Assembly: GCA_016929065.1 (NCBI GenBank)
Contig: JAFGJO010000038.1
Coordinates: forward strand, 102,680 to 166,679
DNA length: 64,000 bases
Reading direction: 5' to 3'
Source of the DNA: Spirochaetales bacterium
GTDB lineage: Bacteria; Spirochaetota; Spirochaetia; SZUA-6; RPPD01
Both the position numbers and the translations under genes were made by a program. Shown piece by piece: positions 1 to 64,000 of this stretch. Each line of letters begins with the position of its first letter. The stretch's first letter is position 1. A model generated the notes under the pieces. It was given only the letters and a program-made list of their open reading frames with translations. It was not told the DNA's origin and did not search any database.

Positions 1-1
1 G

Positions 2-1498
2 GTCAGGATTATTGGGACAGATGAAATCGCAGCAGCGATTGAGCAGGAAGTGCTTGCCGCGATTACTCACAATCCGCCGAGTGAAGTTCCCGAGACACGG
101 GACCTGTCTCTGGAGCTTGCGATTGACAGCAAAAAAACGAGTCTCCTCAACAAGCTTGTTGCCGGCCCTTTGTCGGTGACCCTGTATTCAAACAAGCGGG
201 GCCGGTATGCTTCCGCCTGGGAGGATACACTGATGAAGGAATACAATACCTGGGCATTTCAGGGAATTATCCCGAAACGCGGTATTCAGGACGGTGTGAA
301 TCAGTATTACTTCCAGATTGTAATGAATATTGAAACTCTCGGTCGGCTCACGGTCGATGTCCCTGAAAACGGGCCGAGAAATCCCTATTATTTCAACATC
401 ATCAGTCTTGAAGAGTTGAAGGCACGCCTTGCGGAAAGCCTGTTTGTCAGTCTTTTCCACGAACCGGTTTTGGAAACTGACGGATTTGAACCGCTTGCCA
501 TTTCACTGACTGTTGAGAACATGACCGTTCCGGTGCGGGGTGTTCTGCATATCAAAAAACCGACCGGACGTTCAGAAAAAGAAATCCTCATGAGCCAGAG
601 AGACAATATTCTGACCGGGCTTGTCCCGGTTTCCGACCAGGATGCGGGGTATACAAATTACTATTTTGAAGTGACAGCCCTGTATAATGAAGAGGGAGCG
701 GTGACGGTCATTTTTCCAAAAACTGGAACAGTTCGTCCTTTTTCCTATTCAATTGTTTCCAGGGAAGTCGCCTACCAAAGGCTCGTTGATTCGCTGTTAC
801 AGCGTGTCTCACACAATCCTGTAACAAAGACTGCAGAGGGGCAGGATGTGTCTGTTGAGGTGCAGGTGAAATCGCCGGTTGCCGGGACTGCGGTGCTTGT
901 ATATTCCAGGAAATCCACGGGCAGAACATTCAGTGAGCAGAAAGCAATTCAGAAAGCGGGATCGTTTGTCGCTGTCCTGGACAAAAAAGATATCGCATCC
1001 GGGGTAAATACCTACTATATAGAAGTGCGTGAGCCGCATTCTTATTTTGGATCTATTGTCGCGCGGCTGCCCGAAAACGGCCAGTCACGGCCGTTCAGCT
1101 TCACTGTTGAAACAATTGATGTACAAATTCCCGCGATGTTCTCGTTTTCACCTGTCAGGGAAGTCGATTCGGGGAAAGCTGTTACCATTCACATACAGGC
1201 AAAAAAGGCAGCGGATGATATGAAACTCTCTTTGAAATTCCGTATCAGGGGTGAACGGGGAGCCTTTCAGACGATTGAAATGAAAAAAGCCGGTGTGAAC
1301 TATTCGGCGGATATTCCTGACCATTTGATTATTTCCGGCAAGGAAATCGAATATTATTTTCAAATCGTGTTCGTTGATCTGGGCAGGGAGTTTACTTATC
1401 CGGAATCGGTTTCAGATCCATTTTTGTTTTCAGTAAAAAAGGAAGTGCAGGAAAAGCCGGACAAGGATGCAAAGGATAAAGAAAACAACAAGAAATAA
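2..1498 (+). CDS. Tandem Ig-like/beta-sandwich repeat protein, 5'-truncated by the window edge
   Basis: Frame is open upstream of the listed GTG (VRIIGTDEIAAAIEQE...). Repeated ~115-125 aa units with motifs GVNQYYFQIV/GYTNYYFEVT/GVNTYYIEVR/EIEYYFQIVF and PENGPRNPYYF/PKTGTVRPFSY/PENGQSRPFSF. Confidence 0.6.
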   Translation, partial: VRIIGTDEIAAAIEQEVLAAITHNPPSEVPETRDLSLELAIDSKKTSLLNKLVAGPLSVTLYSNKRGRYASAWEDTLMKEYNTWAFQGIIPKRGIQDGVNQYYFQIVMNIETLGRLTVDVPENGPRNPYYFNIISLEELKARLAESLFVSLFHEPVLETDGFEPLAISLTVENMTVPVRGVLHIKKPTGRSEKEILMSQRDNILTGLVPVSDQDAGYTNYYFEVTALYNEEGAVTVIFPKTGTVRPFSYSIVSREVAYQRLVDSLLQRVSHNPVTKTAEGQDVSVEVQVKSPVAGTAVLVYSRKSTGRTFSEQKAIQKAGSFVAVLDKKDIASGVNTYYIEVREPHSYFGSIVARLPENGQSRPFSFTVETIDVQIPAMFSFSPVREVDSGKAVTIHIQAKKAADDMKLSLKFRIRGERGAFQTIEMKKAGVNYSADIPDHLIISGKEIEYYFQIVFVDLGREFTYPESVSDPFLFSVKKEVQEKPDKDAKDKENNKK

Positions 1499-1503
1499 CT
1501 TAC

Positions 1504-1530
1504 AAGGGGCGAACAATCGCCCCTTTTTTA
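1504..1530 (+). terminator. Rho-independent terminator
   Basis: AAGGGGCGA-acaa-TCGCCCCTT followed by T-run, just after the stop codon at 1498. Confidence 0.85.
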
Positions 1531-1534
1531 TATG

Positions 1535-2530
1535 TTAATCATATTGTGTCCCGTTCATGAGTGTTCTGATATGGGCGGTCACTGCCTGGGAAAGGCCGAG
1601 GGGATTATACCCGCCCTCAAGCACAGAAACAATTTTTCCATGACAGCACTGTTCAGCGAGTGTCATGACGAACCGGGTGAGGTCGGCAAATCCCTTGTCG
1701 GTTATCTGAAAAGTTCCGATTGGATCATCCTTTCTGGAATCAAACCCCGCAGAGATAAATATAAGTTCCGGAATGAATTTCTTTTTTGCCAATGCAGAGG
1801 TCAGCTTTTGGCGGAATGCATGAATGATGTCTTTATCAGTTGCTGAATCGGGCAGGGGCACATTACAATTATATCCCTTGCCTTTCCCTTCACCAATCCT
1901 TTGTGGAAAACCGCTGACCGGATAGTCATACAGGGCATGGGTAGAGAAAAAAAATACTGACGGGTCCCTGTAGAAGGCCCATTCTGTTCCATTCCCGTGA
2001 TGGTAATCCCAGTCCAGAATAAGTATATTTTTACAGCCGTATGTTTTTTGGGCATACCGTGCAGCAATTGCAACATTATTGAAAAAACAGAATCCCTCAC
2101 CCTGATAATTCCCGTCGCAGTGCGCTCCATTGTTATGGGCATGGTGTCCTGGAGGCCGGATTGCACAGAAAGAATTAACGACCCTGTTTTTCATGACTGC
2201 GTCAACCGCCGAAAGCACTCCGGCGACTGCCTCAAGAGCAGGATGGGCCTTGTCAGCCCATTTCGTCACCGAGTTGTAGTGGGTGGCAGAGTGAATCATC
2301 AGTATGGCGTTTTTAACTGTCTGCGTCCGTTTGGATATTTTTATATGGTGCAGTTTTTTATTCAGTTCCGTAGCAGCTATCCGCTTTTTGATTGCCTCAA
2401 GCCGGTGGGGGGTTTCCGGAAGCCTTGGATGAAGTTTGTGGGATAAAAATACATCACTATAGATGTAGCCTGTTTTTTTTACCAAGAAAATGGTCCCTTC
2501 TGTTTTTATGTTACCGCGGGATCCGGGCAT
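1535..2530 (-). CDS. Histone deacetylase family protein (AcuC/HDAC-like deacetylase)
   Basis: Motifs RPPGHHAHNNGAHCDGNYQGEGFCFFNNVAIAARYA, ILDWDYHHGNGTEWAFY, SAGFDSRKDDPIGTFQIT, VLEGGYN. Confidence 0.9.
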   Translation of the reverse strand: MPGSRGNIKTEGTIFLVKKTGYIYSDVFLSHKLHPRLPETPHRLEAIKKRIAATELNKKLHHIKISKRTQTVKNAILMIHSATHYNSVTKWADKAHPALEAVAGVLSAVDAVMKNRVVNSFCAIRPPGHHAHNNGAHCDGNYQGEGFCFFNNVAIAARYAQKTYGCKNILILDWDYHHGNGTEWAFYRDPSVFFFSTHALYDYPVSGFPQRIGEGKGKGYNCNVPLPDSATDKDIIHAFRQKLTSALAKKKFIPELIFISAGFDSRKDDPIGTFQITDKGFADLTRFVMTLAEQCCHGKIVSVLEGGYNPLGLSQAVTAHIRTLMNGTQYD

Positions 2531-2636
2531 TTATCAGAGACCCTGCGGGCTGGAAGCAACTGGGTTTGGATATATCAATCTACCCCGTTAAATATAGAAA
2601 ATCATGTTTTTTATTGCAAATTTTTCTTTTTCAGGT

Positions 2637-2698
2637 TTTTACAACTATTTTACAATTTGGTTGCATCTTTTTTACATCCTCCGGGTACATTTTTTACA
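2637..2698 (+). promoter_or_regulatory. Helically phased TTTTACA direct repeats upstream of the pentapeptide gene
   Basis: TTTTACA starts at 2637, 2648, 2670 and 2692 (spacing 11, 22, 22). Confidence 0.45.
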
Positions 2699-2721
2699 GA
2701 TACACTGTCAAGGAGGAAGAT

Positions 2722-3270
2722 ATGAGAACATTAAAAGAAATTGTGAGAAAGGAACTGTCTTCAGAAAAACTTGATGCGTTGATTCAGCGTCAAAAAAAGG
2801 CGGGAAGGGATATCGAACTGCTTCATTATATCATAAAGTCGCATGATTTCAGCTGTAAAAAGTACGGCTTTTTTGAAATTTATAATTCAGAGCTGAAACA
2901 ATGCGACTTCACTGCCGCTGAAATTCTCCATCCGGTTTTCGGCGAAGTTTTTGGAACAGAGATCAATTTTTCATGCGCTGTATTCAAAAAAGGTGAAATC
3001 ATATGGTCCAAACTTCCCGGTGCAGTGTTCAGGGATTCAATTATGTCGAGGATGTATTTTTTTGAAACTGATCTCAGCGGAGCTGATTTCACCGGAGCTG
3101 ATTTGACGGCCGCTTCTTTTATAAAATGCAATCTCAACCGGGTTGTTTTTAAAAATACTCTTATTGAAAAGACCCGCTTTGAAGATTGTTCCATGAAAGA
3201 TGTATGCGGTATGCCCGATTACGCTCATACCTATACCCCGGTGATGTTCAGTTCAAAAAATCATGAATAG
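2722..3270 (+). CDS. Pentapeptide-repeat protein
   Basis: A(D/N)LXX-type repeats ...TDLSGADFTGADLTAASFIKCNLNRVVFKNT...; AAGGAGGA SD at 2710 supports ATG 2722 rather than the track start at 2392. Confidence 0.75.
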   Translation: MRTLKEIVRKELSSEKLDALIQRQKKAGRDIELLHYIIKSHDFSCKKYGFFEIYNSELKQCDFTAAEILHPVFGEVFGTEINFSCAVFKKGEIIWSKLPGAVFRDSIMSRMYFFETDLSGADFTGADLTAASFIKCNLNRVVFKNTLIEKTRFEDCSMKDVCGMPDYAHTYTPVMFSSKNHE

Positions 3271-3376
3271 CTGAAATGTTATCAGTATAATCCGGAACAT
3301 CTGGCATGTTGACACGGATTTTACCCTGATTTTCCCGGAGTTCAGCTGAACAGCTCCATGTGTTTTTTTCTCTCTC

Positions 3377-3404
3377 TTGACCCCCTCATGGAATACATTA
3401 TAAT
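3377..3404 (+). promoter_or_regulatory. Sigma70-like promoter upstream of the kor operon
   Basis: TTGACC-N16-TATAAT. Confidence 0.6.
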
Positions 3405-3451
3405 CTCCTGTTTACCATACTTTATGTAATTTACCCGAATTCGCAAAGAAC

Positions 3452-3478
3452 TTGACAAAGTATACCTATAGGTATAAC
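3452..3478 (+). promoter_or_regulatory. Second promoter-like element with perfect palindrome TATACCTATAGGTATA (3461-3476)
   Basis: TTGACA at 3452-3457; 16-bp perfect palindrome sits immediately downstream and overlaps the -10 position. Confidence 0.55.
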
Positions 3479-3512
3479 TTGAAACCAATACTTTTACGAC
3501 AAGTGAGGGGCT

Positions 3513-3773
3513 ATGCAAGAGACCATTTCAGATATAAAAACCAAATCCGGCCCAAAAGGCCGCCCGGAAATTGATCCGGAGATATGCAAGGGCTGCGGAT
3601 TATGTATTCCATCCTGCCCGAAAGATGTACTTTCCATTTCAAAAAAGACGAATTCGCAGGGTATTCAGTTTTCCGAGTACGATGAAAGCGGAAACTGTAT
3701 AGCCTGTAAAAATTGTGCAATAACATGTCCTGAACGGGCGATTTCCATCTATAAATTTGTGGAGGAGGAATAA
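3513..3773 (+). CDS. 2-oxoacid:ferredoxin oxidoreductase, ferredoxin-like delta subunit
   Basis: Two CxxCxxCxxxCP clusters: CKGCGLCIPSCP and CIACKNCAITCP. Confidence 0.9.
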   Translation: MQETISDIKTKSGPKGRPEIDPEICKGCGLCIPSCPKDVLSISKKTNSQGIQFSEYDESGNCIACKNCAITCPERAISIYKFVEEE

Positions 3774-3775
3774 CC

Positions 3776-4831
3776 GTGTCAGACAAATTACTCATGAAGG
3801 GAAACGAAGTTATCGGCGAGGCAGCCATTATTGCAGGATGCCGCCATTATTTCGGATACCCGATTACCCCGCAGAATGAAATTCCCGCATATATGGCAGC
3901 ACGAATGCCTGAAGTCGGGGGAGTGTTTGTTCAGGCCGAGAGTGAAGTTGCAGCTATTAATATGGTGCTTGGAGCCGCAGCAGCAGGTGCCCGGGTCATG
4001 ACCTCTTCGTCCTCACCCGGTATCAGTTTAAAGCAGGAAGGCATATCCTATCTTTCTGCCTGTGAACTGCCTGCGGTGATCGTGAACATGATGCGCGGAG
4101 GCCCCGGTCTTGGAAACATCGCCGGCGCCCAGGGGGATTACTTTCAGGCGACAAAAGGCGGCGGCCATGGCGATTATCGTTTGATTGTTCTTGCCCCGGC
4201 AACAGTACAGGAGATGGCCGATTATACAGTTCAGGCATTTGATCTTGCAGACAAATACCGGACTGTGGTCATGATCCTCGGCGACGGACACATTGGACAG
4301 ATGTCAGAACCGCTTGTTCTGCCGAAACCCACCGGGAAAACATTCGATAAATCTGCCTGGTCTTTGACCGGCGCCAAAGGGCGGGATCAGCATATTGTCC
4401 GGTCCCTGTTGCTTTATCCGGAAGATGAACTTGAAAAATTGAATATCCGGCTTCAGGAAAAATATAAATTAATCACAAAAAATGAAATTCTGTACAAAAC
4501 CTATATGACAGATGATGCAGACTACCTTTTGATCGGATTCGGCATGTGTTCCAGGCTCGCACGGGGTGCATGTGATGTGTTGCGGAAAAAAGGCCTAAAA
4601 GCCGGAATGTTCCGGCCGGTCACATTGTGGCCCTTCCCAAGTGCAGAACTTGCAAAAGCAGCAGCTGGAAAGAAAAAAATACTCGTTATCGAAATGAATG
4701 CAGGGCAGATGATCGAAGATGTCAATCTGGCTATTGGATGCAGCATCCCGGTAGATTTTGTCGGGAGAATGGGTGGGATGGTTCCGGAACTGGAGACCAT
4801 TGTCGAGAGGGTGGAAACATATGTCAAGTAA
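3776..4831 (+). CDS. 2-oxoacid:ferredoxin oxidoreductase alpha subunit (VorB/KorA-like)
   Basis: MKGNEVIGEAAIIAGCRHYFGYPITPQNEIPAYMA... typical of the family; operon context. Confidence 0.9.
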   Translation: MSDKLLMKGNEVIGEAAIIAGCRHYFGYPITPQNEIPAYMAARMPEVGGVFVQAESEVAAINMVLGAAAAGARVMTSSSSPGISLKQEGISYLSACELPAVIVNMMRGGPGLGNIAGAQGDYFQATKGGGHGDYRLIVLAPATVQEMADYTVQAFDLADKYRTVVMILGDGHIGQMSEPLVLPKPTGKTFDKSAWSLTGAKGRDQHIVRSLLLYPEDELEKLNIRLQEKYKLITKNEILYKTYMTDDADYLLIGFGMCSRLARGACDVLRKKGLKAGMFRPVTLWPFPSAELAKAAAGKKKILVIEMNAGQMIEDVNLAIGCSIPVDFVGRMGGMVPELETIVERVETYVK

Positions 4832-5588
4832 TACCAGGATAAAAGAACAGCTTATAATGAAACGCCCCGATTCCATGTTTGAAATGAAGAATCACTACTG
4901 CCCTGGCTGCGGTCACGGCATTATTCACAATATGCTGGGTGAATGTATCGATGAGCTAGGGGTTCAGGAAAATACGATACTTGTTGCACCAGTCGGATGT
5001 GCGGTGATGGCATTTTTGTATTTTAAAATGGACGGGTGTGAAGCTCCCCATGGCCGTGTGCCGGCTGTTGCAACAGGGATCAAACGGGTACACCCCGATA
5101 AAATTGTCCTGGCCTATCAGGGCGACGGCGACCTGCTTGCAATCGGGATGGCGGAAACAATCCATGCTGCAAACCGCGGGGAAAATATTACGGTCATTTT
5201 TGTCAATAATGCAAACTATGGAATGACGGGCGGTCAAATGGCTCCAACCACGCTTCCCGGCCAGCGGACAAAAACGACTCCGAAGGGAAGAAACACCTCT
5301 ACAGAAGGGTTTCCGATCAAGGCATGTGAACTCATCAATACACTCGAAGCACCGGTGTTTATTGAACGCTGTTCAGTACACAATGTTCCAAATATTCGGA
5401 AAACAAAGCGGGCATTAAAAAAGGCGCTTGAAAACCAGATAGAAAAGCGGGGATATTCGTTTGTCGAAGTTTTATCGATGTGTCCTACCAACTGGGGGAT
5501 GCAGCCGGTTGATGGCACCAAATGGCTGGAAGAATCCATGATTCCTGCTTTTCCGCTTGGAAATTTCCGGGACAGAGGAGCAGAATAA
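4821..5588 (+). CDS. 2-oxoacid:ferredoxin oxidoreductase beta subunit (TPP-binding, KorB-like)
   Basis: YCPGCGHGIIHNMLGE, GDGDLLAIGMAETIHAANRGENITVIFVNNANYGMTGGQMAPTT. Start 4821 or 4857. Confidence 0.9.
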   Translation: MSSNTRIKEQLIMKRPDSMFEMKNHYCPGCGHGIIHNMLGECIDELGVQENTILVAPVGCAVMAFLYFKMDGCEAPHGRVPAVATGIKRVHPDKIVLAYQGDGDLLAIGMAETIHAANRGENITVIFVNNANYGMTGGQMAPTTLPGQRTKTTPKGRNTSTEGFPIKACELINTLEAPVFIERCSVHNVPNIRKTKRALKKALENQIEKRGYSFVEVLSMCPTNWGMQPVDGTKWLEESMIPAFPLGNFRDRGAE

Positions 5589-6142
5589 TGACAGAGCGCA
5601 TATTTATTGCCGGATTCGGCGGGCAGGGTGCAATTCTTGCGGGGAAACTGATTTGTCTTGCAGCGATGCATGAAGGAAAGAATATCTCTCATATTCCGTC
5701 CTATGGGGTTGAAATGCGCGGCGGTGCGGCAAACTGCTCGGTGGTGGTTTCAGATGAAGATATACCGTCTCCGCTGGTATTCAAACCAGATGTTTTGGTG
5801 ACCCTCAATGAGCAGTCTCTCAGCAAGTTTATTGACCGGCTGAGACCGGACGGGCTGCTGGTTTACAATTCTTCCCTCATTCATACTACTCCATCACGGA
5901 AAGATATTACTGTTGTGGCGGTTGATGCGAATGATATTGCCGAGGGGCTTGGCTCTTCCCGTGCTGCGAATATGGTTTTGATTGGAGCAGTTGCAGGATT
6001 GAAGCCGGAGATCGCCTCTGTTGAGTCGGTTATTTCCGAGCTCGGTAAAGCCGTGTCAACGCGAAATCTGGAGCTCAATGAGCTGAACAAGAAGGCTCTT
6101 TTTGCGGGGAAAGAGGCTGTGCTCACAAAAGCGAAAAAGTAG
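5588..6142 (+). CDS. 2-oxoacid:ferredoxin oxidoreductase gamma subunit (KorC-like)
   Basis: MTERIFIAGFGGQGAILAGKLICLAAM...VEMRGGAANCSVVVSD. Confidence 0.9.
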   Translation: MTERIFIAGFGGQGAILAGKLICLAAMHEGKNISHIPSYGVEMRGGAANCSVVVSDEDIPSPLVFKPDVLVTLNEQSLSKFIDRLRPDGLLVYNSSLIHTTPSRKDITVVAVDANDIAEGLGSSRAANMVLIGAVAGLKPEIASVESVISELGKAVSTRNLELNELNKKALFAGKEAVLTKAKK

Positions 6143-6164
6143 AACTGCAGATTTCCACCAATGA

Positions 6165-6575
6165 AGAGATGTTTCTCACAGAGGCACAGAGAACACTGAG
6201 AGAAAGTGTCAGATCGAGTTCGAACCAATACAATTTATTTTAACATAAACCGCATGAACTCTCCTTAAATTGATATTTTATTTTTTTTTCATCTTCTATC
6301 TTCGTCAGTCAATTTTTCTGCATCCTTTGTGTTCCTTGTGATCTTTGTGAGAGTTTTTTTTAAAAAAAGATTGCCGCGTCGCTTTGCTCCTTGCATAGAC
6401 ATGTTTCCAAAAAAGCAAAGCCACCATCTTTTATTCCGCTTCGTCCCTTCAAGACTATGGCAGCGCCTCAATCTTCATGTTCATTATGTCCATTCTTTTC
6501 CTGCCTTTCATGATTTCATTATGAATTCCTCTTCAATGTGCGTTCTTTACGCACTCTGCGAGAGCCTTATCCTCA
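6165..6575. repeat. Non-coding stretch with several degenerate intergenic repeat-like segments
   Basis: CTCACAGAGGCACAGAGAACACTGAGAG; CATCCTTTGTGTTCCTTGTGATCTTTGTGAGAG; reverse strand GTCTATGCAAGGAGCAAAGCGACGCGGCAATCTTT; no convincing ORF. Confidence 0.45.
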
Positions 6576-6663
6576 TATTTTACCCAAAAAAACACCTAAA
6601 CAAGTGTTAATATGTATTACCCTCTGAAAACATAAAAAAAAACATACTTTTTTTCATATCATG

Positions 6664-6691
6664 TTGACAGAAAATAATTATTAGTTAGAAT
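6664..6691 (+). promoter_or_regulatory. Promoter of the mraZ/dcw operon
   Basis: TTGACA-N16-TAGAAT. Confidence 0.65.
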
Positions 6692-6698
6692 TGTCAAT

Positions 6699-6747
6699 AA
6701 GTGGGGATTAGTGGGAAAAAAGGAAAATGAAAGGTGTTTAGTGGATG
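6699..6747 (+). promoter_or_regulatory. Candidate MraZ operator (GTGG repeats)
   Basis: TAAGTGGGGA, TTAGTGGGAA (10-bp period) and TTAGTGGATG, the last overlapping the mraZ start codon. Confidence 0.6.
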
Positions 6748-7194
6748 TTAACAGGAGAATTTAAGTATTCTTTAGATGAAAAGGGGAGACTTAATATCCC
6801 TCAGCGTGTTCGCCAGTCGATCACCGGGAATATCATGATCATCACCCGAGGTATCGACAAATGCATCTGGCTTTTTCCTCCCGGGGAATGGAGCAGTATT
6901 TCCAAAAACCTGATAGATTCATCATCGATGTTTTTAGAGAAAACAAGATTGATCCAGCGCCGAATTCTGGCTCCTGCGCAGGAGATCGAAATGGACAAAT
7001 CGGGCCGTATTTCCATTCCCCAGACACTCCGTGAATATGCAGGGCTAAAAAAGGACTGCATTATTCTGGGAATGCTGAAATATGTTGAAATATGGGATGA
7101 AGAGATGTATGCAGGCTACTGGGATGAAAATGAGACGAAATTCCAGGATGCGGCTGAAAAACTTGGCGACAAGATCACCTTTAAGGCAGAATAG
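6745..7194 (+). CDS. mraZ: Transcriptional regulator MraZ
   Basis: MLTGEFKYSLDEKGRLNIPQRVR...EIEMDKSGRISIPQTLREYAGL; first gene of dcw cluster. Confidence 0.95.
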   Translation: MLTGEFKYSLDEKGRLNIPQRVRQSITGNIMIITRGIDKCIWLFPPGEWSSISKNLIDSSSMFLEKTRLIQRRILAPAQEIEMDKSGRISIPQTLREYAGLKKDCIILGMLKYVEIWDEEMYAGYWDENETKFQDAAEKLGDKITFKAE

Positions 7195-7196
7195 GT

Positions 7197-8156
7197 ATGA
7201 CAGAAGAGAAAATAAACAGTTTTGCTCACACCCCGGTGCTTCTTGAAGAGGTTATGTCTTTTCTGCGTCCCGCACATGACAGGGCCGAGTGTCTCCTGGT
7301 GGATGGAACCGTCGGTGAGGGCGGGCATTCCGAAGAATTTCTGAAACGTTTTTCAAAAATGAAAATCATTTGTGTTGATGCAGACAAACACCAAATCACC
7401 ACAGCGGCAGAGCGTCTGAAAAAATATTTGCCGAGAGTGCGGTTTGTGAAATCACGGTTTTCCGATTTCTTCAATAATTACGATGTGAAGGGGAATCCCC
7501 GGCCCGACAGGATTCTTCTTGATCTGGGCATATCAATGTTTCATTTCAAAGAGAGCGGCCGGGGCTTTTCGTTTCAAAAAGATGAGAAACTGGATATGCG
7601 TTTATCGAATGAAACAAAAAAAACTGCAGCATCAATTATTAATAATGAATCCGAACAGGAAATTGCCCGGATATTGTTTGAATACGGTGAAGAGAGGGCT
7701 TCCCGGCGCATTGCCCGCGCAATTGTCGAGGCAAGGAAGCAGTCGCCGATTAAAACAACAACTCAGCTTGCTGGAATCGTAAAAAAAGCGGTGGGGCAGG
7801 CAGGGAAATCAAAAATAAATCCTGCAACAAAAACATTCCAGGCCCTGCGGATTGCGGTCAATCATGAGCTGGAAGAACTCAAGGCGGGCCTGGAGAAGGG
7901 TTTCAGTATTTTAAGTGATCATGGCCGGATGGGGGTGATTTCATTTCATTCACTCGAGGACCGAATTGTAAAATGGTTTTTCAAAGACAAGGCGAGGGAG
8001 TGTATTTGTCCTTCGAATGTGCCGATTTGTCAATGCAGGGGCAAAAAAGAGCTTGTGGAACTGACAAAAAAGCCGATTGTCCCCGGTTCCGCGGAAATGA
8101 AGAGCAATCCGGCTTCGCGGAGCGCGAAATTACGCGTGGTGGAGAAATGTCTATGA
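7197..8156 (+). CDS. rsmH: 16S rRNA (cytosine-1402-N4)-methyltransferase RsmH (MraW)
   Basis: HTPVLLEEVMSFL, VDGTVGEGGHSEEFL, FQALRIAVNHELEEL, ISFHSLEDRIVK. Confidence 0.97.
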   Translation: MTEEKINSFAHTPVLLEEVMSFLRPAHDRAECLLVDGTVGEGGHSEEFLKRFSKMKIICVDADKHQITTAAERLKKYLPRVRFVKSRFSDFFNNYDVKGNPRPDRILLDLGISMFHFKESGRGFSFQKDEKLDMRLSNETKKTAASIINNESEQEIARILFEYGEERASRRIARAIVEARKQSPIKTTTQLAGIVKKAVGQAGKSKINPATKTFQALRIAVNHELEELKAGLEKGFSILSDHGRMGVISFHSLEDRIVKWFFKDKARECICPSNVPICQCRGKKELVELTKKPIVPGSAEMKSNPASRSAKLRVVEKCL

Positions 8157-8425
8157 AAATGAACAGAATCGTTGTGCTACTGCTTGCCTGTACTGTGCCG
8201 GTTTTTTTCTTTTTGCAAGTCCTGCAGGCATACCAGTTTTTAAACCTTGAAAAACAGGTGCAGCTGCTTGAAGCCGAACAAAAAGAATGGGTAGAGCAGA
8301 ATAAAAAACTCATCGCGGGAATATCCGTTATGAGCACGCCGGAAAGGATTGATGCCATTGCTCAGGATGAACTGGGCCTTGAGAAAATTGATTCTTCCGA
8401 GATTGTACGGGTGAAACCAGAGTAG
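8147..8425 (+). CDS. ftsL: FtsL-like small membrane/coiled-coil cell-division protein
   Basis: Short N-terminal TM plus coiled coil; position between rsmH and murF; starts inside the rsmH 3' end. Confidence 0.6.
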   Translation: MSMKMNRIVVLLLACTVPVFFFLQVLQAYQFLNLEKQVQLLEAEQKEWVEQNKKLIAGISVMSTPERIDAIAQDELGLEKIDSSEIVRVKPE

Positions 8426-8426
8426 T

Positions 8427-9857
8427 ATGAAGATGGCCGTTGAGGGAATAAACAGCAGGCAAACCGCATGTCTTTTTCAGTTGGATGAAGTAATCCAGGC
8501 TGGGGAGGGGCGCTTGGGTTTTACTGGCAGCCGTATGGTGATGTCGGTGTGTATTGACAGCAGAAACATCCTGCCCGATGCACTGTTTGTTCCGCTTGCC
8601 GGTGAGCATGTTGACGGGCATTCATTCATTGCACAGGCGATTGGAAATGGCGCGGCAGCAGTTTTTTGCGCCGAGTCGGTGTGGAGAGAGCAGGGGAAGG
8701 CAATCGTCGGGCAATGTGAACGTCAAAACGCTTCCTGCGTGGTTGTTGCAGATCCTCTTGCAGCATTGCAACGGCTGGCGGCATATCATCTGACTAAATT
8801 CCCCGGACTGGTCCGGATAGGAATTACCGGAAGCAGCGGGAAGACAACAACAAAAGAAATACTCGGTACTATTCTGTCGGGGTACGCCAATACAATGGTG
8901 AGTTCAAAAAATCTGAACTCGGAAATCGGTGTGCCGCTGCAGGCGTTTCGGGTTACGAAAGAACATGACTATGCGGTCTTCGAAATGGGGATCAACCATG
9001 AAGGAGAAATGGATACGCTGGCGGATATTGTGCAGCCGACCTTTGCAGTGATAACAAACATCGGTACTGCACATATCGGACTGTTGGGTTCGCGGGAAAA
9101 TATTGCAATGGAGAAAAAAAAGATTGTAAAGCATTTTTCCGGGGCCGGGACTCTTTTTGTGCATGAACAAGAGCCGTATCTGAAACTGCTGACCGATTCT
9201 GTTCGGGGAGAGGTAATCCGCTATGGACCGCATTCAACGAAGGGCTTTGAGGGAAGCCGGAGTATGGGGCTGGATGGTACTGTCATCAACTGGGAGGGGC
9301 TCCAAATCCGCTTCCCGCTCTTCGGGACCTACAATCTGCAGAATGCACTCGTATGTATCTCTGTCGCAGCAGCACTTGGAATCCCTGCCGAAACAATCCG
9401 GCAGGGGCTCGAGTCTGTACAAACCATATTCGGCCGTTCGGAAATCATTCAGGGTGAGATCAGTATTCTCAAGGACTGTTATAATGCAAATCCCGATTCC
9501 GTTGCAAAGGCGCTCAATTTTCTTCATGAAATCAACTGGGAGGGAAGAAAAATTGCGGTGCTGGGCGGCATGCTTGAGTTGGGCGAGGAGTCCCGGTTTC
9601 TGCACGAACAAATCGGGCGGCTGTGCGGGGAACTCTCGTTTCATGCGGTTTTCTTTTTCGGAAAAGAAATGAAGCCCGCATTTTCTGAATTTAAAAATAC
9701 AGGAAATAAGGCTTTTTGTGAATGGTTCGAAGATTTCGATGCGCTTTTTGCAGCTGTATCCGGATATGTGCAGAAACATGATCTTCTGCTTCTGAAAGGT
9801 TCCAGGGGCATGGCCATGGAGCGGATCGCTGACATGATTGCCGGAGCGAAACAATGA
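8427..9857 (+). CDS. murF: UDP-N-acetylmuramoyl-tripeptide--D-alanyl-D-alanine ligase MurF
   Basis: ITGSSGKTTTKEILGTIL, VFEMGINHEGEMD, DCYNANPDSVAKAL. Confidence 0.95.
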   Translation: MKMAVEGINSRQTACLFQLDEVIQAGEGRLGFTGSRMVMSVCIDSRNILPDALFVPLAGEHVDGHSFIAQAIGNGAAAVFCAESVWREQGKAIVGQCERQNASCVVVADPLAALQRLAAYHLTKFPGLVRIGITGSSGKTTTKEILGTILSGYANTMVSSKNLNSEIGVPLQAFRVTKEHDYAVFEMGINHEGEMDTLADIVQPTFAVITNIGTAHIGLLGSRENIAMEKKKIVKHFSGAGTLFVHEQEPYLKLLTDSVRGEVIRYGPHSTKGFEGSRSMGLDGTVINWEGLQIRFPLFGTYNLQNALVCISVAAALGIPAETIRQGLESVQTIFGRSEIIQGEISILKDCYNANPDSVAKALNFLHEINWEGRKIAVLGGMLELGEESRFLHEQIGRLCGELSFHAVFFFGKEMKPAFSEFKNTGNKAFCEWFEDFDALFAAVSGYVQKHDLLLLKGSRGMAMERIADMIAGAKQ

Positions 9858-9867
9858 GGAGGAATGC

Positions 9868-10986
9868 ATGGTATTGAAATTTTTATACCCTCTGGTGGAA
9901 TATTTTACTGCATTCAATATTTTTCAGTATATCACGTTCCGCGCAGCCTATGCTGCGGTGACCGCCCTGTTGCTCACCTTTCTGGTGGGCCCGTGGATGA
10001 TCAGAAAACTGACGAAACTGAAGATTGGACAGGAAATCCGGGAGGACGGTCCGGAAACTCATTTAGCAAAATCAGGAACACCTACCATGGGTGGTGTGTT
10101 GATGATCATTTCGATCGTCATTTCAATCCTGCTCTGGCAGGACCTGGACAGCATTAATACCTGGATCATCATTATCTGTGTGTCAGGTTTCGGGCTGATC
10201 GGGTTTGTCGATGATTACCTGAAAATTACAAAAAAAAATGCCGCCGGGCTTACCGGCTGGTTTAAATGGTCAGCACAGGTTATCCTTGCATTCGGCATTG
10301 CACTTCTTATTTTTCTGACCCGTGTCCCGCTGGAAGACAAGGCGCATCTGGGGACCATTCTTGTGGATCCGACAACTTTTTTGTTTGTTCCGTTTACTTC
10401 AAGCCCTGTGCTTGATTTTTCGGAATTCTACATTCCCTTTGCGATGATTTTACTCCTTTCGACAACAAATGCTGTAAATCTTACCGACGGGCTGGACGGA
10501 CTTGCGACCGGGCTCATGATTATTGTGGGTATCACACTCGCGGTTCTGGCATATCTTTCGGCAAATATCAATTTTGCCAAGTATCTGGGGATCCCGTTTA
10601 TCCGGGCGGGCGGGGAACTTACGATTTCATGCCTGGCTCTGGTCGGGGCATGCGTCGGCTTTTTATGGTACAATTCGCATCCGGCTCAGGTCATGATGGG
10701 GGACACGGGCAGCCTCGCTCTTGGCGGCCTGGCAGGAGTTCTTTCGATGATCCTGAAAAAAGAAATTCTGTTGATTGTTATTATGGGAGTTTTTGTTCTT
10801 GAGACCCTTTCTGTTATCATACAGGTTGGTTCATTCAAGCTGTTTCGAAAACGGATTTTCAAGATGGCGCCGCTTCATCATCACTTTGAGCTGAAGGGAT
10901 GGGACGAATCAAAAGTGGTGATACGGTTCTGGATATTGGGCGGCTTGTTTGCATTGATCAGTCTGTCAACCTTGAAGATACAGTAG
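9868..10986 (+). CDS. mraY: Phospho-N-acetylmuramoyl-pentapeptide-transferase MraY
   Basis: GTPTMGGVLMI, FVDDYLKI, NAVNLTDGLDGLATG, MMGDTGSLALGG, PLHHHFELKGWDESKVVIRFWI. Confidence 0.97.
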   Translation: MVLKFLYPLVEYFTAFNIFQYITFRAAYAAVTALLLTFLVGPWMIRKLTKLKIGQEIREDGPETHLAKSGTPTMGGVLMIISIVISILLWQDLDSINTWIIIICVSGFGLIGFVDDYLKITKKNAAGLTGWFKWSAQVILAFGIALLIFLTRVPLEDKAHLGTILVDPTTFLFVPFTSSPVLDFSEFYIPFAMILLLSTTNAVNLTDGLDGLATGLMIIVGITLAVLAYLSANINFAKYLGIPFIRAGGELTISCLALVGACVGFLWYNSHPAQVMMGDTGSLALGGLAGVLSMILKKEILLIVIMGVFVLETLSVIIQVGSFKLFRKRIFKMAPLHHHFELKGWDESKVVIRFWILGGLFALISLSTLKIQ

Positions 10987-11004
10987 GAGCAAAAAAAGGT
11001 AATT

Positions 11005-12132
11005 ATGGAACGTGTTGAAAAAGAGCGTATAGACTATCTGTTTATCATTCTCATTATTCTTCTTCTGGGAATCGGATTGTCCATGCTGTTCTCTGCTTCA
11101 CATTATCATTCGGAAGTCAAACTCGGGAAAGGGCCGCTGCATTTTTTCAACAAGCAGCTGCTTTTTATCGTTATCGGGACTGTTGCGCTGGTGTTTGCCG
11201 CCCGGTTTCCGGTTGAAAAATTTCAAAAACTCATCCCGGTTCTTGTGATTGCAAGTATCTTTCTTTCCCTGTTGACATTTCTTCCGGGAATTGGACGGGA
11301 GTTTAACGGCGGACGGCGCTGGATTGCAATTCTCGATTATACCTTCCAGCCGTCCGAACTGATGAAAGTTGTTCTGGTGCTCTACATCGCCACAATTTTA
11401 AAGAAAAAAGAGAGCCGGCTGGATGATCCATTTAATGCGTTGCTTCCGCCGTTTATCGTCATTTTAATTTTTTCCGGAATCGTATTTTTTCAAAACGATC
11501 TGTCTACAGCAGTCTTTCTGCTGTTCATGGCCCTGTCGATGTTTTTCATCGCAAAGATAAAACTTATTTACTTCGCCTTTATCGGGCTGTTGATGGTGCC
11601 GTTAAGTCTGCTTTTGATTATTACCGACACCTATCGTCTTGAAAAAATACTGACCTTTTTTGATCCGCTCCGTGATCCGTACCGTTTCGGATTTCAGATC
11701 CGGCACGCAAAATATGCGTTTGAACAGGGTGGATTTTTCGGAAAGGGAATCGGGATGAGCACCCAGAAACTGGGATATCTTCCGGAACCGGATTCCGATT
11801 TTATTTTTGCCATTACCGCGGAAGAAATCGGGTTTATCGGCACACTGTTCATCATTGCCCTGTTCGTCGTATTCGCGGTTCGCGGCTATTCGATTGCATT
11901 GAACAGCAAGGACAAATATACATATTACCTGGGCTTTGGCATTACGACAACAATTTTTGTTCAGGCTTTGATCAATATGTTTGTCACAGTCGGGCTTCTT
12001 CCAACAACCGGAATGGTTCTGCCGTTTTTTTCAATCGGCGGATCGGCAATGATCATCAACCTGTTTATGTGCGGGCTGTTGATCAATATTTCACGGAAAA
12101 GTGACAATAGGGGGGGGTATTTCTATGGCTGA
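11005..12132 (+). CDS. ftsW: FtsW/RodA/SpoVE-family SEDS glycosyltransferase
   Basis: SEDS motifs (NGGRRWIAI...QPSELMKVVLVLYIA; multi-TM), dcw position. Confidence 0.93.
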   Translation: MERVEKERIDYLFIILIILLLGIGLSMLFSASHYHSEVKLGKGPLHFFNKQLLFIVIGTVALVFAARFPVEKFQKLIPVLVIASIFLSLLTFLPGIGREFNGGRRWIAILDYTFQPSELMKVVLVLYIATILKKKESRLDDPFNALLPPFIVILIFSGIVFFQNDLSTAVFLLFMALSMFFIAKIKLIYFAFIGLLMVPLSLLLIITDTYRLEKILTFFDPLRDPYRFGFQIRHAKYAFEQGGFFGKGIGMSTQKLGYLPEPDSDFIFAITAEEIGFIGTLFIIALFVVFAVRGYSIALNSKDKYTYYLGFGITTTIFVQALINMFVTVGLLPTTGMVLPFFSIGGSAMIINLFMCGLLINISRKSDNRGGYFYG

Positions 12133-12925
12133 TGCAGTTCTTCATACTTCGCATCGCAAGGAAAAAACCGAAAGCCTCCTGAGAAAGGCGTTGTGGGGCG
12201 TCATCGCAGTTCTCCTTCTTTTTTCCATCGGGGAAATGGTGTTTCATTTTTTTATCGCGCCGAAAGTGTTTATCCGTTCGATTCAGATAAAAACCAATTT
12301 GGAACTGGCAGAAAATGATATACTGCAGCTTGCAGGACTCAAGCGAAACGAGTATTATTTTTTTATTGATACCGTTGCGATTGAGCAGAAACTGCAGTCT
12401 CACCCGCTGGTAAAAGATGCGATTGTCGAGAAGGTTTTTCCCGACGGCCTCCGGCTGACATTACTCGGCCGGGAACCACTTTTTGTTTCATTCGCAAAAG
12501 ACGGGTTGAAATCTGTTCCGCTGGTTATTGATGAATCGGGAGTGCTGTACAAGAGAGGACTCCCGCAAAAACAGACATCGCTTCCGGTTTTTTCCGGAGT
12601 GTCGTTCAACAGTCAGTCAGTCGGTGAACAGATGCCGTCACAGCTGATTCCGGTATTTTCGGAATTGGGAAGTATAAAAAGAAAAGATCCCGCCCTGTTT
12701 AATCTTATCTCGGAAATCCGGGTGTTGAGTACAACAAGCGGCGGATATGAATTGTTGCTGTATCCGGTTTCCTTTCCGGTGAAAGTACGGATTGGAAAAA
12801 AAATAAATTCCAGCCTTCTTCGGGCGCTGTTTTTTGGACTGCATTTTATGCAGCAGGAAGGTGTTCTGAATGAAGTCGATGAAATCGACTTCAGGACTGG
12901 AGAATTCGTGTATCGCACAAAATAG
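12125..12925 (+). CDS. ftsQ: FtsQ/DivIB-like cell-division protein with POTRA domain
   Basis: Single TM, POTRA-like region, dcw position; ATG 12125 preceded by G8 tract. Confidence 0.75.
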   Translation: MADAVLHTSHRKEKTESLLRKALWGVIAVLLLFSIGEMVFHFFIAPKVFIRSIQIKTNLELAENDILQLAGLKRNEYYFFIDTVAIEQKLQSHPLVKDAIVEKVFPDGLRLTLLGREPLFVSFAKDGLKSVPLVIDESGVLYKRGLPQKQTSLPVFSGVSFNSQSVGEQMPSQLIPVFSELGSIKRKDPALFNLISEIRVLSTTSGGYELLLYPVSFPVKVRIGKKINSSLLRALFFGLHFMQQEGVLNEVDEIDFRTGEFVYRTK

Positions 12926-12935
12926 GGGGGGGCGA

Positions 12936-14168
12936 GTGCCATACAATGATTTGATCGTAGGTCTTGACATAGGAACATCGAAAGTGTGCGCGGTAATCGG
13001 GCAGTATGATGAAAACAACATACCCGAGATCACCGGTGTCGGAATGTACCAGTCACGCGGAATGCGGCGCGGGGTGATCGTCAATATTGACGCAACCGTA
13101 AAATCCATAGTTCAGGCAGTCGAGGCTGCCGAGATGATGGCAGGCCGCGAAGTCGGCGAGGTGACGGTTGGTATTTCCGGTGCTCATGTCGAAGGCATCA
13201 ATTCCCGCGGCGTGGTCGCGGTAACCGGCAAGGGCCGGGAAATTGTGGAAGCAGATGTTGAACGGGTGATCGATGCGGCCCGTGCGATTGTTGTGCCAAT
13301 GGACCGTGCCATCCTCCATGTAATACCACAAGAGTTCATCGTCGATGACCAGTCGGGGATTAAAAATCCAGTTGGAATGATCGGGGTGCGTCTTGAATCA
13401 GAAGTACATATCATCACCGGTTCGACGTCATCGGCACAGAATATAATAAAAAGCGTGAACAGGGCAGGATTCAGGGTTTCGGAAATCGTCCTGGAATCTT
13501 TGGCTGCATCCAAAGCGGTTTTGTCGCAGGATGAAAAAGACCTTGGTGTGCTCCTCATTGACCTCGGAGGCGGGACCACAAATGTGCTCGTCTATATCGA
13601 AGGAGCGCCCTATCATACGTCCATTCTGTCACTGGGGGCGGACCAGGTCACCAGTGATCTCTCGATTATGCTGAAAACTCCGCTCGAATCGGCTGAACGC
13701 ATCAAACGTGATGCCGGATGCTGCTATGTGGAACATGTCGAAGATGATCACTATGTTCAGATTCCCCGTGTGGGCGGCAGGCCGCCTGACCGTATCGCAA
13801 AATCAAAAATAGCAGAAATAATCCAGCCGAGAATGGAAGAAATACTCCGTCTTGTCCGCGACCGTGTCAATGAACAACAGCTTTTGAAACGATGCGGCGG
13901 AGGAGTTGTGATTGTTGGCGGCGGGGCGCTTATGCCCGGGGTTGCCGAGCTCGCAACTGATATTTTTGAACTGCCTGTCCGGATCGGCTATCCGGAAGGG
14001 CCGGGAGGGCTTAAAGAAGAATACTCCGATCCGCAGTATGCAACTGCAGTCGGACTGGTAATGAGCGCTGCGGGTAAATCAGAAGGTGAAGCCCCCCGCC
14101 GGGAACGCAAAGAGCGGGGCCAGAATATATTGAGCAAATTCAAGGAGTGGATCGGCGAGTTTTTTTAA
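12936..14168 (+). CDS. ftsA: Cell-division protein FtsA
   Basis: LIVGLDIGTSKVCAVIGQ, GVLLIDLGGGTTNVLVY, VIVGGGALMPGVAELA; GTG start 12936 inferred from G8 SD. Confidence 0.95.
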   Translation: MPYNDLIVGLDIGTSKVCAVIGQYDENNIPEITGVGMYQSRGMRRGVIVNIDATVKSIVQAVEAAEMMAGREVGEVTVGISGAHVEGINSRGVVAVTGKGREIVEADVERVIDAARAIVVPMDRAILHVIPQEFIVDDQSGIKNPVGMIGVRLESEVHIITGSTSSAQNIIKSVNRAGFRVSEIVLESLAASKAVLSQDEKDLGVLLIDLGGGTTNVLVYIEGAPYHTSILSLGADQVTSDLSIMLKTPLESAERIKRDAGCCYVEHVEDDHYVQIPRVGGRPPDRIAKSKIAEIIQPRMEEILRLVRDRVNEQQLLKRCGGGVVIVGGGALMPGVAELATDIFELPVRIGYPEGPGGLKEEYSDPQYATAVGLVMSAAGKSEGEAPRRERKERGQNILSKFKEWIGEFF

Positions 14169-14175
14169 ACAAATC

Positions 14176-14263
14176 TCATGAAAAGCTTGCTGCTTTTCAT
14201 GATGTAAAAAAAAAGGCGGTGGTCTTTTTTAATAAAAAAGATACCAGAACAGTGTTCGCACTG
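14176..14263. repeat. Three tandem hairpins between ftsA and ftsZ
   Basis: TCATGAAAAGC-ttgct-GCTTTTCATGA (14176-14202); TCTTTTTT-aat-AAAAAAGA (14223-14241); CAGTG-TTCG-CACTG (14250-14263). Confidence 0.7.
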
Positions 14264-14301
14264 ATATGTTGACAATTGCTACAGAGAAAAAGGGGGGGGA
14301 T

Positions 14302-15462
14302 ATGGCGATTGAACTTTTCGAAGAAAAATCTTCGAGTCCGACAGTAATAAAGGTAATAGGCGTCGGCGGCGGCGGGTCAAATGCAGTGAACAGAATGATT
14401 GCTGCCGGTTTGCGGAACGTGCATTTCTGCGCGGTGAATACCGATGTTCAGGCACTCGACGTTTCCAGAGCAGCAGTAAAATACGGCATCGGTGCACGGT
14501 TAACCAACGGTTTGGGTGCAGGGGGCATGCCCGAAGTCGGCGAAAAGGCTGCTCTGGAGAGCCAGGAGGAATTGAAAAACCTCATCAAGGGAGCGGATAT
14601 GCTCTTTATTACTGCCGGAATGGGCGGGGGAACCGGTACCGGTGCAGCACCCATCATCGCCCAAATCGCACGGGAACTTGACATTCTGACTGTGGCTGTG
14701 GTCACCAAGCCCTTTGATTTTGAAGGCAAAAAAAAGATGACACTCGCAGATCAGGGGATCGAGAAACTGCGCGAAGCAGTTGATACACTTATCGTCATCC
14801 CGAATCAGTATCTGTTAAAAATAGTAGAACGAAGAACCCCCATCAAGGAAGCATTTTTACTCGCAGACGATGTGCTGCGGCAGGGCGTTCAGGGAATATC
14901 CGATCTCATCACCATTCCCGGTGAAATCAATATTGACTTTGCCGATGTGAAAACAGTCATGAATGGAAAAGGCGATGCCATTATGGGGATCGGTATCGGT
15001 TCCGGTGACAACCGTGCAGTCGAAGCGGCAACCCAGGCGATAAATAATCCATTGCTCGAGGATGCCCATATCGACGGTGCGAGAGGGATCCTCGTGAGTG
15101 TCTGCGGAGGAGAAGATTTGTCTTTGTCCGAATATGAAGAAATAATAAAAATTATTACTGCAAACGCGGATGAAGACGCACTGGTGATTTCAGGCAATTC
15201 CATTGATCCTTCTCTGGAGGATCAGGTGAAAGTGACCGTGATCGCAACCGGATTCAATATGAAAAAGCAGCAGCGTCAGTCAGACCTTCGCGAGAAAGTT
15301 CAGGATTCAGACATTATTTCCTATAATGAATGGATGAACCTGAATGAAGGACTTCAGAACAAGAATACCGGTGAATATCTTTTGGGCAGAAATTCAAAAG
15401 AAGCTGAACTGTGGGTTCCGACCATTCTCCGAAATAAAAAAGCAATAGGGCAGGCAGAATAG
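14302..15462 (+). CDS. ftsZ: Cell-division GTPase FtsZ
   Basis: [28 protein letters not shown], tubulin/FtsZ signature; ATG 14302 directly after G8 tract. Confidence 0.98.
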
Positions 15463-16361
15463 TGAAACGTGTTGCAACAGACATCGGGATTATCCAGAGG
15501 TATGAAGAATATCTGAATGTGGAACTGCGTCTGGCAGATCACAGTATCAGTACCTATGTTGCTGAGTGCCGTGTGTTTCTGGAATATTTACAGCAGGAGA
15601 AAAAAAGCTTCCCGGCTGCGACATCACGCGATATTGTTGAATATCTGGTGGAGCGTCAGGTTTCCGGAATTGACCAGCGGACGATTTCAAAAATACTCAG
15701 CAGCCTGCGTTCTTTTTTCCGATTTTGCATTCTTGAAGGGATTTGTGATGCAAATCCTGCAGAATCAGTGGAGACGCCGCGAATAGAAAGAAAACTGCCG
15801 AAAGTTTTCAGCAGGGACGAAGTAAATGCGCTGCTTGCGGCGATCGATGAAAATAATCCGTGCGGCCAAAGGGACAGGGCATTGTTTGAGCTCATTTATT
15901 CATGCGGGCTTCGGGTGTCAGAAGCAGTAGACATGACTCTCGACCAGCTGTTTTTAAAGGAAGGGGTGATCAAGGTGATCGGCAAAGGCGGCAAAGAAAG
16001 GGTTGTGCCGATCGGGGAGCATGCCATTCATTGGCTGTCTCAGTATATTCATGAGACGCGGCCGAAACTGTTGAAAAAAGGCCAGCACCATTCTTTTGTT
16101 TTTATCAACAGATTCGGGAAACGGCTGTCACGCAAGGGGATGTGGAAACGGTTCAAGGAGATTGCCGGACACGCAGGCATTGACGGGAAAATACATACCC
16201 TGCGGCACAGTTTTGCAACTCATCTGCTGAAAGGCGGAGCTGATTTGCGCGCAGTTCAGGAGCTTCTGGGTCATACCGATATCGGGACAACACAAATATA
16301 TACCCATATCGGGAACAGCGATCTTCAGGAGCTGCACAAGAAATTTCATCCAAGGGGGTAA
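15462..16361 (+). CDS. Tyrosine recombinase XerC/XerD family
   Basis: R...[39 protein letters not shown] catalytic motif. Confidence 0.93.
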   Translation: MKRVATDIGIIQRYEEYLNVELRLADHSISTYVAECRVFLEYLQQEKKSFPAATSRDIVEYLVERQVSGIDQRTISKILSSLRSFFRFCILEGICDANPAESVETPRIERKLPKVFSRDEVNALLAAIDENNPCGQRDRALFELIYSCGLRVSEAVDMTLDQLFLKEGVIKVIGKGGKERVVPIGEHAIHWLSQYIHETRPKLLKKGQHHSFVFINRFGKRLSRKGMWKRFKEIAGHAGIDGKIHTLRHSFATHLLKGGADLRAVQELLGHTDIGTTQIYTHIGNSDLQELHKKFHPRG

Positions 16362-16363
16362 CG

Positions 16364-17230
16364 GTGTTTTTGAAAAATGCTTTCTTTTTACTTGTCATCA
16401 TTCCGCTTGTATGTACTCTTTTTGGTTGCCGCAGGACTTTCGATAAAGAACTTCTGGAACAGATTGCCGAAATGCAGGAGCCGGTGTTCCAGGGTGAAAA
16501 AATCAGGCCTGAAGTACTGGAGCAGATTAAAGAAAGCATCCTCATGTATGAAGAAAAAATTCAGGATATTGTGAAAGCATCAGCACAGCTTGGGCGGTAT
16601 TATAGATTACTGGCAAAACAGTATATCGAAATCGAGGAACTGAAGCAGGAAATCGCCCTGCTGAAAAAAACCGAGACCCAAATGCTCGATGAATCAGCTC
16701 TCGAGTCAGATCCGGTTTTTCATTCAATCCTGTTTGTAGAATATATGTCTTATGAAATGTATGAATACGCCAGGAATGAAGTAAAGCGGGCTCTGGAAAT
16801 TTATCCGGATAATCCGATGCTTCATTATTATGCAGGGGTATGCAGTGCACGGTTTGGAAAATCAAAAACCGATACAGCCGATCAGGATATCCGGTCAGCC
16901 TGTTATGCTGATGCATTGGCCTCTTATACGCGGGCGCTTGAACTGCAGTCGAACCATATTGCCTCGCTCAAAGCAACTGCAGTGCTTTATATTTTTGAGC
17001 TGAATTTACCGGAAAAAGCGCTTTCCTATCTGGAAAGAGCCCTGACTGTGGAAAAAAACAGCTCTGAAGTGAGATTTCTGCTCGCACGGGTGTATTACCA
17101 GGCAGGGGACCTCGGGAAGGCGATTGAACAGTACGAGATTATTGCCGCAGACGGACAATCAGAGGTGCACCGGCAATCAGCAAAGGACAACCTTTACAGG
17201 CTGCAGGAAGAACAGCGGATGACCAGGTAA
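16364..17230 (+). CDS. TPR-containing putative lipoprotein
   Basis: N-terminal lipobox LVCTLFGC; TPR-like helices (DPVFHSILFVEYMSYEMYEYARNEVKRALEIYPDNPMLHYYAG). Confidence 0.65.
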   Translation: MFLKNAFFLLVIIPLVCTLFGCRRTFDKELLEQIAEMQEPVFQGEKIRPEVLEQIKESILMYEEKIQDIVKASAQLGRYYRLLAKQYIEIEELKQEIALLKKTETQMLDESALESDPVFHSILFVEYMSYEMYEYARNEVKRALEIYPDNPMLHYYAGVCSARFGKSKTDTADQDIRSACYADALASYTRALELQSNHIASLKATAVLYIFELNLPEKALSYLERALTVEKNSSEVRFLLARVYYQAGDLGKAIEQYEIIAADGQSEVHRQSAKDNLYRLQEEQRMTR

Positions 17231-17238
17231 AGGAATTG

Positions 17239-18273
17239 ATGATGATTATGGGCAGAGGATATGAACAGCAGGATCTACTCGCATTAGCGCTCATGAGAGT
17301 CGGTTTTTTACGGCCGAAGGAGCGTCTTTTGCTGTACGAATTGCTTGAATCAGGAGAGCATTTTTCACGGCTTACTGGTGAAACTCTCACCGGACTCGTC
17401 GGCAGAAACCTTAAATTAAAGGTATTCCAGCCTGAAATCTACCTGAAACAGGCAGAAGAAGACCAAAAATACTTGACGTTACGAAATATTCAATGCACTT
17501 TTTACTATAATAAAGATTATCCTGCGTTGTTGAAAACAATTTATGATCCGCCGCTTGTTTTGTATTACCGGGGAAATCTGAACTTGAACGAAACCCATAC
17601 GGTTGCTGTCGTGGGTACTCGTACTCCGGACAAGGCCGCTGGAAAAGCCGCATATAAGTTTGGTTTTGAATGTGCTGATGCGGGTGTCCCGGTGATTTCC
17701 GGCCTTGCGCGGGGAATTGACCGGGAAGTACATCAGGGGTGTGTGGATAACAAAGGCCGGGCAGTGGCGATTCTCGGTTCCGGTGTTGATTGTGTGTATC
17801 CCGTGACAAACAGACGGCTCGCCGAATCAATTTTGATGAACGATGGGGCAATCGCCAGTGAATATCCTCCGGGAACACCGCCGGCGAAGTATCACTTTCC
17901 GGCCCGAAACAGAATCATCAGCGGATTAAGCGATGCAGTGGTGATTGTGCAGGCGCCGGAACGGTCAGGCGCTTTGATAACCGCAGATTATGCACTGGAA
18001 CAGGGGCGTGATCTTGTAGTGCACGAAACCGGCGTTGAAGGGATAGTCAGTGCGGGGAGCCGTGCATTGGTCCAGGATGGCGCGCGTGTTGTTTCCTCCT
18101 GTGATAATTTGTATTCAGACGTGCAGAAAGCGGAGTCTGCAGGAAATTTGAATGATATTTTTCAAAGGGCGGTTAATCAAAACGGCACAATACAGGAAAT
18201 GAACCAGCTTATTGAAATGGAAATACAGGAAAAAATCGTTGTGAAAAACGGTGAATACTACTGGAGAAATTAA
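17239..18273 (+). CDS. dprA: DNA-processing protein DprA (Smf)
   Basis: AVVGTRTPDKAAGKAAYKFG, SGLARGIDREVHQG, AILGSGVDCVYP, FPARNRIISGLSDAVVIVQAPERSGALITADYALEQGRD. Confidence 0.95.
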   Translation: MMIMGRGYEQQDLLALALMRVGFLRPKERLLLYELLESGEHFSRLTGETLTGLVGRNLKLKVFQPEIYLKQAEEDQKYLTLRNIQCTFYYNKDYPALLKTIYDPPLVLYYRGNLNLNETHTVAVVGTRTPDKAAGKAAYKFGFECADAGVPVISGLARGIDREVHQGCVDNKGRAVAILGSGVDCVYPVTNRRLAESILMNDGAIASEYPPGTPPAKYHFPARNRIISGLSDAVVIVQAPERSGALITADYALEQGRDLVVHETGVEGIVSAGSRALVQDGARVVSSCDNLYSDVQKAESAGNLNDIFQRAVNQNGTIQEMNQLIEMEIQEKIVVKNGEYYWRN

Positions 18274-20418
18274 ATGGCGAATGTGAACGGAAAAAAGAAT
18301 ATTCTGCTCATCGTTGAATCACCTGCAAAGGCAAAAACGATAGAAAAGTATATTGGTGAGGGCTACACAGTCGAGGCTTCCATGGGGCATCTGATTGACC
18401 TTCCCAAATCAAGAATTGCAGTGGATGTGGACAATAATTTTGAACCGGAATACATTACTGTACGCGGTAAAGCAAAGATATTGAAAATGCTTGTACAGAA
18501 ATCGCGGAAAATTGAAAAGGTACTGCTTGCCTCCGACCCTGACCGGGAAGGTGAAGCGATTTCATACCATATCAAAAACGCATTGCTCAAAAAAAATCCG
18601 GATCTTGAGTTTGAACGGATTATTTTCAATGAAATTACTCCGAAGGCAATCAGGGAGTCTGTTCTGCATCCCCGGCAGATCGATGATAAAAAGGTGAATG
18701 CCCAGAAAGCACGGCGCGTGTTGGATCGGCTCGTCGGTTACAATCTTTCTCCGCTTTTATGGAGCAAGGTGAAAAACGGGCTGTCAGCCGGCCGGGTACA
18801 GTCTGTGGCCTTGCGGCTGATCTGCGAGAGGGAAAATGAGGTTGAAGCGTTCATTCCGGAAGAGTACTGGACACTGAGCGCACTGCTTGACAAGGGCAAA
18901 AAAAGTTTTGAGGCACAGCTTGTAAAATATAAGGATTCCAAACCTGAACTGAAATCAAAGAAAGACGTTGAACTCATCAGTGATACCCTGAAAGATCTCC
19001 TGTTTGCTGTCTCAGATATAAAAAATACCGAGAAAATTTCCAAACCAAAGGCACCGTATACAACATCGAAGCTCCAGCAGGCAGCTGCAAACCGGCTTGG
19101 TTTTACATCCCGGAAAACCATGCAAATTGCCCAGCAGCTGTATGAAGGGATAAATATTGGTTCATCGCGGATCGGGTTGATTACCTACATGCGTACTGAC
19201 TCTACCAGAATAGCCCAGTCCGCCCTTGATGAGGTGAGAGCCTTTATCGGTAAAAATTATCCCGATGAGCTGCCTGAGACACAGATCAGCTACACTGTTT
19301 CACAAAAAGCACAGGATGCTCATGAAGCCATCCGGCCGACCTATGTTGACAATACGCCCGACAGCATCAAGGACTCACTGACAAAGGACCAGCACAAGCT
19401 GTACAGTATCATCTGGGAACAATTTGTTTCTTCACAGATGAACCCGATGAAATCAATCAGCCGTTCCATCGATTTTTCAGCAGGGGAGGCAGTGTTCCGT
19501 GCCAGTGATACAAAAATTATTGAACCGGGATATCACAGTGTATTGAAGATGCTTTCCCCAAAAGACAAAAGGAAGGCATTGCCGACTTTTAAAATCGGCG
19601 AAGAACTTGAATGTGAGGGGTTCACCCCGGAACAGCATTTCACTTCCGGGCCCGCACGTTTTACCGATGCATCGATTGTCAAGATGCTCGAGGAGCAGGG
19701 GATCGGAAGGCCGTCGACCTATGCTCCAATTATTTCAGTTCTGCTTGACCGTTATTATGTGGTCAGGAAAAACAAACAGCTTGTGCCGACGCAGCTGGGC
19801 AGAATTATCAACGATATTCTTTCTTCTTCATTCCCTGATGTACTGAATGTGGGATTCACCGCAGAAATGGAAAAAAAACTTGACCTGGTTGAAGAAGACA
19901 AAGAGGAATGGGTCAAGATATTGAAAGATTTCTTTTTCCCGTTCAAAGAAACAGTGGACAAGGTGATGAATTCCCTGGAATCAATCAAGGGGGTCATGGA
20001 CGAGCCGACAGAGTTCAGCTGTGAAAAGTGCGGCAGGCCGATGGTAAAAAAACTGGGCAGATTCGGTTTTTTCCTGGCATGCTCCGGGTTTCCGGAATGC
20101 AAAAGCACAAAACCAGTCCCGCTCGGCGACTGTCCCCGTGAGAGCTGTAATGGCAAAATTATTGCGCGAAGACGCGCCGGCGGAAAGGGCAGGGAGTTTT
20201 ACGGGTGTACCAATTATCCGGAATGCGAATTTTTCACCCAATACAAACCGATCAACCAGAAATGTCCCAAATGCGGCCAGTCGCTTGTTGAGAAAGAAGA
20301 CAAAAAACGCGGTTCATATAAATCATGTATTACTCCCGAGTGCACCTATCTGCATGTCGATGAAGAGGCGCTGCGGGAAAATGCGGTTGAGGAGGTCCAG
20401 GAGAACGGTGCGGAATAA
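18274..20418 (+). CDS. topA: DNA topoisomerase I
   Basis: LLIVESPAKAKTIEKYIG, ASDPDREGEAISYHI, GLITYMRTDSTRIA, C-terminal zinc ribbons. Confidence 0.98.
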   Translation: MANVNGKKNILLIVESPAKAKTIEKYIGEGYTVEASMGHLIDLPKSRIAVDVDNNFEPEYITVRGKAKILKMLVQKSRKIEKVLLASDPDREGEAISYHIKNALLKKNPDLEFERIIFNEITPKAIRESVLHPRQIDDKKVNAQKARRVLDRLVGYNLSPLLWSKVKNGLSAGRVQSVALRLICERENEVEAFIPEEYWTLSALLDKGKKSFEAQLVKYKDSKPELKSKKDVELISDTLKDLLFAVSDIKNTEKISKPKAPYTTSKLQQAAANRLGFTSRKTMQIAQQLYEGINIGSSRIGLITYMRTDSTRIAQSALDEVRAFIGKNYPDELPETQISYTVSQKAQDAHEAIRPTYVDNTPDSIKDSLTKDQHKLYSIIWEQFVSSQMNPMKSISRSIDFSAGEAVFRASDTKIIEPGYHSVLKMLSPKDKRKALPTFKIGEELECEGFTPEQHFTSGPARFTDASIVKMLEEQGIGRPSTYAPIISVLLDRYYVVRKNKQLVPTQLGRIINDILSSSFPDVLNVGFTAEMEKKLDLVEEDKEEWVKILKDFFFPFKETVDKVMNSLESIKGVMDEPTEFSCEKCGRPMVKKLGRFGFFLACSGFPECKSTKPVPLGDCPRESCNGKIIARRRAGGKGREFYGCTNYPECEFFTQYKPINQKCPKCGQSLVEKEDKKRGSYKSCITPECTYLHVDEEALRENAVEEVQENGAE

Positions 20419-21316
20419 ATATCTGGAATATTTGCGAAGCGTACGGAATCTCTCTGTTAATACCATTTCGTCGTATGAAAAGGATATTGCACTCTTCGAT
20501 GCGTTTTTGGCTGTTTCCGGATACACAGAAGATGAAATGGAAATTAAGCAGGTGCGTGAATTTGTCGCATGGCTGTCAAAGAAACAGCTTTCTCCTAAAT
20601 CAATCAATCGCGTACTTTCATGTATCCGCGGTTACTACCGGTTCAAGCAGCGGTATGGATATGCAATGGCAAACCCGTTTCATGGTATCCGGTCGCTGAA
20701 AGTCAACAAATGGCTGCCTTCGTTTCTATTCGAGGAGGAAACAGCCGAACTGCTTGCCCTGCCGGAAGCAGGTGCGCTTGAATCGCGGGACCGTTTTATT
20801 TTTGAATTTCTCTATTCGACGGGGGCGCGTATCAGTGAGGCGGTGGCCCTGAATGTTACCGATCTCAACCTTCGTGATGGAAGTGTCAAGGTCTTCGGCA
20901 AAGGCCGCAAGGAGCGGATCGTATTTATGGGTGAGCAGGCGCGGGCTGTATGCAAGGAATATCTTATGCACCGCAAACAGTATATCCGCGATCATGCAGG
21001 GGAAGAGACTGCAACCCAGGCTTTGTTCATCAATAAAAATGGAACACGGATCACCACAAGGGGCGTCAGGACAATTTTTTTCAAATATATACAGAAACTT
21101 CGTGTGGCAAAAAAAATTACCCCGCATACCCTGCGGCATTCTTTTGCGACACATATTTTAAACAATGGAGCGGATATCCGGGTTGTCCAGGAACTTCTGG
21201 GGCATGCAAGCCTTTCGACAACTCAAATATATACACATGTGGGAATTGAGCGGCTGAAAAATATTTATTTAACTGCACATCCGCATGCAAAAATCAATGA
21301 ACAGGAAAACAAATGA
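20408..21316 (+). CDS. Tyrosine recombinase XerC/XerD family (second copy, next to hslVU)
   Basis: [42 protein letters not shown] 20408 overlaps the topA end, so the track start 20138 is too long. Confidence 0.92.
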
Positions 21317-21864
21317 AACAGGAAAATATACAGCAATTTAGAGGTACAACAATTCTTGCCGTTCTTAAAAACGGAAAACTGGCAATGGGCGGTGACGGCC
21401 AGGTGACCTTCAACAATACAGTGCTCAAAGGCAATGCACGCAAGGTGCGGAAAATTGCGGACGGATCAATCGTTGTGGGATTTGCAGGTGCAACTGCGGA
21501 CGCGTTTACTTTATTTGAACGTTTTGAAGCAAAAATCAAGGAGTTCAGCGGGGATATGACCCGTGCGGCAGTGGAACTGGCAAAAGACTGGCGGACCGAC
21601 AGAATGCTCCGGCGGCTTGAGGCCATGCTTCTGGCGGGAAATAACGAGAAAATACTGCTGATCTCCGGAACCGGTGATGTTGTTGAACCAGAAGAGGGGA
21701 TTATCGCCATCGGATCAGGCGGAAACTATGCCTTTTCAGCGGCGCTGGCACTGAACGACACCTCAAAACTGAGTGCGAAAGAAATTGTCATGAAGTCTTT
21801 GCAGATCGCTGCACGCATTTGTATTTTTACAAACAGCGAAATTATCGTGGAGGAAATTGAATGA
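21313..21864 (+). CDS. hslV: ATP-dependent protease subunit HslV (ClpQ)
   Basis: [40 protein letters not shown]. Confidence 0.97.
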
Positions 21865-23246
21865 AAATTGAAATGGACAAGCTCACGCCAAAAGAAATCG
21901 TGGCTGAGCTGGACAAATATATAATTGGCCAGAATAAGGCCAAACGGTCGGTGGCAATTGCTCTTCGAAACAGATATCGTCGGACACGTCTTCCCGAAGA
22001 GCTGCGTGATGAAGTTGCGCCGAAAAACATTATCATGATCGGACCGACCGGTGTCGGAAAAACAGAAATCGCCAAAAGACTGGCGCGGCTGACCGGTGCT
22101 CCATTTATCAAGGTTGAGGCCACGAAATATACCGAAGTCGGATACGTGGGACGTGATGTGGAATCAATGGTCCGCGATCTTATGTCGGTCGGCATTTCTC
22201 TTGTGAGGCAGGAGTTTTTCGAGACAGTACAGCAGGAGGCAGAAAAGCGCGCCGAAGAGGCCCTGCTGGATCTTTTGCTCCCGGGTATAAAAAAACCGGT
22301 GCGGTCGGTACGGCCCGGTGACACCGAACCGATTGTGCAGGAGATAGCAACCACCGAAGATACAGGTTCAACACGGGAACGTTTCCGTGAAAAACTGAGA
22401 AAAGGCGAACTCGATGAAAAAATGGTCGAAATCAATATTACCAAAAATTCCATGCCGCAGATCGAAATATTCTCGGGCGGGATGAATCTTGAGGATCTCG
22501 ATATCAACCTTGGAAACAGCCTTGGAAACATATTCGGCGGAAAAAAGAAGAAAAAAAATGTTACGGTAAAGCAGGCGAAAGAAGTGCTGTTTAATGATGA
22601 ACGCAACAAGCTGATTGACATGGACCGTGTCGCTGAAATTGCGAAAGAGCGCGTTGAGGAGATGGGAATAATTTTTATCGATGAAATCGACAAAATTGCC
22701 TCGTCGAACAACAGAATGGGGGCTGATGTATCCCGGGAGGGTGTGCAGCGTGATATTCTGCCGATTGTCGAGGGGTCGAAAGTAAATACCCGCCATGGCA
22801 TGATTGACACTGCTCATATTCTGTTCATTGCAGCCGGCGCATTTCATATGTCGAAACCGTCTGACCTTATCCCTGAACTTCAGGGACGGTTTCCGCTCCG
22901 TGTAGAACTGCAGGCGCTGACGAGCAAGGATTTTCAGCAGATACTCACCCAGCCGAAAAATGCGCTCATCCGACAGTATATTGAGCTGTTGAAAACCGAA
23001 GAAGTAACCCTGGATTTCAAGGATGAAGCGATTACGCGGTTATCAGAAATCGCAACCGATGTGAACACAAAAACAGAAAATATCGGAGCCAGAAGACTTC
23101 ATACAATTATGGAGTCCCTGCTTGAGGATGTTTCGTTTCATGCACCTGATATGAAAGGGCAGACCATTGAAATTACAAGACAGTATGTTGATGATCGGCT
23201 GAATGCGATCATCGAGGACAGGGATGTGACCAGATTTATTTTATAG
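21861..23246 (+). CDS. hslU: ATP-dependent protease ATPase subunit HslU (ClpY)
   Basis: [55 protein letters not shown]. Confidence 0.97.
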
Positions 23247-23250
23247 TGAA

Positions 23251-23352
23251 TCAGCAATTATCCAAATCAGGATTATTGCTGACCACAGAAAATGGGGGAC
23301 AGCTAAAAAATGAAGTTTTTAACTGTCCAGGAGAAGCGGTAACTTTCCGCTT
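23251..23352. repeat. Three tandem hairpins between hslU and flgB
   Basis: TCAGCAATTATCC-aaatca-GGATTATTGCTGA (12/13 pairs); GGACAGCTAAAAA-atgaag-TTTTTAACTGTCC (12/13); AAGCGG-taacttt-CCGCTT. Confidence 0.8.
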
Positions 23353-23397
23353 AAAAAAAAAGGCATTGTGTCGACAATAAGAGGGAGGGGGGAAACA

Positions 23398-23829
23398 ATG
23401 TTTTTTAATAAGACGTTTGACAGAAATCTTTACTTGTTACAAAAATCCATGGATGCCTCTATCCTTCGCTATAATGTGACCGCGGACAACATCACCAATG
23501 CGGATACGCCGAATTTCAAGCGTAAAGTGGTGAGTTTTGAATCGGAATTGAAACGGGTACAGGATCTGGAGAAAGTTCAGTTGCCGTTCGAAGGGGCTCT
23601 CACCGATGAATCAAGGGATCTTTCTTTTATAGATGCCCGGAACATCTATGAGGTCGAACCGAATGTCACCCTGGATTACCTCACCACATCCGACAATAAT
23701 GGAAACAACGTTGATCTTGAGGAAGAAACCATGACAGCCATGAATACCCAGCTGAAATACCAGGCGATGCTGTATGCGACAAACAGCGAGTTCCAGCGGA
23801 TGAATATTGCCCTGTCGATGCGGGCATAA
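23398..23829 (+). CDS. flgB: Flagellar basal-body rod protein FlgB
   Basis: RYNVTADNITNADTPNFKRKVVSFESEL; first gene of flagellar operon. Confidence 0.95.
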   Translation: MFFNKTFDRNLYLLQKSMDASILRYNVTADNITNADTPNFKRKVVSFESELKRVQDLEKVQLPFEGALTDESRDLSFIDARNIYEVEPNVTLDYLTTSDNNGNNVDLEEETMTAMNTQLKYQAMLYATNSEFQRMNIALSMRA

Positions 23830-23841
23830 AGGAGATAAAAG

Positions 23842-24300
23842 ATGGGAATGTTTACTGCGATTAATACCGGTGCCTCAGGCCTGACCGCGCAGCGGATGCG
23901 GCTTGATGTTATTTCGGACAACATAGCAAATGCCGATGCAACCAGGACCCCGGAGGGCGGAGTATTTCACCGGAGCCGTGTGATCTTTAAACCACGGGTA
24001 TCCCAGCCGTACTGGCGGAGTCCGTTTCTGCCGGAAGCGCTCGATTCGGAAATCGGCCGCGGTGTGCGGGTGGACAGTATTCAGAAAGATACTGATACCC
24101 AGACACGTCTTGTGTGGGATCCGTCACATCCTGATGCGATTGTCTCCGGCCCAAAAAAAGGCTATGTCGAATATCCGAATGTGAATGTGGTGACAGAAAT
24201 GACTGACATGATTTCCGCGTCGAGATCCTATGAGGCAAATGTCAGCATGATTAATGGATCAAAGTCCATGTTTTTGAAAGCTCTGGAAATCGGGAGGTAA
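23842..24300 (+). CDS. flgC: Flagellar basal-body rod protein FlgC
   Basis: INTGASGLTAQRMRLDVISDNIANADATRT; NVVTEMTDMISASRSYEANVSMIN. Confidence 0.96.
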   Translation: MGMFTAINTGASGLTAQRMRLDVISDNIANADATRTPEGGVFHRSRVIFKPRVSQPYWRSPFLPEALDSEIGRGVRVDSIQKDTDTQTRLVWDPSHPDAIVSGPKKGYVEYPNVNVVTEMTDMISASRSYEANVSMINGSKSMFLKALEIGR

Positions 24301-24306
24301 TAGAGT

Positions 24307-24651
24307 ATGATGCCGGATTTTTACACATTTGACCGTATCTCGCGTGAATCCTTTACATTGACACAGGACAGTGTCAATACATTGAAGCGATTGATGGAAA
24401 AGGATTACAGTGAAGAAACACCAAAACCGGAATCCAGTTTCGGCCAGCTCCTCATGAAGGCGCTTGGAGATGTGAACGCCGAACAGACAAACATGTACGC
24501 GCTCACCGAACAGCTGAGGACAGATCCGGATTCAATAAATATTCATGATTTGACGATTGCGAGTGCGAAGGCCAACCTTTCGCTGTCAATGACAAAAGAG
24601 CTCCTGGAACGGGGAATACGGGCCTACAAGGAGATTATTAACGTACGGTAA
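24307..24651 (+). CDS. fliE: Flagellar hook-basal body complex protein FliE
   Basis: Position and C-terminal FliE-like DLTIASAKANLSLSMTKELLERGIRAYKEIINVR. Confidence 0.9.
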   Translation: MMPDFYTFDRISRESFTLTQDSVNTLKRLMEKDYSEETPKPESSFGQLLMKALGDVNAEQTNMYALTEQLRTDPDSINIHDLTIASAKANLSLSMTKELLERGIRAYKEIINVR

Positions 24652-24703
24652 TTACACCATGGAAGGTGCATGACAACACGGACGTTCATCAACGGGAGGG
24701 GAC

Positions 24704-26425
24704 ATGAACGAATGGCTTAAGAGAATTCTGGAACAGATCCAGGCGGTCTGGAAAAGAATCAATGTAACACAACGGATACTTATCTTTTCAATAGCAGGTG
24801 TGGTGATTATTGCTGTCATCCTGCTCTTTGTATTCAGCGCATCACCGACGCGCCCGGCGATTTTTCAGACTGCAATCGCAGACGAAGCCCAGTTGTTTCG
24901 TATTGGCCAGAGGCTGGATCAGGAAAATGTTCCCTATTCAATACAGGAAGGCATGATCTTTGTCAATGATGACAAAACGGCGATGCGTATGCGCAGCCTT
25001 CTTGTCCGTGAGGACCTGGTCCCAAAAAATATTGATCCCTGGGCCATTTTCGATGTGGAGCGCTGGACGAGTACCCAATTCAAGGACGATATTAATCTGC
25101 AGCGTGCAATCGAAGAAAAACTACGGCAGCATATTCTCGCAATTGACGACATCGATTCTGCGAATGTCAGCCTGGTTGTTTCAAAACCGACGACATTCCG
25201 GGAGGATGAAGAACCCACAAAGGTTTCGGTTGCGATTACCGCCAAACCGGGGAGCGATATCCTGCAGAACCACAAAAAGGTTGAGGGCATCGAAAAGCTC
25301 ATTTCTTACGGCGTCGGGGGCCTTACCCGCGAAAATATCGCAATCATTGACAAAATGACCGGAACACAAATCAATGATTTTGATGATCCGATGCTGCAGA
25401 AAATCAACGAAATCGATATTGTCAAAAAGCAGCTCGCTTTGAAAAAAGAAATTGAAGTGAAGCTTCGAAAAGATATCTATGCAGGATTAAGCAAACTGTA
25501 TACCCCTGACCGTGTTGAAGTACTTAATATCGATATGGATCTGGATATATTCAAGCGCACGACCGATGCAGAGGAATATACTCCCATTACACTTATCCCC
25601 GACAATCCCCGAACTCCCTACGATGAAACAAAAGTGGTGGAATATATCACACAGAAAAAACTCATCGAAATGCAGGAGTTTGAAGGAACAGGATTTACCC
25701 CCCAGGGTCCTCCCGGTTCCGAGGGCCAAACACCCCCTGCATATAAAGACCTTTCCAATCTTGTCGGCCGGTACAAGAAAAACCTGGAAAACATCGTGAA
25801 TGTCGTGAACAAGAAAATCATCAAGCAGGAAGACCGGCCATGGAACATCAAGCGGCTTTCCATAAGTGTCGCGGTAGACGGAAAATGGGAAAAAGAGTAT
25901 GACCCGAACAGCTCGACTGACGTTATGATCGACGAACAGGGAAGAATCCAGAGAAAATACATTCCTGTCGGAGATGAGGAACTCCGCCGTGCGCAGTCAC
26001 TTGTTGAAGGGGCCGTTGGCTATAATCCGGTACGAAGTGATCAGGTGAAGGTCATTCATTACCAGTTTGACCGCACCGCCGAGTTTGAAGCAGAGAATGA
26101 CCGGTATCGGTCACAAAAGCAGTTGCAAGTGATTATTATGTGGATCATAATAGGAATCGGCATGGTGATTGTCGCGATTATTGCATTCCGGCTTCTTTCG
26201 AGGTATTTTGAGAGAAGAAGGCGCCTCAAAGAAGAGGAACTTGCGCGGCAGCACCAGGCAATGCGTGAAGCAGCGCTTCGGAGCGCAGAAGAGAAGGGTG
26301 TTGATGTTGAGCTTTCAGTAGAGGAGCGGGCGCGTCTTGAGATGCAGGAAAATGCAATCAATATGGCCCGTGAACATCCGGAAGATGTCGCTCAGCTCAT
26401 CAGAACCTGGCTATTGGAGGAATAA
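24704..26425 (+). CDS. fliF: Flagellar MS-ring protein FliF
   Basis: Two TMs, SANVSLVVSKPTTFREDEEPTKVSVAI; operon position. Confidence 0.95.
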   Translation: MNEWLKRILEQIQAVWKRINVTQRILIFSIAGVVIIAVILLFVFSASPTRPAIFQTAIADEAQLFRIGQRLDQENVPYSIQEGMIFVNDDKTAMRMRSLLVREDLVPKNIDPWAIFDVERWTSTQFKDDINLQRAIEEKLRQHILAIDDIDSANVSLVVSKPTTFREDEEPTKVSVAITAKPGSDILQNHKKVEGIEKLISYGVGGLTRENIAIIDKMTGTQINDFDDPMLQKINEIDIVKKQLALKKEIEVKLRKDIYAGLSKLYTPDRVEVLNIDMDLDIFKRTTDAEEYTPITLIPDNPRTPYDETKVVEYITQKKLIEMQEFEGTGFTPQGPPGSEGQTPPAYKDLSNLVGRYKKNLENIVNVVNKKIIKQEDRPWNIKRLSISVAVDGKWEKEYDPNSSTDVMIDEQGRIQRKYIPVGDEELRRAQSLVEGAVGYNPVRSDQVKVIHYQFDRTAEFEAENDRYRSQKQLQVIIMWIIIGIGMVIVAIIAFRLLSRYFERRRRLKEEELARQHQAMREAALRSAEEKGVDVELSVEERARLEMQENAINMAREHPEDVAQLIRTWLLEE

Positions 26426-26428
26426 GGT

Positions 26429-27526
26429 ATGGCGAAAAAAATCGCACCAACAACTACAACAACAACAGCTGCGGGTTCATCTCAGGTGACAACAAAAAAA
26501 CATTCATCCCATGGGGGTTCGCATAAAAAACAGCTGACCGGACGCCAGAAGGCAGCAATATTCCTTGTCACGCTCGGCTCCGAGATCAGTTCTGAAATTT
26601 TCAAACATCTTCGTGAAGATGAAATTGAGCAATTAACATTTGAAATTGCCCGTCTGGAGACGATTGAACCGGAAGACCGGGACCGGGTGCTCATGGAGTT
26701 CCAGGAACTCATGATGGCCCAGGATTTTATCTCGACCGGCGGTATTGATTATGCCCGTGAACTGCTCGAAAAATCCCTCGGTACCCAGAAAGCTGTTGAT
26801 ATTATCAACAGACTGACCTCCAGCCTGCAGGTCCGGCCCTTTGATTTTATACGGCGTACCGATCCCGCACATTTGCTGAACTTTATCCAGCAGGAACATC
26901 CGCAGACAATTGCGCTTATTCTTGCCTATCTGGAACCGCAAAAAGCTTCCATTATTCTTGGAAGCCTTCCGCATGAAATACAGTCAGATGTTGCAAAGCG
27001 TATTGCCACCATGGACCGTACTTCACCTGAAGTGTTGCGCGAGGTGGAACGGGTTCTTGAAAAAAAACTGTCGACCCTGTCGTCCGAAGACTACACCTCT
27101 GCGGGCGGTGTCGAAAGCATCGTTGAAATTTTGAACCTTGTCGACCGTTCAACAGAAAAAACAATCATTGAATCACTCGAAGAAGATGATCCGGAGCTTG
27201 CAGAAGAGATCAAAAAACGCATGTTCGTATTTGAAGATATTGTGCTGCTGGATGACCGTGCCATTCAGAAGGTGCTTCGTGAAGTTGATACAACAGAGCT
27301 TGCAAAAGCACTCAAGGCAGTTGATTCGGAAGTGCAGGATAAAATATTCAGGAATATGAGCCGGCGCGCTTCAACACTCCTGAAAGAAGACATGGAATAT
27401 ATGGGGCCGATCAGGCTGAAGGATGTTGAAGAATCACAGCAGAAAATTGTGGCAATTATCAGAAAACTTGAGGAACAGGGTGAAATTGTCGTGGCACGTG
27501 CCGGTGAAGATGAACTTGTTGTATAA
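26429..27526 (+). CDS. fliG: Flagellar motor switch protein FliG with Thr/Ser/His/Lys-rich N-terminal extension
   Basis: LTGRQKAAIFLVTLGSEISSEIFKHLREDEIEQLTFEIARLE, HPQTIALILAYLEPQKASIIL, FVFEDIVLLDDRAIQKVLREVD. Confidence 0.97.
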   Translation: MAKKIAPTTTTTTAAGSSQVTTKKHSSHGGSHKKQLTGRQKAAIFLVTLGSEISSEIFKHLREDEIEQLTFEIARLETIEPEDRDRVLMEFQELMMAQDFISTGGIDYARELLEKSLGTQKAVDIINRLTSSLQVRPFDFIRRTDPAHLLNFIQQEHPQTIALILAYLEPQKASIILGSLPHEIQSDVAKRIATMDRTSPEVLREVERVLEKKLSTLSSEDYTSAGGVESIVEILNLVDRSTEKTIIESLEEDDPELAEEIKKRMFVFEDIVLLDDRAIQKVLREVDTTELAKALKAVDSEVQDKIFRNMSRRASTLLKEDMEYMGPIRLKDVEESQQKIVAIIRKLEEQGEIVVARAGEDELVV

Positions 27527-27558
27527 CAACGGGACAGACGGGAACAAGGAGGCCTGGT

Positions 27559-28473
27559 GTGGCTAAAAATGTATTTAGACCGACAGAGGTAACAAATCTT
27601 ACAAAAAAGGTTTTTATCGAGCCTCCCCAATTCAAGAAGGAAGAACCGGTTCAGGTCATCGAAGAGGTAGAAGATATTTCCATGCCTCCTGCTGCCCTGC
27701 AGGAATATATGCGTGAAGCAGAAGATTTCAAAACAAATTGGGACCAGGAAAAAAACCAGATGATTGCGGATGCAAAAACAGAGGCAGACCGGATTATCAA
27801 GGAAGCGGAAAAGGTTGCCTTTGAGGAAGTCCGTAAAAAAAACAACCAGGCACAGAAAATAAAACAGGATGCGGAAGCAGAAGCAAAAAAAATAATCGAG
27901 GGCACACAGCGGGAAGCAGATGAACTGAAACAGGCTGCCACGCAGAAAACACAGCAGATTGAAAACGAGGCATTTGAACGGGGATACCGGGAAGGCCACG
28001 AACAGGGATTCAAGGGTGGCAAAGAGGAAGTGGATCGGCTTATTGAGCGGCTGCACCTGATATTGAACAAAGCGATAGAAAAGCGGAATGAAATTATTGA
28101 GGTTTCTGAAACACAGCTGATAAATCTGGTTCTGCTGATTTCGAAAAAAGTGATCAAGGTCATTTCAGAGAATCAGAAAAATGTGGTGATCAACAATGTC
28201 ATCCAGGCCCTGCGGAAACTTAAAAGCCGGGGTGATGTGGTGATTCGTGTCAATTTGAGCGATCTGGATCTTACTACGGAGCATATCAAGGATTTTATGA
28301 AGATGGTGGAGAATGTCAAATCGATCACAGTGCTGGAAGATTCATCAGTCGACAAGGGCGGCTGTATTATAGAAACGGATTTTGGCCAGATCGACGCGCG
28401 GATATCCTCGCAGCTTCATGAGATTGAGGAAAAAATTATTGAGATGATGCCGATCAGGGTCAAGGGTGAATAA
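27559..28473 (+). CDS. fliH: Flagellar assembly protein FliH
   Basis: Charged coiled-coil with GYREGHEQGFKGG; position between fliG and fliI. Confidence 0.9.
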   Translation: MAKNVFRPTEVTNLTKKVFIEPPQFKKEEPVQVIEEVEDISMPPAALQEYMREAEDFKTNWDQEKNQMIADAKTEADRIIKEAEKVAFEEVRKKNNQAQKIKQDAEAEAKKIIEGTQREADELKQAATQKTQQIENEAFERGYREGHEQGFKGGKEEVDRLIERLHLILNKAIEKRNEIIEVSETQLINLVLLISKKVIKVISENQKNVVINNVIQALRKLKSRGDVVIRVNLSDLDLTTEHIKDFMKMVENVKSITVLEDSSVDKGGCIIETDFGQIDARISSQLHEIEEKIIEMMPIRVKGE

Positions 28474-28720
28474 GATAAGAAACGATTGTTTCTTATCTTA
28501 TTCACCTGGGAGAAACGGATATTTTCCATTTAAGCAGTCAAGGAAAATATCCGTTCTCCACGGGATTATATTTTATGAAAAAACTGCAATACCTGTTTAG
28601 GGGAGGGATGACGAAAAAAACTTCGTTTTTATCGTCCGGAGTTTGAAAGATTTATTATAAGAGGAGTTGAATCTTTCAAACTCCATAACCATTATTTTAT
28701 AAAGGATTTTTTGAAAATCC
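28465..28720. repeat. Array of five tandem hairpins between fliH and fliI
   Basis: 28465-28506 (18-bp perfect stem), 28509-28559 (18 bp, one bulged A), 28610-28636 (11 bp, one mismatch), 28638-28684 (15-bp perfect), 28704-28720 (7 bp). Confidence 0.85.
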
Positions 28721-28747
28721 GCCAAACCCGGGGGAAGGGGGATATGA

Positions 28748-30106
28748 ATGACAGGAATGTTTGACAAATACACAACTGTGCTCGATAAGATCGATCCAAT
28801 TAAATGGACCGGTGTTATTGAACGCATACAGGGACTGCTGGTTGAAAGTTATGGCCCTTCAGCGGTTGTCGGTGAATTGTGTCAAATCCTTATCCCAAAG
28901 GGGAAAGGCGTTGTCTGGGCCGAGGTGGTTGGACTGAGCGGGAAGCATGTTCAGCTTATGCCGTTCGATGAAATGGAAGGCATTGAAGTGGGAAATGTTG
29001 TCATCGCCATGGGAGAGACTCTTTCTGTTCCGGTCTCTGACAAACTGCTCGGACGTGTTCTCAATCCCATGGGAAAACCTATTGACCAGAAAGGCGATAT
29101 CGGGTCATCTGATTTTTATTCTATTTTTAACGATCCCTCAAATGTTCTGAGACGAAAACGGATTACAGAACCCATTTCAACCGGAATCCGTTCAATAGAC
29201 GGCCTCTTGACGGTCGGAAAAGGACAGCGGCTTGGTATCTTCTCGGGAAGCGGCGTCGGAAAATCAACTCTTCTGGGAATGATCGCCCGCAATACTTCCG
29301 CAGATGTCAACGTTATTGCACTGATCGGAGAGCGGGGCAGGGAAGTAAGAGAATTCCTCGAGAATGATCTGGGGGAGGAAGGGCTTAAACGTTCTGTGGT
29401 GATCGTTGCCTCATCAAACAGCCCTCCATTATCCAGAATCCGAGGTGCCTATGTGGCAACCGCTGTCGCAGAATATTTCCGTGATCAGGGAAAAGATGTC
29501 ATGCTGATGTTTGATTCGGTGACACGCTTCGCAAGAGCCCAGCGCGAAATAGGCCTTGCCGTCGGGGAACCGCCTGCAAACCGGGGCTATACCCCGAGTG
29601 TTTTTTCTTTGCTCCCGAAACTGCTTGAACGGTGCGGAACCGGAGAAAAGGGAACGATTACCGGATTTTATACAATTCTTGTCGAGGGTGATGATATGGA
29701 TGAACCCATCGCAGATACGGTACGTGGGATTCTCGACGGTCACGTAGTTCTGGCAAGGCGGCTCGCGGAAAAAGCGCATTATCCGGCTGTGGATGTCCTT
29801 CAGTCAATATCGCGGCTTGCCATTACCGTTGCCCCCCCCGCAGTGACAAAATCTGCAAGTTTCGTTAAAAAAATGCTTGCAGTGTATAAGGACGCAGAGG
29901 ACCTTATTAATGTCGGAGCCTACGTCAAAGGGTCAAATCCCGAGATTGATGAAGCCATTGACAAGATGCCTGTGATCAATAATTTTCTTCAGCAGGAAAT
30001 AACTGAAAAATCAGATTTGAATAATACGTTCTCTGCCCTGGGGAATGTTGCGGGAATAGAGATCAGCACAGAGGGGGCCCATGAGGAAGTTCCAGTTTCG
30101 TCTTGA
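28748..30106 (+). CDS. fliI: Flagellum-specific ATPase FliI
   Basis: GIFSGSGVGKSTLLGMIAR, MLMFDSVTRFARAQREIGLAVGEPPANRGYTPSVFSLLPKLLER. Confidence 0.97.
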   Translation: MTGMFDKYTTVLDKIDPIKWTGVIERIQGLLVESYGPSAVVGELCQILIPKGKGVVWAEVVGLSGKHVQLMPFDEMEGIEVGNVVIAMGETLSVPVSDKLLGRVLNPMGKPIDQKGDIGSSDFYSIFNDPSNVLRRKRITEPISTGIRSIDGLLTVGKGQRLGIFSGSGVGKSTLLGMIARNTSADVNVIALIGERGREVREFLENDLGEEGLKRSVVIVASSNSPPLSRIRGAYVATAVAEYFRDQGKDVMLMFDSVTRFARAQREIGLAVGEPPANRGYTPSVFSLLPKLLERCGTGEKGTITGFYTILVEGDDMDEPIADTVRGILDGHVVLARRLAEKAHYPAVDVLQSISRLAITVAPPAVTKSASFVKKMLAVYKDAEDLINVGAYVKGSNPEIDEAIDKMPVINNFLQQEITEKSDLNNTFSALGNVAGIEISTEGAHEEVPVSS

Positions 30107-30533
30107 ACGCATTTTGGAAATTCGTCGCTACCATGAACGGGAGTGGGAATTAAAACTCGCCGAGATTACCGGAAAATGCATTCTGCTTGAAAACCAGATT
30201 GTGCTGTGCCGGAAAAATATTTATGACAGTCTTGGTGACCGCAGTGTTGCACCCGGTTTCATCGATATGGTTTTTTTTATTGAACATGAGCTGTTTGTTG
30301 CAAAAATGAAACAGTCGATACTTGAATATTCGAAAGAACTTGAAGTCCGCAACCAGGAGCGGGAGAAGGTAAAGGAAATATACATAGAATTTTCCAAAAA
30401 AAGGAAAGTTCTTGAAAAATTGAAAGAACGGCGTGAGGCTGAATATTATGCCATGCAGCGTAAGGAAGAGTTTAAAACACTCGATGAAATCAACACGTCG
30501 TCTTTGACAAGAAAACATTTATTGTGGGAATAG
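30081..30533 (+). CDS. fliJ: Flagellar export protein FliJ
   Basis: KFQFRLERILEIRRYHEREWELKLAEITG; coiled coil; follows fliI. Confidence 0.85.
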   Translation: MRKFQFRLERILEIRRYHEREWELKLAEITGKCILLENQIVLCRKNIYDSLGDRSVAPGFIDMVFFIEHELFVAKMKQSILEYSKELEVRNQEREKVKEIYIEFSKKRKVLEKLKERREAEYYAMQRKEEFKTLDEINTSSLTRKHLLWE

Positions 30534-30543
30534 GGGGGGAGCC

Positions 30544-31149
30544 GTGCCGGAGTACAGTACCATACCAGTCAGCTTGAGAATATTTGTTCTTTTGCTCATC
30601 ATATTTTTACTTATCATTCTTGGGTTTATTGTATTGTCAAGTCTGGGGATTATTGACACCCGCGGGCTTCTTGCGCCGTTTTACCGTCTTGTCGGGATTT
30701 CCACGCAGACAGAAATCGATGTTGATGACCCGCTTCTTCTGGTTCACCAGCGGGAGAAAAAGAACACTGATGCACTCCTTTTATGGGAAGAGGAACTGGC
30801 CCTTAAGGAAAAAGAGATTTCAGAGCGTGAATCGGATATAAAACAAACCGAGGAGCGTCTGACCGAGGAAGAAAAAGCATTGCAAGAAGCAGAAAAAACA
30901 ATCAAGGAAGGGACAAAAGATTTCGATGATAGAAGAAGACGGCTGGAACAAAAGTCGGAACAGCTACTGAGCATGCCGCCGGAGAATGCGGTAAAGATTA
31001 TGCTTGCAATGGATGACATGGAGGTCATTGAAGTGCTTCGGGTGACCGAGGAACTCGCCGTGCAGAATAACGAACTGTCAATTGTTCCGTACTGGATATC
31101 TTTGATGCCCCCCGAGCGGGCAGCGGATATTCAGCGCAAATGGCGATAG
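30544..31149 (+). CDS. flbB: FlbB/MotE-like protein (spirochaetal periplasmic collar protein candidate)
   Basis: N-terminal TM, coiled coil, MgtE-N-like tail NAVKIMLAMDDMEVIEVLRV...ISLMPPERAADIQRKW; position between fliJ and fliK as in Borrelia. Confidence 0.75.
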   Translation: MPEYSTIPVSLRIFVLLLIIFLLIILGFIVLSSLGIIDTRGLLAPFYRLVGISTQTEIDVDDPLLLVHQREKKNTDALLLWEEELALKEKEISERESDIKQTEERLTEEEKALQEAEKTIKEGTKDFDDRRRRLEQKSEQLLSMPPENAVKIMLAMDDMEVIEVLRVTEELAVQNNELSIVPYWISLMPPERAADIQRKWR

Positions 31150-31272
31150 GGAATGAATAATAAACCAAAATGGGATTATTATTCATTCCTTGGAGTCCGA
31201 CCACTAACTTTGTAAGTGATCGGACATCCAGATATTTGGAAGACAATTAAAAACTGCAGTTTTTAATTGTCT
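31150..31272. repeat. Three tandem hairpins between flbB and fliK
   Basis: GGAATGAATAATAA/TTATTATTCATTCC (14-bp perfect); GTCCGACCACT/AGTGATCGGAC (10/11); AGACAATTAAAAACTGCAGTTTTTAATTGTCT (32-nt perfect palindrome). Confidence 0.85.
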
Positions 31273-31278
31273 ACGGAT

Positions 31279-32598
31279 ATGATTTCCGGCCGTCTGAATT
31301 TCGGGAAGACCGTTTTTTCCCGACAGTATCGGAGGCCGAGAGTGGCACAATTACTTGCAGCGTTTCTATCATTTCAGGGACAGGATGTAACCCGTTCAAC
31401 TCTGAACGACAAACTTGTTTCATTTCAGAAACCGTATGATGAAGAACAGCACAATACATTCAACAAAATACTGGAAGAAAAACAGCGCAATTTTGAAATA
31501 AAAGACAAGGTGCCGGAAAAACCGGACGTTCCTGCCCCGGTTGAAAAAAAGGCCGCGTATACACAGACCGCGAAACCGCCGGTCGAAGATACACCTGATG
31601 ATAAAAAAAAGGATTCTCTTCATAAAAATGTCAAAGTGCTTGTCACAAAAAGCAGTGAACTGAACAACAGTGTCAATGAGCTGAAGGATAAAATGAAAAA
31701 ACTGCTTGAAAAAGCAAAACCGCAAAAATCTGACAACGGGCAAAAGCCGAATATCAATATTCTGAAAACACTTTTTGCCGAGGTAAAACAGAACAGCATT
31801 ATTGCTTCAAAACACACCATGGTTAAAAATGAAAAAAACAGGAGCAATGGAAAAGAGCAGTCAGTATCGGGGATGAAAAATCTATCTGGAAAAAATATCA
31901 GGACTGTGGTAATAGATCTTCGTGACAAGGTGATGCCAAAAAAAGAAATGGCAGCAGCTGATAAAAACATTTCATTTAAAGCAGCATTTACTGCGAAACA
32001 AAAGACAAGTCCAAAAACACAGGACACAAAAATATATACCGATTCATTCAAGCAGGGGAATGCCCGGGAACAGAATGAGGTGAAACTCTTTGTAAAAAAT
32101 CCAGGTATGGTTGATGCCCTGCAGGCGCGGAATTCCGAAATCCGGGAATCTTCTCCGGTCCGGGAAGCGGTTCCCATGCCGAGGCTGAATGAGACCATCC
32201 GCAATGAAATGGTCAAACAGACCGGTATCGTCATAAAAAACGGGGGCGCGGGTGAAATAAACCTCGTATTAAAGCCGGAATCGCTTGGAAATGTGAGAAT
32301 AAAGCTGAGTATCGAGGATAATAATATAGTTGGCAAGATATTTGTCGACAATAATACTGTGAAGCAGATTGTGGAATCAAACATGGATCATCTGCAGAAT
32401 TCATTTTCCGAAAAGGGATACCACAATGCAATGATCGATGTATTTGTCCAGGGAGAGGGAAGCGAACAGGCTGAAACAGGTGAAGAACCGTATGGAACAG
32501 CCTCTTCCCCGGAATACGAAACAGAAGAAATGGAGCCGGACGTTTTCCTGTATGAACAGGCAGCGCCGGAATCTTCATATGTTAATATTGTTTTATAA
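31279..32598 (+). CDS. fliK: Flagellar hook-length control protein FliK
   Basis: C-terminal Flg_hook-like domain GEINLVLKPESLGNVRIKLSIEDNNIVGKIFVDNNTVKQIVESNMDHLQNSFSEKGY. Start uncertain (31267 TTG or 31279 ATG). Confidence 0.85.
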   Translation: MISGRLNFGKTVFSRQYRRPRVAQLLAAFLSFQGQDVTRSTLNDKLVSFQKPYDEEQHNTFNKILEEKQRNFEIKDKVPEKPDVPAPVEKKAAYTQTAKPPVEDTPDDKKKDSLHKNVKVLVTKSSELNNSVNELKDKMKKLLEKAKPQKSDNGQKPNINILKTLFAEVKQNSIIASKHTMVKNEKNRSNGKEQSVSGMKNLSGKNIRTVVIDLRDKVMPKKEMAAADKNISFKAAFTAKQKTSPKTQDTKIYTDSFKQGNAREQNEVKLFVKNPGMVDALQARNSEIRESSPVREAVPMPRLNETIRNEMVKQTGIVIKNGGAGEINLVLKPESLGNVRIKLSIEDNNIVGKIFVDNNTVKQIVESNMDHLQNSFSEKGYHNAMIDVFVQGEGSEQAETGEEPYGTASSPEYETEEMEPDVFLYEQAAPESSYVNIVL

Positions 32599-32639
32599 TT
32601 TGAGAATACTGGGAAATCATTCATCAAGGAGGAATGACC

Positions 32640-33131
32640 ATGGCAATTGACGGTGTATCAGGCGGACAGACAATTTTTTCAAAGGAAAAGATGGTTCTTG
32701 CACCAAATGAAAAACTGAAACTCGATTCTGAGGTGAATCTGGCGAATGCAAAAATCACTCTCGACGGGAAGCGGCTGAAGCAGGTGCTTGATAAAGATGA
32801 TTTCCTGACCTTGCTTATCCAGGAATTACGGCATCAGGATCCCACACAGCCAATGCAGGATCGCGAGTTTATTGCGCAAATGGCACAGTTTTCTTCGCTT
32901 GAGCAGACACGAAACATGAGCGAGGAAATTGCGGGTGTTTCCAGACTGGTCATGGCCGGCCAGGCATATTCCATGCTTGGAAAACATGTTGAAGTTGCGG
33001 ACGGCAGCAGCATGGTGGAAGGACTTGTCGAAAAAGTAATCGGCGGTGAAGTACCGCAGGTAATGATTGATGGAAGATATTATGATATGACGAATGTCTC
33101 AAGTGTGGGACTGAACGGTAAGGGGGAATAG
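32640..33131 (+). CDS. flgD: Flagellar hook capping protein FlgD
   Basis: LDKDDFLTLLIQELRHQDPTQPMQDREFIAQMAQFSSLEQ. Confidence 0.95.
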   Translation: MAIDGVSGGQTIFSKEKMVLAPNEKLKLDSEVNLANAKITLDGKRLKQVLDKDDFLTLLIQELRHQDPTQPMQDREFIAQMAQFSSLEQTRNMSEEIAGVSRLVMAGQAYSMLGKHVEVADGSSMVEGLVEKVIGGEVPQVMIDGRYYDMTNVSSVGLNGKGE

Positions 33132-33134
33132 CGT

Positions 33135-34493
33135 ATGATGCGGTCATTATACTCCGGTGTTTCCGGAATGATCAATCACCAGATCCGCATGGATGTGGTG
33201 GGAAACAATGTTTCCAATGTGAACACGATCGGTTTCAAAAAGGGCCGGGTAAACTTTCAGGATCTGGTGAGTCAGATGATATCGGGTGCGGCAAAACCGA
33301 ACGAAGAAGTCGGCGGTGTCAATCCAAAACAGGTCGGGCTTGGGATGCTTGTTGCAACAATTGATACAATCCATACACAGGGGAGTCTGCAGGTGACTGC
33401 GAAAAAGACAGACTGTGCGGTAAATGGCGACGGCTTTTTTATTCTGAAAGCAGGTGACAATACCCTGTACACACGTGCAGGTGCCTTTGAGATCGATAAG
33501 GACGGGACGCTGGTTAACCCCGCAAACGGGATGAGAGTACAGGGATGGTCACCGGAAACCATTAATGGTGAAACAAGAATCAACAAGTCAAACCAGATTG
33601 GTGACCTGCAGATTCCCATATACGGCAAGGAAATTCCAAAGGCCACCGAGTTTGTTACCTATAAATGTAACCTGGACCAGAGAACGCTTCCCCCGCCGCA
33701 GGGCCAGGCTCATACAACGACCATCGATGTCTTCGACTCGTTGGGCAATACACATCAGCTGAGACTTGAGTTTACAAAGATACCGGAGACCACCAACGAA
33801 TGGCAAGTGCAGACATATATCGACAACCTTTCCCCGCTTGCCCGTGTGCGGCCAGAAGAAGAAGGTGCAGCGGTTGCGAGAGCGGGAACTGAAGAAGATG
33901 AACTGGATACCTTCAGAATCCAGTTTGATACGCAGGGGAGAATTATTTCAGCAATCGATGCAAACGGTCAGACTGTTGATGCCGGCATGCTGAACATGAA
34001 TCTTCTCCTGGATATTCCTGGCGCAAACCAGCTGAACTTTGACCTTCGGCTTGGAAACTCCGGCATGTTTGACGGGATAACCCAGGAAGCAAAGACAACG
34101 ACGACTAAAGCGCGTGAGCAGGACGGGTATTCACTTGGGTATCTGGAAGACTTTGAAATCGACCAGAATGGAATCATTACCGGGGTATATTCTAACGGAC
34201 AGCGCCGTGACCTTGGCCAGTTGGCCCTTGCGACCTTTACCAATCCGAGCGGGCTCGAAAAAGCCGGTGAAACCAATTTTGTTGTGTCGAACAACTCGGG
34301 TGCGGCGATAGTCGGTGCATCCAATACAGAAGGCAAGGGAACGATACATTCTGGCTCGCTTGAAATGAGTAATGTAGACCTTACCGAGACCTTTGTGGAC
34401 ATGATTGTCACACAGCGTGGATTTCAGGCAAACTCGCGTTCAATTACGACCTCTGACCAAATGCTGCAAGAGGTCTTATCATTGAAGCGGTAA
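33135..34493 (+). CDS. flgE: Flagellar hook protein FlgE
   Basis: MRSLYSGVSGMINHQIRMDVVGNNVSNVNTIGFKKGRVNF; C-term VDMIVTQRGFQANSRSITTSDQMLQEVLSLKR. Confidence 0.97.
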   Translation: MMRSLYSGVSGMINHQIRMDVVGNNVSNVNTIGFKKGRVNFQDLVSQMISGAAKPNEEVGGVNPKQVGLGMLVATIDTIHTQGSLQVTAKKTDCAVNGDGFFILKAGDNTLYTRAGAFEIDKDGTLVNPANGMRVQGWSPETINGETRINKSNQIGDLQIPIYGKEIPKATEFVTYKCNLDQRTLPPPQGQAHTTTIDVFDSLGNTHQLRLEFTKIPETTNEWQVQTYIDNLSPLARVRPEEEGAAVARAGTEEDELDTFRIQFDTQGRIISAIDANGQTVDAGMLNMNLLLDIPGANQLNFDLRLGNSGMFDGITQEAKTTTTKAREQDGYSLGYLEDFEIDQNGIITGVYSNGQRRDLGQLALATFTNPSGLEKAGETNFVVSNNSGAAIVGASNTEGKGTIHSGSLEMSNVDLTETFVDMIVTQRGFQANSRSITTSDQMLQEVLSLKR

Positions 34494-34516
34494 TCAAGTA
34501 TACTACGGAGTAATAA

Positions 34517-34714
34517 ATGGTCGAAGTAACAAGACTTGACGGCAGAATATATTATCTCAATCCCCACCAGATTGAGTATATCGAGAATAATCCGGACACG
34601 ACAATTATCATGCTGTCCGGAAAACACCTTGTCGTAAAGGAAGACTTCGACACTCTGTTTAGAAGAATTGTAGATTATCGAAGGCTCATTGGAGCCTTTA
34701 AAAACGAGGAGTAG
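34517..34714 (+). CDS. flbD: Flagellar protein FlbD
   Basis: MVEVTRLDGRIYYLNPHQIEYIENNPDTTIIMLSGKHLVVKE. Confidence 0.93.
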   Translation: MVEVTRLDGRIYYLNPHQIEYIENNPDTTIIMLSGKHLVVKEDFDTLFRRIVDYRRLIGAFKNEE

Positions 34715-34717
34715 CGG

Positions 34718-35500
34718 ATGGATCTCGCGACGATTATAGGACTTGCCGTCGGTATTGTTGTTATCGGCTTTGGAATTCTGGTTATGGGTGCGGACTTGAG
34801 TCTTTACCTGGACCCCTCCAGTATTTTGATTACTGTGGGAGGATCGTTTTGTGCGCTTCTTATCTCCAACCCCCTGTGGAGATCTCTGGGAATATTTCGC
34901 TATATCCGCCATACACTTCGGGTCCCCAACTGGGAAGAGGAAAAAATAATCTCCCGGCTTGTGGCGTTTTCAGAAAAGGCCCGGCGTGACGGACTTTTGG
35001 CTTTAGAAGACGATCTTGATGAAGTAGAGGATGAATTTTTACGAAAAGGCATTCAACTGGTTGTTGACGGCACTGATCCGGAAATCATCAAGAATGTGCT
35101 GTTTAATGAACTTGAAAAAATACAGGAACGCCACGGTGTGGGAATCAAGATTTTTGACGACTGGGGAAAACTTGCACCGGCATTCGGGATGATCGGGACG
35201 CTGATTGGTCTTATCTTTATCATGCAGAATATTGAAGACAAATCTGCGATTGGTCCCGGTATGGCAACCGCTCTTATCACCACGCTCTATGGCGCGGTGA
35301 TGGCGAACCTTATTTTTATCCCCATAAAAAGCAAACTCGAGGACAGGGACGCATCTGAAACACTGGTGAAGGAAATCATGATCGAGGGAATTATTTCGAT
35401 CCAGCAGGGAGACAACCCCAGAATCCTTGAAGAAAAACTGATTGCATTTCTGCCGCCTGCCCGCCGTGAGGCGATCAAACAGGAATCGGCACGGGATTAA
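34718..35500 (+). CDS. motA: Flagellar motor stator protein MotA
   Basis: APAFGMIGTLIGLIFIMQNIEDKSAIGPGMATALITTLYGAVMANLIF. Confidence 0.96.
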   Translation: MDLATIIGLAVGIVVIGFGILVMGADLSLYLDPSSILITVGGSFCALLISNPLWRSLGIFRYIRHTLRVPNWEEEKIISRLVAFSEKARRDGLLALEDDLDEVEDEFLRKGIQLVVDGTDPEIIKNVLFNELEKIQERHGVGIKIFDDWGKLAPAFGMIGTLIGLIFIMQNIEDKSAIGPGMATALITTLYGAVMANLIFIPIKSKLEDRDASETLVKEIMIEGIISIQQGDNPRILEEKLIAFLPPARREAIKQESARD

Positions 35501-35515
35501 TTCCGGGAGTAATGC

Positions 35516-36244
35516 GTGTACGCACAAAAGAAGAAAAAACAAAAGAAAGTTGATGAAGGCGCTCCACAGTGGCTTCTTACTTATGGAGACATGACAACTC
35601 TTGTCCTTGTCTTTTTTGTCGCAATGTTCAGTACTGCAACGATCGACGGCAGTGAACTGCGAATGATCCTTGCCGCCTTTCAGGGCCTGGGGGTCATGCA
35701 GGGCGGAAACACCCTGCAGTCCGGGAAACTCGCCGAACTCGGCAACAATATCATGACCCTCCCGTCAACCGAACGGGGGAGGGCGCTCGATAAAGCCAGA
35801 AAACTTGCACAATCAATTTTTGAACCGGAGATTAAAACCAAAAAACTTGCGTTACGCGTTGAAGAACGGGGGTTAATCATATCCCTGTCGGCAGAACTGT
35901 TTTTCGCTCCGGGCAGTGCGGATGTGAATCCGGAAGTGGCCAATCCTGTGTTGCGCAAGGTTATGCTGCTTTTGGCCGAGCCTGAGCTGAAGGACAAGAA
36001 AATAAGAATAGAAGGGCATACCGATGATGTCCCGCTCGGTGAGCCAGATGAGACCAATTGGGATCTTTCAGCCGGCCGGGCATTGAATGTGCTCAAGGCT
36101 CTGGCAGATATCGGGGTCGATGAAAAACTGTTGAGCATGAGCGGGTATGCCGACAACCAGCCGGTCTCCTCGAATGAGACCGATGAGGGCAGGGCGAATA
36201 ACCGGCGTGTAGATATTGTGGTTCTCTCCGAGGGCCATTTGTAA
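35516..36244 (+). CDS. motB: Flagellar motor stator protein MotB
   Basis: APQWLLTYGDMTTLVLVFFVAMFS; OmpA-like IRIEGHTDDVPLGEPDETNWDLSAGRALNVLKAL. Confidence 0.95.
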   Translation: MYAQKKKKQKKVDEGAPQWLLTYGDMTTLVLVFFVAMFSTATIDGSELRMILAAFQGLGVMQGGNTLQSGKLAELGNNIMTLPSTERGRALDKARKLAQSIFEPEIKTKKLALRVEERGLIISLSAELFFAPGSADVNPEVANPVLRKVMLLLAEPELKDKKIRIEGHTDDVPLGEPDETNWDLSAGRALNVLKALADIGVDEKLLSMSGYADNQPVSSNETDEGRANNRRVDIVVLSEGHL

Positions 36245-36251
36245 AAGCGTA

Positions 36252-36280
36252 TTGGCTTGCCCTTTTCGGCAGGATATAAT
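36252..36280 (+). promoter_or_regulatory. Internal sigma70-like promoter upstream of fliL
   Basis: TTGGCT-N17-TATAAT. Confidence 0.55.
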
Positions 36281-36304
36281 AAATTTGGTGTATGAGGTGA
36301 GAAC

Positions 36305-36868
36305 ATGGCAGACCAGGAAAGATTTTTGGATGATGAAGAAGGCGGCAGCCAGGGTGAGGAAATAGAAGTCGGTAAAAAAGTAGGCTTTTTACCGTCATTT
36401 ATTCTTCGCATTCTCAAATGGGTTGCGATTATTACAGGCATGTTACTGCTTGTTATTATTACTGTTGTGGTGTTGTTTAATTATCTGATGGAAAACCAGG
36501 CAGGGGTGTATACCGGGGACATCACGGTCGGCATGGAAGTCGCACCGCCGCCGGAAACACTGCAATATTACAAAAATCTCGACCCTATCCGCGGATTGAC
36601 GATTGACAAACCTCCGTATCTGTTTACTGCCCAGGTTGATATCGGTTACGAGAAAAATAATAACGCGTTAACCACCGAGATAAATGAACGTTCCTCTCGA
36701 ATACATAATACAATTCTGATATACTTGAGCAAGAAAAGTGCGAATGACCTTCACTTGAAGGACGCGGAAAAACTGCAGCAGGAATTGACGCGGGAAGTCA
36801 ACCGGATCATGCGCAGCGGCAAAATAAAATTGATCTTGTTCAAGGAATTGCAGACGTTCCAGAGCTGA
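36305..36868 (+). CDS. fliL: Flagellar basal-body associated protein FliL
   Basis: Single TM; C-term LQQELTREVNRIMRSGKIKLILFKELQTFQS; position. Confidence 0.88.
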   Translation: MADQERFLDDEEGGSQGEEIEVGKKVGFLPSFILRILKWVAIITGMLLLVIITVVVLFNYLMENQAGVYTGDITVGMEVAPPPETLQYYKNLDPIRGLTIDKPPYLFTAQVDIGYEKNNNALTTEINERSSRIHNTILIYLSKKSANDLHLKDAEKLQQELTREVNRIMRSGKIKLILFKELQTFQS

Positions 36869-36987
36869 CCGATTCTCCTAAGGGAGTATGAGGTTTTTGC
36901 CGAATACTATATATAGAGGCTGCAGGGCATGAGATTGACAGTTGTTCTATGATATGTCCTGAATTACGGTAAAAAGAGAGGGAGGGT

Positions 36988-38013
36988 ATGACAGAAGTAC
37001 TGTCACAGGACGAAATTGATCAGCTGCTCTCGGCGATATCATCCGGCGAAGTAGAGACTCCCGAAGCGCAGGCAATGCCCGCACAACGGAATATCAAGAT
37101 ATATGACTTTAAACGTCCTGATAAATTTTCAAAAGACCAGATACGAACCGTCTCGATCATGCATGAAACGTTCGCGCGCTTGACCACGACATCCCTGTCT
37201 GCAAATCTTCGCAGTCTGGTGCATGTCCATGTCGCATCGGTTGACCAGCTTACCTATGAAGAATTTATCCGGTCCATTCCGAATCCGACCACGCTTGCAA
37301 TTATCAACATGGATCCGCTGAAAGGATCAGCAATACTGGAAATTGACCCTTCGGTGACTTTTTCCATCATTGACCGGTTGTTTGGCGGAAAAGGCGAAGA
37401 GACAAAACTCTCCCGCGATCTTACCGATATTGAATCATCCGTCATGGAAGGAATTATAGTCAGAATTCTCGGGAATATGCGGGAAGCGTGGAGTACGGTG
37501 ATCGATCTTCGGCCGCGTCTTGGCCAAATCGATACAAATCCGCAGTTTGCCCAGATTGTTCCGCCGACTGAAATGGTGGTACTGGTAACGCTGGAAACAA
37601 AAGTGGGAGACGTCGATGGTCTCATGAACTTCTGTATTCCGTATCTTACCATTGAGCCGATCATTTCAAAGCTTTCGGCACAGTACTGGTATTCATCGGT
37701 ACGTCGCGGAACAACCACCGAAAATCTGAATATCCTGCGGGAACGCCTTGAATCAGCGAGCGTTTCCCTTGTTGCCGAAATCGGGAGTATTATGATCAAG
37801 GTACGCGACGTTCTTGCCTTGAGACGCGGCGACGTTATCCGGCTTTCAAACGTCCGCGTGAACGATCCCATGGCGCTGAAAATCGGGAACAGAAGAAAAT
37901 ACCTCAGCCGGCCGGGAATGCTCGGGAATAAAATGGCGGTCCAGGTCATCCAGAAACTGGAGGAGACGAGGAAGGAAGAATTTGAAGAATTAAAATTGGA
38001 GGGGGAAGAATAA
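36988..38013 (+). CDS. fliM: Flagellar motor switch protein FliM
   Basis: VLSQDEIDQLLSAIS, YDFKRPDKFSKDQIRTVSIMHETFARLTTTSLSANLR. Confidence 0.97.
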   Translation: MTEVLSQDEIDQLLSAISSGEVETPEAQAMPAQRNIKIYDFKRPDKFSKDQIRTVSIMHETFARLTTTSLSANLRSLVHVHVASVDQLTYEEFIRSIPNPTTLAIINMDPLKGSAILEIDPSVTFSIIDRLFGGKGEETKLSRDLTDIESSVMEGIIVRILGNMREAWSTVIDLRPRLGQIDTNPQFAQIVPPTEMVVLVTLETKVGDVDGLMNFCIPYLTIEPIISKLSAQYWYSSVRRGTTTENLNILRERLESASVSLVAEIGSIMIKVRDVLALRRGDVIRLSNVRVNDPMALKIGNRRKYLSRPGMLGNKMAVQVIQKLEETRKEEFEELKLEGEE

Positions 38014-38014
38014 T

Positions 38015-39124
38015 ATGAGTGAAGGATATCTTTCTCAAGATGAAATAGATGCCTTGTTACAGGGGAGCGACTCCATGTCGGATTCTTCGTTTTTCAGTGC
38101 AAGTGAACCATTGTCCGAGAATGAAAAAAATACGTTTAAATCAATGATTCAGGCAACGGTTGAATCGCAAAGCTCGAATTTGTCCATGATTACCGGAAAA
38201 TCAGTCATCCTTGGTGCACCCACTGTTGAAGTGCGCTCAAAACAGCAATTTGTCGGGGAACTCCCCAACGAAATTGTCGAGACAAAAGTTGATTTTACCG
38301 ATGGAGCAAAGGGTGAACACATTTTTTTACTGAACACGGATTTTTCCACCCGGCTTGCCAGCTTTATCATGGGACAGGAGAAAATTGAACTGAATGAGGC
38401 AGCACTGTCCGGACTTGCGGAAGCCCTGTCAAATATTGCCGGAGCTACTGCGACATCTTTCGGCAACCAGATCGGGGCAACAGTCATGATTACTCCGGCT
38501 GATTGCAAAAAAATATTAAAAAGCAAAATCCGCTTCCCCGAGGGAGAAAATTTTGTTAAAGTCGAGTATCCCATTTCTATTGAAGGAGAAAAACCGTCAA
38601 CCCTCATAGAAATGTTCCAGTTATCAATGGTGAAGCAAATGACGTCGAATCAGGCCGGAGACGGTATGGCGACAGTCTCTGCGAGTAAGCAAGGAGGTGC
38701 ACATGAATCCCAGATGCCGAATTTACAGGATTTATCACAAATGAATATGGGCGGAATGTTTGGCGGCCAGCAAGGGGGTGATCCCATGAATAATCTTGTT
38801 TCCACTCCGAGCGTACAATCAGTACAGTTTCCGAATCTTCAGGGCGGTGCACCGGCTCATGAACAGGGAAACATTGGTCTGCTGATGGACGTATTCATGG
38901 AAATGACCGTAGAACTTGGGCGGACAAAAAAACTGATCAAGGAAATATTGGGAATCGGTGAAGGAACCATTATCGAGCTGGACAAGCTTGCCGGTGAACC
39001 GGTCGATATTCTGGTCAATCATAAACTCATCGCCAAGGGCGAAGTTGTGGTTATCGATGAAAACTTTGGTGTTCGCGTCACAGAAATCGTGTCGCCGATG
39101 GACCGAATGGCTGATTTGAAATAA
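38015..39124 (+). CDS. fliY: Flagellar motor switch protein FliY/FliN
   Basis: YLSQDEIDALLQ, CheC-like middle region, C-terminal SpoA/FliN domain DVFMEMTVELGRTKKLIKEILGIGEGTIIELDKLAGEPVDILVN. Confidence 0.92.
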   Translation: MSEGYLSQDEIDALLQGSDSMSDSSFFSASEPLSENEKNTFKSMIQATVESQSSNLSMITGKSVILGAPTVEVRSKQQFVGELPNEIVETKVDFTDGAKGEHIFLLNTDFSTRLASFIMGQEKIELNEAALSGLAEALSNIAGATATSFGNQIGATVMITPADCKKILKSKIRFPEGENFVKVEYPISIEGEKPSTLIEMFQLSMVKQMTSNQAGDGMATVSASKQGGAHESQMPNLQDLSQMNMGGMFGGQQGGDPMNNLVSTPSVQSVQFPNLQGGAPAHEQGNIGLLMDVFMEMTVELGRTKKLIKEILGIGEGTIIELDKLAGEPVDILVNHKLIAKGEVVVIDENFGVRVTEIVSPMDRMADLK

Positions 39125-39148
39125 TATTTGTTTCTCTACTATTAATAG

Positions 39149-39177
39149 TTGACAGAAATCCCCTTCCATGAGATAAT
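39149..39177 (+). promoter_or_regulatory. Internal sigma70-like promoter upstream of fliO
   Basis: TTGACA-N17-GATAAT; its TTG is the start codon proposed in the ORF track. Confidence 0.6.
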
Positions 39178-39214
39178 TCTTTATAGTATTTTTCACGCTA
39201 AAAGGGGGGGGAAG

Positions 39215-39823
39215 CTGAAAAATATAGTCATATCTATAATTATCATTTCATTTTTTCTCACAACAGCCCTGTATGCAGATGACAATGACATATTTCTGGA
39301 ACAGCCGCTGGTGACAAGTGGCACCGACGATGCACAGGCAGGCGGGAACGGTCAGCAGCCGGCCCGGCAAAGTAATCTGGATAATGTTGGTGCTGTAAAT
39401 TTTGGCGATATATTTGTCATGTTTTTATCACTTGTGTTTGTTATCGCAATCATCTACGGGATTTATTTTCTCATGAAAAAGGGACTGGGGAAAAAAATCG
39501 CAGAAAACAACATGATAAAAATTATGGGTTCAAAAATTATTCATGGGAACAAGGCTATCCATATTATCGAAGTCGGAAAAAAGATATATCTCATCGGCTC
39601 TTCAAATGAATCACTCAACCTTATTTCTGAGATAAGTGAGAAAGAAACAGTTGACTGGATCCAGTTGGCTGCCGCAGAGCAGGCCCAGCAGGCTCCAATA
39701 CGATTCCAGGACATTATTGGAAAAATATTCAAAAGCCAGCCGAAAAAGCAGGTTGAAATACAGGAAAGTGTTGATTTTATGAAAAAACAAAGAGAACGTT
39801 TAAAACGGATGAAGGAAGAGTAG
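39215..39823 (+). CDS. fliO: FliO/FliZ-family flagellar biosynthesis protein, apparent CTG start
   Basis: Signal peptide (L)KNIVISIIIISFFLTTALYA, second TM, position before fliP; G8 SD at 39204-39211 followed by CTG 39215. Confidence 0.75.
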   Translation: MKNIVISIIIISFFLTTALYADDNDIFLEQPLVTSGTDDAQAGGNGQQPARQSNLDNVGAVNFGDIFVMFLSLVFVIAIIYGIYFLMKKGLGKKIAENNMIKIMGSKIIHGNKAIHIIEVGKKIYLIGSSNESLNLISEISEKETVDWIQLAAAEQAQQAPIRFQDIIGKIFKSQPKKQVEIQESVDFMKKQRERLKRMKEE

Positions 39824-39855
39824 CCATGTAAACGGTAACAACTTGGGGGGGGATT

Positions 39856-40617
39856 GTGAAAAAAATTATTCTGCTTATTGGCTTTCTTTTTTTATTGAGT
39901 TCTCTTTGCTTTGCCCAGGATGCCGGCGGTCCGCTCGGGATACCTTTCGTGGATTTTGGTGTGCGCAGCGCAGAAAACAACCAGGAAGTCGCATTATCAC
40001 TCCAGCTGCTCCTTCTTTTGTCGGTTATCTCTCTTGCCCCCTCAATAATTATCCTCTGCACGTCATTTTTACGTATCGCAATAGTATTTGATTTTATTAA
40101 ACGGGCACTCTCCCTTCAGCAGGTACCGCCAAACCAGGTTTTGATGGGGATCGCACTATTTCTTACCCTGTTTATCATGTGGCCGACCCTTGACCAGATT
40201 TATATAAACAGTTTTCAGCCTTTTGCCGAAGAAAAAATCAGCTTTGAGCAAATGTACCAGGAAGCGGAAAAGCCCCTGAAAGTTTTTATGTGGCGGCAGA
40301 TGGGAAATGACTACAACAACGTGGAACTGTTTCTGCAGATGGGGAATTATGAAAAGCCGGAAACAAAAGGGGATGTTCCCATACACGTATTGATTCCCGC
40401 CTTTGTGCTGCATGAGCTCACTGTTGCCTTTTATATCGGAATCCTTCTTTTTATTCCGTTTATTATCATTGATATGGTTGTCGCCTCGACTCTGTTATCC
40501 ATGGGGATGATTATGCTCCCTCCTGTCATGATTTCAATGCCTTTCAAGCTGATATTGTTTCTTCTGGTCGACGGGTGGGGACTTATCACCATGCAACTGG
40601 TAAGGGGATTCGGATAA
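39856..40617 (+). CDS. fliP: Flagellar biosynthetic protein FliP
   Basis: TSFLRIAIVFDFIKRALSLQQVPPNQVLMGIALFLTLFIM; LIPAFVLHELTVAFYIGILLFIPFIIIDMVVAS. Confidence 0.97.
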   Translation: MKKIILLIGFLFLLSSLCFAQDAGGPLGIPFVDFGVRSAENNQEVALSLQLLLLLSVISLAPSIIILCTSFLRIAIVFDFIKRALSLQQVPPNQVLMGIALFLTLFIMWPTLDQIYINSFQPFAEEKISFEQMYQEAEKPLKVFMWRQMGNDYNNVELFLQMGNYEKPETKGDVPIHVLIPAFVLHELTVAFYIGILLFIPFIIIDMVVASTLLSMGMIMLPPVMISMPFKLILFLLVDGWGLITMQLVRGFG

Positions 40618-40663
40618 TGAAGCAAGTGTTCAATGAACAGAAAACAGCTTCAGGGAGGCGAGT

Positions 40664-40930
40664 GTGGATGTAGGTTCAGCTGTTGGTCTGCTGCGCGGCG
40701 CTATTCTTGAGGTGCTTGTCATATCATCACCTATTCTGCTTGTCGGGCTTGTTGTCGGACTCATTATATCGATCATACAGGCAACGACATCGATACAGGA
40801 GCAGACACTTACGTTTGTACCGAAAATTGCAGCCATCCTGGGGGCGTTGATGCTTTTCGGACCGTTTATTATTACATCATTGACCGAGTTTACCGTGAGG
40901 CTGTTTGAACAAATATCGCGGATTCCGTAA
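40664..40930 (+). CDS. fliQ: Flagellar biosynthetic protein FliQ
   Basis: ILLVGLVVGLIISIIQATTSIQEQTLTFVPKIAAI. Confidence 0.95.
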   Translation: MDVGSAVGLLRGAILEVLVISSPILLVGLVVGLIISIIQATTSIQEQTLTFVPKIAAILGALMLFGPFIITSLTEFTVRLFEQISRIP

Positions 40931-40942
40931 AGGGGGCGGACA

Positions 40943-41731
40943 ATAGAAATTTATACCGGCCAGTTTCAGGTTTTTCTTCTCATTTTTGTTCGTATCATGG
41001 CATTGATGCTTACTGCGCCATTACTTTCATCCGAGGCCATTCCGCCCGTTGCAAAGGGGGGATTTGCACTGTTTATCTCGTTTATTATTTTTCCCTGGGT
41101 ATTCGAAACAGGATATGAACTTCCGAAAAGCATCGTGGATTTTTTTCTGCTTGTCACCGGCGAAGCGCTTATCGGTATTATTATCGGATTTTTCCTTGCC
41201 CTGGTATACAGTGTTTTCCAGTTAAGCGGCCAGTTTTTCGCATTTCAGATGGGATTTGGTGCGTCCTCGGTTTTTGATCCCCTGGCGCAGGTCGAAGTAC
41301 CGCTGATGGGACAATTTTTGAACCTCCTGGCAATGCTCGTGTTTGTGAGTGTCGGCGGATTCAAGAAAATTTTTATTTCCGGTGTCTATCAGTCATTCAA
41401 ACTTATTCGTGCCGCCGATCTCATAGACGGAAGAGAGTTTCTCATGAAGCTGTTCAGCGGAACAATGGGAAAACTCTTTGAAACTGCCTTGACCATCGCT
41501 TTTCCAATTGTCGGAACACTTTTTATTGTGTCGGTGTGTATGGGGCTGTTGGCAAAAGCGGCGCCCCAGATGAACCTTCTCATGCTCGGTTTCCCCATAT
41601 CAATCGGGGTAGCATTTCTTGTTCTGTTTCTTGTCATTCCTTTTGTTGTCGATTCGGCAAGCAGAATCATAGAGGCAGGGTTTCGTCAGGTGGAATCGAT
41701 ATACCAGAATATTGGGGGGGGCGGGGTATGA
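40943..41731 (+). CDS. fliR: Flagellar biosynthetic protein FliR, apparent ATA start
   Basis: Conserved N-terminus (I)EIYTGQFQVFLLIFVRIMALMLTAPLLSS lies upstream of the first ATG (40997); AGGGGG SD 6 nt before ATA 40943; in-frame TAA at 40928-40930. Confidence 0.88.
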   Translation: MEIYTGQFQVFLLIFVRIMALMLTAPLLSSEAIPPVAKGGFALFISFIIFPWVFETGYELPKSIVDFFLLVTGEALIGIIIGFFLALVYSVFQLSGQFFAFQMGFGASSVFDPLAQVEVPLMGQFLNLLAMLVFVSVGGFKKIFISGVYQSFKLIRAADLIDGREFLMKLFSGTMGKLFETALTIAFPIVGTLFIVSVCMGLLAKAAPQMNLLMLGFPISIGVAFLVLFLVIPFVVDSASRIIEAGFRQVESIYQNIGGGGV

Positions 41732-42906
41732 CAGATATGAATGTCTGGCTGTATAAAAAATATATTCTCGGTTCTTTGCAGTCTCCTTTCCGCTCTATTC
41801 ACCTTCAATGGTTTGCCGCAGAAGAAGAAGGGCGTACCGAGGAACCGACTGAACACAAGATACGGAAAGCGCGTGAAGAAGGCCGGGTCGCCAAGTCCCA
41901 GGACCTGAACTCTGCGGTAATATTGATAATCGGCACCGGTGCAGTGGGAGTGCTCGCCTCTTATGTCCTTGAGCGGATTCTGGAAATGATGAAATTCTTT
42001 TTCGATAAAATTGTCGATCCGTCCATTGAAATCAACGGTGGCCTTTTTGAGGCCGGGGTTTCTTTTTTTATACGGATGGCATTTCCCATCCTTGCTGTGG
42101 CATTTATTATCGCAATTATCATAAACCTTATTCAGGTCGGGTTTTTGTTTACCGTGAAACCCATAACCCCTGATTTTACAAAAATTGCGCCGCGGTTTGG
42201 AAAGTTTTTCAAACGGGCGCTGTTCTCGCAGGAAGCGGGATTCAATTTTTTAAAGACCATGCTGAAGGTGGTAATTATTGGAGTACTCGGATTTTTGAAT
42301 GTTCAGGCCGAGTTCAATAAAATAATCAACCTGCTGCATGTACATTTTTTTCAGGCCTTTACCTTTATTGCTGCTCTCGCCTTCAGGATTATTCTTGAAG
42401 CTGGCGTGGTCATGCTGGCCCTGGCAATTATCGATTACGTATTTCAGCGCTATCAGCACCGCCAGCAGCTGAAAATGTCAAAACAGGAACTAAAAGAAGA
42501 ACGCAAGATGTATGAGGGGGACCCTCTGGTGAAAAGCCGCCTTCGGGAACGGATGCGTGAAATTATGAACCGGAATATGCTTCAGGCAGTGCCGAAGGCG
42601 GACGTGGTCATTACCAACCCGACACATTTCGCAATTGCACTGGAGTGGGACAGGATTTCCATGGCAGCACCCATGGTCTCGGCGAAAGGTGCTGATATGA
42701 TCGCCCAAAAAATACGTGAACTTGCAGCAGAACATGATATTCCGGTTATTGAAAACAAACCATTGGCCCGGGCCCTTTATGATGAAGTGGATATCGGCCA
42801 GGTGATTCCGGAAAAATTCTATGAGGTATTGGCGACGATACTGGCGGAAATCTACAAAATGCGCCAGCAGGGTTTCCGTCAATCCGGGTCGCGGGAGGCT
42901 ATATGA
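41728..42906 (+). CDS. flhB: Flagellar biosynthetic protein FlhB
   Basis: LQWFAAEEEGRTEEPTEHKIRKAREEGRVAKSQDLNSA; VVITNPTHFAIALEWD autocleavage motif; ATGA overlap with fliR. Confidence 0.97.
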   Translation: MTDMNVWLYKKYILGSLQSPFRSIHLQWFAAEEEGRTEEPTEHKIRKAREEGRVAKSQDLNSAVILIIGTGAVGVLASYVLERILEMMKFFFDKIVDPSIEINGGLFEAGVSFFIRMAFPILAVAFIIAIIINLIQVGFLFTVKPITPDFTKIAPRFGKFFKRALFSQEAGFNFLKTMLKVVIIGVLGFLNVQAEFNKIINLLHVHFFQAFTFIAALAFRIILEAGVVMLALAIIDYVFQRYQHRQQLKMSKQELKEERKMYEGDPLVKSRLRERMREIMNRNMLQAVPKADVVITNPTHFAIALEWDRISMAAPMVSAKGADMIAQKIRELAAEHDIPVIENKPLARALYDEVDIGQVIPEKFYEVLATILAEIYKMRQQGFRQSGSREAI

Positions 42907-42939
42907 ACAGGGTGACCAATCATGTGGAAGGGGTCTTTC

Positions 42940-45036
42940 ATGGCTGATGCACAGCGTGTTTTTGGATTTTTAACCAAAACACGAAGCGATATCATCATTG
43001 CAATATTTGTCATTGTCATCGTCATGATGCTTTTGATTCCCCTGCCCGCGTTCATGCTCGATGCTTTCATGGCGGTGAATCTGGTGCTGAGCCTGATGAT
43101 TATTCTCATCGTGCTGTTTACCAGACGGGCCCTGGATTTCAGTGTTTTTCCGACGCTGCTGTTGATTGTTACTGTCTTCAGCCTGTCACTGAATGTCTCG
43201 TCAACGCGGTTGATCCTTTCAAAAGGGCAGTTGTTTGACGGCCAAATGATCAGGGCCTTTGCCCAAGTGGTCACCGGATCAAGTGACGACCCGCAGGACA
43301 TGACCGGGTATGTCATCGGGTTGATTATTTTTATCGTTATCATCGCCGTTCAGTTTGTTGTCATCACCAAGGGTGCGACTCGTGTTGCTGAAGTGGCAGC
43401 ACGGTTCACCCTTGATGCGCTGCCCGGGAAACAGATGGCGATTGAAGCTGAATATAATTCCGGCCTCATCACTGAAGAGGAAGCGACCAGGAGAAAAAAT
43501 GACCTTCAGCGTGAAGTTGATTTTTACGGTGCCATGGACGGTGCATCGAAGTTTGTCTCCGGGAACGTCAAGGTTGGTATATTCATTACACTCATCAACA
43601 TGATCGGCGGCTTTATCGTGGGAATGAGTATTCACGGTGAGTCGTTTAATAATGCGATTCACACCTACATCGGACTGACCATCGGCGACGGGCTGGTGAC
43701 GCAGCTGCCTGCGCTGCTTATTTCAACGGCAACCGGTATTATTGTTACCCGATCGGTTTCAGATGCGACATTCGGGAAAGACATTACAAAGCAGTTTTCC
43801 GCCCAGTCGAAACCGTATTTAATTGCTGCTGCTTTTCTCTTTTTACTCGGCTTTGTGCCAGGTTTTCCCACTCTGACATTATGGTTTTTGGCCGGCGGTG
43901 CAGGATTTCTGGCATTTGTCCTTTCAAGAAAACTCATTGCAGAAGACGAAAAGATAAAAACAAAAGAGGCCGCCGCAAAGGGCAGGGAGGCGCCGGCAGA
44001 AATATCGCCTGTTGTTCCGCTTGATCCGATTTCGCTGGAACTCGGATACGGGCTTATTCCACTGGTTGACAAGGAACACGGAGCTGAACTTCTTGACCGT
44101 ATTACGCGGATTCGCCGTGAGGCGGCGCTCGACCTTGGACTTGTTGTTCCAAGAATCAGGATTATCGACAATATGAGGCTTGAACCGCCTGAATACTGTT
44201 TTAAAATCAAAGGGGTAGAAGTCGGAAAGGGAAGGATTCGCATGGGAAGTTTTCTTGCGATAAACCCAAGCGGAATCGAGGAGGAAATCCCGGGTGAAGA
44301 CACCCTGGACCCGACATTCGGGCTCCCTGCAAAATGGATTTCGGAGGAAACCCGTGAACGGGCTGAACAGATCGGATACACGGTTGTGGATCCTCCGTCG
44401 ATTGTTGCCACTCATTTAACCGAAATTATCCGGCAGCACTCATCTGAAATACTTGGACGGCAGGAAGTGCAGTCGATGATCACGACGCTGAAACAGGATT
44501 ATCCTGCGGTTGTTGATGAAGTGACCAAACAGCTTTCCACCGGCGAAATCCAGAAGGTTTTACAGGGGCTCCTGGATGAGCGTGTATCGATACGCAATAT
44601 CGTCGTCATTCTTGAAACCCTTGCGGATTATTCCTCTATCGCAAAAGATCTTACATTTCTTATTGAAAAATGCCGGCAGAGTCTCGGTCGTCAGATATGT
44701 CTGCAGTTTGCAGATGAAAACAAATCCATCCGGGTGATGACGCTTCATCCGGACCTCGAACGAAAGCTGATTGATTCAAGTGTGGAAACCGGAAAGGGCG
44801 TTGCAGCTGCGCTGGAGCCGGTCATTCAGCGTAAATGGATCACCGCCTGCATAAACAGCGTTGAAGCTGCAAGAAAACACGGGCATACGCCGATTATTCT
44901 TTGTTCAGAGGCAGCCCGTCCATTGGTAAAATCGAGTACAAAACGGGATCTCCCGATGCTTGTTGTGCTCTCTGTGCCCGAAGTTGCCAATGACATGAAA
45001 ATTGAATCACTCGGTGAAATAAAAATCGAGATGTGA
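42940..45036 (+). CDS. flhA: Flagellar biosynthesis protein FlhA
   Basis: ARFTLDALPGKQMAIEAEYNSGLITEEEATRRKNDLQREVDFYGAMDGASKFV. Confidence 0.97.
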   Translation: MADAQRVFGFLTKTRSDIIIAIFVIVIVMMLLIPLPAFMLDAFMAVNLVLSLMIILIVLFTRRALDFSVFPTLLLIVTVFSLSLNVSSTRLILSKGQLFDGQMIRAFAQVVTGSSDDPQDMTGYVIGLIIFIVIIAVQFVVITKGATRVAEVAARFTLDALPGKQMAIEAEYNSGLITEEEATRRKNDLQREVDFYGAMDGASKFVSGNVKVGIFITLINMIGGFIVGMSIHGESFNNAIHTYIGLTIGDGLVTQLPALLISTATGIIVTRSVSDATFGKDITKQFSAQSKPYLIAAAFLFLLGFVPGFPTLTLWFLAGGAGFLAFVLSRKLIAEDEKIKTKEAAAKGREAPAEISPVVPLDPISLELGYGLIPLVDKEHGAELLDRITRIRREAALDLGLVVPRIRIIDNMRLEPPEYCFKIKGVEVGKGRIRMGSFLAINPSGIEEEIPGEDTLDPTFGLPAKWISEETRERAEQIGYTVVDPPSIVATHLTEIIRQHSSEILGRQEVQSMITTLKQDYPAVVDEVTKQLSTGEIQKVLQGLLDERVSIRNIVVILETLADYSSIAKDLTFLIEKCRQSLGRQICLQFADENKSIRVMTLHPDLERKLIDSSVETGKGVAAALEPVIQRKWITACINSVEAARKHGHTPIILCSEAARPLVKSSTKRDLPMLVVLSVPEVANDMKIESLGEIKIEM

Positions 45037-45046
45037 GAGGGAGAGA

Positions 45047-46219
45047 ATGCAATATTTTACGATTCAGGCAAGAACCCACAGGGAAGCTATTGACAGAATG
45101 AAACTGCAATATGGTGAACAGTCAAAAATACTGACCTACCGGAATATCCGTATCGGCGGATTGTTCGGATTTTTCGGAAAGGAAGGTGTGGAAATAACCG
45201 GATATATCTCAAACGAGGAACAGCCCAAAGCGACACTCGAAGAACGAAAAATAAAGGTGCTCGAGACAGCGAAAAAGGAACAGACGCTCAACTACATTCT
45301 TCGTGAACTGAAAGAGCTGAAACAGGGAAATGGCACTGCGCCAAATGGAAATGAGACAGGAAATCATGAATCCATTTCGAAAATACGGGAGATGATGAAG
45401 AATAATGATTTTTCATCTGAACTGATACAGGAAATATCAGAAAGGATAAAAAATGATTTTTCTTTGTTTGAACTCGAGCAGTTTGAACGGGTGGAAAATA
45501 CGGTGGCACATTGGATTGCAGAAAAAATCAAAATCGTGAAAAATACTGTTTCAGAGAAAAAGCCGAGAGTGATCATTGTTGTCGGTCCGACCGGAGTGGG
45601 AAAAACCACTACGATCGCAAAGCTGGCAGCCTTTTACGGTGTTGAAAATAATGGAAAAAAACCCCTGAGCGTCAAAATAGTAACCATCGACAATTACCGG
45701 ATTGGTGCCAAAAAACAGATTGAAATTTATGGCGAAATTATGCAGATTCCGGTTGCCGCTGCAGAGACACAGGGCGATTTGAAAAAGTTGTTTGCGTTAT
45801 ATCAGGATGCGGACCTTATCCTGGTTGATACAATCGGAAAGAGTCAGCGGGATTATACAAAACTGGCCGAAATGAAGGAAATTCTTCAAGGTGCATTTCC
45901 GGAACCTGAAATACACCTTGCGATCAGCGCGACAACAAAGACCAAAGATCTGGAAGAAATATTCCAGCAGTTTGAATCGTTCGGTTATACCAGGGTTATT
46001 GTCACCAAGCTCGACGAGACATCGCAGATTGGTAATATCATTAGTGTTCTTGCGAAAAAAAACAAACCAATTTCATATATAACAGATGGACAAAAAGTTC
46101 CTCAGGATATCGAGGAAGCGGGTGTGGTTCGGCTTATGCGTCAATTGGAAGGCATCCGCTACAATCGTGCACTATTCGAACAGCGGTATAGTGATTCATC
46201 GAAAGTATCTGTAGGGTAA
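45047..46219 (+). CDS. flhF: Flagellar biosynthesis GTPase FlhF
   Basis: [61 protein letters not shown]. Confidence 0.95.
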   Translation: MQYFTIQARTHREAIDRMKLQYGEQSKILTYRNIRIGGLFGFFGKEGVEITGYISNEEQPKATLEERKIKVLETAKKEQTLNYILRELKELKQGNGTAPNGNETGNHESISKIREMMKNNDFSSELIQEISERIKNDFSLFELEQFERVENTVAHWIAEKIKIVKNTVSEKKPRVIIVVGPTGVGKTTTIAKLAAFYGVENNGKKPLSVKIVTIDNYRIGAKKQIEIYGEIMQIPVAAAETQGDLKKLFALYQDADLILVDTIGKSQRDYTKLAEMKEILQGAFPEPEIHLAISATTKTKDLEEIFQQFESFGYTRVIVTKLDETSQIGNIISVLAKKNKPISYITDGQKVPQDIEEAGVVRLMRQLEGIRYNRALFEQRYSDSSKVSVG

Positions 46220-46233
46220 GAGGTGAAAAGGAA

Positions 46234-47103
46234 ATGACGGATCAGGCAGAAAAATTAAGAGAAATGATGCAGACGACAGCACAAAAACCAAAACATAATA
46301 CGAGGATCATCGCCGTCTCGAGCGGCAAGGGCGGTGTCGGAAAGACAAACATCGCGATTAATCTTGCGTTGGCCTATGCAGAAATCGGCAAGAAAGTGAT
46401 CGTCATGGATGCTGATCTGGGACTGGCGAATGTGAACGTGGTATTGGGGGTTATTCCGAAATTCAACCTGTATCATTTGATCCGCCGGCAGAAAAAGATG
46501 CGCGATATAATAATGGATACGAATCTTGGAATACAGATTGTGGCCGGTGCATCGGGGTTCTCAAAAATAGCAAATCTTTCAGAGGATGAGCGCAATATTT
46601 TTATCAGTGAACTCCATGAACTCTCGAGTGCAGATGTGGTCATTATTGATACCGGTGCGGGCGTTTCCAATAACGTCATCTCGTTTGTCGCTGCGGCGGA
46701 TGATGTTTTGATCGTGACAACACCTGAACCGACTGCAATCACCGATGCCTATGGTATCATTAAAATTATTGCCACAGAAGTCGATAACCTTGATCTGGGC
46801 CTGAAACTGATTGTCAACCGGGTGAGTTCGGTTGCAGAGGGAAAACGGGTTGCAAACAGAGTGATCAGTATTGCAGGTCATTTCCTGAATCTCAAGGTCG
46901 ACTATCTTGGATTTGTGTACAACGATAAAATTGTTCAGCACGCGGTGAGCAGCCAGAAACCTTTTTTCGTTCTGGACTCGAACAGCAAGGCGTCGATCTG
47001 TATAAAACATCTGGTCAGCCGGCTGGAAAATATAGAATACCGGGAAGGAAGCGGAATTTCACGGTTTTTGAAGAAATTATTCGGAAGTTCCGAGCGAGTG
47101 TAA
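46234..47103 (+). CDS. flhG: FlhG/FleN (YlxH) MinD-like ATPase
   Basis: IAVSSGKGGVGKTNIAINLALAYAEIGKKVIVMDADLGLANVNVVLG; follows flhF. Confidence 0.93.
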   Translation: MTDQAEKLREMMQTTAQKPKHNTRIIAVSSGKGGVGKTNIAINLALAYAEIGKKVIVMDADLGLANVNVVLGVIPKFNLYHLIRRQKKMRDIIMDTNLGIQIVAGASGFSKIANLSEDERNIFISELHELSSADVVIIDTGAGVSNNVISFVAAADDVLIVTTPEPTAITDAYGIIKIIATEVDNLDLGLKLIVNRVSSVAEGKRVANRVISIAGHFLNLKVDYLGFVYNDKIVQHAVSSQKPFFVLDSNSKASICIKHLVSRLENIEYREGSGISRFLKKLFGSSERV

Positions 47104-47115
47104 CATACGGATCGC

Positions 47116-47144
47116 TTGACGATTCATGTGTTTTTACATAATCT
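47116..47144 (+). promoter_or_regulatory. Internal sigma70-like promoter upstream of the acidic membrane protein and fliA
   Basis: TTGACG-N17-TAATCT. Confidence 0.45.
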
Positions 47145-47172
47145 TAATGAGAGGGGAGTGTACCCGTAACCT

Positions 47173-48078
47173 ATGATTCGGTGGAATGCGGTCGCCATAG
47201 CAGGAGCTGGGGCTTTTGTATTATCATTTATTCTCGGTTTGCTGAGCGGAAGTGTATTTGGGATTGTACTGCTGCGCGCTGTAATATTCGGCGGTGTTTT
47301 TGCCGGAATTGCCGCGGGCGGATTGTTCCTTATTGATAAATTTATACCAGAATTGCTGCAAACGGGAAACGAGACACCGTATCGGGGCAGAGAAAGAGTT
47401 GACATTACCCTTCCGGAAGAAAACCCGATGAATTCGGATACCGTAGAAGAAATATCAACAGCGACCGAATCAATTGATACGGAAGATAATGAGATTGAAA
47501 ATGCCGTGTATACAGATGGCGCGAATATCATGGATGAAGCCCCGCCTCATATGCACGAACCGTCACGGTACAACGCGATTCACGACGATGAGTACAGCGA
47601 AGAAGAAAACGAAGAGCTTGAAGGGGCCGGTGAAAGCGGTGATTCATACGATTTATCCGATGAAGACGAAGACAATTCGGCTTTCAGGCAACAGGATACT
47701 GAATCAGTTTCTCCCCGCGGATTTTCTGAAGATGCCGGTGAGAATGCAGATGATATCGACCTGGAGGATGAGGTAGCTCAGGAAAGTAAATTCGCCTCCC
47801 CAATGGAAGAAAAACCGGAAGGAAACGGATATTATTCCGATTCCGGAATCGGAACTAAAGAAGAAGACCCTGAGACCGACGGCCAGCTTGATGTGCTGCC
47901 TGACATGGGGAACTTTGAAAGTTCCTTTACACCTTTTCCCGGTGCAAAGGGAAACGATGGGGGAGTGACTTTTGACAGTTTTTCACCAAAAACATTTGAC
48001 AACAAACACATGGATCAGGATCCGGCGACGTTTGCGAAAGCGGTACGAACCATTATAAAAAGGGAAGAGAAAGGTTGA
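47173..48078 (+). CDS. Uncharacterised membrane protein with glycine-rich double TM and long acidic tail
   Basis: Two TMs ([47 protein letters not shown]) then ~200 aa Asp/Glu-rich tail; between flhG and fliA. Confidence 0.7.
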
Positions 48079-48082
48079 CGCT

Positions 48083-48871
48083 ATGAATGAACAGGTAATG
48101 GCCAGTAGTACAGAAGAGGAACTTTGGAAGAAGTACAGAAATAAAAAAGACCCTTCCATCCGCGACTATTTTGTCAAAAAATACGCTCCTTTGGTAAAAT
48201 ACGTAGCGGGAAAAGTTGCGGTCGGAAAACCGCAGAATGTAGAATTTGATGACCTCGTCGGATATGGTGTTTTCGGCTTGTTCGATGCGATTGAAAAATT
48301 TGACCCGGAAAAACATGTCAAATTCAAAACTTATGCAGTCACGCGCATCCGCGGGTCCATTTTCGACGAACTGCGGTCTATCGACTGGGTACCGCGGTCT
48401 GTCCGGCAGAAATCCAGAGAAGTTGAGGAAACGATATCCAATCTTGAGGCACAGCTTGGACGTGCAGCAAATGATGACGAGATTGCCAGAGCGATGCATA
48501 TCACTGTCGATGATTTTCAGGAATTGATGTTCAAAATAAGCGGAACCTCAATCATGTCTATCAATGATGTCTGGCACGGAAGCGAAGAAAATGACAAGGT
48601 TTCAATTATTGACAATATCGAAGCACCGTCCAGTTTGAACCCGGAAATGATCGTTGAGAAAGATGAAATTAAAAAGATCATTATTCAGGCGATCAATGAC
48701 CTCCCTGAAAAAGAAAAAAAGGTTCTCGTGCTGTATTACTATGAAGATTTGACGTTAAAGGAAATCGGGCAGGTATTGTCAGTGACAGAATCCCGTGTTT
48801 CACAACTTCATACAAAAGCGATCATGCGCCTCCGGGCACGGCTTTTAAATGTGAAGAAGGGAATAGCATAA
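48083..48871 (+). CDS. fliA: FliA/WhiG-family RNA polymerase sigma factor
   Basis: [94 protein letters not shown]. Confidence 0.95.
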
Positions 48872-50824
48872 ATGGCAGTTACCCTGGCCCAAGTCAGAAG
48901 ATTCATGAAGCTTCAACTGGATGCTGACAAACAGGGGAAGAGCATCTCTGCATCCGGTGCAACACTGGAAGAAGCACTTCATGATGCTTCAATCCAGCTG
49001 GGAATACCGGTAAAAAAAATCATTTATGAAGTTATTCAAAAAGGCAAAGAGGGGTTATTCAAAGGATCGGGAACTCAATGGAAAATTATTGCTTATACCC
49101 AGGCAGAAAAAGGCAAGGGTGTTGATATTTTTGAAGAAGATCTTGGTTTGGACGGGGATTTTGAGCTCGGACTGCCCTCTGCCAGCAAGAATCGGGACGG
49201 AAGGGTATGTGTACGCCGGCAATCAGACGGCATCTACATGAAAACGGATCCACCCAAAGGTATTGGCAAGCGTGCAACAAAAGAACAGGCTGTACTGGTG
49301 CTCTCACAAAAACGGGTAGATGGCTACGACGATGGCCTTGTTGACCGAATTGTGAAACGGGCGGATGGAAATTACGTTAAAATCGCATCATACAATTATA
49401 ATCCTGCAAATGACCCGGTTATGTCTGTTTCTGTTGTGGATATTGAAATGAAAGCCTACCTTATGATTCAGCAGCCGGGACAGGGCGGTTCGGATATCGA
49501 TGCAGAAACGATCAAAGCCTTCCTGAACAACAACAGGGTTGTGTTCGGTATCAATGAAGAGACGCTTCAGGATCTCGAAGACAATCCCGTATACAACGAG
49601 GATGTTCTTGTTGCCTCCGGTGTAAAGCCCCGAAACGGTAATGATGCCTCGGTGGTGTATAATTTTAAAACCGATCATAGTGTTATTGATTTCAAGGAAA
49701 AGAACGGAAAAGTTGATTTTAAGGAATTGAATCTCATCGAAAATGTCGTTGCAGGCCAGCAATTGGCAAAAAAAGTACCGGCAGAGCAGGGGCAAATGGG
49801 TCACACGGTGACCGGAAAAACACTTCCTGCCAAATCGGGAAAGGACATCAATATCCCGGTTGGAAAAAATGTGAAACTGTCAGAAGACGGAACCACCGCC
49901 ATTTCCGAGATAAACGGGCAGGTGATTGTCATAAGCGGAAAAATAAATGTTGAACCGGTCTATACGGTGGCCAGTGATGTAAATCTGCACACGGGAAACA
50001 TTCTGTTCCTGGGAACGGTTATTATAAAGGGAAATGTCGAAGACGGTTTTTCTGTCAAGGCAGCTGGAAATATTGAAGTGTCAGGAAATGTCGGGAAGGC
50101 TATTCTTGATGCAGAAGGCGATATTATCGTTCACCAGGGTATTTTAGGGAAGAATGAAGGAAAAGTGAAATGCGGCAGGAACCTCTATGCGAAATTTATT
50201 GAACATGCGCATGTCGAAGCGGAGGAAAACGTCATTGTGTCGGACGGGATTCTCCATTCAATGGTTGATTCCAACAAAAAAATCATCTGTCAGGGACGAA
50301 GGGCCTCTATTGTCGGCGGGCAGCTGCGTGCAGCAGAGGAGATCAACGCGAAAAATCTTGGATCAGTCGCCGGTGCAGAAACGATCCTCGAAGTGGGATA
50401 TGATCCTCAAAGAAAACAGAAACTCGTTTTTTTACAACAAAAACATGATGAACTCAGCAAGGAAATGGAAGAACTTGACAGAAATATTACCACGATTGAA
50501 AATCTGAAAAAGGTTCAAAAACAGCTTCCGGAAGAAAAACAGAAATATTACGATGAATTAAACGAAAAAAAAATAAAGGCATTAACACAGATAAATATTG
50601 TACAGAAGGAAATAGAGGAAATAAAAACATATTTGTCATCACTGAAGATAAAAGGAAAAATTTCCGCGTCGGAACGGGTTTTCCCGGGTGTAAAAATTTG
50701 TCTTCGTGATGTGACTGACAAGGTAAGGGTCGAGCAAAAGTCAGTTACCTATCTGCTTGAGGGCAAACGGATCAGGATGACAAAATATGAACCTGCAGAA
50801 GGTGACTATCAGAGGAGGCGGTAA
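48872..50824 (+). CDS. fapA: Flagellar assembly protein A family (DUF342) with Jag-N-like N-terminus
   Basis: SASGATLEEALHDASIQLGIPVKKIIYEVIQKGKEGLF; beta-helix region GNILFLGTVIIKGNVEDGFSVKAAGNIEVSGNVGKAILDAEGDIIV. Confidence 0.85.
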   Translation: MAVTLAQVRRFMKLQLDADKQGKSISASGATLEEALHDASIQLGIPVKKIIYEVIQKGKEGLFKGSGTQWKIIAYTQAEKGKGVDIFEEDLGLDGDFELGLPSASKNRDGRVCVRRQSDGIYMKTDPPKGIGKRATKEQAVLVLSQKRVDGYDDGLVDRIVKRADGNYVKIASYNYNPANDPVMSVSVVDIEMKAYLMIQQPGQGGSDIDAETIKAFLNNNRVVFGINEETLQDLEDNPVYNEDVLVASGVKPRNGNDASVVYNFKTDHSVIDFKEKNGKVDFKELNLIENVVAGQQLAKKVPAEQGQMGHTVTGKTLPAKSGKDINIPVGKNVKLSEDGTTAISEINGQVIVISGKINVEPVYTVASDVNLHTGNILFLGTVIIKGNVEDGFSVKAAGNIEVSGNVGKAILDAEGDIIVHQGILGKNEGKVKCGRNLYAKFIEHAHVEAEENVIVSDGILHSMVDSNKKIICQGRRASIVGGQLRAAEEINAKNLGSVAGAETILEVGYDPQRKQKLVFLQQKHDELSKEMEELDRNITTIENLKKVQKQLPEEKQKYYDELNEKKIKALTQINIVQKEIEEIKTYLSSLKIKGKISASERVFPGVKICLRDVTDKVRVEQKSVTYLLEGKRIRMTKYEPAEGDYQRRR

Positions 50825-51144
50825 TGCCTATTCTGCCTATCGATCTTCAAACACTCTTCACGCAAATGAATCAGGTTGGAAAGGAACAGGCTGTTTTAAA
50901 AGAGGGAGTTGAGGTTCATCAGTCGATGCAGGGGATGGCTGAAGTTCACAATGTTGAACTGAAAGACAGTTCTGTCAACCAGAGTCAGGATATCGGCGAC
51001 GGCATTGATAAAATAAAAGATGAAAACAAAAAGCAGGAATATAATGAACAAAAACAAAAAGAAGAACGTGAAAAGGAAAAGGAAAAACAGCGGAAATATT
51101 TTAAAGATCCGGATTGCGGCAATCATATAGATATTGTGAGCTAA
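50824..51144 (+). CDS. Small uncharacterised charged protein
   Basis: Intact ORF abutting fapA (start overlaps its stop); Lys/Glu-rich coiled coil. Confidence 0.6.
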   Translation: MPILPIDLQTLFTQMNQVGKEQAVLKEGVEVHQSMQGMAEVHNVELKDSSVNQSQDIGDGIDKIKDENKKQEYNEQKQKEEREKEKEKQRKYFKDPDCGNHIDIVS

Positions 51145-51152
51145 AATATATT

Positions 51153-51635
51153 ATGGAAATTATATTGGTTTTTATCGGCCTCCAGGTACTCTGCGGGGTA
51201 ATTCTCTACCTTGTATTGAAACGTTTTTTTTTGCGATGGTTTGCCAAAACAGGGCAGCTGGAGCGGATACAGTCGGAAATTGAACGCATGCTTGTCGACC
51301 TCAACCATACGACGAGCAACAATATTGATTTAATTGAGGAAAGAATTGCAAAGGTTAAGGAAGTGGCATCAGAAATTGACAAGCGGATTCTTATGCTTAG
51401 AAAAGAATTGGAAAAAAATGACAAGGGGAAAAATTTATACAATTCCATTATTGAGCAGCCAAAACGGGATATTCCCAAAGCTCCGTCAAATCCTGTTGTC
51501 TCGGGCGAAAAAGACAAAAAAGAACATATTCTTGAACTGTATAATGCGGGTTTTTCCCTGTCGGTGATAGCGCACAAGGTGGGAACATCGGTTGGGGAGG
51601 TTGAGCTTATTCTTTCTTTACAGCAAAAAGAATAA
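51153..51635 (+). CDS. Single-TM coiled-coil protein with C-terminal HTH-like tail
   Basis: N-term TM MEIILVFIGLQVLCGVILYLVL, coiled coil, C-term HILELYNAGFSLSVIAHKVGTSVGEVELILSL. Confidence 0.6.
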   Translation: MEIILVFIGLQVLCGVILYLVLKRFFLRWFAKTGQLERIQSEIERMLVDLNHTTSNNIDLIEERIAKVKEVASEIDKRILMLRKELEKNDKGKNLYNSIIEQPKRDIPKAPSNPVVSGEKDKKEHILELYNAGFSLSVIAHKVGTSVGEVELILSLQQKE

Positions 51636-51739
51636 AAAAAAAGAAGAATTTCACACAAAGAGGCGCAGAGGAGAAGAAGAGTATCTTCTGTATGAAAGCG
51701 CAAATGAATTGTGCGAGAGATTCTCCTTTTCAAACAGTG

Positions 51740-51770
51740 TTGACACAACAGCGTTTTACCGGTATATAAT
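51740..51770 (+). promoter_or_regulatory. Sigma70-like promoter of the ffh-rpsP-rimM-trmD-rplS operon
   Basis: TTGACA-N17-TATATA/AT (TATAAT at 51765). Confidence 0.65.
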
Positions 51771-51854
51771 CATAAGTTATTCTTAGTATGAGATACATAT
51801 ATCTCTGTATATATTTATAGTGCATACATTCGGGAATAGATGTTGGAATTCTGT

Positions 51855-51893
51855 GCGTTTTCACTGAAACGCCCCTGAAAAGAGTCATTCAGG
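51855..51893 (+). promoter_or_regulatory. Two adjacent leader hairpins upstream of ffh
   Basis: GCGTTT-tcactg-AAACGC and CCTGAA-aagagtca-TTCAGG. Confidence 0.45.
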
Positions 51894-51916
51894 ATTATTG
51901 AGATGGTAAAAGGAAT

Positions 51917-53245
51917 ATGCTGGAGCGATTAAGTAACAAGCTTATTGATGTAGTTCGTCACATTTCAGGAAAAGCAGCAATAAGTGAAAAAAATATACAG
52001 GATGCAGTTGAAGAAATAAAACTCGCCCTGCTTGAAGCAGATGTTAATCTTCGGGTTGTCAGGCGCTTTGTTAACGGAATAATTGAAGAAGCACTCGGTG
52101 CCGAAGTTGTCCGTGGAGTCAATCCCGGGCAGCAGTTTATCAAGCTCGTTCACGACCGGATTATCGGGCTTCTTGGTGAAAAAAAGGCTGATTTGAACCT
52201 GAAGGGGCCGGATACCCATTCCGTGATTCTTCTTTTGGGTATGCAGGGGTCTGGAAAAACAACGAGTGCTGCCAAACTTGGCAGTACCCTGAAAAAACAG
52301 GGAAGAAACGTTCTGCTCGTTGCCGCCGACCTGGTGAGGCCTGCAGCGGCAGAACAGCTTGCTTTGCTGGGGCAACAGGCAGGAATAGCGGTATACCGGG
52401 AGGAATCCAGTAAGCCGCTTGAAGTGGTAAAAAATGCCCTCAGAAAGGCGAAAAAAGAGCTTTTTAATACAGTCATTATCGATACATCGGGCCGTCTTGA
52501 AATTGACGAACCGATGATGAAGGAAATAGAAGAAATAAAGAAAGTTTCTTCACCCGATGAAGTGCTCCTGGTTGCAGATGCAATGACCGGCCAGCATGCG
52601 GTCGAGATTGCCAAAACGTTCAATGAACGGGTTGGACTCACCGGTGTTATGTTAAGCAAATTTGATTCCGATACACGCGGCGGGGCTGCGTTATCAATAA
52701 AAAGCATCACCCAGACGCCCATAAAGTTTATTGGTGTCGGGGAAAAACTGGATGATCTTGATCCTTTTTATCCGGAACGGATTGCATCACGGATCCTTGG
52801 TATGGGCGATGTGGTTTCTCTGGTTGAAAAAGCCGAGCAGACAATACAGCAGGATGAAGCGCTCGAGCTGCAGAAAAAGATCGATGACAAAACATTTGAC
52901 CTTGAAGATTACCTTGACCAGTTTCGGCGGGTTAAAAAAATGGGGAATTTACAGTCGCTTGTCGAGATGATTCCGGGATTAAAGGGAAATATTGACGAGG
53001 ACAAAATTGATGTGAAAGAAATGACACGGGAAGAGGCCATAATTCTTTCGATGACCCGGATGGAACGGAAAAATCCCCGGATTATCGGCCCGACCCGAAG
53101 AAAGCGTATTGCAAATGGCAGCGGTACGGCTGTATTCGATGTAAATAAATTGTTGAAGAAATTTGATAAAACAAAAAACATGATGCGAAAGATGTCCAGG
53201 AACAAGGACTATCAGCAGCAGTTAATGAACAGTTTTGGACAATAG
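51917..53245 (+). CDS. ffh: Signal recognition particle protein Ffh
   Basis: LLGMQGSGKTTSAAKLGSTLKKQGRNVLLVAADLVRPAAAEQL; C-terminal M-domain, RKRIANGSGT. Confidence 0.98.
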   Translation: MLERLSNKLIDVVRHISGKAAISEKNIQDAVEEIKLALLEADVNLRVVRRFVNGIIEEALGAEVVRGVNPGQQFIKLVHDRIIGLLGEKKADLNLKGPDTHSVILLLGMQGSGKTTSAAKLGSTLKKQGRNVLLVAADLVRPAAAEQLALLGQQAGIAVYREESSKPLEVVKNALRKAKKELFNTVIIDTSGRLEIDEPMMKEIEEIKKVSSPDEVLLVADAMTGQHAVEIAKTFNERVGLTGVMLSKFDSDTRGGAALSIKSITQTPIKFIGVGEKLDDLDPFYPERIASRILGMGDVVSLVEKAEQTIQQDEALELQKKIDDKTFDLEDYLDQFRRVKKMGNLQSLVEMIPGLKGNIDEDKIDVKEMTREEAIILSMTRMERKNPRIIGPTRRKRIANGSGTAVFDVNKLLKKFDKTKNMMRKMSRNKDYQQQLMNSFGQ

Positions 53246-53270
53246 AAATATCAGTAAGGAGGTATTGTAA

Positions 53271-53525
53271 TTGAGTGTCCGGATTAGATTAAAAAGATTT
53301 GGTTCAAAGAAACGGCCATATTATCGTATTGTTGTGATGGATTCACGAACTCCCCGGGATGGAAGAGCCATAGAGGAAGTTGGTTTTTATCATCCTGTCG
53401 AGATTGAAGAAAAACAGGTTACATTGAAAGAAGACCGGATAAAAGACTGGCTCTCAAAAGGAGCGCAGCCGAGTGATACAGTTCGGATGTTATTGAAAAA
53501 AAATAACATTGCTAAAGAAAAATAA
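53271..53525 (+). CDS. rpsP: 30S ribosomal protein S16
   Basis: [40 protein letters not shown]. Confidence 0.98.
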
Positions 53526-53547
53526 TTCACAATGAAAGGAGCTCACT

Positions 53548-53781
53548 GTGGAAAAAGATCTTGTTGAGTTCATCGCGAAAGCTCTTGTGGACGATCCCAA
53601 TGGGGTTGCGGTAAATGTTATCGAAGGGGAAAAATCGACAATCCTTGAATTGAAGGTTTCGGACGACGATATCGGAAAAGTGATTGGAAAGCATGGCAGA
53701 ATTGCCAAAGCGATCCGGACAATTTTGAGCGCGGCCGCAACAAAAAAAGATAAAAGGGTTGTGTTAGAAATTCTTGACTGA
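53548..53781 (+). CDS. khpA: KH-domain RNA-binding protein KhpA
   Basis: [28 protein letters not shown]; follows rpsP. Confidence 0.94.
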
Positions 53782-54281
53782 TGGAAAAAATTGCTATTGG
53801 TGTGATCCTCTCGCCGTTCGGGAAAGAAGGATGGTGCAAGGTAAAAAGTTTCTCGGGAGAGTCAAGTCATTTTGAGAAGCTGAAAGAGATTGAGGCGCGC
53901 AGTCAGCAGCAAACAGTACATCTCATGGTGGATGAGGTCAGAGCCGGAAACAAACTAGTTTTTTTGAAATTCAGGGGCTGTGATGATATTGACAGCGCCA
54001 GAAAGCTGCAGAATGCAGAAATAGTTGTTTCACGGAAATATGCGCAAGAACTTGAAAAGAATGAATATTATTTTCAGGATTTGCACGGATGCGACGTCAT
54101 CCTTGATAATGAGCTTGTCGGCAGGATAACTGGATTTATTGAAACCGGTGCGCAGTGCCTGATCGAGGTGAAGACAAAGGATAACAGAACAGTGTTGGTT
54201 CCGTTTATAAAAGAATTTATTGGAAAAGTGGATATAAAGAAAAAAAAAATTGAATTGCTTGAAGGTTTTATACTTTCATGA
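53781..54281 (+). CDS. rimM: Ribosome maturation factor RimM
   Basis: IAIGVILSPFGKEGWCKVKSFSGE...YYFQDLHGCDVILD...LVPFIKEFIGKVDIKKKKIEL. Confidence 0.92.
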   Translation: MEKIAIGVILSPFGKEGWCKVKSFSGESSHFEKLKEIEARSQQQTVHLMVDEVRAGNKLVFLKFRGCDDIDSARKLQNAEIVVSRKYAQELEKNEYYFQDLHGCDVILDNELVGRITGFIETGAQCLIEVKTKDNRTVLVPFIKEFIGKVDIKKKKIELLEGFILS

Positions 54282-55021
54282 AATGGTCGGTTGTGACGCT
54301 GTTCCCGGAGATGTTTTCCGATTTCTTGACATGTTCCATAATCGGCCGGGCGGTTGAAGATAAGAAATTGTTTGTACAGCTGGTCAATCCACGGGATTTT
54401 GCAGTTGACAAACACCGGCAATGTGATGATTATCCGTTTGGCGGGGGACCGGGCATGGTTTTGAAACCGGAACCTGTTGCTGCCGCCCTGGATTCATTGC
54501 AGGGCAAGGGAAAGCGGGTTATTTATGTCTCCCCGGGGGGGAGAGTGTTTGACCAGGAATATGCGCGGAAACTTTCTCTGGACGAAGAGCTTATTCTTGT
54601 CTGCGGGCATTATGAGGGGATCGACCAGCGCATCATTGACTTGTATGTCACCGATGAAATCTCGATAGGGGATTATATCCTGACATCGGGTGAAACAGCG
54701 GCGATGGTGGTTATTGATGCGGTGAGCAGGCTTCTGGACGGGGTAATCAGTGATGATTCCCATGACTGTGAAAGCTTCTCCAACGGATTGCTGGAGTATC
54801 CGCAGTATACACGGCCCAGGGAATTCCGGGGTGAAATCGTTCCGGATATTTTATTATCCGGGCATCATGAGGAAATAAGAAAATGGCGGCTTGCCAGAAG
54901 TATCGAAAAAACGATGCAAAATCGTCCGGACCTTCTGGAAAAACCGATAACCAGTGATGAAATACGAAAAATATTATTTGAGAAGGGAGTAGAGGATAAT
55001 GGAACTTCTAAAAAAAGCTGA
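54278..55021 (+). CDS. trmD: tRNA (guanine-37-N1)-methyltransferase TrmD
   Basis: [49 protein letters not shown]. Confidence 0.97.
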
Positions 55022-55361
55022 AGCATCAAGTATTCGTGAAAATGTGGAAGAGTTTAATATCGGAGACAGTGTGAAGGTGCACTACAAGATCATCGAGGGA
55101 AAAACAGAACGTGTCCAGGTATTTGAGGGAACCTGTATCGCGATGAAAAATACCGGTGTGAGAAAGACATTTACCGTCAGGAAAATATCCTATAATGTCG
55201 GCGTCGAGAGAACTTTTCCTTTTCATTCACCGAAAATTGCAATGATAGAAGTTGTCCGGCAGGGGAAAGTCCGCCGCGCAAAACTGTTCTATTTGCGGGA
55301 TAAAATCGGCAAGGGCGCGAAGGTCAAGGAAAAACGGCCGGTAAAAACAGCTAAAAATTAG
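54999..55361 (+). CDS. rplS: 50S ribosomal protein L19
   Basis: [62 protein letters not shown]. Confidence 0.98.
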
Positions 55362-55367
55362 CTGGTT

Positions 55368-56399
55368 ATGCCGCTTGATCCGGTACATCACGGAATTAAT
55401 ATATCAAATAGCGCCAGACAGAAACTTGAAATCTCGTCTGGCGATTTTATTTGGGTAAAGGTATTGAAGCAGCTTGCCCCCGGGAAATATGCTGTTGCGA
55501 TCAAAGGAAATGTATTTCCTGCAACCACAACCATGGATCTTGAACCCGGCAGTACGATCCGTGCAAAGGCGGATATTTCTGGGAGCAGTCTTTTTCTCCG
55601 GCTCGGCCAAACTGAGGATTCTCCCCTGTCCGGTATTCTTGCCAAACTCGGTATTCAGCACACTCCTGAAAACATCCTGATCATCACGACTCTGATGGCA
55701 CAAAAATTACCCCTCGATCCGGGAATGATCCGGAAAATTAATGTGCTGCTGCGTAGATTGAAGGGCGATCCGCAAAAGATTGTAAAATTGCTTTCGATTT
55801 TGATCGATAAGGGAATTTCTGTTGAAAACTCTGATCTCGAATCGCTGTATGATACACTTTTCCGTGAGAAAAATGAATCAGGGCATCAAAAAAAAAGCAA
55901 ATTCCTGCAGAAAAAAAGTCTGTCACAAAAAGAGCCGGAGGCGCCAACTGGTGAAATAATTCAGCATGAAATAATGGAAGCATGTAAAAACATTCCTGAA
56001 CATTTTGCGGTTCTCAACCATCTGCGCGCAAAAAATGAAAACTGGGTCATTATCCCGTTCCGGGGACCGGTAAATAATCTATTGACAAACGGTATCCTGA
56101 AACTGCTTTATGACCCGTTTTTGAAAACTTTCCGTAAATCAGTTGTTTCGGTGAATTTGCCGGACAACAGACAAATTCATTTTGAATTGATGCCGGCTGC
56201 GGGAAGGAAAATAATGAAATTGATCGCGCAGCGTGATATGATAAAAAGCATACCAAAAAATATTTTCCGGGAATTTCAGGCAAATTTGGATACAATCGGG
56301 ATAAAACTTGACGATAGTATATATGGGGATGATATGTTTAACGGATTTGATTTTTTAGACGGTGAAAAACATCTTTTTGGAATAGATACGGATGGATAA
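55368..56399 (+). CDS. FliK-like (YlqG-type) protein
   Basis: No strong motif; amphipathic C-terminal region and position immediately before a FlhB-C-like gene after rplS. Confidence 0.45.
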   Translation: MPLDPVHHGINISNSARQKLEISSGDFIWVKVLKQLAPGKYAVAIKGNVFPATTTMDLEPGSTIRAKADISGSSLFLRLGQTEDSPLSGILAKLGIQHTPENILIITTLMAQKLPLDPGMIRKINVLLRRLKGDPQKIVKLLSILIDKGISVENSDLESLYDTLFREKNESGHQKKSKFLQKKSLSQKEPEAPTGEIIQHEIMEACKNIPEHFAVLNHLRAKNENWVIIPFRGPVNNLLTNGILKLLYDPFLKTFRKSVVSVNLPDNRQIHFELMPAAGRKIMKLIAQRDMIKSIPKNIFREFQANLDTIGIKLDDSIYGDDMFNGFDFLDGEKHLFGIDTDG

Positions 56400-56402
56400 T
56401 GC

Positions 56403-56645
56403 ATGAAAAAGGCTGTTGCAATACGTTATGAAAAATCTCTTCCGGCGCCATTTATTGTTGCAAAAGGAAGAGGAGAACTTGCTCTAAAAATCAAAGAAAT
56501 TGCCGAAAATAATAATGTGGGTATTGTGTATGACACGGATCTGGCAGATAATCTTGAAATGATCGACATTGGGACATTCATTCCCGAAGAGTATTATCAG
56601 ATTATCGCAGAAATACTGATTTTCCTTGGGAGAGTGGGGCAGTAA
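56403..56645 (+). CDS. FlhB C-terminal-domain-like protein (FlhX/YlqH type)
   Basis: [67 protein letters not shown] aligns with the FlhB region after NPTH. Confidence 0.85.
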
Positions 56646-57787
56646 TGAAAGAAGTGCTAGTTGAAAATTTGATTCCGGGAATGAAATTTGATGCTCCTGT
56701 TTATATCGACGATAAAAACATCCTGGTTCCTCCCGGCATTCCTGTCCGCGATAAAGATATTGAAAGGCTGAAGCGGTGGGAAATCGTGTTTGTCACTACA
56801 GACGGAAATATCATTGCTGATTCTCCGGAAGGCAATGCCCTGGAGAAGTCACTCCTTGAAGACCTCTTCGATGGAAACTCTGAAAATGCCGAAATCAGCG
56901 CACTGTATGAATCGGCAATTGCGCGATTTTCAGTTGTTCTTGATGATATTCGCCGAAAAAAACGCACACAGAAAGAATTTATCGATACTATAGTCAGTGA
57001 TATTTATAATGCGGTCAAGGATGAACGCGGTGAAATTGTACAGCTCATTCTGCACGCCGAAAAGGCCCGCGATGATATGGCCGCGACAGCAGTGAATTGT
57101 ATGATTATTGCGGCAATAATCGGTATTCATCTGAAAATGATCGGTCATAAAATACTCCTGCTTTCCACCGGAGCTTTGCTGCACGATGTCGGCATGACCA
57201 GAATTCCTGAAAGTGTCTGGAATAAAAAAGATGATTTGACAGTTCAGGAACTTTCCACGATACGGACGCATACGATTCATTCATACAGCATCATTGTAAA
57301 GGAATTGCGGTACCCCGAAGAAATTGGGCAAATTGCCCTGTACCATCATGAACGGTGGGACGGGAAAGGATATCCAAAAAATGTAAGCGGGGAAAATATT
57401 CCGCTTTTCGCCCGCATTGTCTCTGTTGCGGATTCCTATGTCGCGATGATCGGTGAACGGCCGTACCGTGAACAAATGATCGGCTATGATGCGATCAAGA
57501 ACATCATCAGCGACAATTTCAAACGTTTTGATCCAGGAGTGGTGAAGGGCTTTTTGAAGGGGATGGGAATATACCCGATTGGAAGCCTGGTTTTGCTCAA
57601 TGATTCTTCAATCGGACGTGTCGTGTCAACGCATAATACCGCTCCACTCAGGCCTAAAATAGAAATCATACTGGACCAGCAGGGAGAAAAAATCGGAGTG
57701 GAGACGATCGTAAATTTACATGACCACAACGATCTGTTTATTATAAAAGCGATTGACCCCCGTTCAATCAGATTGCATAATGAATAA
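56645..57787 (+). CDS. HD-GYP domain protein (putative cyclic-di-GMP phosphodiesterase)
   Basis: [55 protein letters not shown]. Confidence 0.92.
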
Positions 57788-58124
57788 AAAGAGTAGAGGG
57801 GCATGGGGGGAACAGATTGCGCTCGATTTTTTGGAAAAAAAAGGGTATATTATACTGGATAGGAATCTCTGGTCGGCGGCCGGAGAGATTGATATAATAG
57901 CCCGGGATACCGATACAACGGTATTTGTCGAGGTGAAGGTAATTACGGCATATGGAGCCGGAGAGCTGGAACAGATTGTTTCCGAAAAGAAGCAGGAGCG
58001 GATAAGAAATTGTGCCTTATTGTATTTAAAGCAACAATATGGAACAATTGAAATGTCGTTGCGCTTTGATGTGATTGCAATACACAATCGGGAAGAGATA
58101 TTGCATGTTGAAAATGCATTTTAG
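57780..58124 (+). CDS. yraN: UPF0102 YraN-family endonuclease-like protein
   Basis: [48 protein letters not shown]. Confidence 0.92.
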
Positions 58125-58140
58125 GGAAGAAGGGTGAGCA

Positions 58141-58275
58141 TTGAGAACGCCTAAAAATACCGATAAAAAAAAGCTCGAAGAACTCAAGAAAAAAATAAAA
58201 AGTGAAGAATACCTGAGTCATGCGATCAACAAGATCGCACAGACACTTGTTGAAAACATGGTTGATAAAGATTAA
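58141..58275 (+). CDS. 44-aa small basic/helical protein (not in the ORF track)
   Basis: TTG start after GAAGGGTGAGCA; (M)RTPKNTDKKKLEELKKKIKSEEYLSHAINKIAQTLVENMVDKD; tightly packed between yraN and the next gene. Confidence 0.55.
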   Translation: MRTPKNTDKKKLEELKKKIKSEEYLSHAINKIAQTLVENMVDKD

Positions 58276-58284
58276 GAGGAAATA

Positions 58285-58755
58285 ATGCCCGAAAACGATT
58301 CAAAAAATCCTGAACAACGAAATAACAGGAATAACAGACGCAACAGATTCCGGGACCGCCGCAGAGGAGACCGGAGCCGCAGAAAACGGGTGGAAGGCAG
58401 CAGCAATAACAGCAACCTGCCGCTGTTGAAATGTGCTGTATGTGACCGGGAGATTCGGGATTTATCGAGTGCAATCTGTCAAAAAGGGACCGGCCAGCCG
58501 ATTCATTTTGACTGCATCATAAAAAATATTTCTGAAACCGAAACCATTTCATCCCACGAAAGAGTCTGTTATCTGGGAAAGGGAAGTTTTGGAATAGTCC
58601 GGTTCCAGCGGATGGGGGGGATAATCCCTTTTGTCATTCGAAAAAGAATTCAGTATGAAGAATTTGAAGATACGCCGGAATGGCGAAAAGAGCTCAACAA
58701 ATATCGGGCTGCCCATCCGCTTTACAAGGCCAAAGAAGCCGAAAGCACCGAATAA
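58285..58755 (+). CDS. Arg/Asn-rich N-terminus plus Zn-finger-like C-x2-C-x11-C-x7-H-x2-C protein
   Basis: RNNRNNRRNRFRDRRRGDRSRRKR then CAVCDREIRDLSSAICQKGTGQPIHFDC. Confidence 0.65.
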   Translation: MPENDSKNPEQRNNRNNRRNRFRDRRRGDRSRRKRVEGSSNNSNLPLLKCAVCDREIRDLSSAICQKGTGQPIHFDCIIKNISETETISSHERVCYLGKGSFGIVRFQRMGGIIPFVIRKRIQYEEFEDTPEWRKELNKYRAAHPLYKAKEAESTE

Positions 58756-58762
58756 AAAAAGA

Positions 58763-58827
58763 CCGGATTGTTTTTAAAGCAGCAATTGTTGAAACATCCT
58801 GTTCTTGTTGCTTTAAAAAAGTTCCGG
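58763..58827. terminator. Bidirectional terminator between convergent genes
   Basis: Long imperfect stem: CCGGA..TTTTAAAGCA.CAA pairs with TTG.TGCTTTAAAA..TCCGG. Confidence 0.6.
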
Positions 58828-58852
58828 CCTGTACTCGTTGTAAAAAAAATAC

Positions 58853-59578
58853 TTATTTATTTTCGCTTTGCTTCCGCCGTAATGTATCCAGTACTTCACG
58901 TGCCTTGTTTTTCACTGTGCGGCTGTAGTTGCCCTGCATGATTTTTACGAGCGCACTCAATACAGATGCATCAGTTATTCCATCGTCAGAGTCTGACAGT
59001 TTTTCCAGAGCGATAATTGACGACATGGCAAAATTGTTGTTTGGTGCCATATAGTCCTGTTCGGTTACCGCGGTGGCGATTGCACGGGCGGCGGTATTGT
59101 CCTGGTTGGTACCGATTTCACCCAGCGCGAGGACTGCTTTTGCCTTGACGATTGGATCATCATCCTGGCGGAGAACATTTACCAGTGCTTTGACTGCACG
59201 TTTTTTTCCTTCATCGGACTGTACCTTCGCAAGAATCCTGCAGGCTTCCCATCGAACATCGGGATAATAGTTGGTGACACGTCCGTTTTCACGGATAATC
59301 ACTGTGGTCCCCTGTGATGCGAGATCCTCGAGAATCATGGCAATCTGCTGTTCATCCTGGGCGCTCACCCCTTCATCAATGAGTCTGCCGATTTCATCAA
59401 TAGCCAGCAGCTTGTCATCACGGTCTTCCGCCATGGATATTTCATAGGCATAGCGGACATTCGGATTGCTTAAATACAGTTCTTCAATCGATTCTTCCTT
59501 TTTCGTGTCCTGTGCAAAAACAATTCCTGTTGATAACAATAAAATTACCAAAATTGCAATGACCTTTTTTATTCTCAT
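58853..59578 (-). CDS. Secreted HEAT-repeat protein
   Basis: Signal peptide MRIKKVIAILVILLLSTGIVFAQ; HEAT-like VRWEACRILAKVQSDEGKKRAVKALVNVLRQDDDPIVKAKAVLALGEIG. Confidence 0.75.
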   Translation of the reverse strand: MRIKKVIAILVILLLSTGIVFAQDTKKEESIEELYLSNPNVRYAYEISMAEDRDDKLLAIDEIGRLIDEGVSAQDEQQIAMILEDLASQGTTVIIRENGRVTNYYPDVRWEACRILAKVQSDEGKKRAVKALVNVLRQDDDPIVKAKAVLALGEIGTNQDNTAARAIATAVTEQDYMAPNNNFAMSSIIALEKLSDSDDGITDASVLSALVKIMQGNYSRTVKNKAREVLDTLRRKQSENK

Positions 59579-59764
59579 AGCGAGCTCCCGTTAAAAGAGT
59601 ATTCTCTGAACCATATGGATCAGCATGGTATCATCAGACATCCTGATGCAGGTGAACAACCATTCACCTGGTATTGACACTACTTATGCACCATTATAAA
59701 TAGTGTTTCTATTTCTGTATAGAGCCGGCAAAAAATATTTGAAACCGGCACTATGTATTATATA

Positions 59765-60250
59765 TTACCAGATACCAATTTTCCACTCATTATTTTCATC
59801 TTTTTCCAGTAAATACACGACATATGCCTTGTCTGCGATTATCGACAAGGCCTTTACCCGGAATTTTGTGACAAATTCTATTTTATCCAGTTTTGTATTT
59901 GCCCTGCTTGGAATGAACACCTCGACAAAATAATCCTTTATATTTTTCAAAACGATATTCTGTTCTTTTAATTGGGGTTTTTCCGATAATTCCTGTAATG
60001 TCTGCCCGGTACTGTACTTTTTAAGATACTCTTCGGTACAAATTGTTTTCCATGTATCAAAATCCTTTTTCAGGATAATTGAATGGATCTTTTTCAGAAA
60101 AAAATTGACTTCGGCAAATGTCTGGTCATATACTTCCTTGCTTACCACAAGTGCTGGACCGGGATCATCAGCCGAATCAGGAGCTGACGGACAGTTCCAG
60201 TAAAGAAGTAACATCAATAACAAAATTGCTGTACGAACGGGATATTTCAT
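59765..60250 (-). CDS. Putative lipoprotein, uncharacterised
   Basis: MKYPVRTAILLLMLLLYWNC lipobox-like; intact ORF. Confidence 0.6.
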   Translation of the reverse strand: MKYPVRTAILLLMLLLYWNCPSAPDSADDPGPALVVSKEVYDQTFAEVNFFLKKIHSIILKKDFDTWKTICTEEYLKKYSTGQTLQELSEKPQLKEQNIVLKNIKDYFVEVFIPSRANTKLDKIEFVTKFRVKALSIIADKAYVVYLLEKDENNEWKIGIW

Positions 60251-60368
60251 TTAAATATATGATAGCGGGGAAACGATGATTTGTCAAAAACATTTTTTTT
60301 ACTTCAATCCTCTTTGGGGAGCAGAATGTTTGTCTCAAGGGATTATGCATTGAACAGGGATAAAATTC

Positions 60369-60397
60369 TTGACCACCCATTGCATTTTGGATACTAT
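60369..60397 (+). promoter_or_regulatory. Sigma70-like promoter of coaD
   Basis: TTGACC-N17-TACTAT. Confidence 0.55.
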
Positions 60398-60405
60398 GGA
60401 GTATC

Positions 60406-60888
60406 ATGCAGCATATAATTTACCCCGGGACGTTCGACCCGCCGACAAACGGTCATTTGAATGTGATTTCACGCGCCTCAAAGATATTTGAAAAAGTGGA
60501 TGTTGTTATCGCTGTCAATTCGGAAAAAAAATGCTTTTTTGACGCCCCGGAACGGTTTTCCATCATGAAAGAGATTGTACAGGAGTTTTCGAATGTTTCG
60601 GTAAACATCTGGGAGGGCCTCATTGTGGATTACGCCAAAAAGGTGGGCGCACGGATGATCTTGAGGGGAGTGCGGGCATTGTCGGATTTCAATTATGAAT
60701 TCGAGCTCTCCATGATGAACCGTGCATTAAGCAATGACATCGAGACAATTCTGCTTCCCACAGATCAAAAATACTTTGTTTTACGGTCATCAGCGATTAA
60801 AGAACTGGCGAAATATGACGGAGATATTTCAAAAATGGTCCCTCCGGCAGTGGAAAAGGCCCTGAAGAGAAAAATGCAAAGTTCTTGA
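60406..60888 (+). CDS. coaD: Pantetheine-phosphate adenylyltransferase CoaD
   Basis: YPGTFDPPTNGHLNVISRASKIFEKVDVVIAVN; MILRGVRALSDFNYEFELSMMNR. Confidence 0.97.
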   Translation: MQHIIYPGTFDPPTNGHLNVISRASKIFEKVDVVIAVNSEKKCFFDAPERFSIMKEIVQEFSNVSVNIWEGLIVDYAKKVGARMILRGVRALSDFNYEFELSMMNRALSNDIETILLPTDQKYFVLRSSAIKELAKYDGDISKMVPPAVEKALKRKMQSS

Positions 60889-60955
60889 CAATTTCTGTAG
60901 AATTGTGCTAATTTGTGGGACTTACTGATTAAAGCAAACTAAAAGGATAACAAAC

Positions 60956-61144
60956 ATGGCAGTACCCAAGTATAAGACGTCAAAAGCACGGACACGCCAG
61001 CGGAGAAGCATCAACATGAAATTGTCGGCACCGACACTTGTTGAGTGCGGCAACTGCGGAAATCGTGTGCTTCTTCACCGCGTGTGCCCAAAATGCGGAT
61101 TTTATCGCGGAAAACAAATTTTAAAGCCTGAAGAGTTGGCTTAA
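60956..61144 (+). CDS. rpmF: 50S ribosomal protein L32
   Basis: MAVPKYKTSKARTRQRRSINMKLSAPTLVECGNCGNRVLLHRVCPKCGFYRG. Confidence 0.97.
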   Translation: MAVPKYKTSKARTRQRRSINMKLSAPTLVECGNCGNRVLLHRVCPKCGFYRGKQILKPEELA

Positions 61145-61172
61145 TCTAATATATTCCTAAAAGGAGAAGTCC

Positions 61173-61421
61173 ATGGACAAGAAAGAACTTTTCGAAAAAA
61201 TGAAAAAACTTATTGCCGGTCGTTTGGAAATTGATGAAGCCAAGATCACCGAATCTGCATCGTTCCGTGAAGACCTGGGCGCAGACAGCCTCGACACATA
61301 TGAACTCGTGTATGCGATCGAAGAAGAACTCGGAATCACCATTCCGGATGAAAAAGCAAATGAGTTTAACACTGTTGGAGACGCAATTAATTTTATCAGT
61401 GCAGAGCTTGATAAAAAATAA
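61173..61421 (+). CDS. acpP: Acyl carrier protein
   Basis: FREDLGADSLDTYELVYAIEEELGITIPDEKANEFNTVGDAINFI. Confidence 0.97.
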   Translation: MDKKELFEKMKKLIAGRLEIDEAKITESASFREDLGADSLDTYELVYAIEEELGITIPDEKANEFNTVGDAINFISAELDKK

Positions 61422-61432
61422 GATTTATTGGA

Positions 61433-62224
61433 ATGCTTAAATATAATAGCAATTTCAATGAACCTCCCTTTGATAATGAACGAAAAAAAGAATTAAAACT
61501 TTTTCAACAATTATCCAAAATCAGGTTCAAGAGCATCAAGCTCTTGAACCTGTCTTTTTCACACCGGTCCTATGCAAATGAAACACCGGGAGACATTGAT
61601 AATAACGAACGTCTTGAATTTCTTGGCGACTCTGTATTGGGGCTGATTGTCAGTGAATACCTCTATCATATACTCGAAGACAAACCGGAAGGCGATCTGG
61701 CAAAGATAAAATCACATGTTGTCAGCGAAGAAATCCTTGCGTCAATTGCAAAACGGCTTCGGGTTGACAATTATATTCTGATTGGAAAAGGTGAGGAATA
61801 TTCCGGCGGCAGAAGCAAAAAAACCCTTCTGGCAGATGCGCTGGAAGCGATCATCGGCGCGTATTATATTGATTCAGGATATATCCCGGTGAAGGCATTC
61901 GTTCTCGAAAATCTCATTCCTGAAATTGACAAAGTCATTCAGGACAAGCACCAGAAAGACTATAAAAGCCTGTTACAGGAACTTGTGCAAAAAAAGTTTC
62001 GTACCTATCCGCGCTATACCATTGTCTCGAAAATGGGCCCGGATCATGATCGCACCTTTGTTATTGAGGTGAGTATCAACAATAAAAACTACGGAAAGGG
62101 AAAAGGCAAAAACAAAAAGGAAGCCGAGCAGCAGGCAGCAGGCGTTGCCTATATCGCTTTGACAGAGAAAAAAGAAAAGAAACCCCGAAAAAAGCCTTTT
62201 TCCGGCAATCCTGCGATCAGCTGA
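61433..62224 (+). CDS. rnc: Ribonuclease III
   Basis: NNERLEFLGDSVLGLIVSEYLY; LLADALEAIIGAYYIDSGY; C-terminal dsRBD. Confidence 0.97.
   Translation: MLKYNSNFNEPPFDNERKKELKLFQQLSKIRFKSIKLLNLSFSHRSYANETPGDIDNNERLEFLGDSVLGLIVSEYLYHILEDKPEGDLAKIKSHVVSEEILASIAKRLRVDNYILIGKGEEYSGGRSKKTLLADALEAIIGAYYIDSGYIPVKAFVLENLIPEIDKVIQDKHQKDYKSLLQELVQKKFRTYPRYTIVSKMGPDHDRTFVIEVSINNKNYGKGKGKNKKEAEQQAAGVAYIALTEKKEKKPRKKPFSGNPAIS
61522..61559 (+). promoter_or_regulatory. Strong hairpin + T-run inside the rnc coding sequence
   Basis: CAGGTTCAAGAGC-ATCAA-GCTCTTGAACCTG-TCTTTTT; 13-bp perfect stem. Confidence 0.7.
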
Positions 62225-63575
62225 CCGACAAACGGTTTTTATAGAATTCTTTTGCAATACCCAGTAATTTCTGCCTTGTATTCAGCGAAGGATCATCCAG
62301 TACTGTTTCCATTAACTCATGTAAAATCAGCCCGATTTGGGGTGATGCGGGTATATTCAGATATTCCATGATATCCGAACCGTCAACGGCAAGATCTTTG
62401 AGTGAAAGGACATGCTGCTGCTCCAGGAGGGAATCAATCCGCATCTGAAATTCGTTCAATAATGGAGAGTCCATTGACTGTCTGTTCATGCCATACTGGT
62501 CGGCGCGCCGAAGAAGGATCAGGTCCTGAATATTTTCCTGTCCAACACGGTGGATAAAACGGCGGACGGCCGCATCAGACCAGCTCGGTTCATAATGAAA
62601 CATATGATTGAGCACAAGATGGGTAATATGGTGAATTTCTTTATTGGGGAATTTCAGCCTGGAGAGAATATTATTGGTATATTCCCTGCTTTTTTTTTCA
62701 TGTCCATAAAAGCGGATTTCTTCATGTTCGCCGACGACCATGGTATCTGCCTTGCCGATATCATGAAACAGGGCGGCAATACGGACACCGACAGCATCTT
62801 TTGGCGGGAAATCGGATGAATACAGCGAATGGGTATAAACATCAAAAGAATGCATTTCCCCCTGGCCGATCCCCCTGCATGCATCCAGTTCCGGGAGAAT
62901 AAACGTTAAAAGCCCGCTTTCCTCCAGCTTTTTTATTCCAGACGAAGGCAGGGGAGAACCCATTATTTTGACAAATTCATCACGAATGCGTTCTTCAGAG
63001 ATGTGCTGAATGAGCGGTGCGGTTTTTTTCATGGCGTTTTGGGTTGCCTGTTCAATCGAAAAATCAAGCTGCGCGGAAAAGCGGCATGCCCGGATGGTTC
63101 GCAGCGGATCTTCCTGAAACCGTTCAAGCGGATTTCCGATCGCACGTATTATCTTGCATTTGATATCCGATTGCCCGTCAAAAGGATCATACAATTGACC
63201 GGTGTCAAGGTTACACGCTATCGCGTTTATGGTGAAATCCCGGCGGCGCAGATCTTCATCAATTGAACCGGACCACTGGACTTCATCGGGATGCCTGAAA
63301 TCAGTGTACGTGCTTTCGGTCCTGAAGGTGGTAATTTCATACTGATGATCGCGGCAGAGCACGGTAACTGTCCCGTGCTTGAGTCCTGTGGGAACAACCC
63401 GTTTGAACAGTTTCATGATGGTTTCGGGCCGTGCGTCTGTTGCGATATCAAAATCCTGTACTGTTCTGTCCAAAAGCTGATCCCGCACCGCACCTCCGAC
63501 AAGAAAGGCGGCATATCCGTGCCCCAGGAGGGTGTGGGCTGTTTTTCTCAGGGAGGCAGGTATCTTCAATTTCAT
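62217..63575 (-). CDS. CCA tRNA nucleotidyltransferase / poly(A) polymerase family protein with HD domain
   Basis: AFLVGGAVRDQLLDRTVQDFDIATDARPETIMKLF; RRDFTINAIACNLDTGQLYDPFDGQSDI; ALFHDIGKADTM. Confidence 0.93.
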   Translation of the reverse strand: MKLKIPASLRKTAHTLLGHGYAAFLVGGAVRDQLLDRTVQDFDIATDARPETIMKLFKRVVPTGLKHGTVTVLCRDHQYEITTFRTESTYTDFRHPDEVQWSGSIDEDLRRRDFTINAIACNLDTGQLYDPFDGQSDIKCKIIRAIGNPLERFQEDPLRTIRACRFSAQLDFSIEQATQNAMKKTAPLIQHISEERIRDEFVKIMGSPLPSSGIKKLEESGLLTFILPELDACRGIGQGEMHSFDVYTHSLYSSDFPPKDAVGVRIAALFHDIGKADTMVVGEHEEIRFYGHEKKSREYTNNILSRLKFPNKEIHHITHLVLNHMFHYEPSWSDAAVRRFIHRVGQENIQDLILLRRADQYGMNRQSMDSPLLNEFQMRIDSLLEQQHVLSLKDLAVDGSDIMEYLNIPASPQIGLILHELMETVLDDPSLNTRQKLLGIAKEFYKNRLSVS

Positions 63576-63631
63576 CTATATGAAAGTAAATTTTGCGGCA
63601 CATGTTGTCAATATCGAACGTGACGCGAAGA

Positions 63632-63652
63632 GGACAGGAAAGATTTCTGTCC
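63632..63652. repeat. GGACAG...CTGTCC inverted repeat upstream of the CCA-adding enzyme gene
   Basis: GGACAGgaaagatttCTGTCC. Confidence 0.4.
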
Positions 63653-63700
63653 CGGCCCGGTAGACTCACTGCATGTTCTGTTGAAAGTTGGCCGCAATAG

Positions 63701-63740
63701 AAAGAGTAACCACGAAATTCGCGAAAATACACGAAAAGAG
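63701..63740. repeat. Intergenic repeat-like segment AACCACGAAATTCGCGAAAATACACGAAAAG
   Basis: Internally repetitive CACGAAA/CGCGAAA/CACGAAA periodicity; no ORF. Confidence 0.4.
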
Positions 63741-63913
63741 AGTGGCTCCTGCCTAAGGAAGAAGAAGAGGTGCTGCGCTCTTGTCCTGACCGTGGACGGT
63801 CGGTAGCTATTCAGTTTCAATATACGGCAGAAACAGGAGGAAGAGTTAACCGTAAACCTGTCCCGCATGCAACACGCAGTGTTGGGTGCGGGAGGCCCTC
63901 GACTGCCGAAAAG

Positions 63914-63999
63914 GGAGAAGGGGAATCTCTCGCAAAGACCGCGAAGGCGCGGAGAAGGAGAAGGGGAATCTCTCGCAAAGACCGCGAAGGCGCGGAGAA
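63914..63999. repeat. Two perfect 43-bp tandem copies running to the window edge
   Basis: GGAGAAGGGGAATCTCTCGCAAAGACCGCGAAGGCGCGGAGAA at 63914-63956 and 63957-63999. Confidence 0.95.
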
Positions 64000-64000
64000 G

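What the first reader, a model, noticed from the sequence alone, without database searches (positions are those of the whole stretch)
28465..28720. Five strong hairpins in series between fliH and fliI
Within 256 bp inside the flagellar operon there are five consecutive inverted repeats: 18-bp perfect (spanning the fliH stop codon), 18 bp with one bulged A, 11 bp with one mismatch, 15-bp perfect, and 7 bp. None has a terminator-type T-run on the + strand, and fliI follows immediately. The stems differ in sequence, so the conserved property appears to be structure rather than sequence. Possible roles: differential stability or processing of the polycistronic mRNA, RNase III sites, or a nested palindromic element.
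Basis: partly seen in the sequence, partly recalled or inferred. Interest (0 to 1): 0.8.

Follow-up and report, generated by a model that had tools for sequence, protein, structure and literature searches.

The report
Dispersed multi-hairpin repeat in flagellar operon
The five hairpins between the flagellar genes fliH and fliI are two back-to-back copies of a small non-coding hairpin element scattered through this spirochaete genome; its copies share a shape far more than a sequence, which makes it an unusual cousin of known bacterial palindromic repeats rather than a flagellar switch.

Summary
In detail: five hairpins at 28465-28720, RNA fold z = -9.2, no terminator T-run. A second array of three hairpins sits before fliK (31150-31272). 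Both junctions are short in relatives (fliH-fliI median 28 nt in 73 spirochaete loci, 274 nt here; fliK mostly 15-20 nt), so the hairpins are lineage-specific insertions.

They are not unique. HP2 and HP4 belong to a dispersed hairpin family: conserved foot GGAGTT/AACTCC, often a TTCCTTAA-type apex, and middle stems that differ in sequence but stay complementary. About 20-24 copies lie in this genome. A covariance model built without any window sequence ranks the two window hairpins first in 64 kb. Copies often abut a partner hairpin ('A'), and several carry a small third one ('C'), so the array reads as two tandem A-B-C copies, with a third before fliK. A related 150-bp C-B-A element, with terminal inverted repeats and probable target duplications, is present in tens of copies in another spirochaete genus.

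Best reading: a MITE/REP-like dispersed element in DNA. Stems are almost purely Watson-Crick, suggesting DNA-level arm correction. Effects on mRNA are plausible but untested, and the mover is unknown.

The parts
28465..28506 (+). HP1 = 'A' hairpin of copy 1 (19 bp, 4-nt loop); left arm overlaps the fliH stop codon
28508..28560 (+). HP2 = 'B' hairpin of copy 1 (TGGAGAA...TTTCTCCC on the minus strand), family member
   Evidence: held-out model R2: 30.4 bits, E 2.6e-5 in 64 kb; R1 54.5 bits
28561..28609 (+). spacer between the copies; only weak structure where a 'C' hairpin would be expected; SD-like AGGGGAGGG at its end
   Evidence: inference
28610..28636 (+). HP3 = 'A' hairpin of copy 2 (GACGA...TCGTC, one mismatch); same foot as the A hairpin at L240 6663-6715
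28637..28685 (+). HP4 = 'B' hairpin of copy 2 (CGGAGTTTGAAAGATT...AATCTTTCAAACTCCA), family member
   Evidence: held-out model R2: 34.9 bits, E 1.8e-6; ends-only pattern
28704..28720 (+). HP5 = small 'C' hairpin of copy 2 (GGATTTT-TTG-AAAATCC)
   Evidence: read from the sequence; fold
31150..31189 (+). 'A' hairpin of copy 3, starting directly after the stop codon of ORF 30544-31149
31191..31230 (+). 'B' hairpin of copy 3 (TGGAGTCCGA...TCGGACATCCA), short form, weak model match
   Evidence: R2 17.6 bits, E 0.05; architecture as in L250 and L082
31231..31240 (+). linker GATATTTGGA, shared in pattern with CAATATATTGGA (L250) and CTGTATAGTGGAAG (L082)
31241..31272 (+). 'C' hairpin of copy 3 (AGACAATTAAAAACTGCAGTTTTTAATTGTCT); compensatory variants at L250, L041, L082
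27559..28473 (+). fliH
   Evidence: PF02108
28748..30106 (+). fliI; keeps its own SD-like GGGGGAAGGGGG
   Evidence: PF00006/PF18269
31267..32598 (+). fliK (ORF as listed from TTG 31267; the ATG at 31278, downstream of the C hairpin, is an alternative start)
   Evidence: PF02120

Best explanation
The array is two tandem copies (HP1+HP2 and HP3+HP4+HP5), and the fliK junction a third copy, of a non-coding dispersed DNA element made of abutting hairpins in the order A-B-linker-C. SHOWN: a dispersed structured family with about 20-24 copies in this genome, lineage-specific insertion at the two flagellar junctions, recurrent A-B architecture, and covarying, almost purely Watson-Crick stems. INFERRED: (1) it spread as a non-autonomous MITE/REP-like element moved in trans by a transposase; (2) after insertion each hairpin's two arms are kept complementary by DNA-level correction (template switching on the hairpin during replication), so shape persists while sequence drifts; (3) in the polycistronic flagellar mRNA the hairpins fold and may hinder 3' exonucleases or be cut by RNase III, as a by-product rather than the reason they exist.
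For: Ends-only pattern GGAGTTN{16,46}AACTCCA: 24 hits in the own genome against 3 for the reversed control, i.e. 15 distinct sites, 13 of which pair throughout although only the 6-bp feet were asked for. Covariation on 11 copies: 92% of cells paired, 13/19 pairs changed on both sides, score 0.589 against 0.166 shuffled and at most 0.13 slid. Model R2, built without window sequence, ranks HP4 and HP2 first in 64 kb (E 1.8e-6, 2.6e-5) and recovers seven own-genome sites that are not in its alignment. Whole-genome model search: about 20 sites at E <= 0.003. 16 of 26 B sites have a strong hairpin abutting within 4 nt; 6 of 2000 random positions do. A-B-linker-C recurs at window 31150, L250 and L082. 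In G008 a 150-bp C-B-A element occurs in tens of copies at up to 98% identity, with inverted termini matching at 15 of 17 positions and flanking direct repeats of at least 4 bp in 4 of 5 copies. Gaps are short in relatives. Family stems: 100 WC, 2 GU, 1 AC, 1 other; tRNA acceptor stems of the same genome: 132 WC, 14 GU (Fisher p 0.017).
Against: No close relative with an empty site was available, so transposition itself is not shown. Own-genome copies have no terminal inverted repeats, unlike G008. No transposase was tied to the element: the single RAYT-like gene has no such hairpins beside it. In same-strand gaps with identifiable A and B, A lies on the stop-codon side in 8 of 8 (p 0.008), and A abuts tRNA 5' ends within about 0-2 nt in five cases; random insertion does not predict either. 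Taken over all hairpins without a T-run in same-strand gaps, G-U exceeds A-C (17:4; a looser count gave 11:10), which would suit RNA-level constraint.
Confidence: 0.7

Rival explanations
1. Selected mRNA processing and stabilisation element: the hairpins protect the fliF-fliG-fliH part of the transcript and set its ratio to fliI and downstream genes, as in SRPS operons.
For: Very stable structures without T-runs in an operon, A hairpin at the stop codon; SRPS operons are documented in Clostridium (PMC8219983); sense-oriented in 8 of 8 same-strand gaps; genome-wide G-U excess in same-strand gap hairpins.
Against: Absent from this gap in the relatives; the same family also sits in divergent and convergent gaps and next to tRNAs; family stems are poor in G-U.
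Confidence: 0.22
2. REP/RAYT system: the hairpins are REP-type sequences moved as single-stranded DNA by the HUH transposase at G000:C20:31345.
For: The protein matches NCBIfam REP_Tyr_transpos at 77.6 bits (cut-off 80) and Pfam Y1_Tnp; RAYT-like genes are also in G008 and G022; palindromic, extragenic, dispersed; a RAYT-like gene in G013 is followed by two tandem hairpins.
Against: No unpaired GTAG/CGTC-type tag: GGAG here is paired in the stem; stems are 15-19 bp; no element beside the own RAYT gene; G001 has a Y1 transposase but no model hit; G008 copies look like TIR+TSD insertions.
Confidence: 0.2
3. Independent palindromes: each hairpin arose on the spot by template switching, with no shared element.
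For: Near-perfect arms; template switching can create perfect hairpins in one event (PMC8794818); the conserved end of fliH forms part of an HP1 arm.
Against: Shared feet, apex and A-B order among unlinked sites; held-out model finds the window copies.
Confidence: 0.06
4. Tandem intrinsic terminators or an attenuator ending fliH transcription.
For: Hairpin directly after a stop codon; tandem hairpins with T-runs exist elsewhere in this genome (L069 14423).
Against: No T-run on the + strand; fliI, fliJ, fliK and other genes of the same operon continue downstream on the same strand.
Confidence: 0.03

Closest known systems
REP / BIME / REPIN with RAYT (TnpA_REP)
   Same: short extragenic palindromes, dispersed, compound arrays, complementary stem variants, RAYT-like gene in the genome
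   Different: no GTAG/CGTC tag, longer stems (15-19 bp against 5-13), tens rather than hundreds of copies, stems of the own copies almost unrelated in sequence (PMC3733652, PMC8266576)
Bacterial MITEs
   Same: non-coding, about 130-150 bp, intergenic, many copies; in G008 inverted termini and probable 4-bp target duplications
   Different: own-genome copies have no TIR and hardly any sequence identity
IS200/IS605-derived palindromic elements (PATEs; free-standing IS605 stem loops of Borrelia, PMC2775950)
   Same: palindromic ends, free-standing stem loops in a spirochaete
   Different: three abutting hairpins; no cognate IS identified; G008 flanks suggest target duplication, which that family lacks (own knowledge)
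SRPS intercistronic stem-loops (PMC8219983)
   Same: strong hairpin after a stop codon inside an operon
   Different: not conserved at the locus; same family found outside operons

Membership tests
REP/RAYT | unpaired GTAG (or CGTC-type) tag at the foot of the hairpin | tested here: not met
   foot is GGAG paired with CTCC in 11 of 11 aligned copies
REP/RAYT | RAYT gene in the genome | tested here: inconclusive
   one gene, REP_Tyr_transpos 77.6 bits, just under the curated cut-off of 80
REP/RAYT | RAYT gene flanked by the repeats | tested here: not met
   no strong hairpins and no R1 match beside the own gene
REP/RAYT | cleavage of the hairpin as ssDNA by the protein | not testable with these tools
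   needs biochemistry
MITE | dispersed non-coding copies | tested here: met
   about 20 own sites; tens of copies in G008
MITE | terminal inverted repeats | tested here: inconclusive
   present in G008 (15/17 over the first 17 nt); not seen in own-genome copies by reading their ends
MITE | target site duplication | tested here: inconclusive
   4 of 5 G008 copies flanked by direct repeats of 4-6 bp, 3% at random offsets; own genome has no empty site
MITE | cognate autonomous transposase | not tested
SRPS intercistronic element | stable stem-loop in an intra-operon gap without terminator T-run | tested here: met
SRPS intercistronic element | altered stability or processing of the transcript | not testable with these tools
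   no RNA data
Known Rfam RNA family | match above gathering score | tested here: not met
   none in the window; only sub-threshold hits at the arrays
Intrinsic terminator | GC-rich stem followed by T-run | tested here: not met

The most novel reading that the evidence does not exclude
A mobile hairpin element that inserts flush against the foot of existing stem structures or gene ends (tRNA 5' ends, stop codons, its own earlier copies), and whose arms are continually rewritten from each other, so that its shape is inherited while its sequence is not.
Probability: 0.15. Interest if true: 0.78.

Novelty: new variant of a known kind. Interest (0 to 1): 0.52.

Why it matters
Dispersed palindromes are normally recognised because copies share sequence. 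Here copies within one genome have largely lost sequence identity yet keep fully paired stems, which a sequence-only repeat search missed. It gives a natural test of whether hairpin arms are maintained by replication template switching or by RNA selection, and warns that covariation among genomic copies is not proof of an RNA function. The tRNA and stop-codon placement is a concrete, testable puzzle.

Tried and rejected
BLAST-type searches with the array found nothing in plasmids and no other copy in the own genome, which first suggested unrelated hairpins; structural patterns overturned this. Covariation in the fliH-fliI gap of relatives could not be tested because the gap is too short there. 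Rfam: no family. The raw GGAGTT...AACTCC pattern is not specific in other genomes, so a covariance model was used. Terminators rejected. Assembly fold-back artefact rejected by reading: sequence after each hairpin is unique and runs on into fliI. Integron attC considered; the GTTRRRY/RYYYAAC core sites were not seen by eye and no formal test was run. Weak model hits in other families (G034, G049, G067, G233, E 0.004-0.009 in about 300 genomes) are at chance level. An early G-U/A-C count was superseded by better-defined sets. A first tRNA control was mis-indexed and redone.

Full report
CHECK OF THE OBSERVATION. The five hairpins are present at the stated places; HP1 is 19 bp rather than 18. 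The RNA fold of 28440-28760 is far better than shuffles (z -9.2), no terminator-type T-run follows any of the strong stems, and among 397 intergenic gaps in 1.25 Mb of the genome only two have a larger excess folding energy. Pfam confirms fliH, fliI and fliK. A second, unreported array of three hairpins fills the gap before fliK (31150-31272, z -8.8).

LINEAGE-SPECIFIC. The genome is a spirochaete; nearest named records are MAGs Zod_Metabat.1377 and .934. In 73 related loci the fliH-fliI gap has a median of 28 nt; here it is 274 nt. The next largest, 216 nt in the same-family genome G001, holds an unrelated purine/pyrimidine hairpin. The gap before fliK is usually 15-20 nt in relatives and 117 nt here. 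The hairpins are therefore insertions in this lineage, not an ancestral flagellar control region.

NOT UNIQUE. A sequence search of the own genome with the array found only itself. A survey of hairpins over 1.64 Mb showed other arrays with shared seams: window 31150-31272, L250 8870-9010 and L082 3090-3212 all read A hairpin, B hairpin (TGGAGT...ACTCCA or ACATCCA), linker ending TGGA(AG), C hairpin, in the sense of the flanking genes. L240 6663-6765 matches HP3+HP4 at its seams. An ends-only pattern for B gave 24 hits against 3 for the control; of the 15 distinct sites 13 are paired throughout.

STATISTICS OF THE FAMILY. Eleven aligned B hairpins: 92% of cells paired, 13 of 19 pairs changed on both sides, covariation score 0.589 against 0.166 +/- 0.028 shuffled and 0.08-0.13 when slid. 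Some rows of that alignment were chosen because they are hairpins, so a stricter model, R2, was built from eight copies, seven of them from the ends-only pattern and none from the window; its covariation score is 0.579. R2 places HP4 and HP2 first in the 64-kb window (E 1.8e-6 and 2.6e-5) and gives the fliK copy only E 0.05. It also recovers seven own-genome sites not in its alignment (L321, L324, L326, L328-L331) and none in the sampled stretches of G002, G012 and G025. R1 finds about 20 sites at E <= 0.003 in the whole genome. In relatives, clear hits are only in G008 and G022, one genus of another family.

ARCHITECTURE. Of 26 B sites, 16 have a strong hairpin abutting within 4 nt, against 6 of 2000 random positions. 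On this basis the array is read as copy 1 = HP1(A)+HP2(B), copy 2 = HP3(A)+HP4(B)+HP5(C), and the fliK array as copy 3. The assignment of HP1, HP3 and HP5 rests on position next to B, not on their own sequence, and is an inference. In G008 the same kind of element, 150 bp, C-linker-B-A, is repeated in tens of copies at up to 98% identity. There its ends are inverted repeats (15 of 17) and 4 of 5 copies examined have a 4-6-bp direct repeat on both sides. That the own-genome and G008 elements are homologous is likely, not proven.

WHY THE STEMS STAY PAIRED. In the unbiased B set the inner eight pairs are 100 Watson-Crick, 2 G-U, 1 A-C, 1 other. tRNA acceptor stems of the same genome, a known selected RNA, are 132 Watson-Crick and 14 G-U (Fisher p 0.017). 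Evolution by single steps under RNA selection should leave G-U intermediates; their rarity, with A-C about as frequent, points to a DNA process that renews one arm from the other. Template switching is a documented process of that kind (PMC8794818). This is inference; the counts are small, and over all same-strand-gap hairpins G-U does exceed A-C (17:4).

PLACEMENT. The outer end of A lies within -12 to +6 nt of a stop codon in eight same-strand cases, always on the stop side. Insertion between stop codon and ribosome-binding site of short operon gaps would explain the closeness but not the uniform orientation. In four of 21 sampled tRNA genes a long hairpin ends 0-2 nt from the 5' end, and a fifth is read at the tRNA-Met of L089/L317. 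I have no proven explanation for this.

MECHANISM AND VERDICT. Most likely a MITE/REP-like dispersed element, three copies of which landed in the flagellar operon, with structure preserved by DNA-level arm correction. Effects on the mRNA (exonuclease barrier, RNase III substrate) are plausible and untested. It resembles REP elements but fails their tag test and the RAYT-neighbour test, so it is not filed as REP. MITE features are met in G008 but only partly in the own genome. It is best called a new variant of dispersed bacterial palindromic elements.

Noticed in passing
window 31150-31272: Second array of three hairpins filling the gap before fliK; treated here as a third copy.
   Followed up: yes
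L316, L319, L322/L248, L331/L064, L317/L089: Long hairpins ending about 0-2 nt from the 5' end of tRNA-Lys, Cys, Glu, Arg and Met genes, each next to a B hairpin.
   Followed up: partly
L102 3790-4000 (G001, same family): The same fliH-fliI gap holds an unrelated long purine/pyrimidine hairpin (CACGAAGGGCACGAAG... / ...CTTCGTGTCCTTCGTGGTG), z -7.7.
   Followed up: partly
L043 17697, L082 272, L240 9648: Another repeated hairpin, CCCGACCACTAAATTTACGATTTAGTGGTCGGG; the B hairpin at window 31191 shares CGACCACTAA with it.
   Followed up: no
window 28577-28648: A 23-codon ORF (MKKLQYLFRGGMTKKTSFLSSGV) runs through the gap; its internal ATG at about 28609 directly follows SD-like AGGGGAGGG, possibly a relic of the old fliI start.
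   Followed up: no
G000:C20:31345-31683 (L191 3319-3846): Single RAYT-like Y1 transposase gene, REP_Tyr_transpos just under cut-off, no hairpins beside it.
   Followed up: partly
L186 2212-2281 (G013): Two tandem hairpins downstream of a RAYT-like gene, one sharing CTTGCAA with the G008 element.
   Followed up: no
L062 5602-6067: A further series of several nested and abutting hairpins in one 466-nt gap, the largest folding excess in the sample.
   Followed up: no
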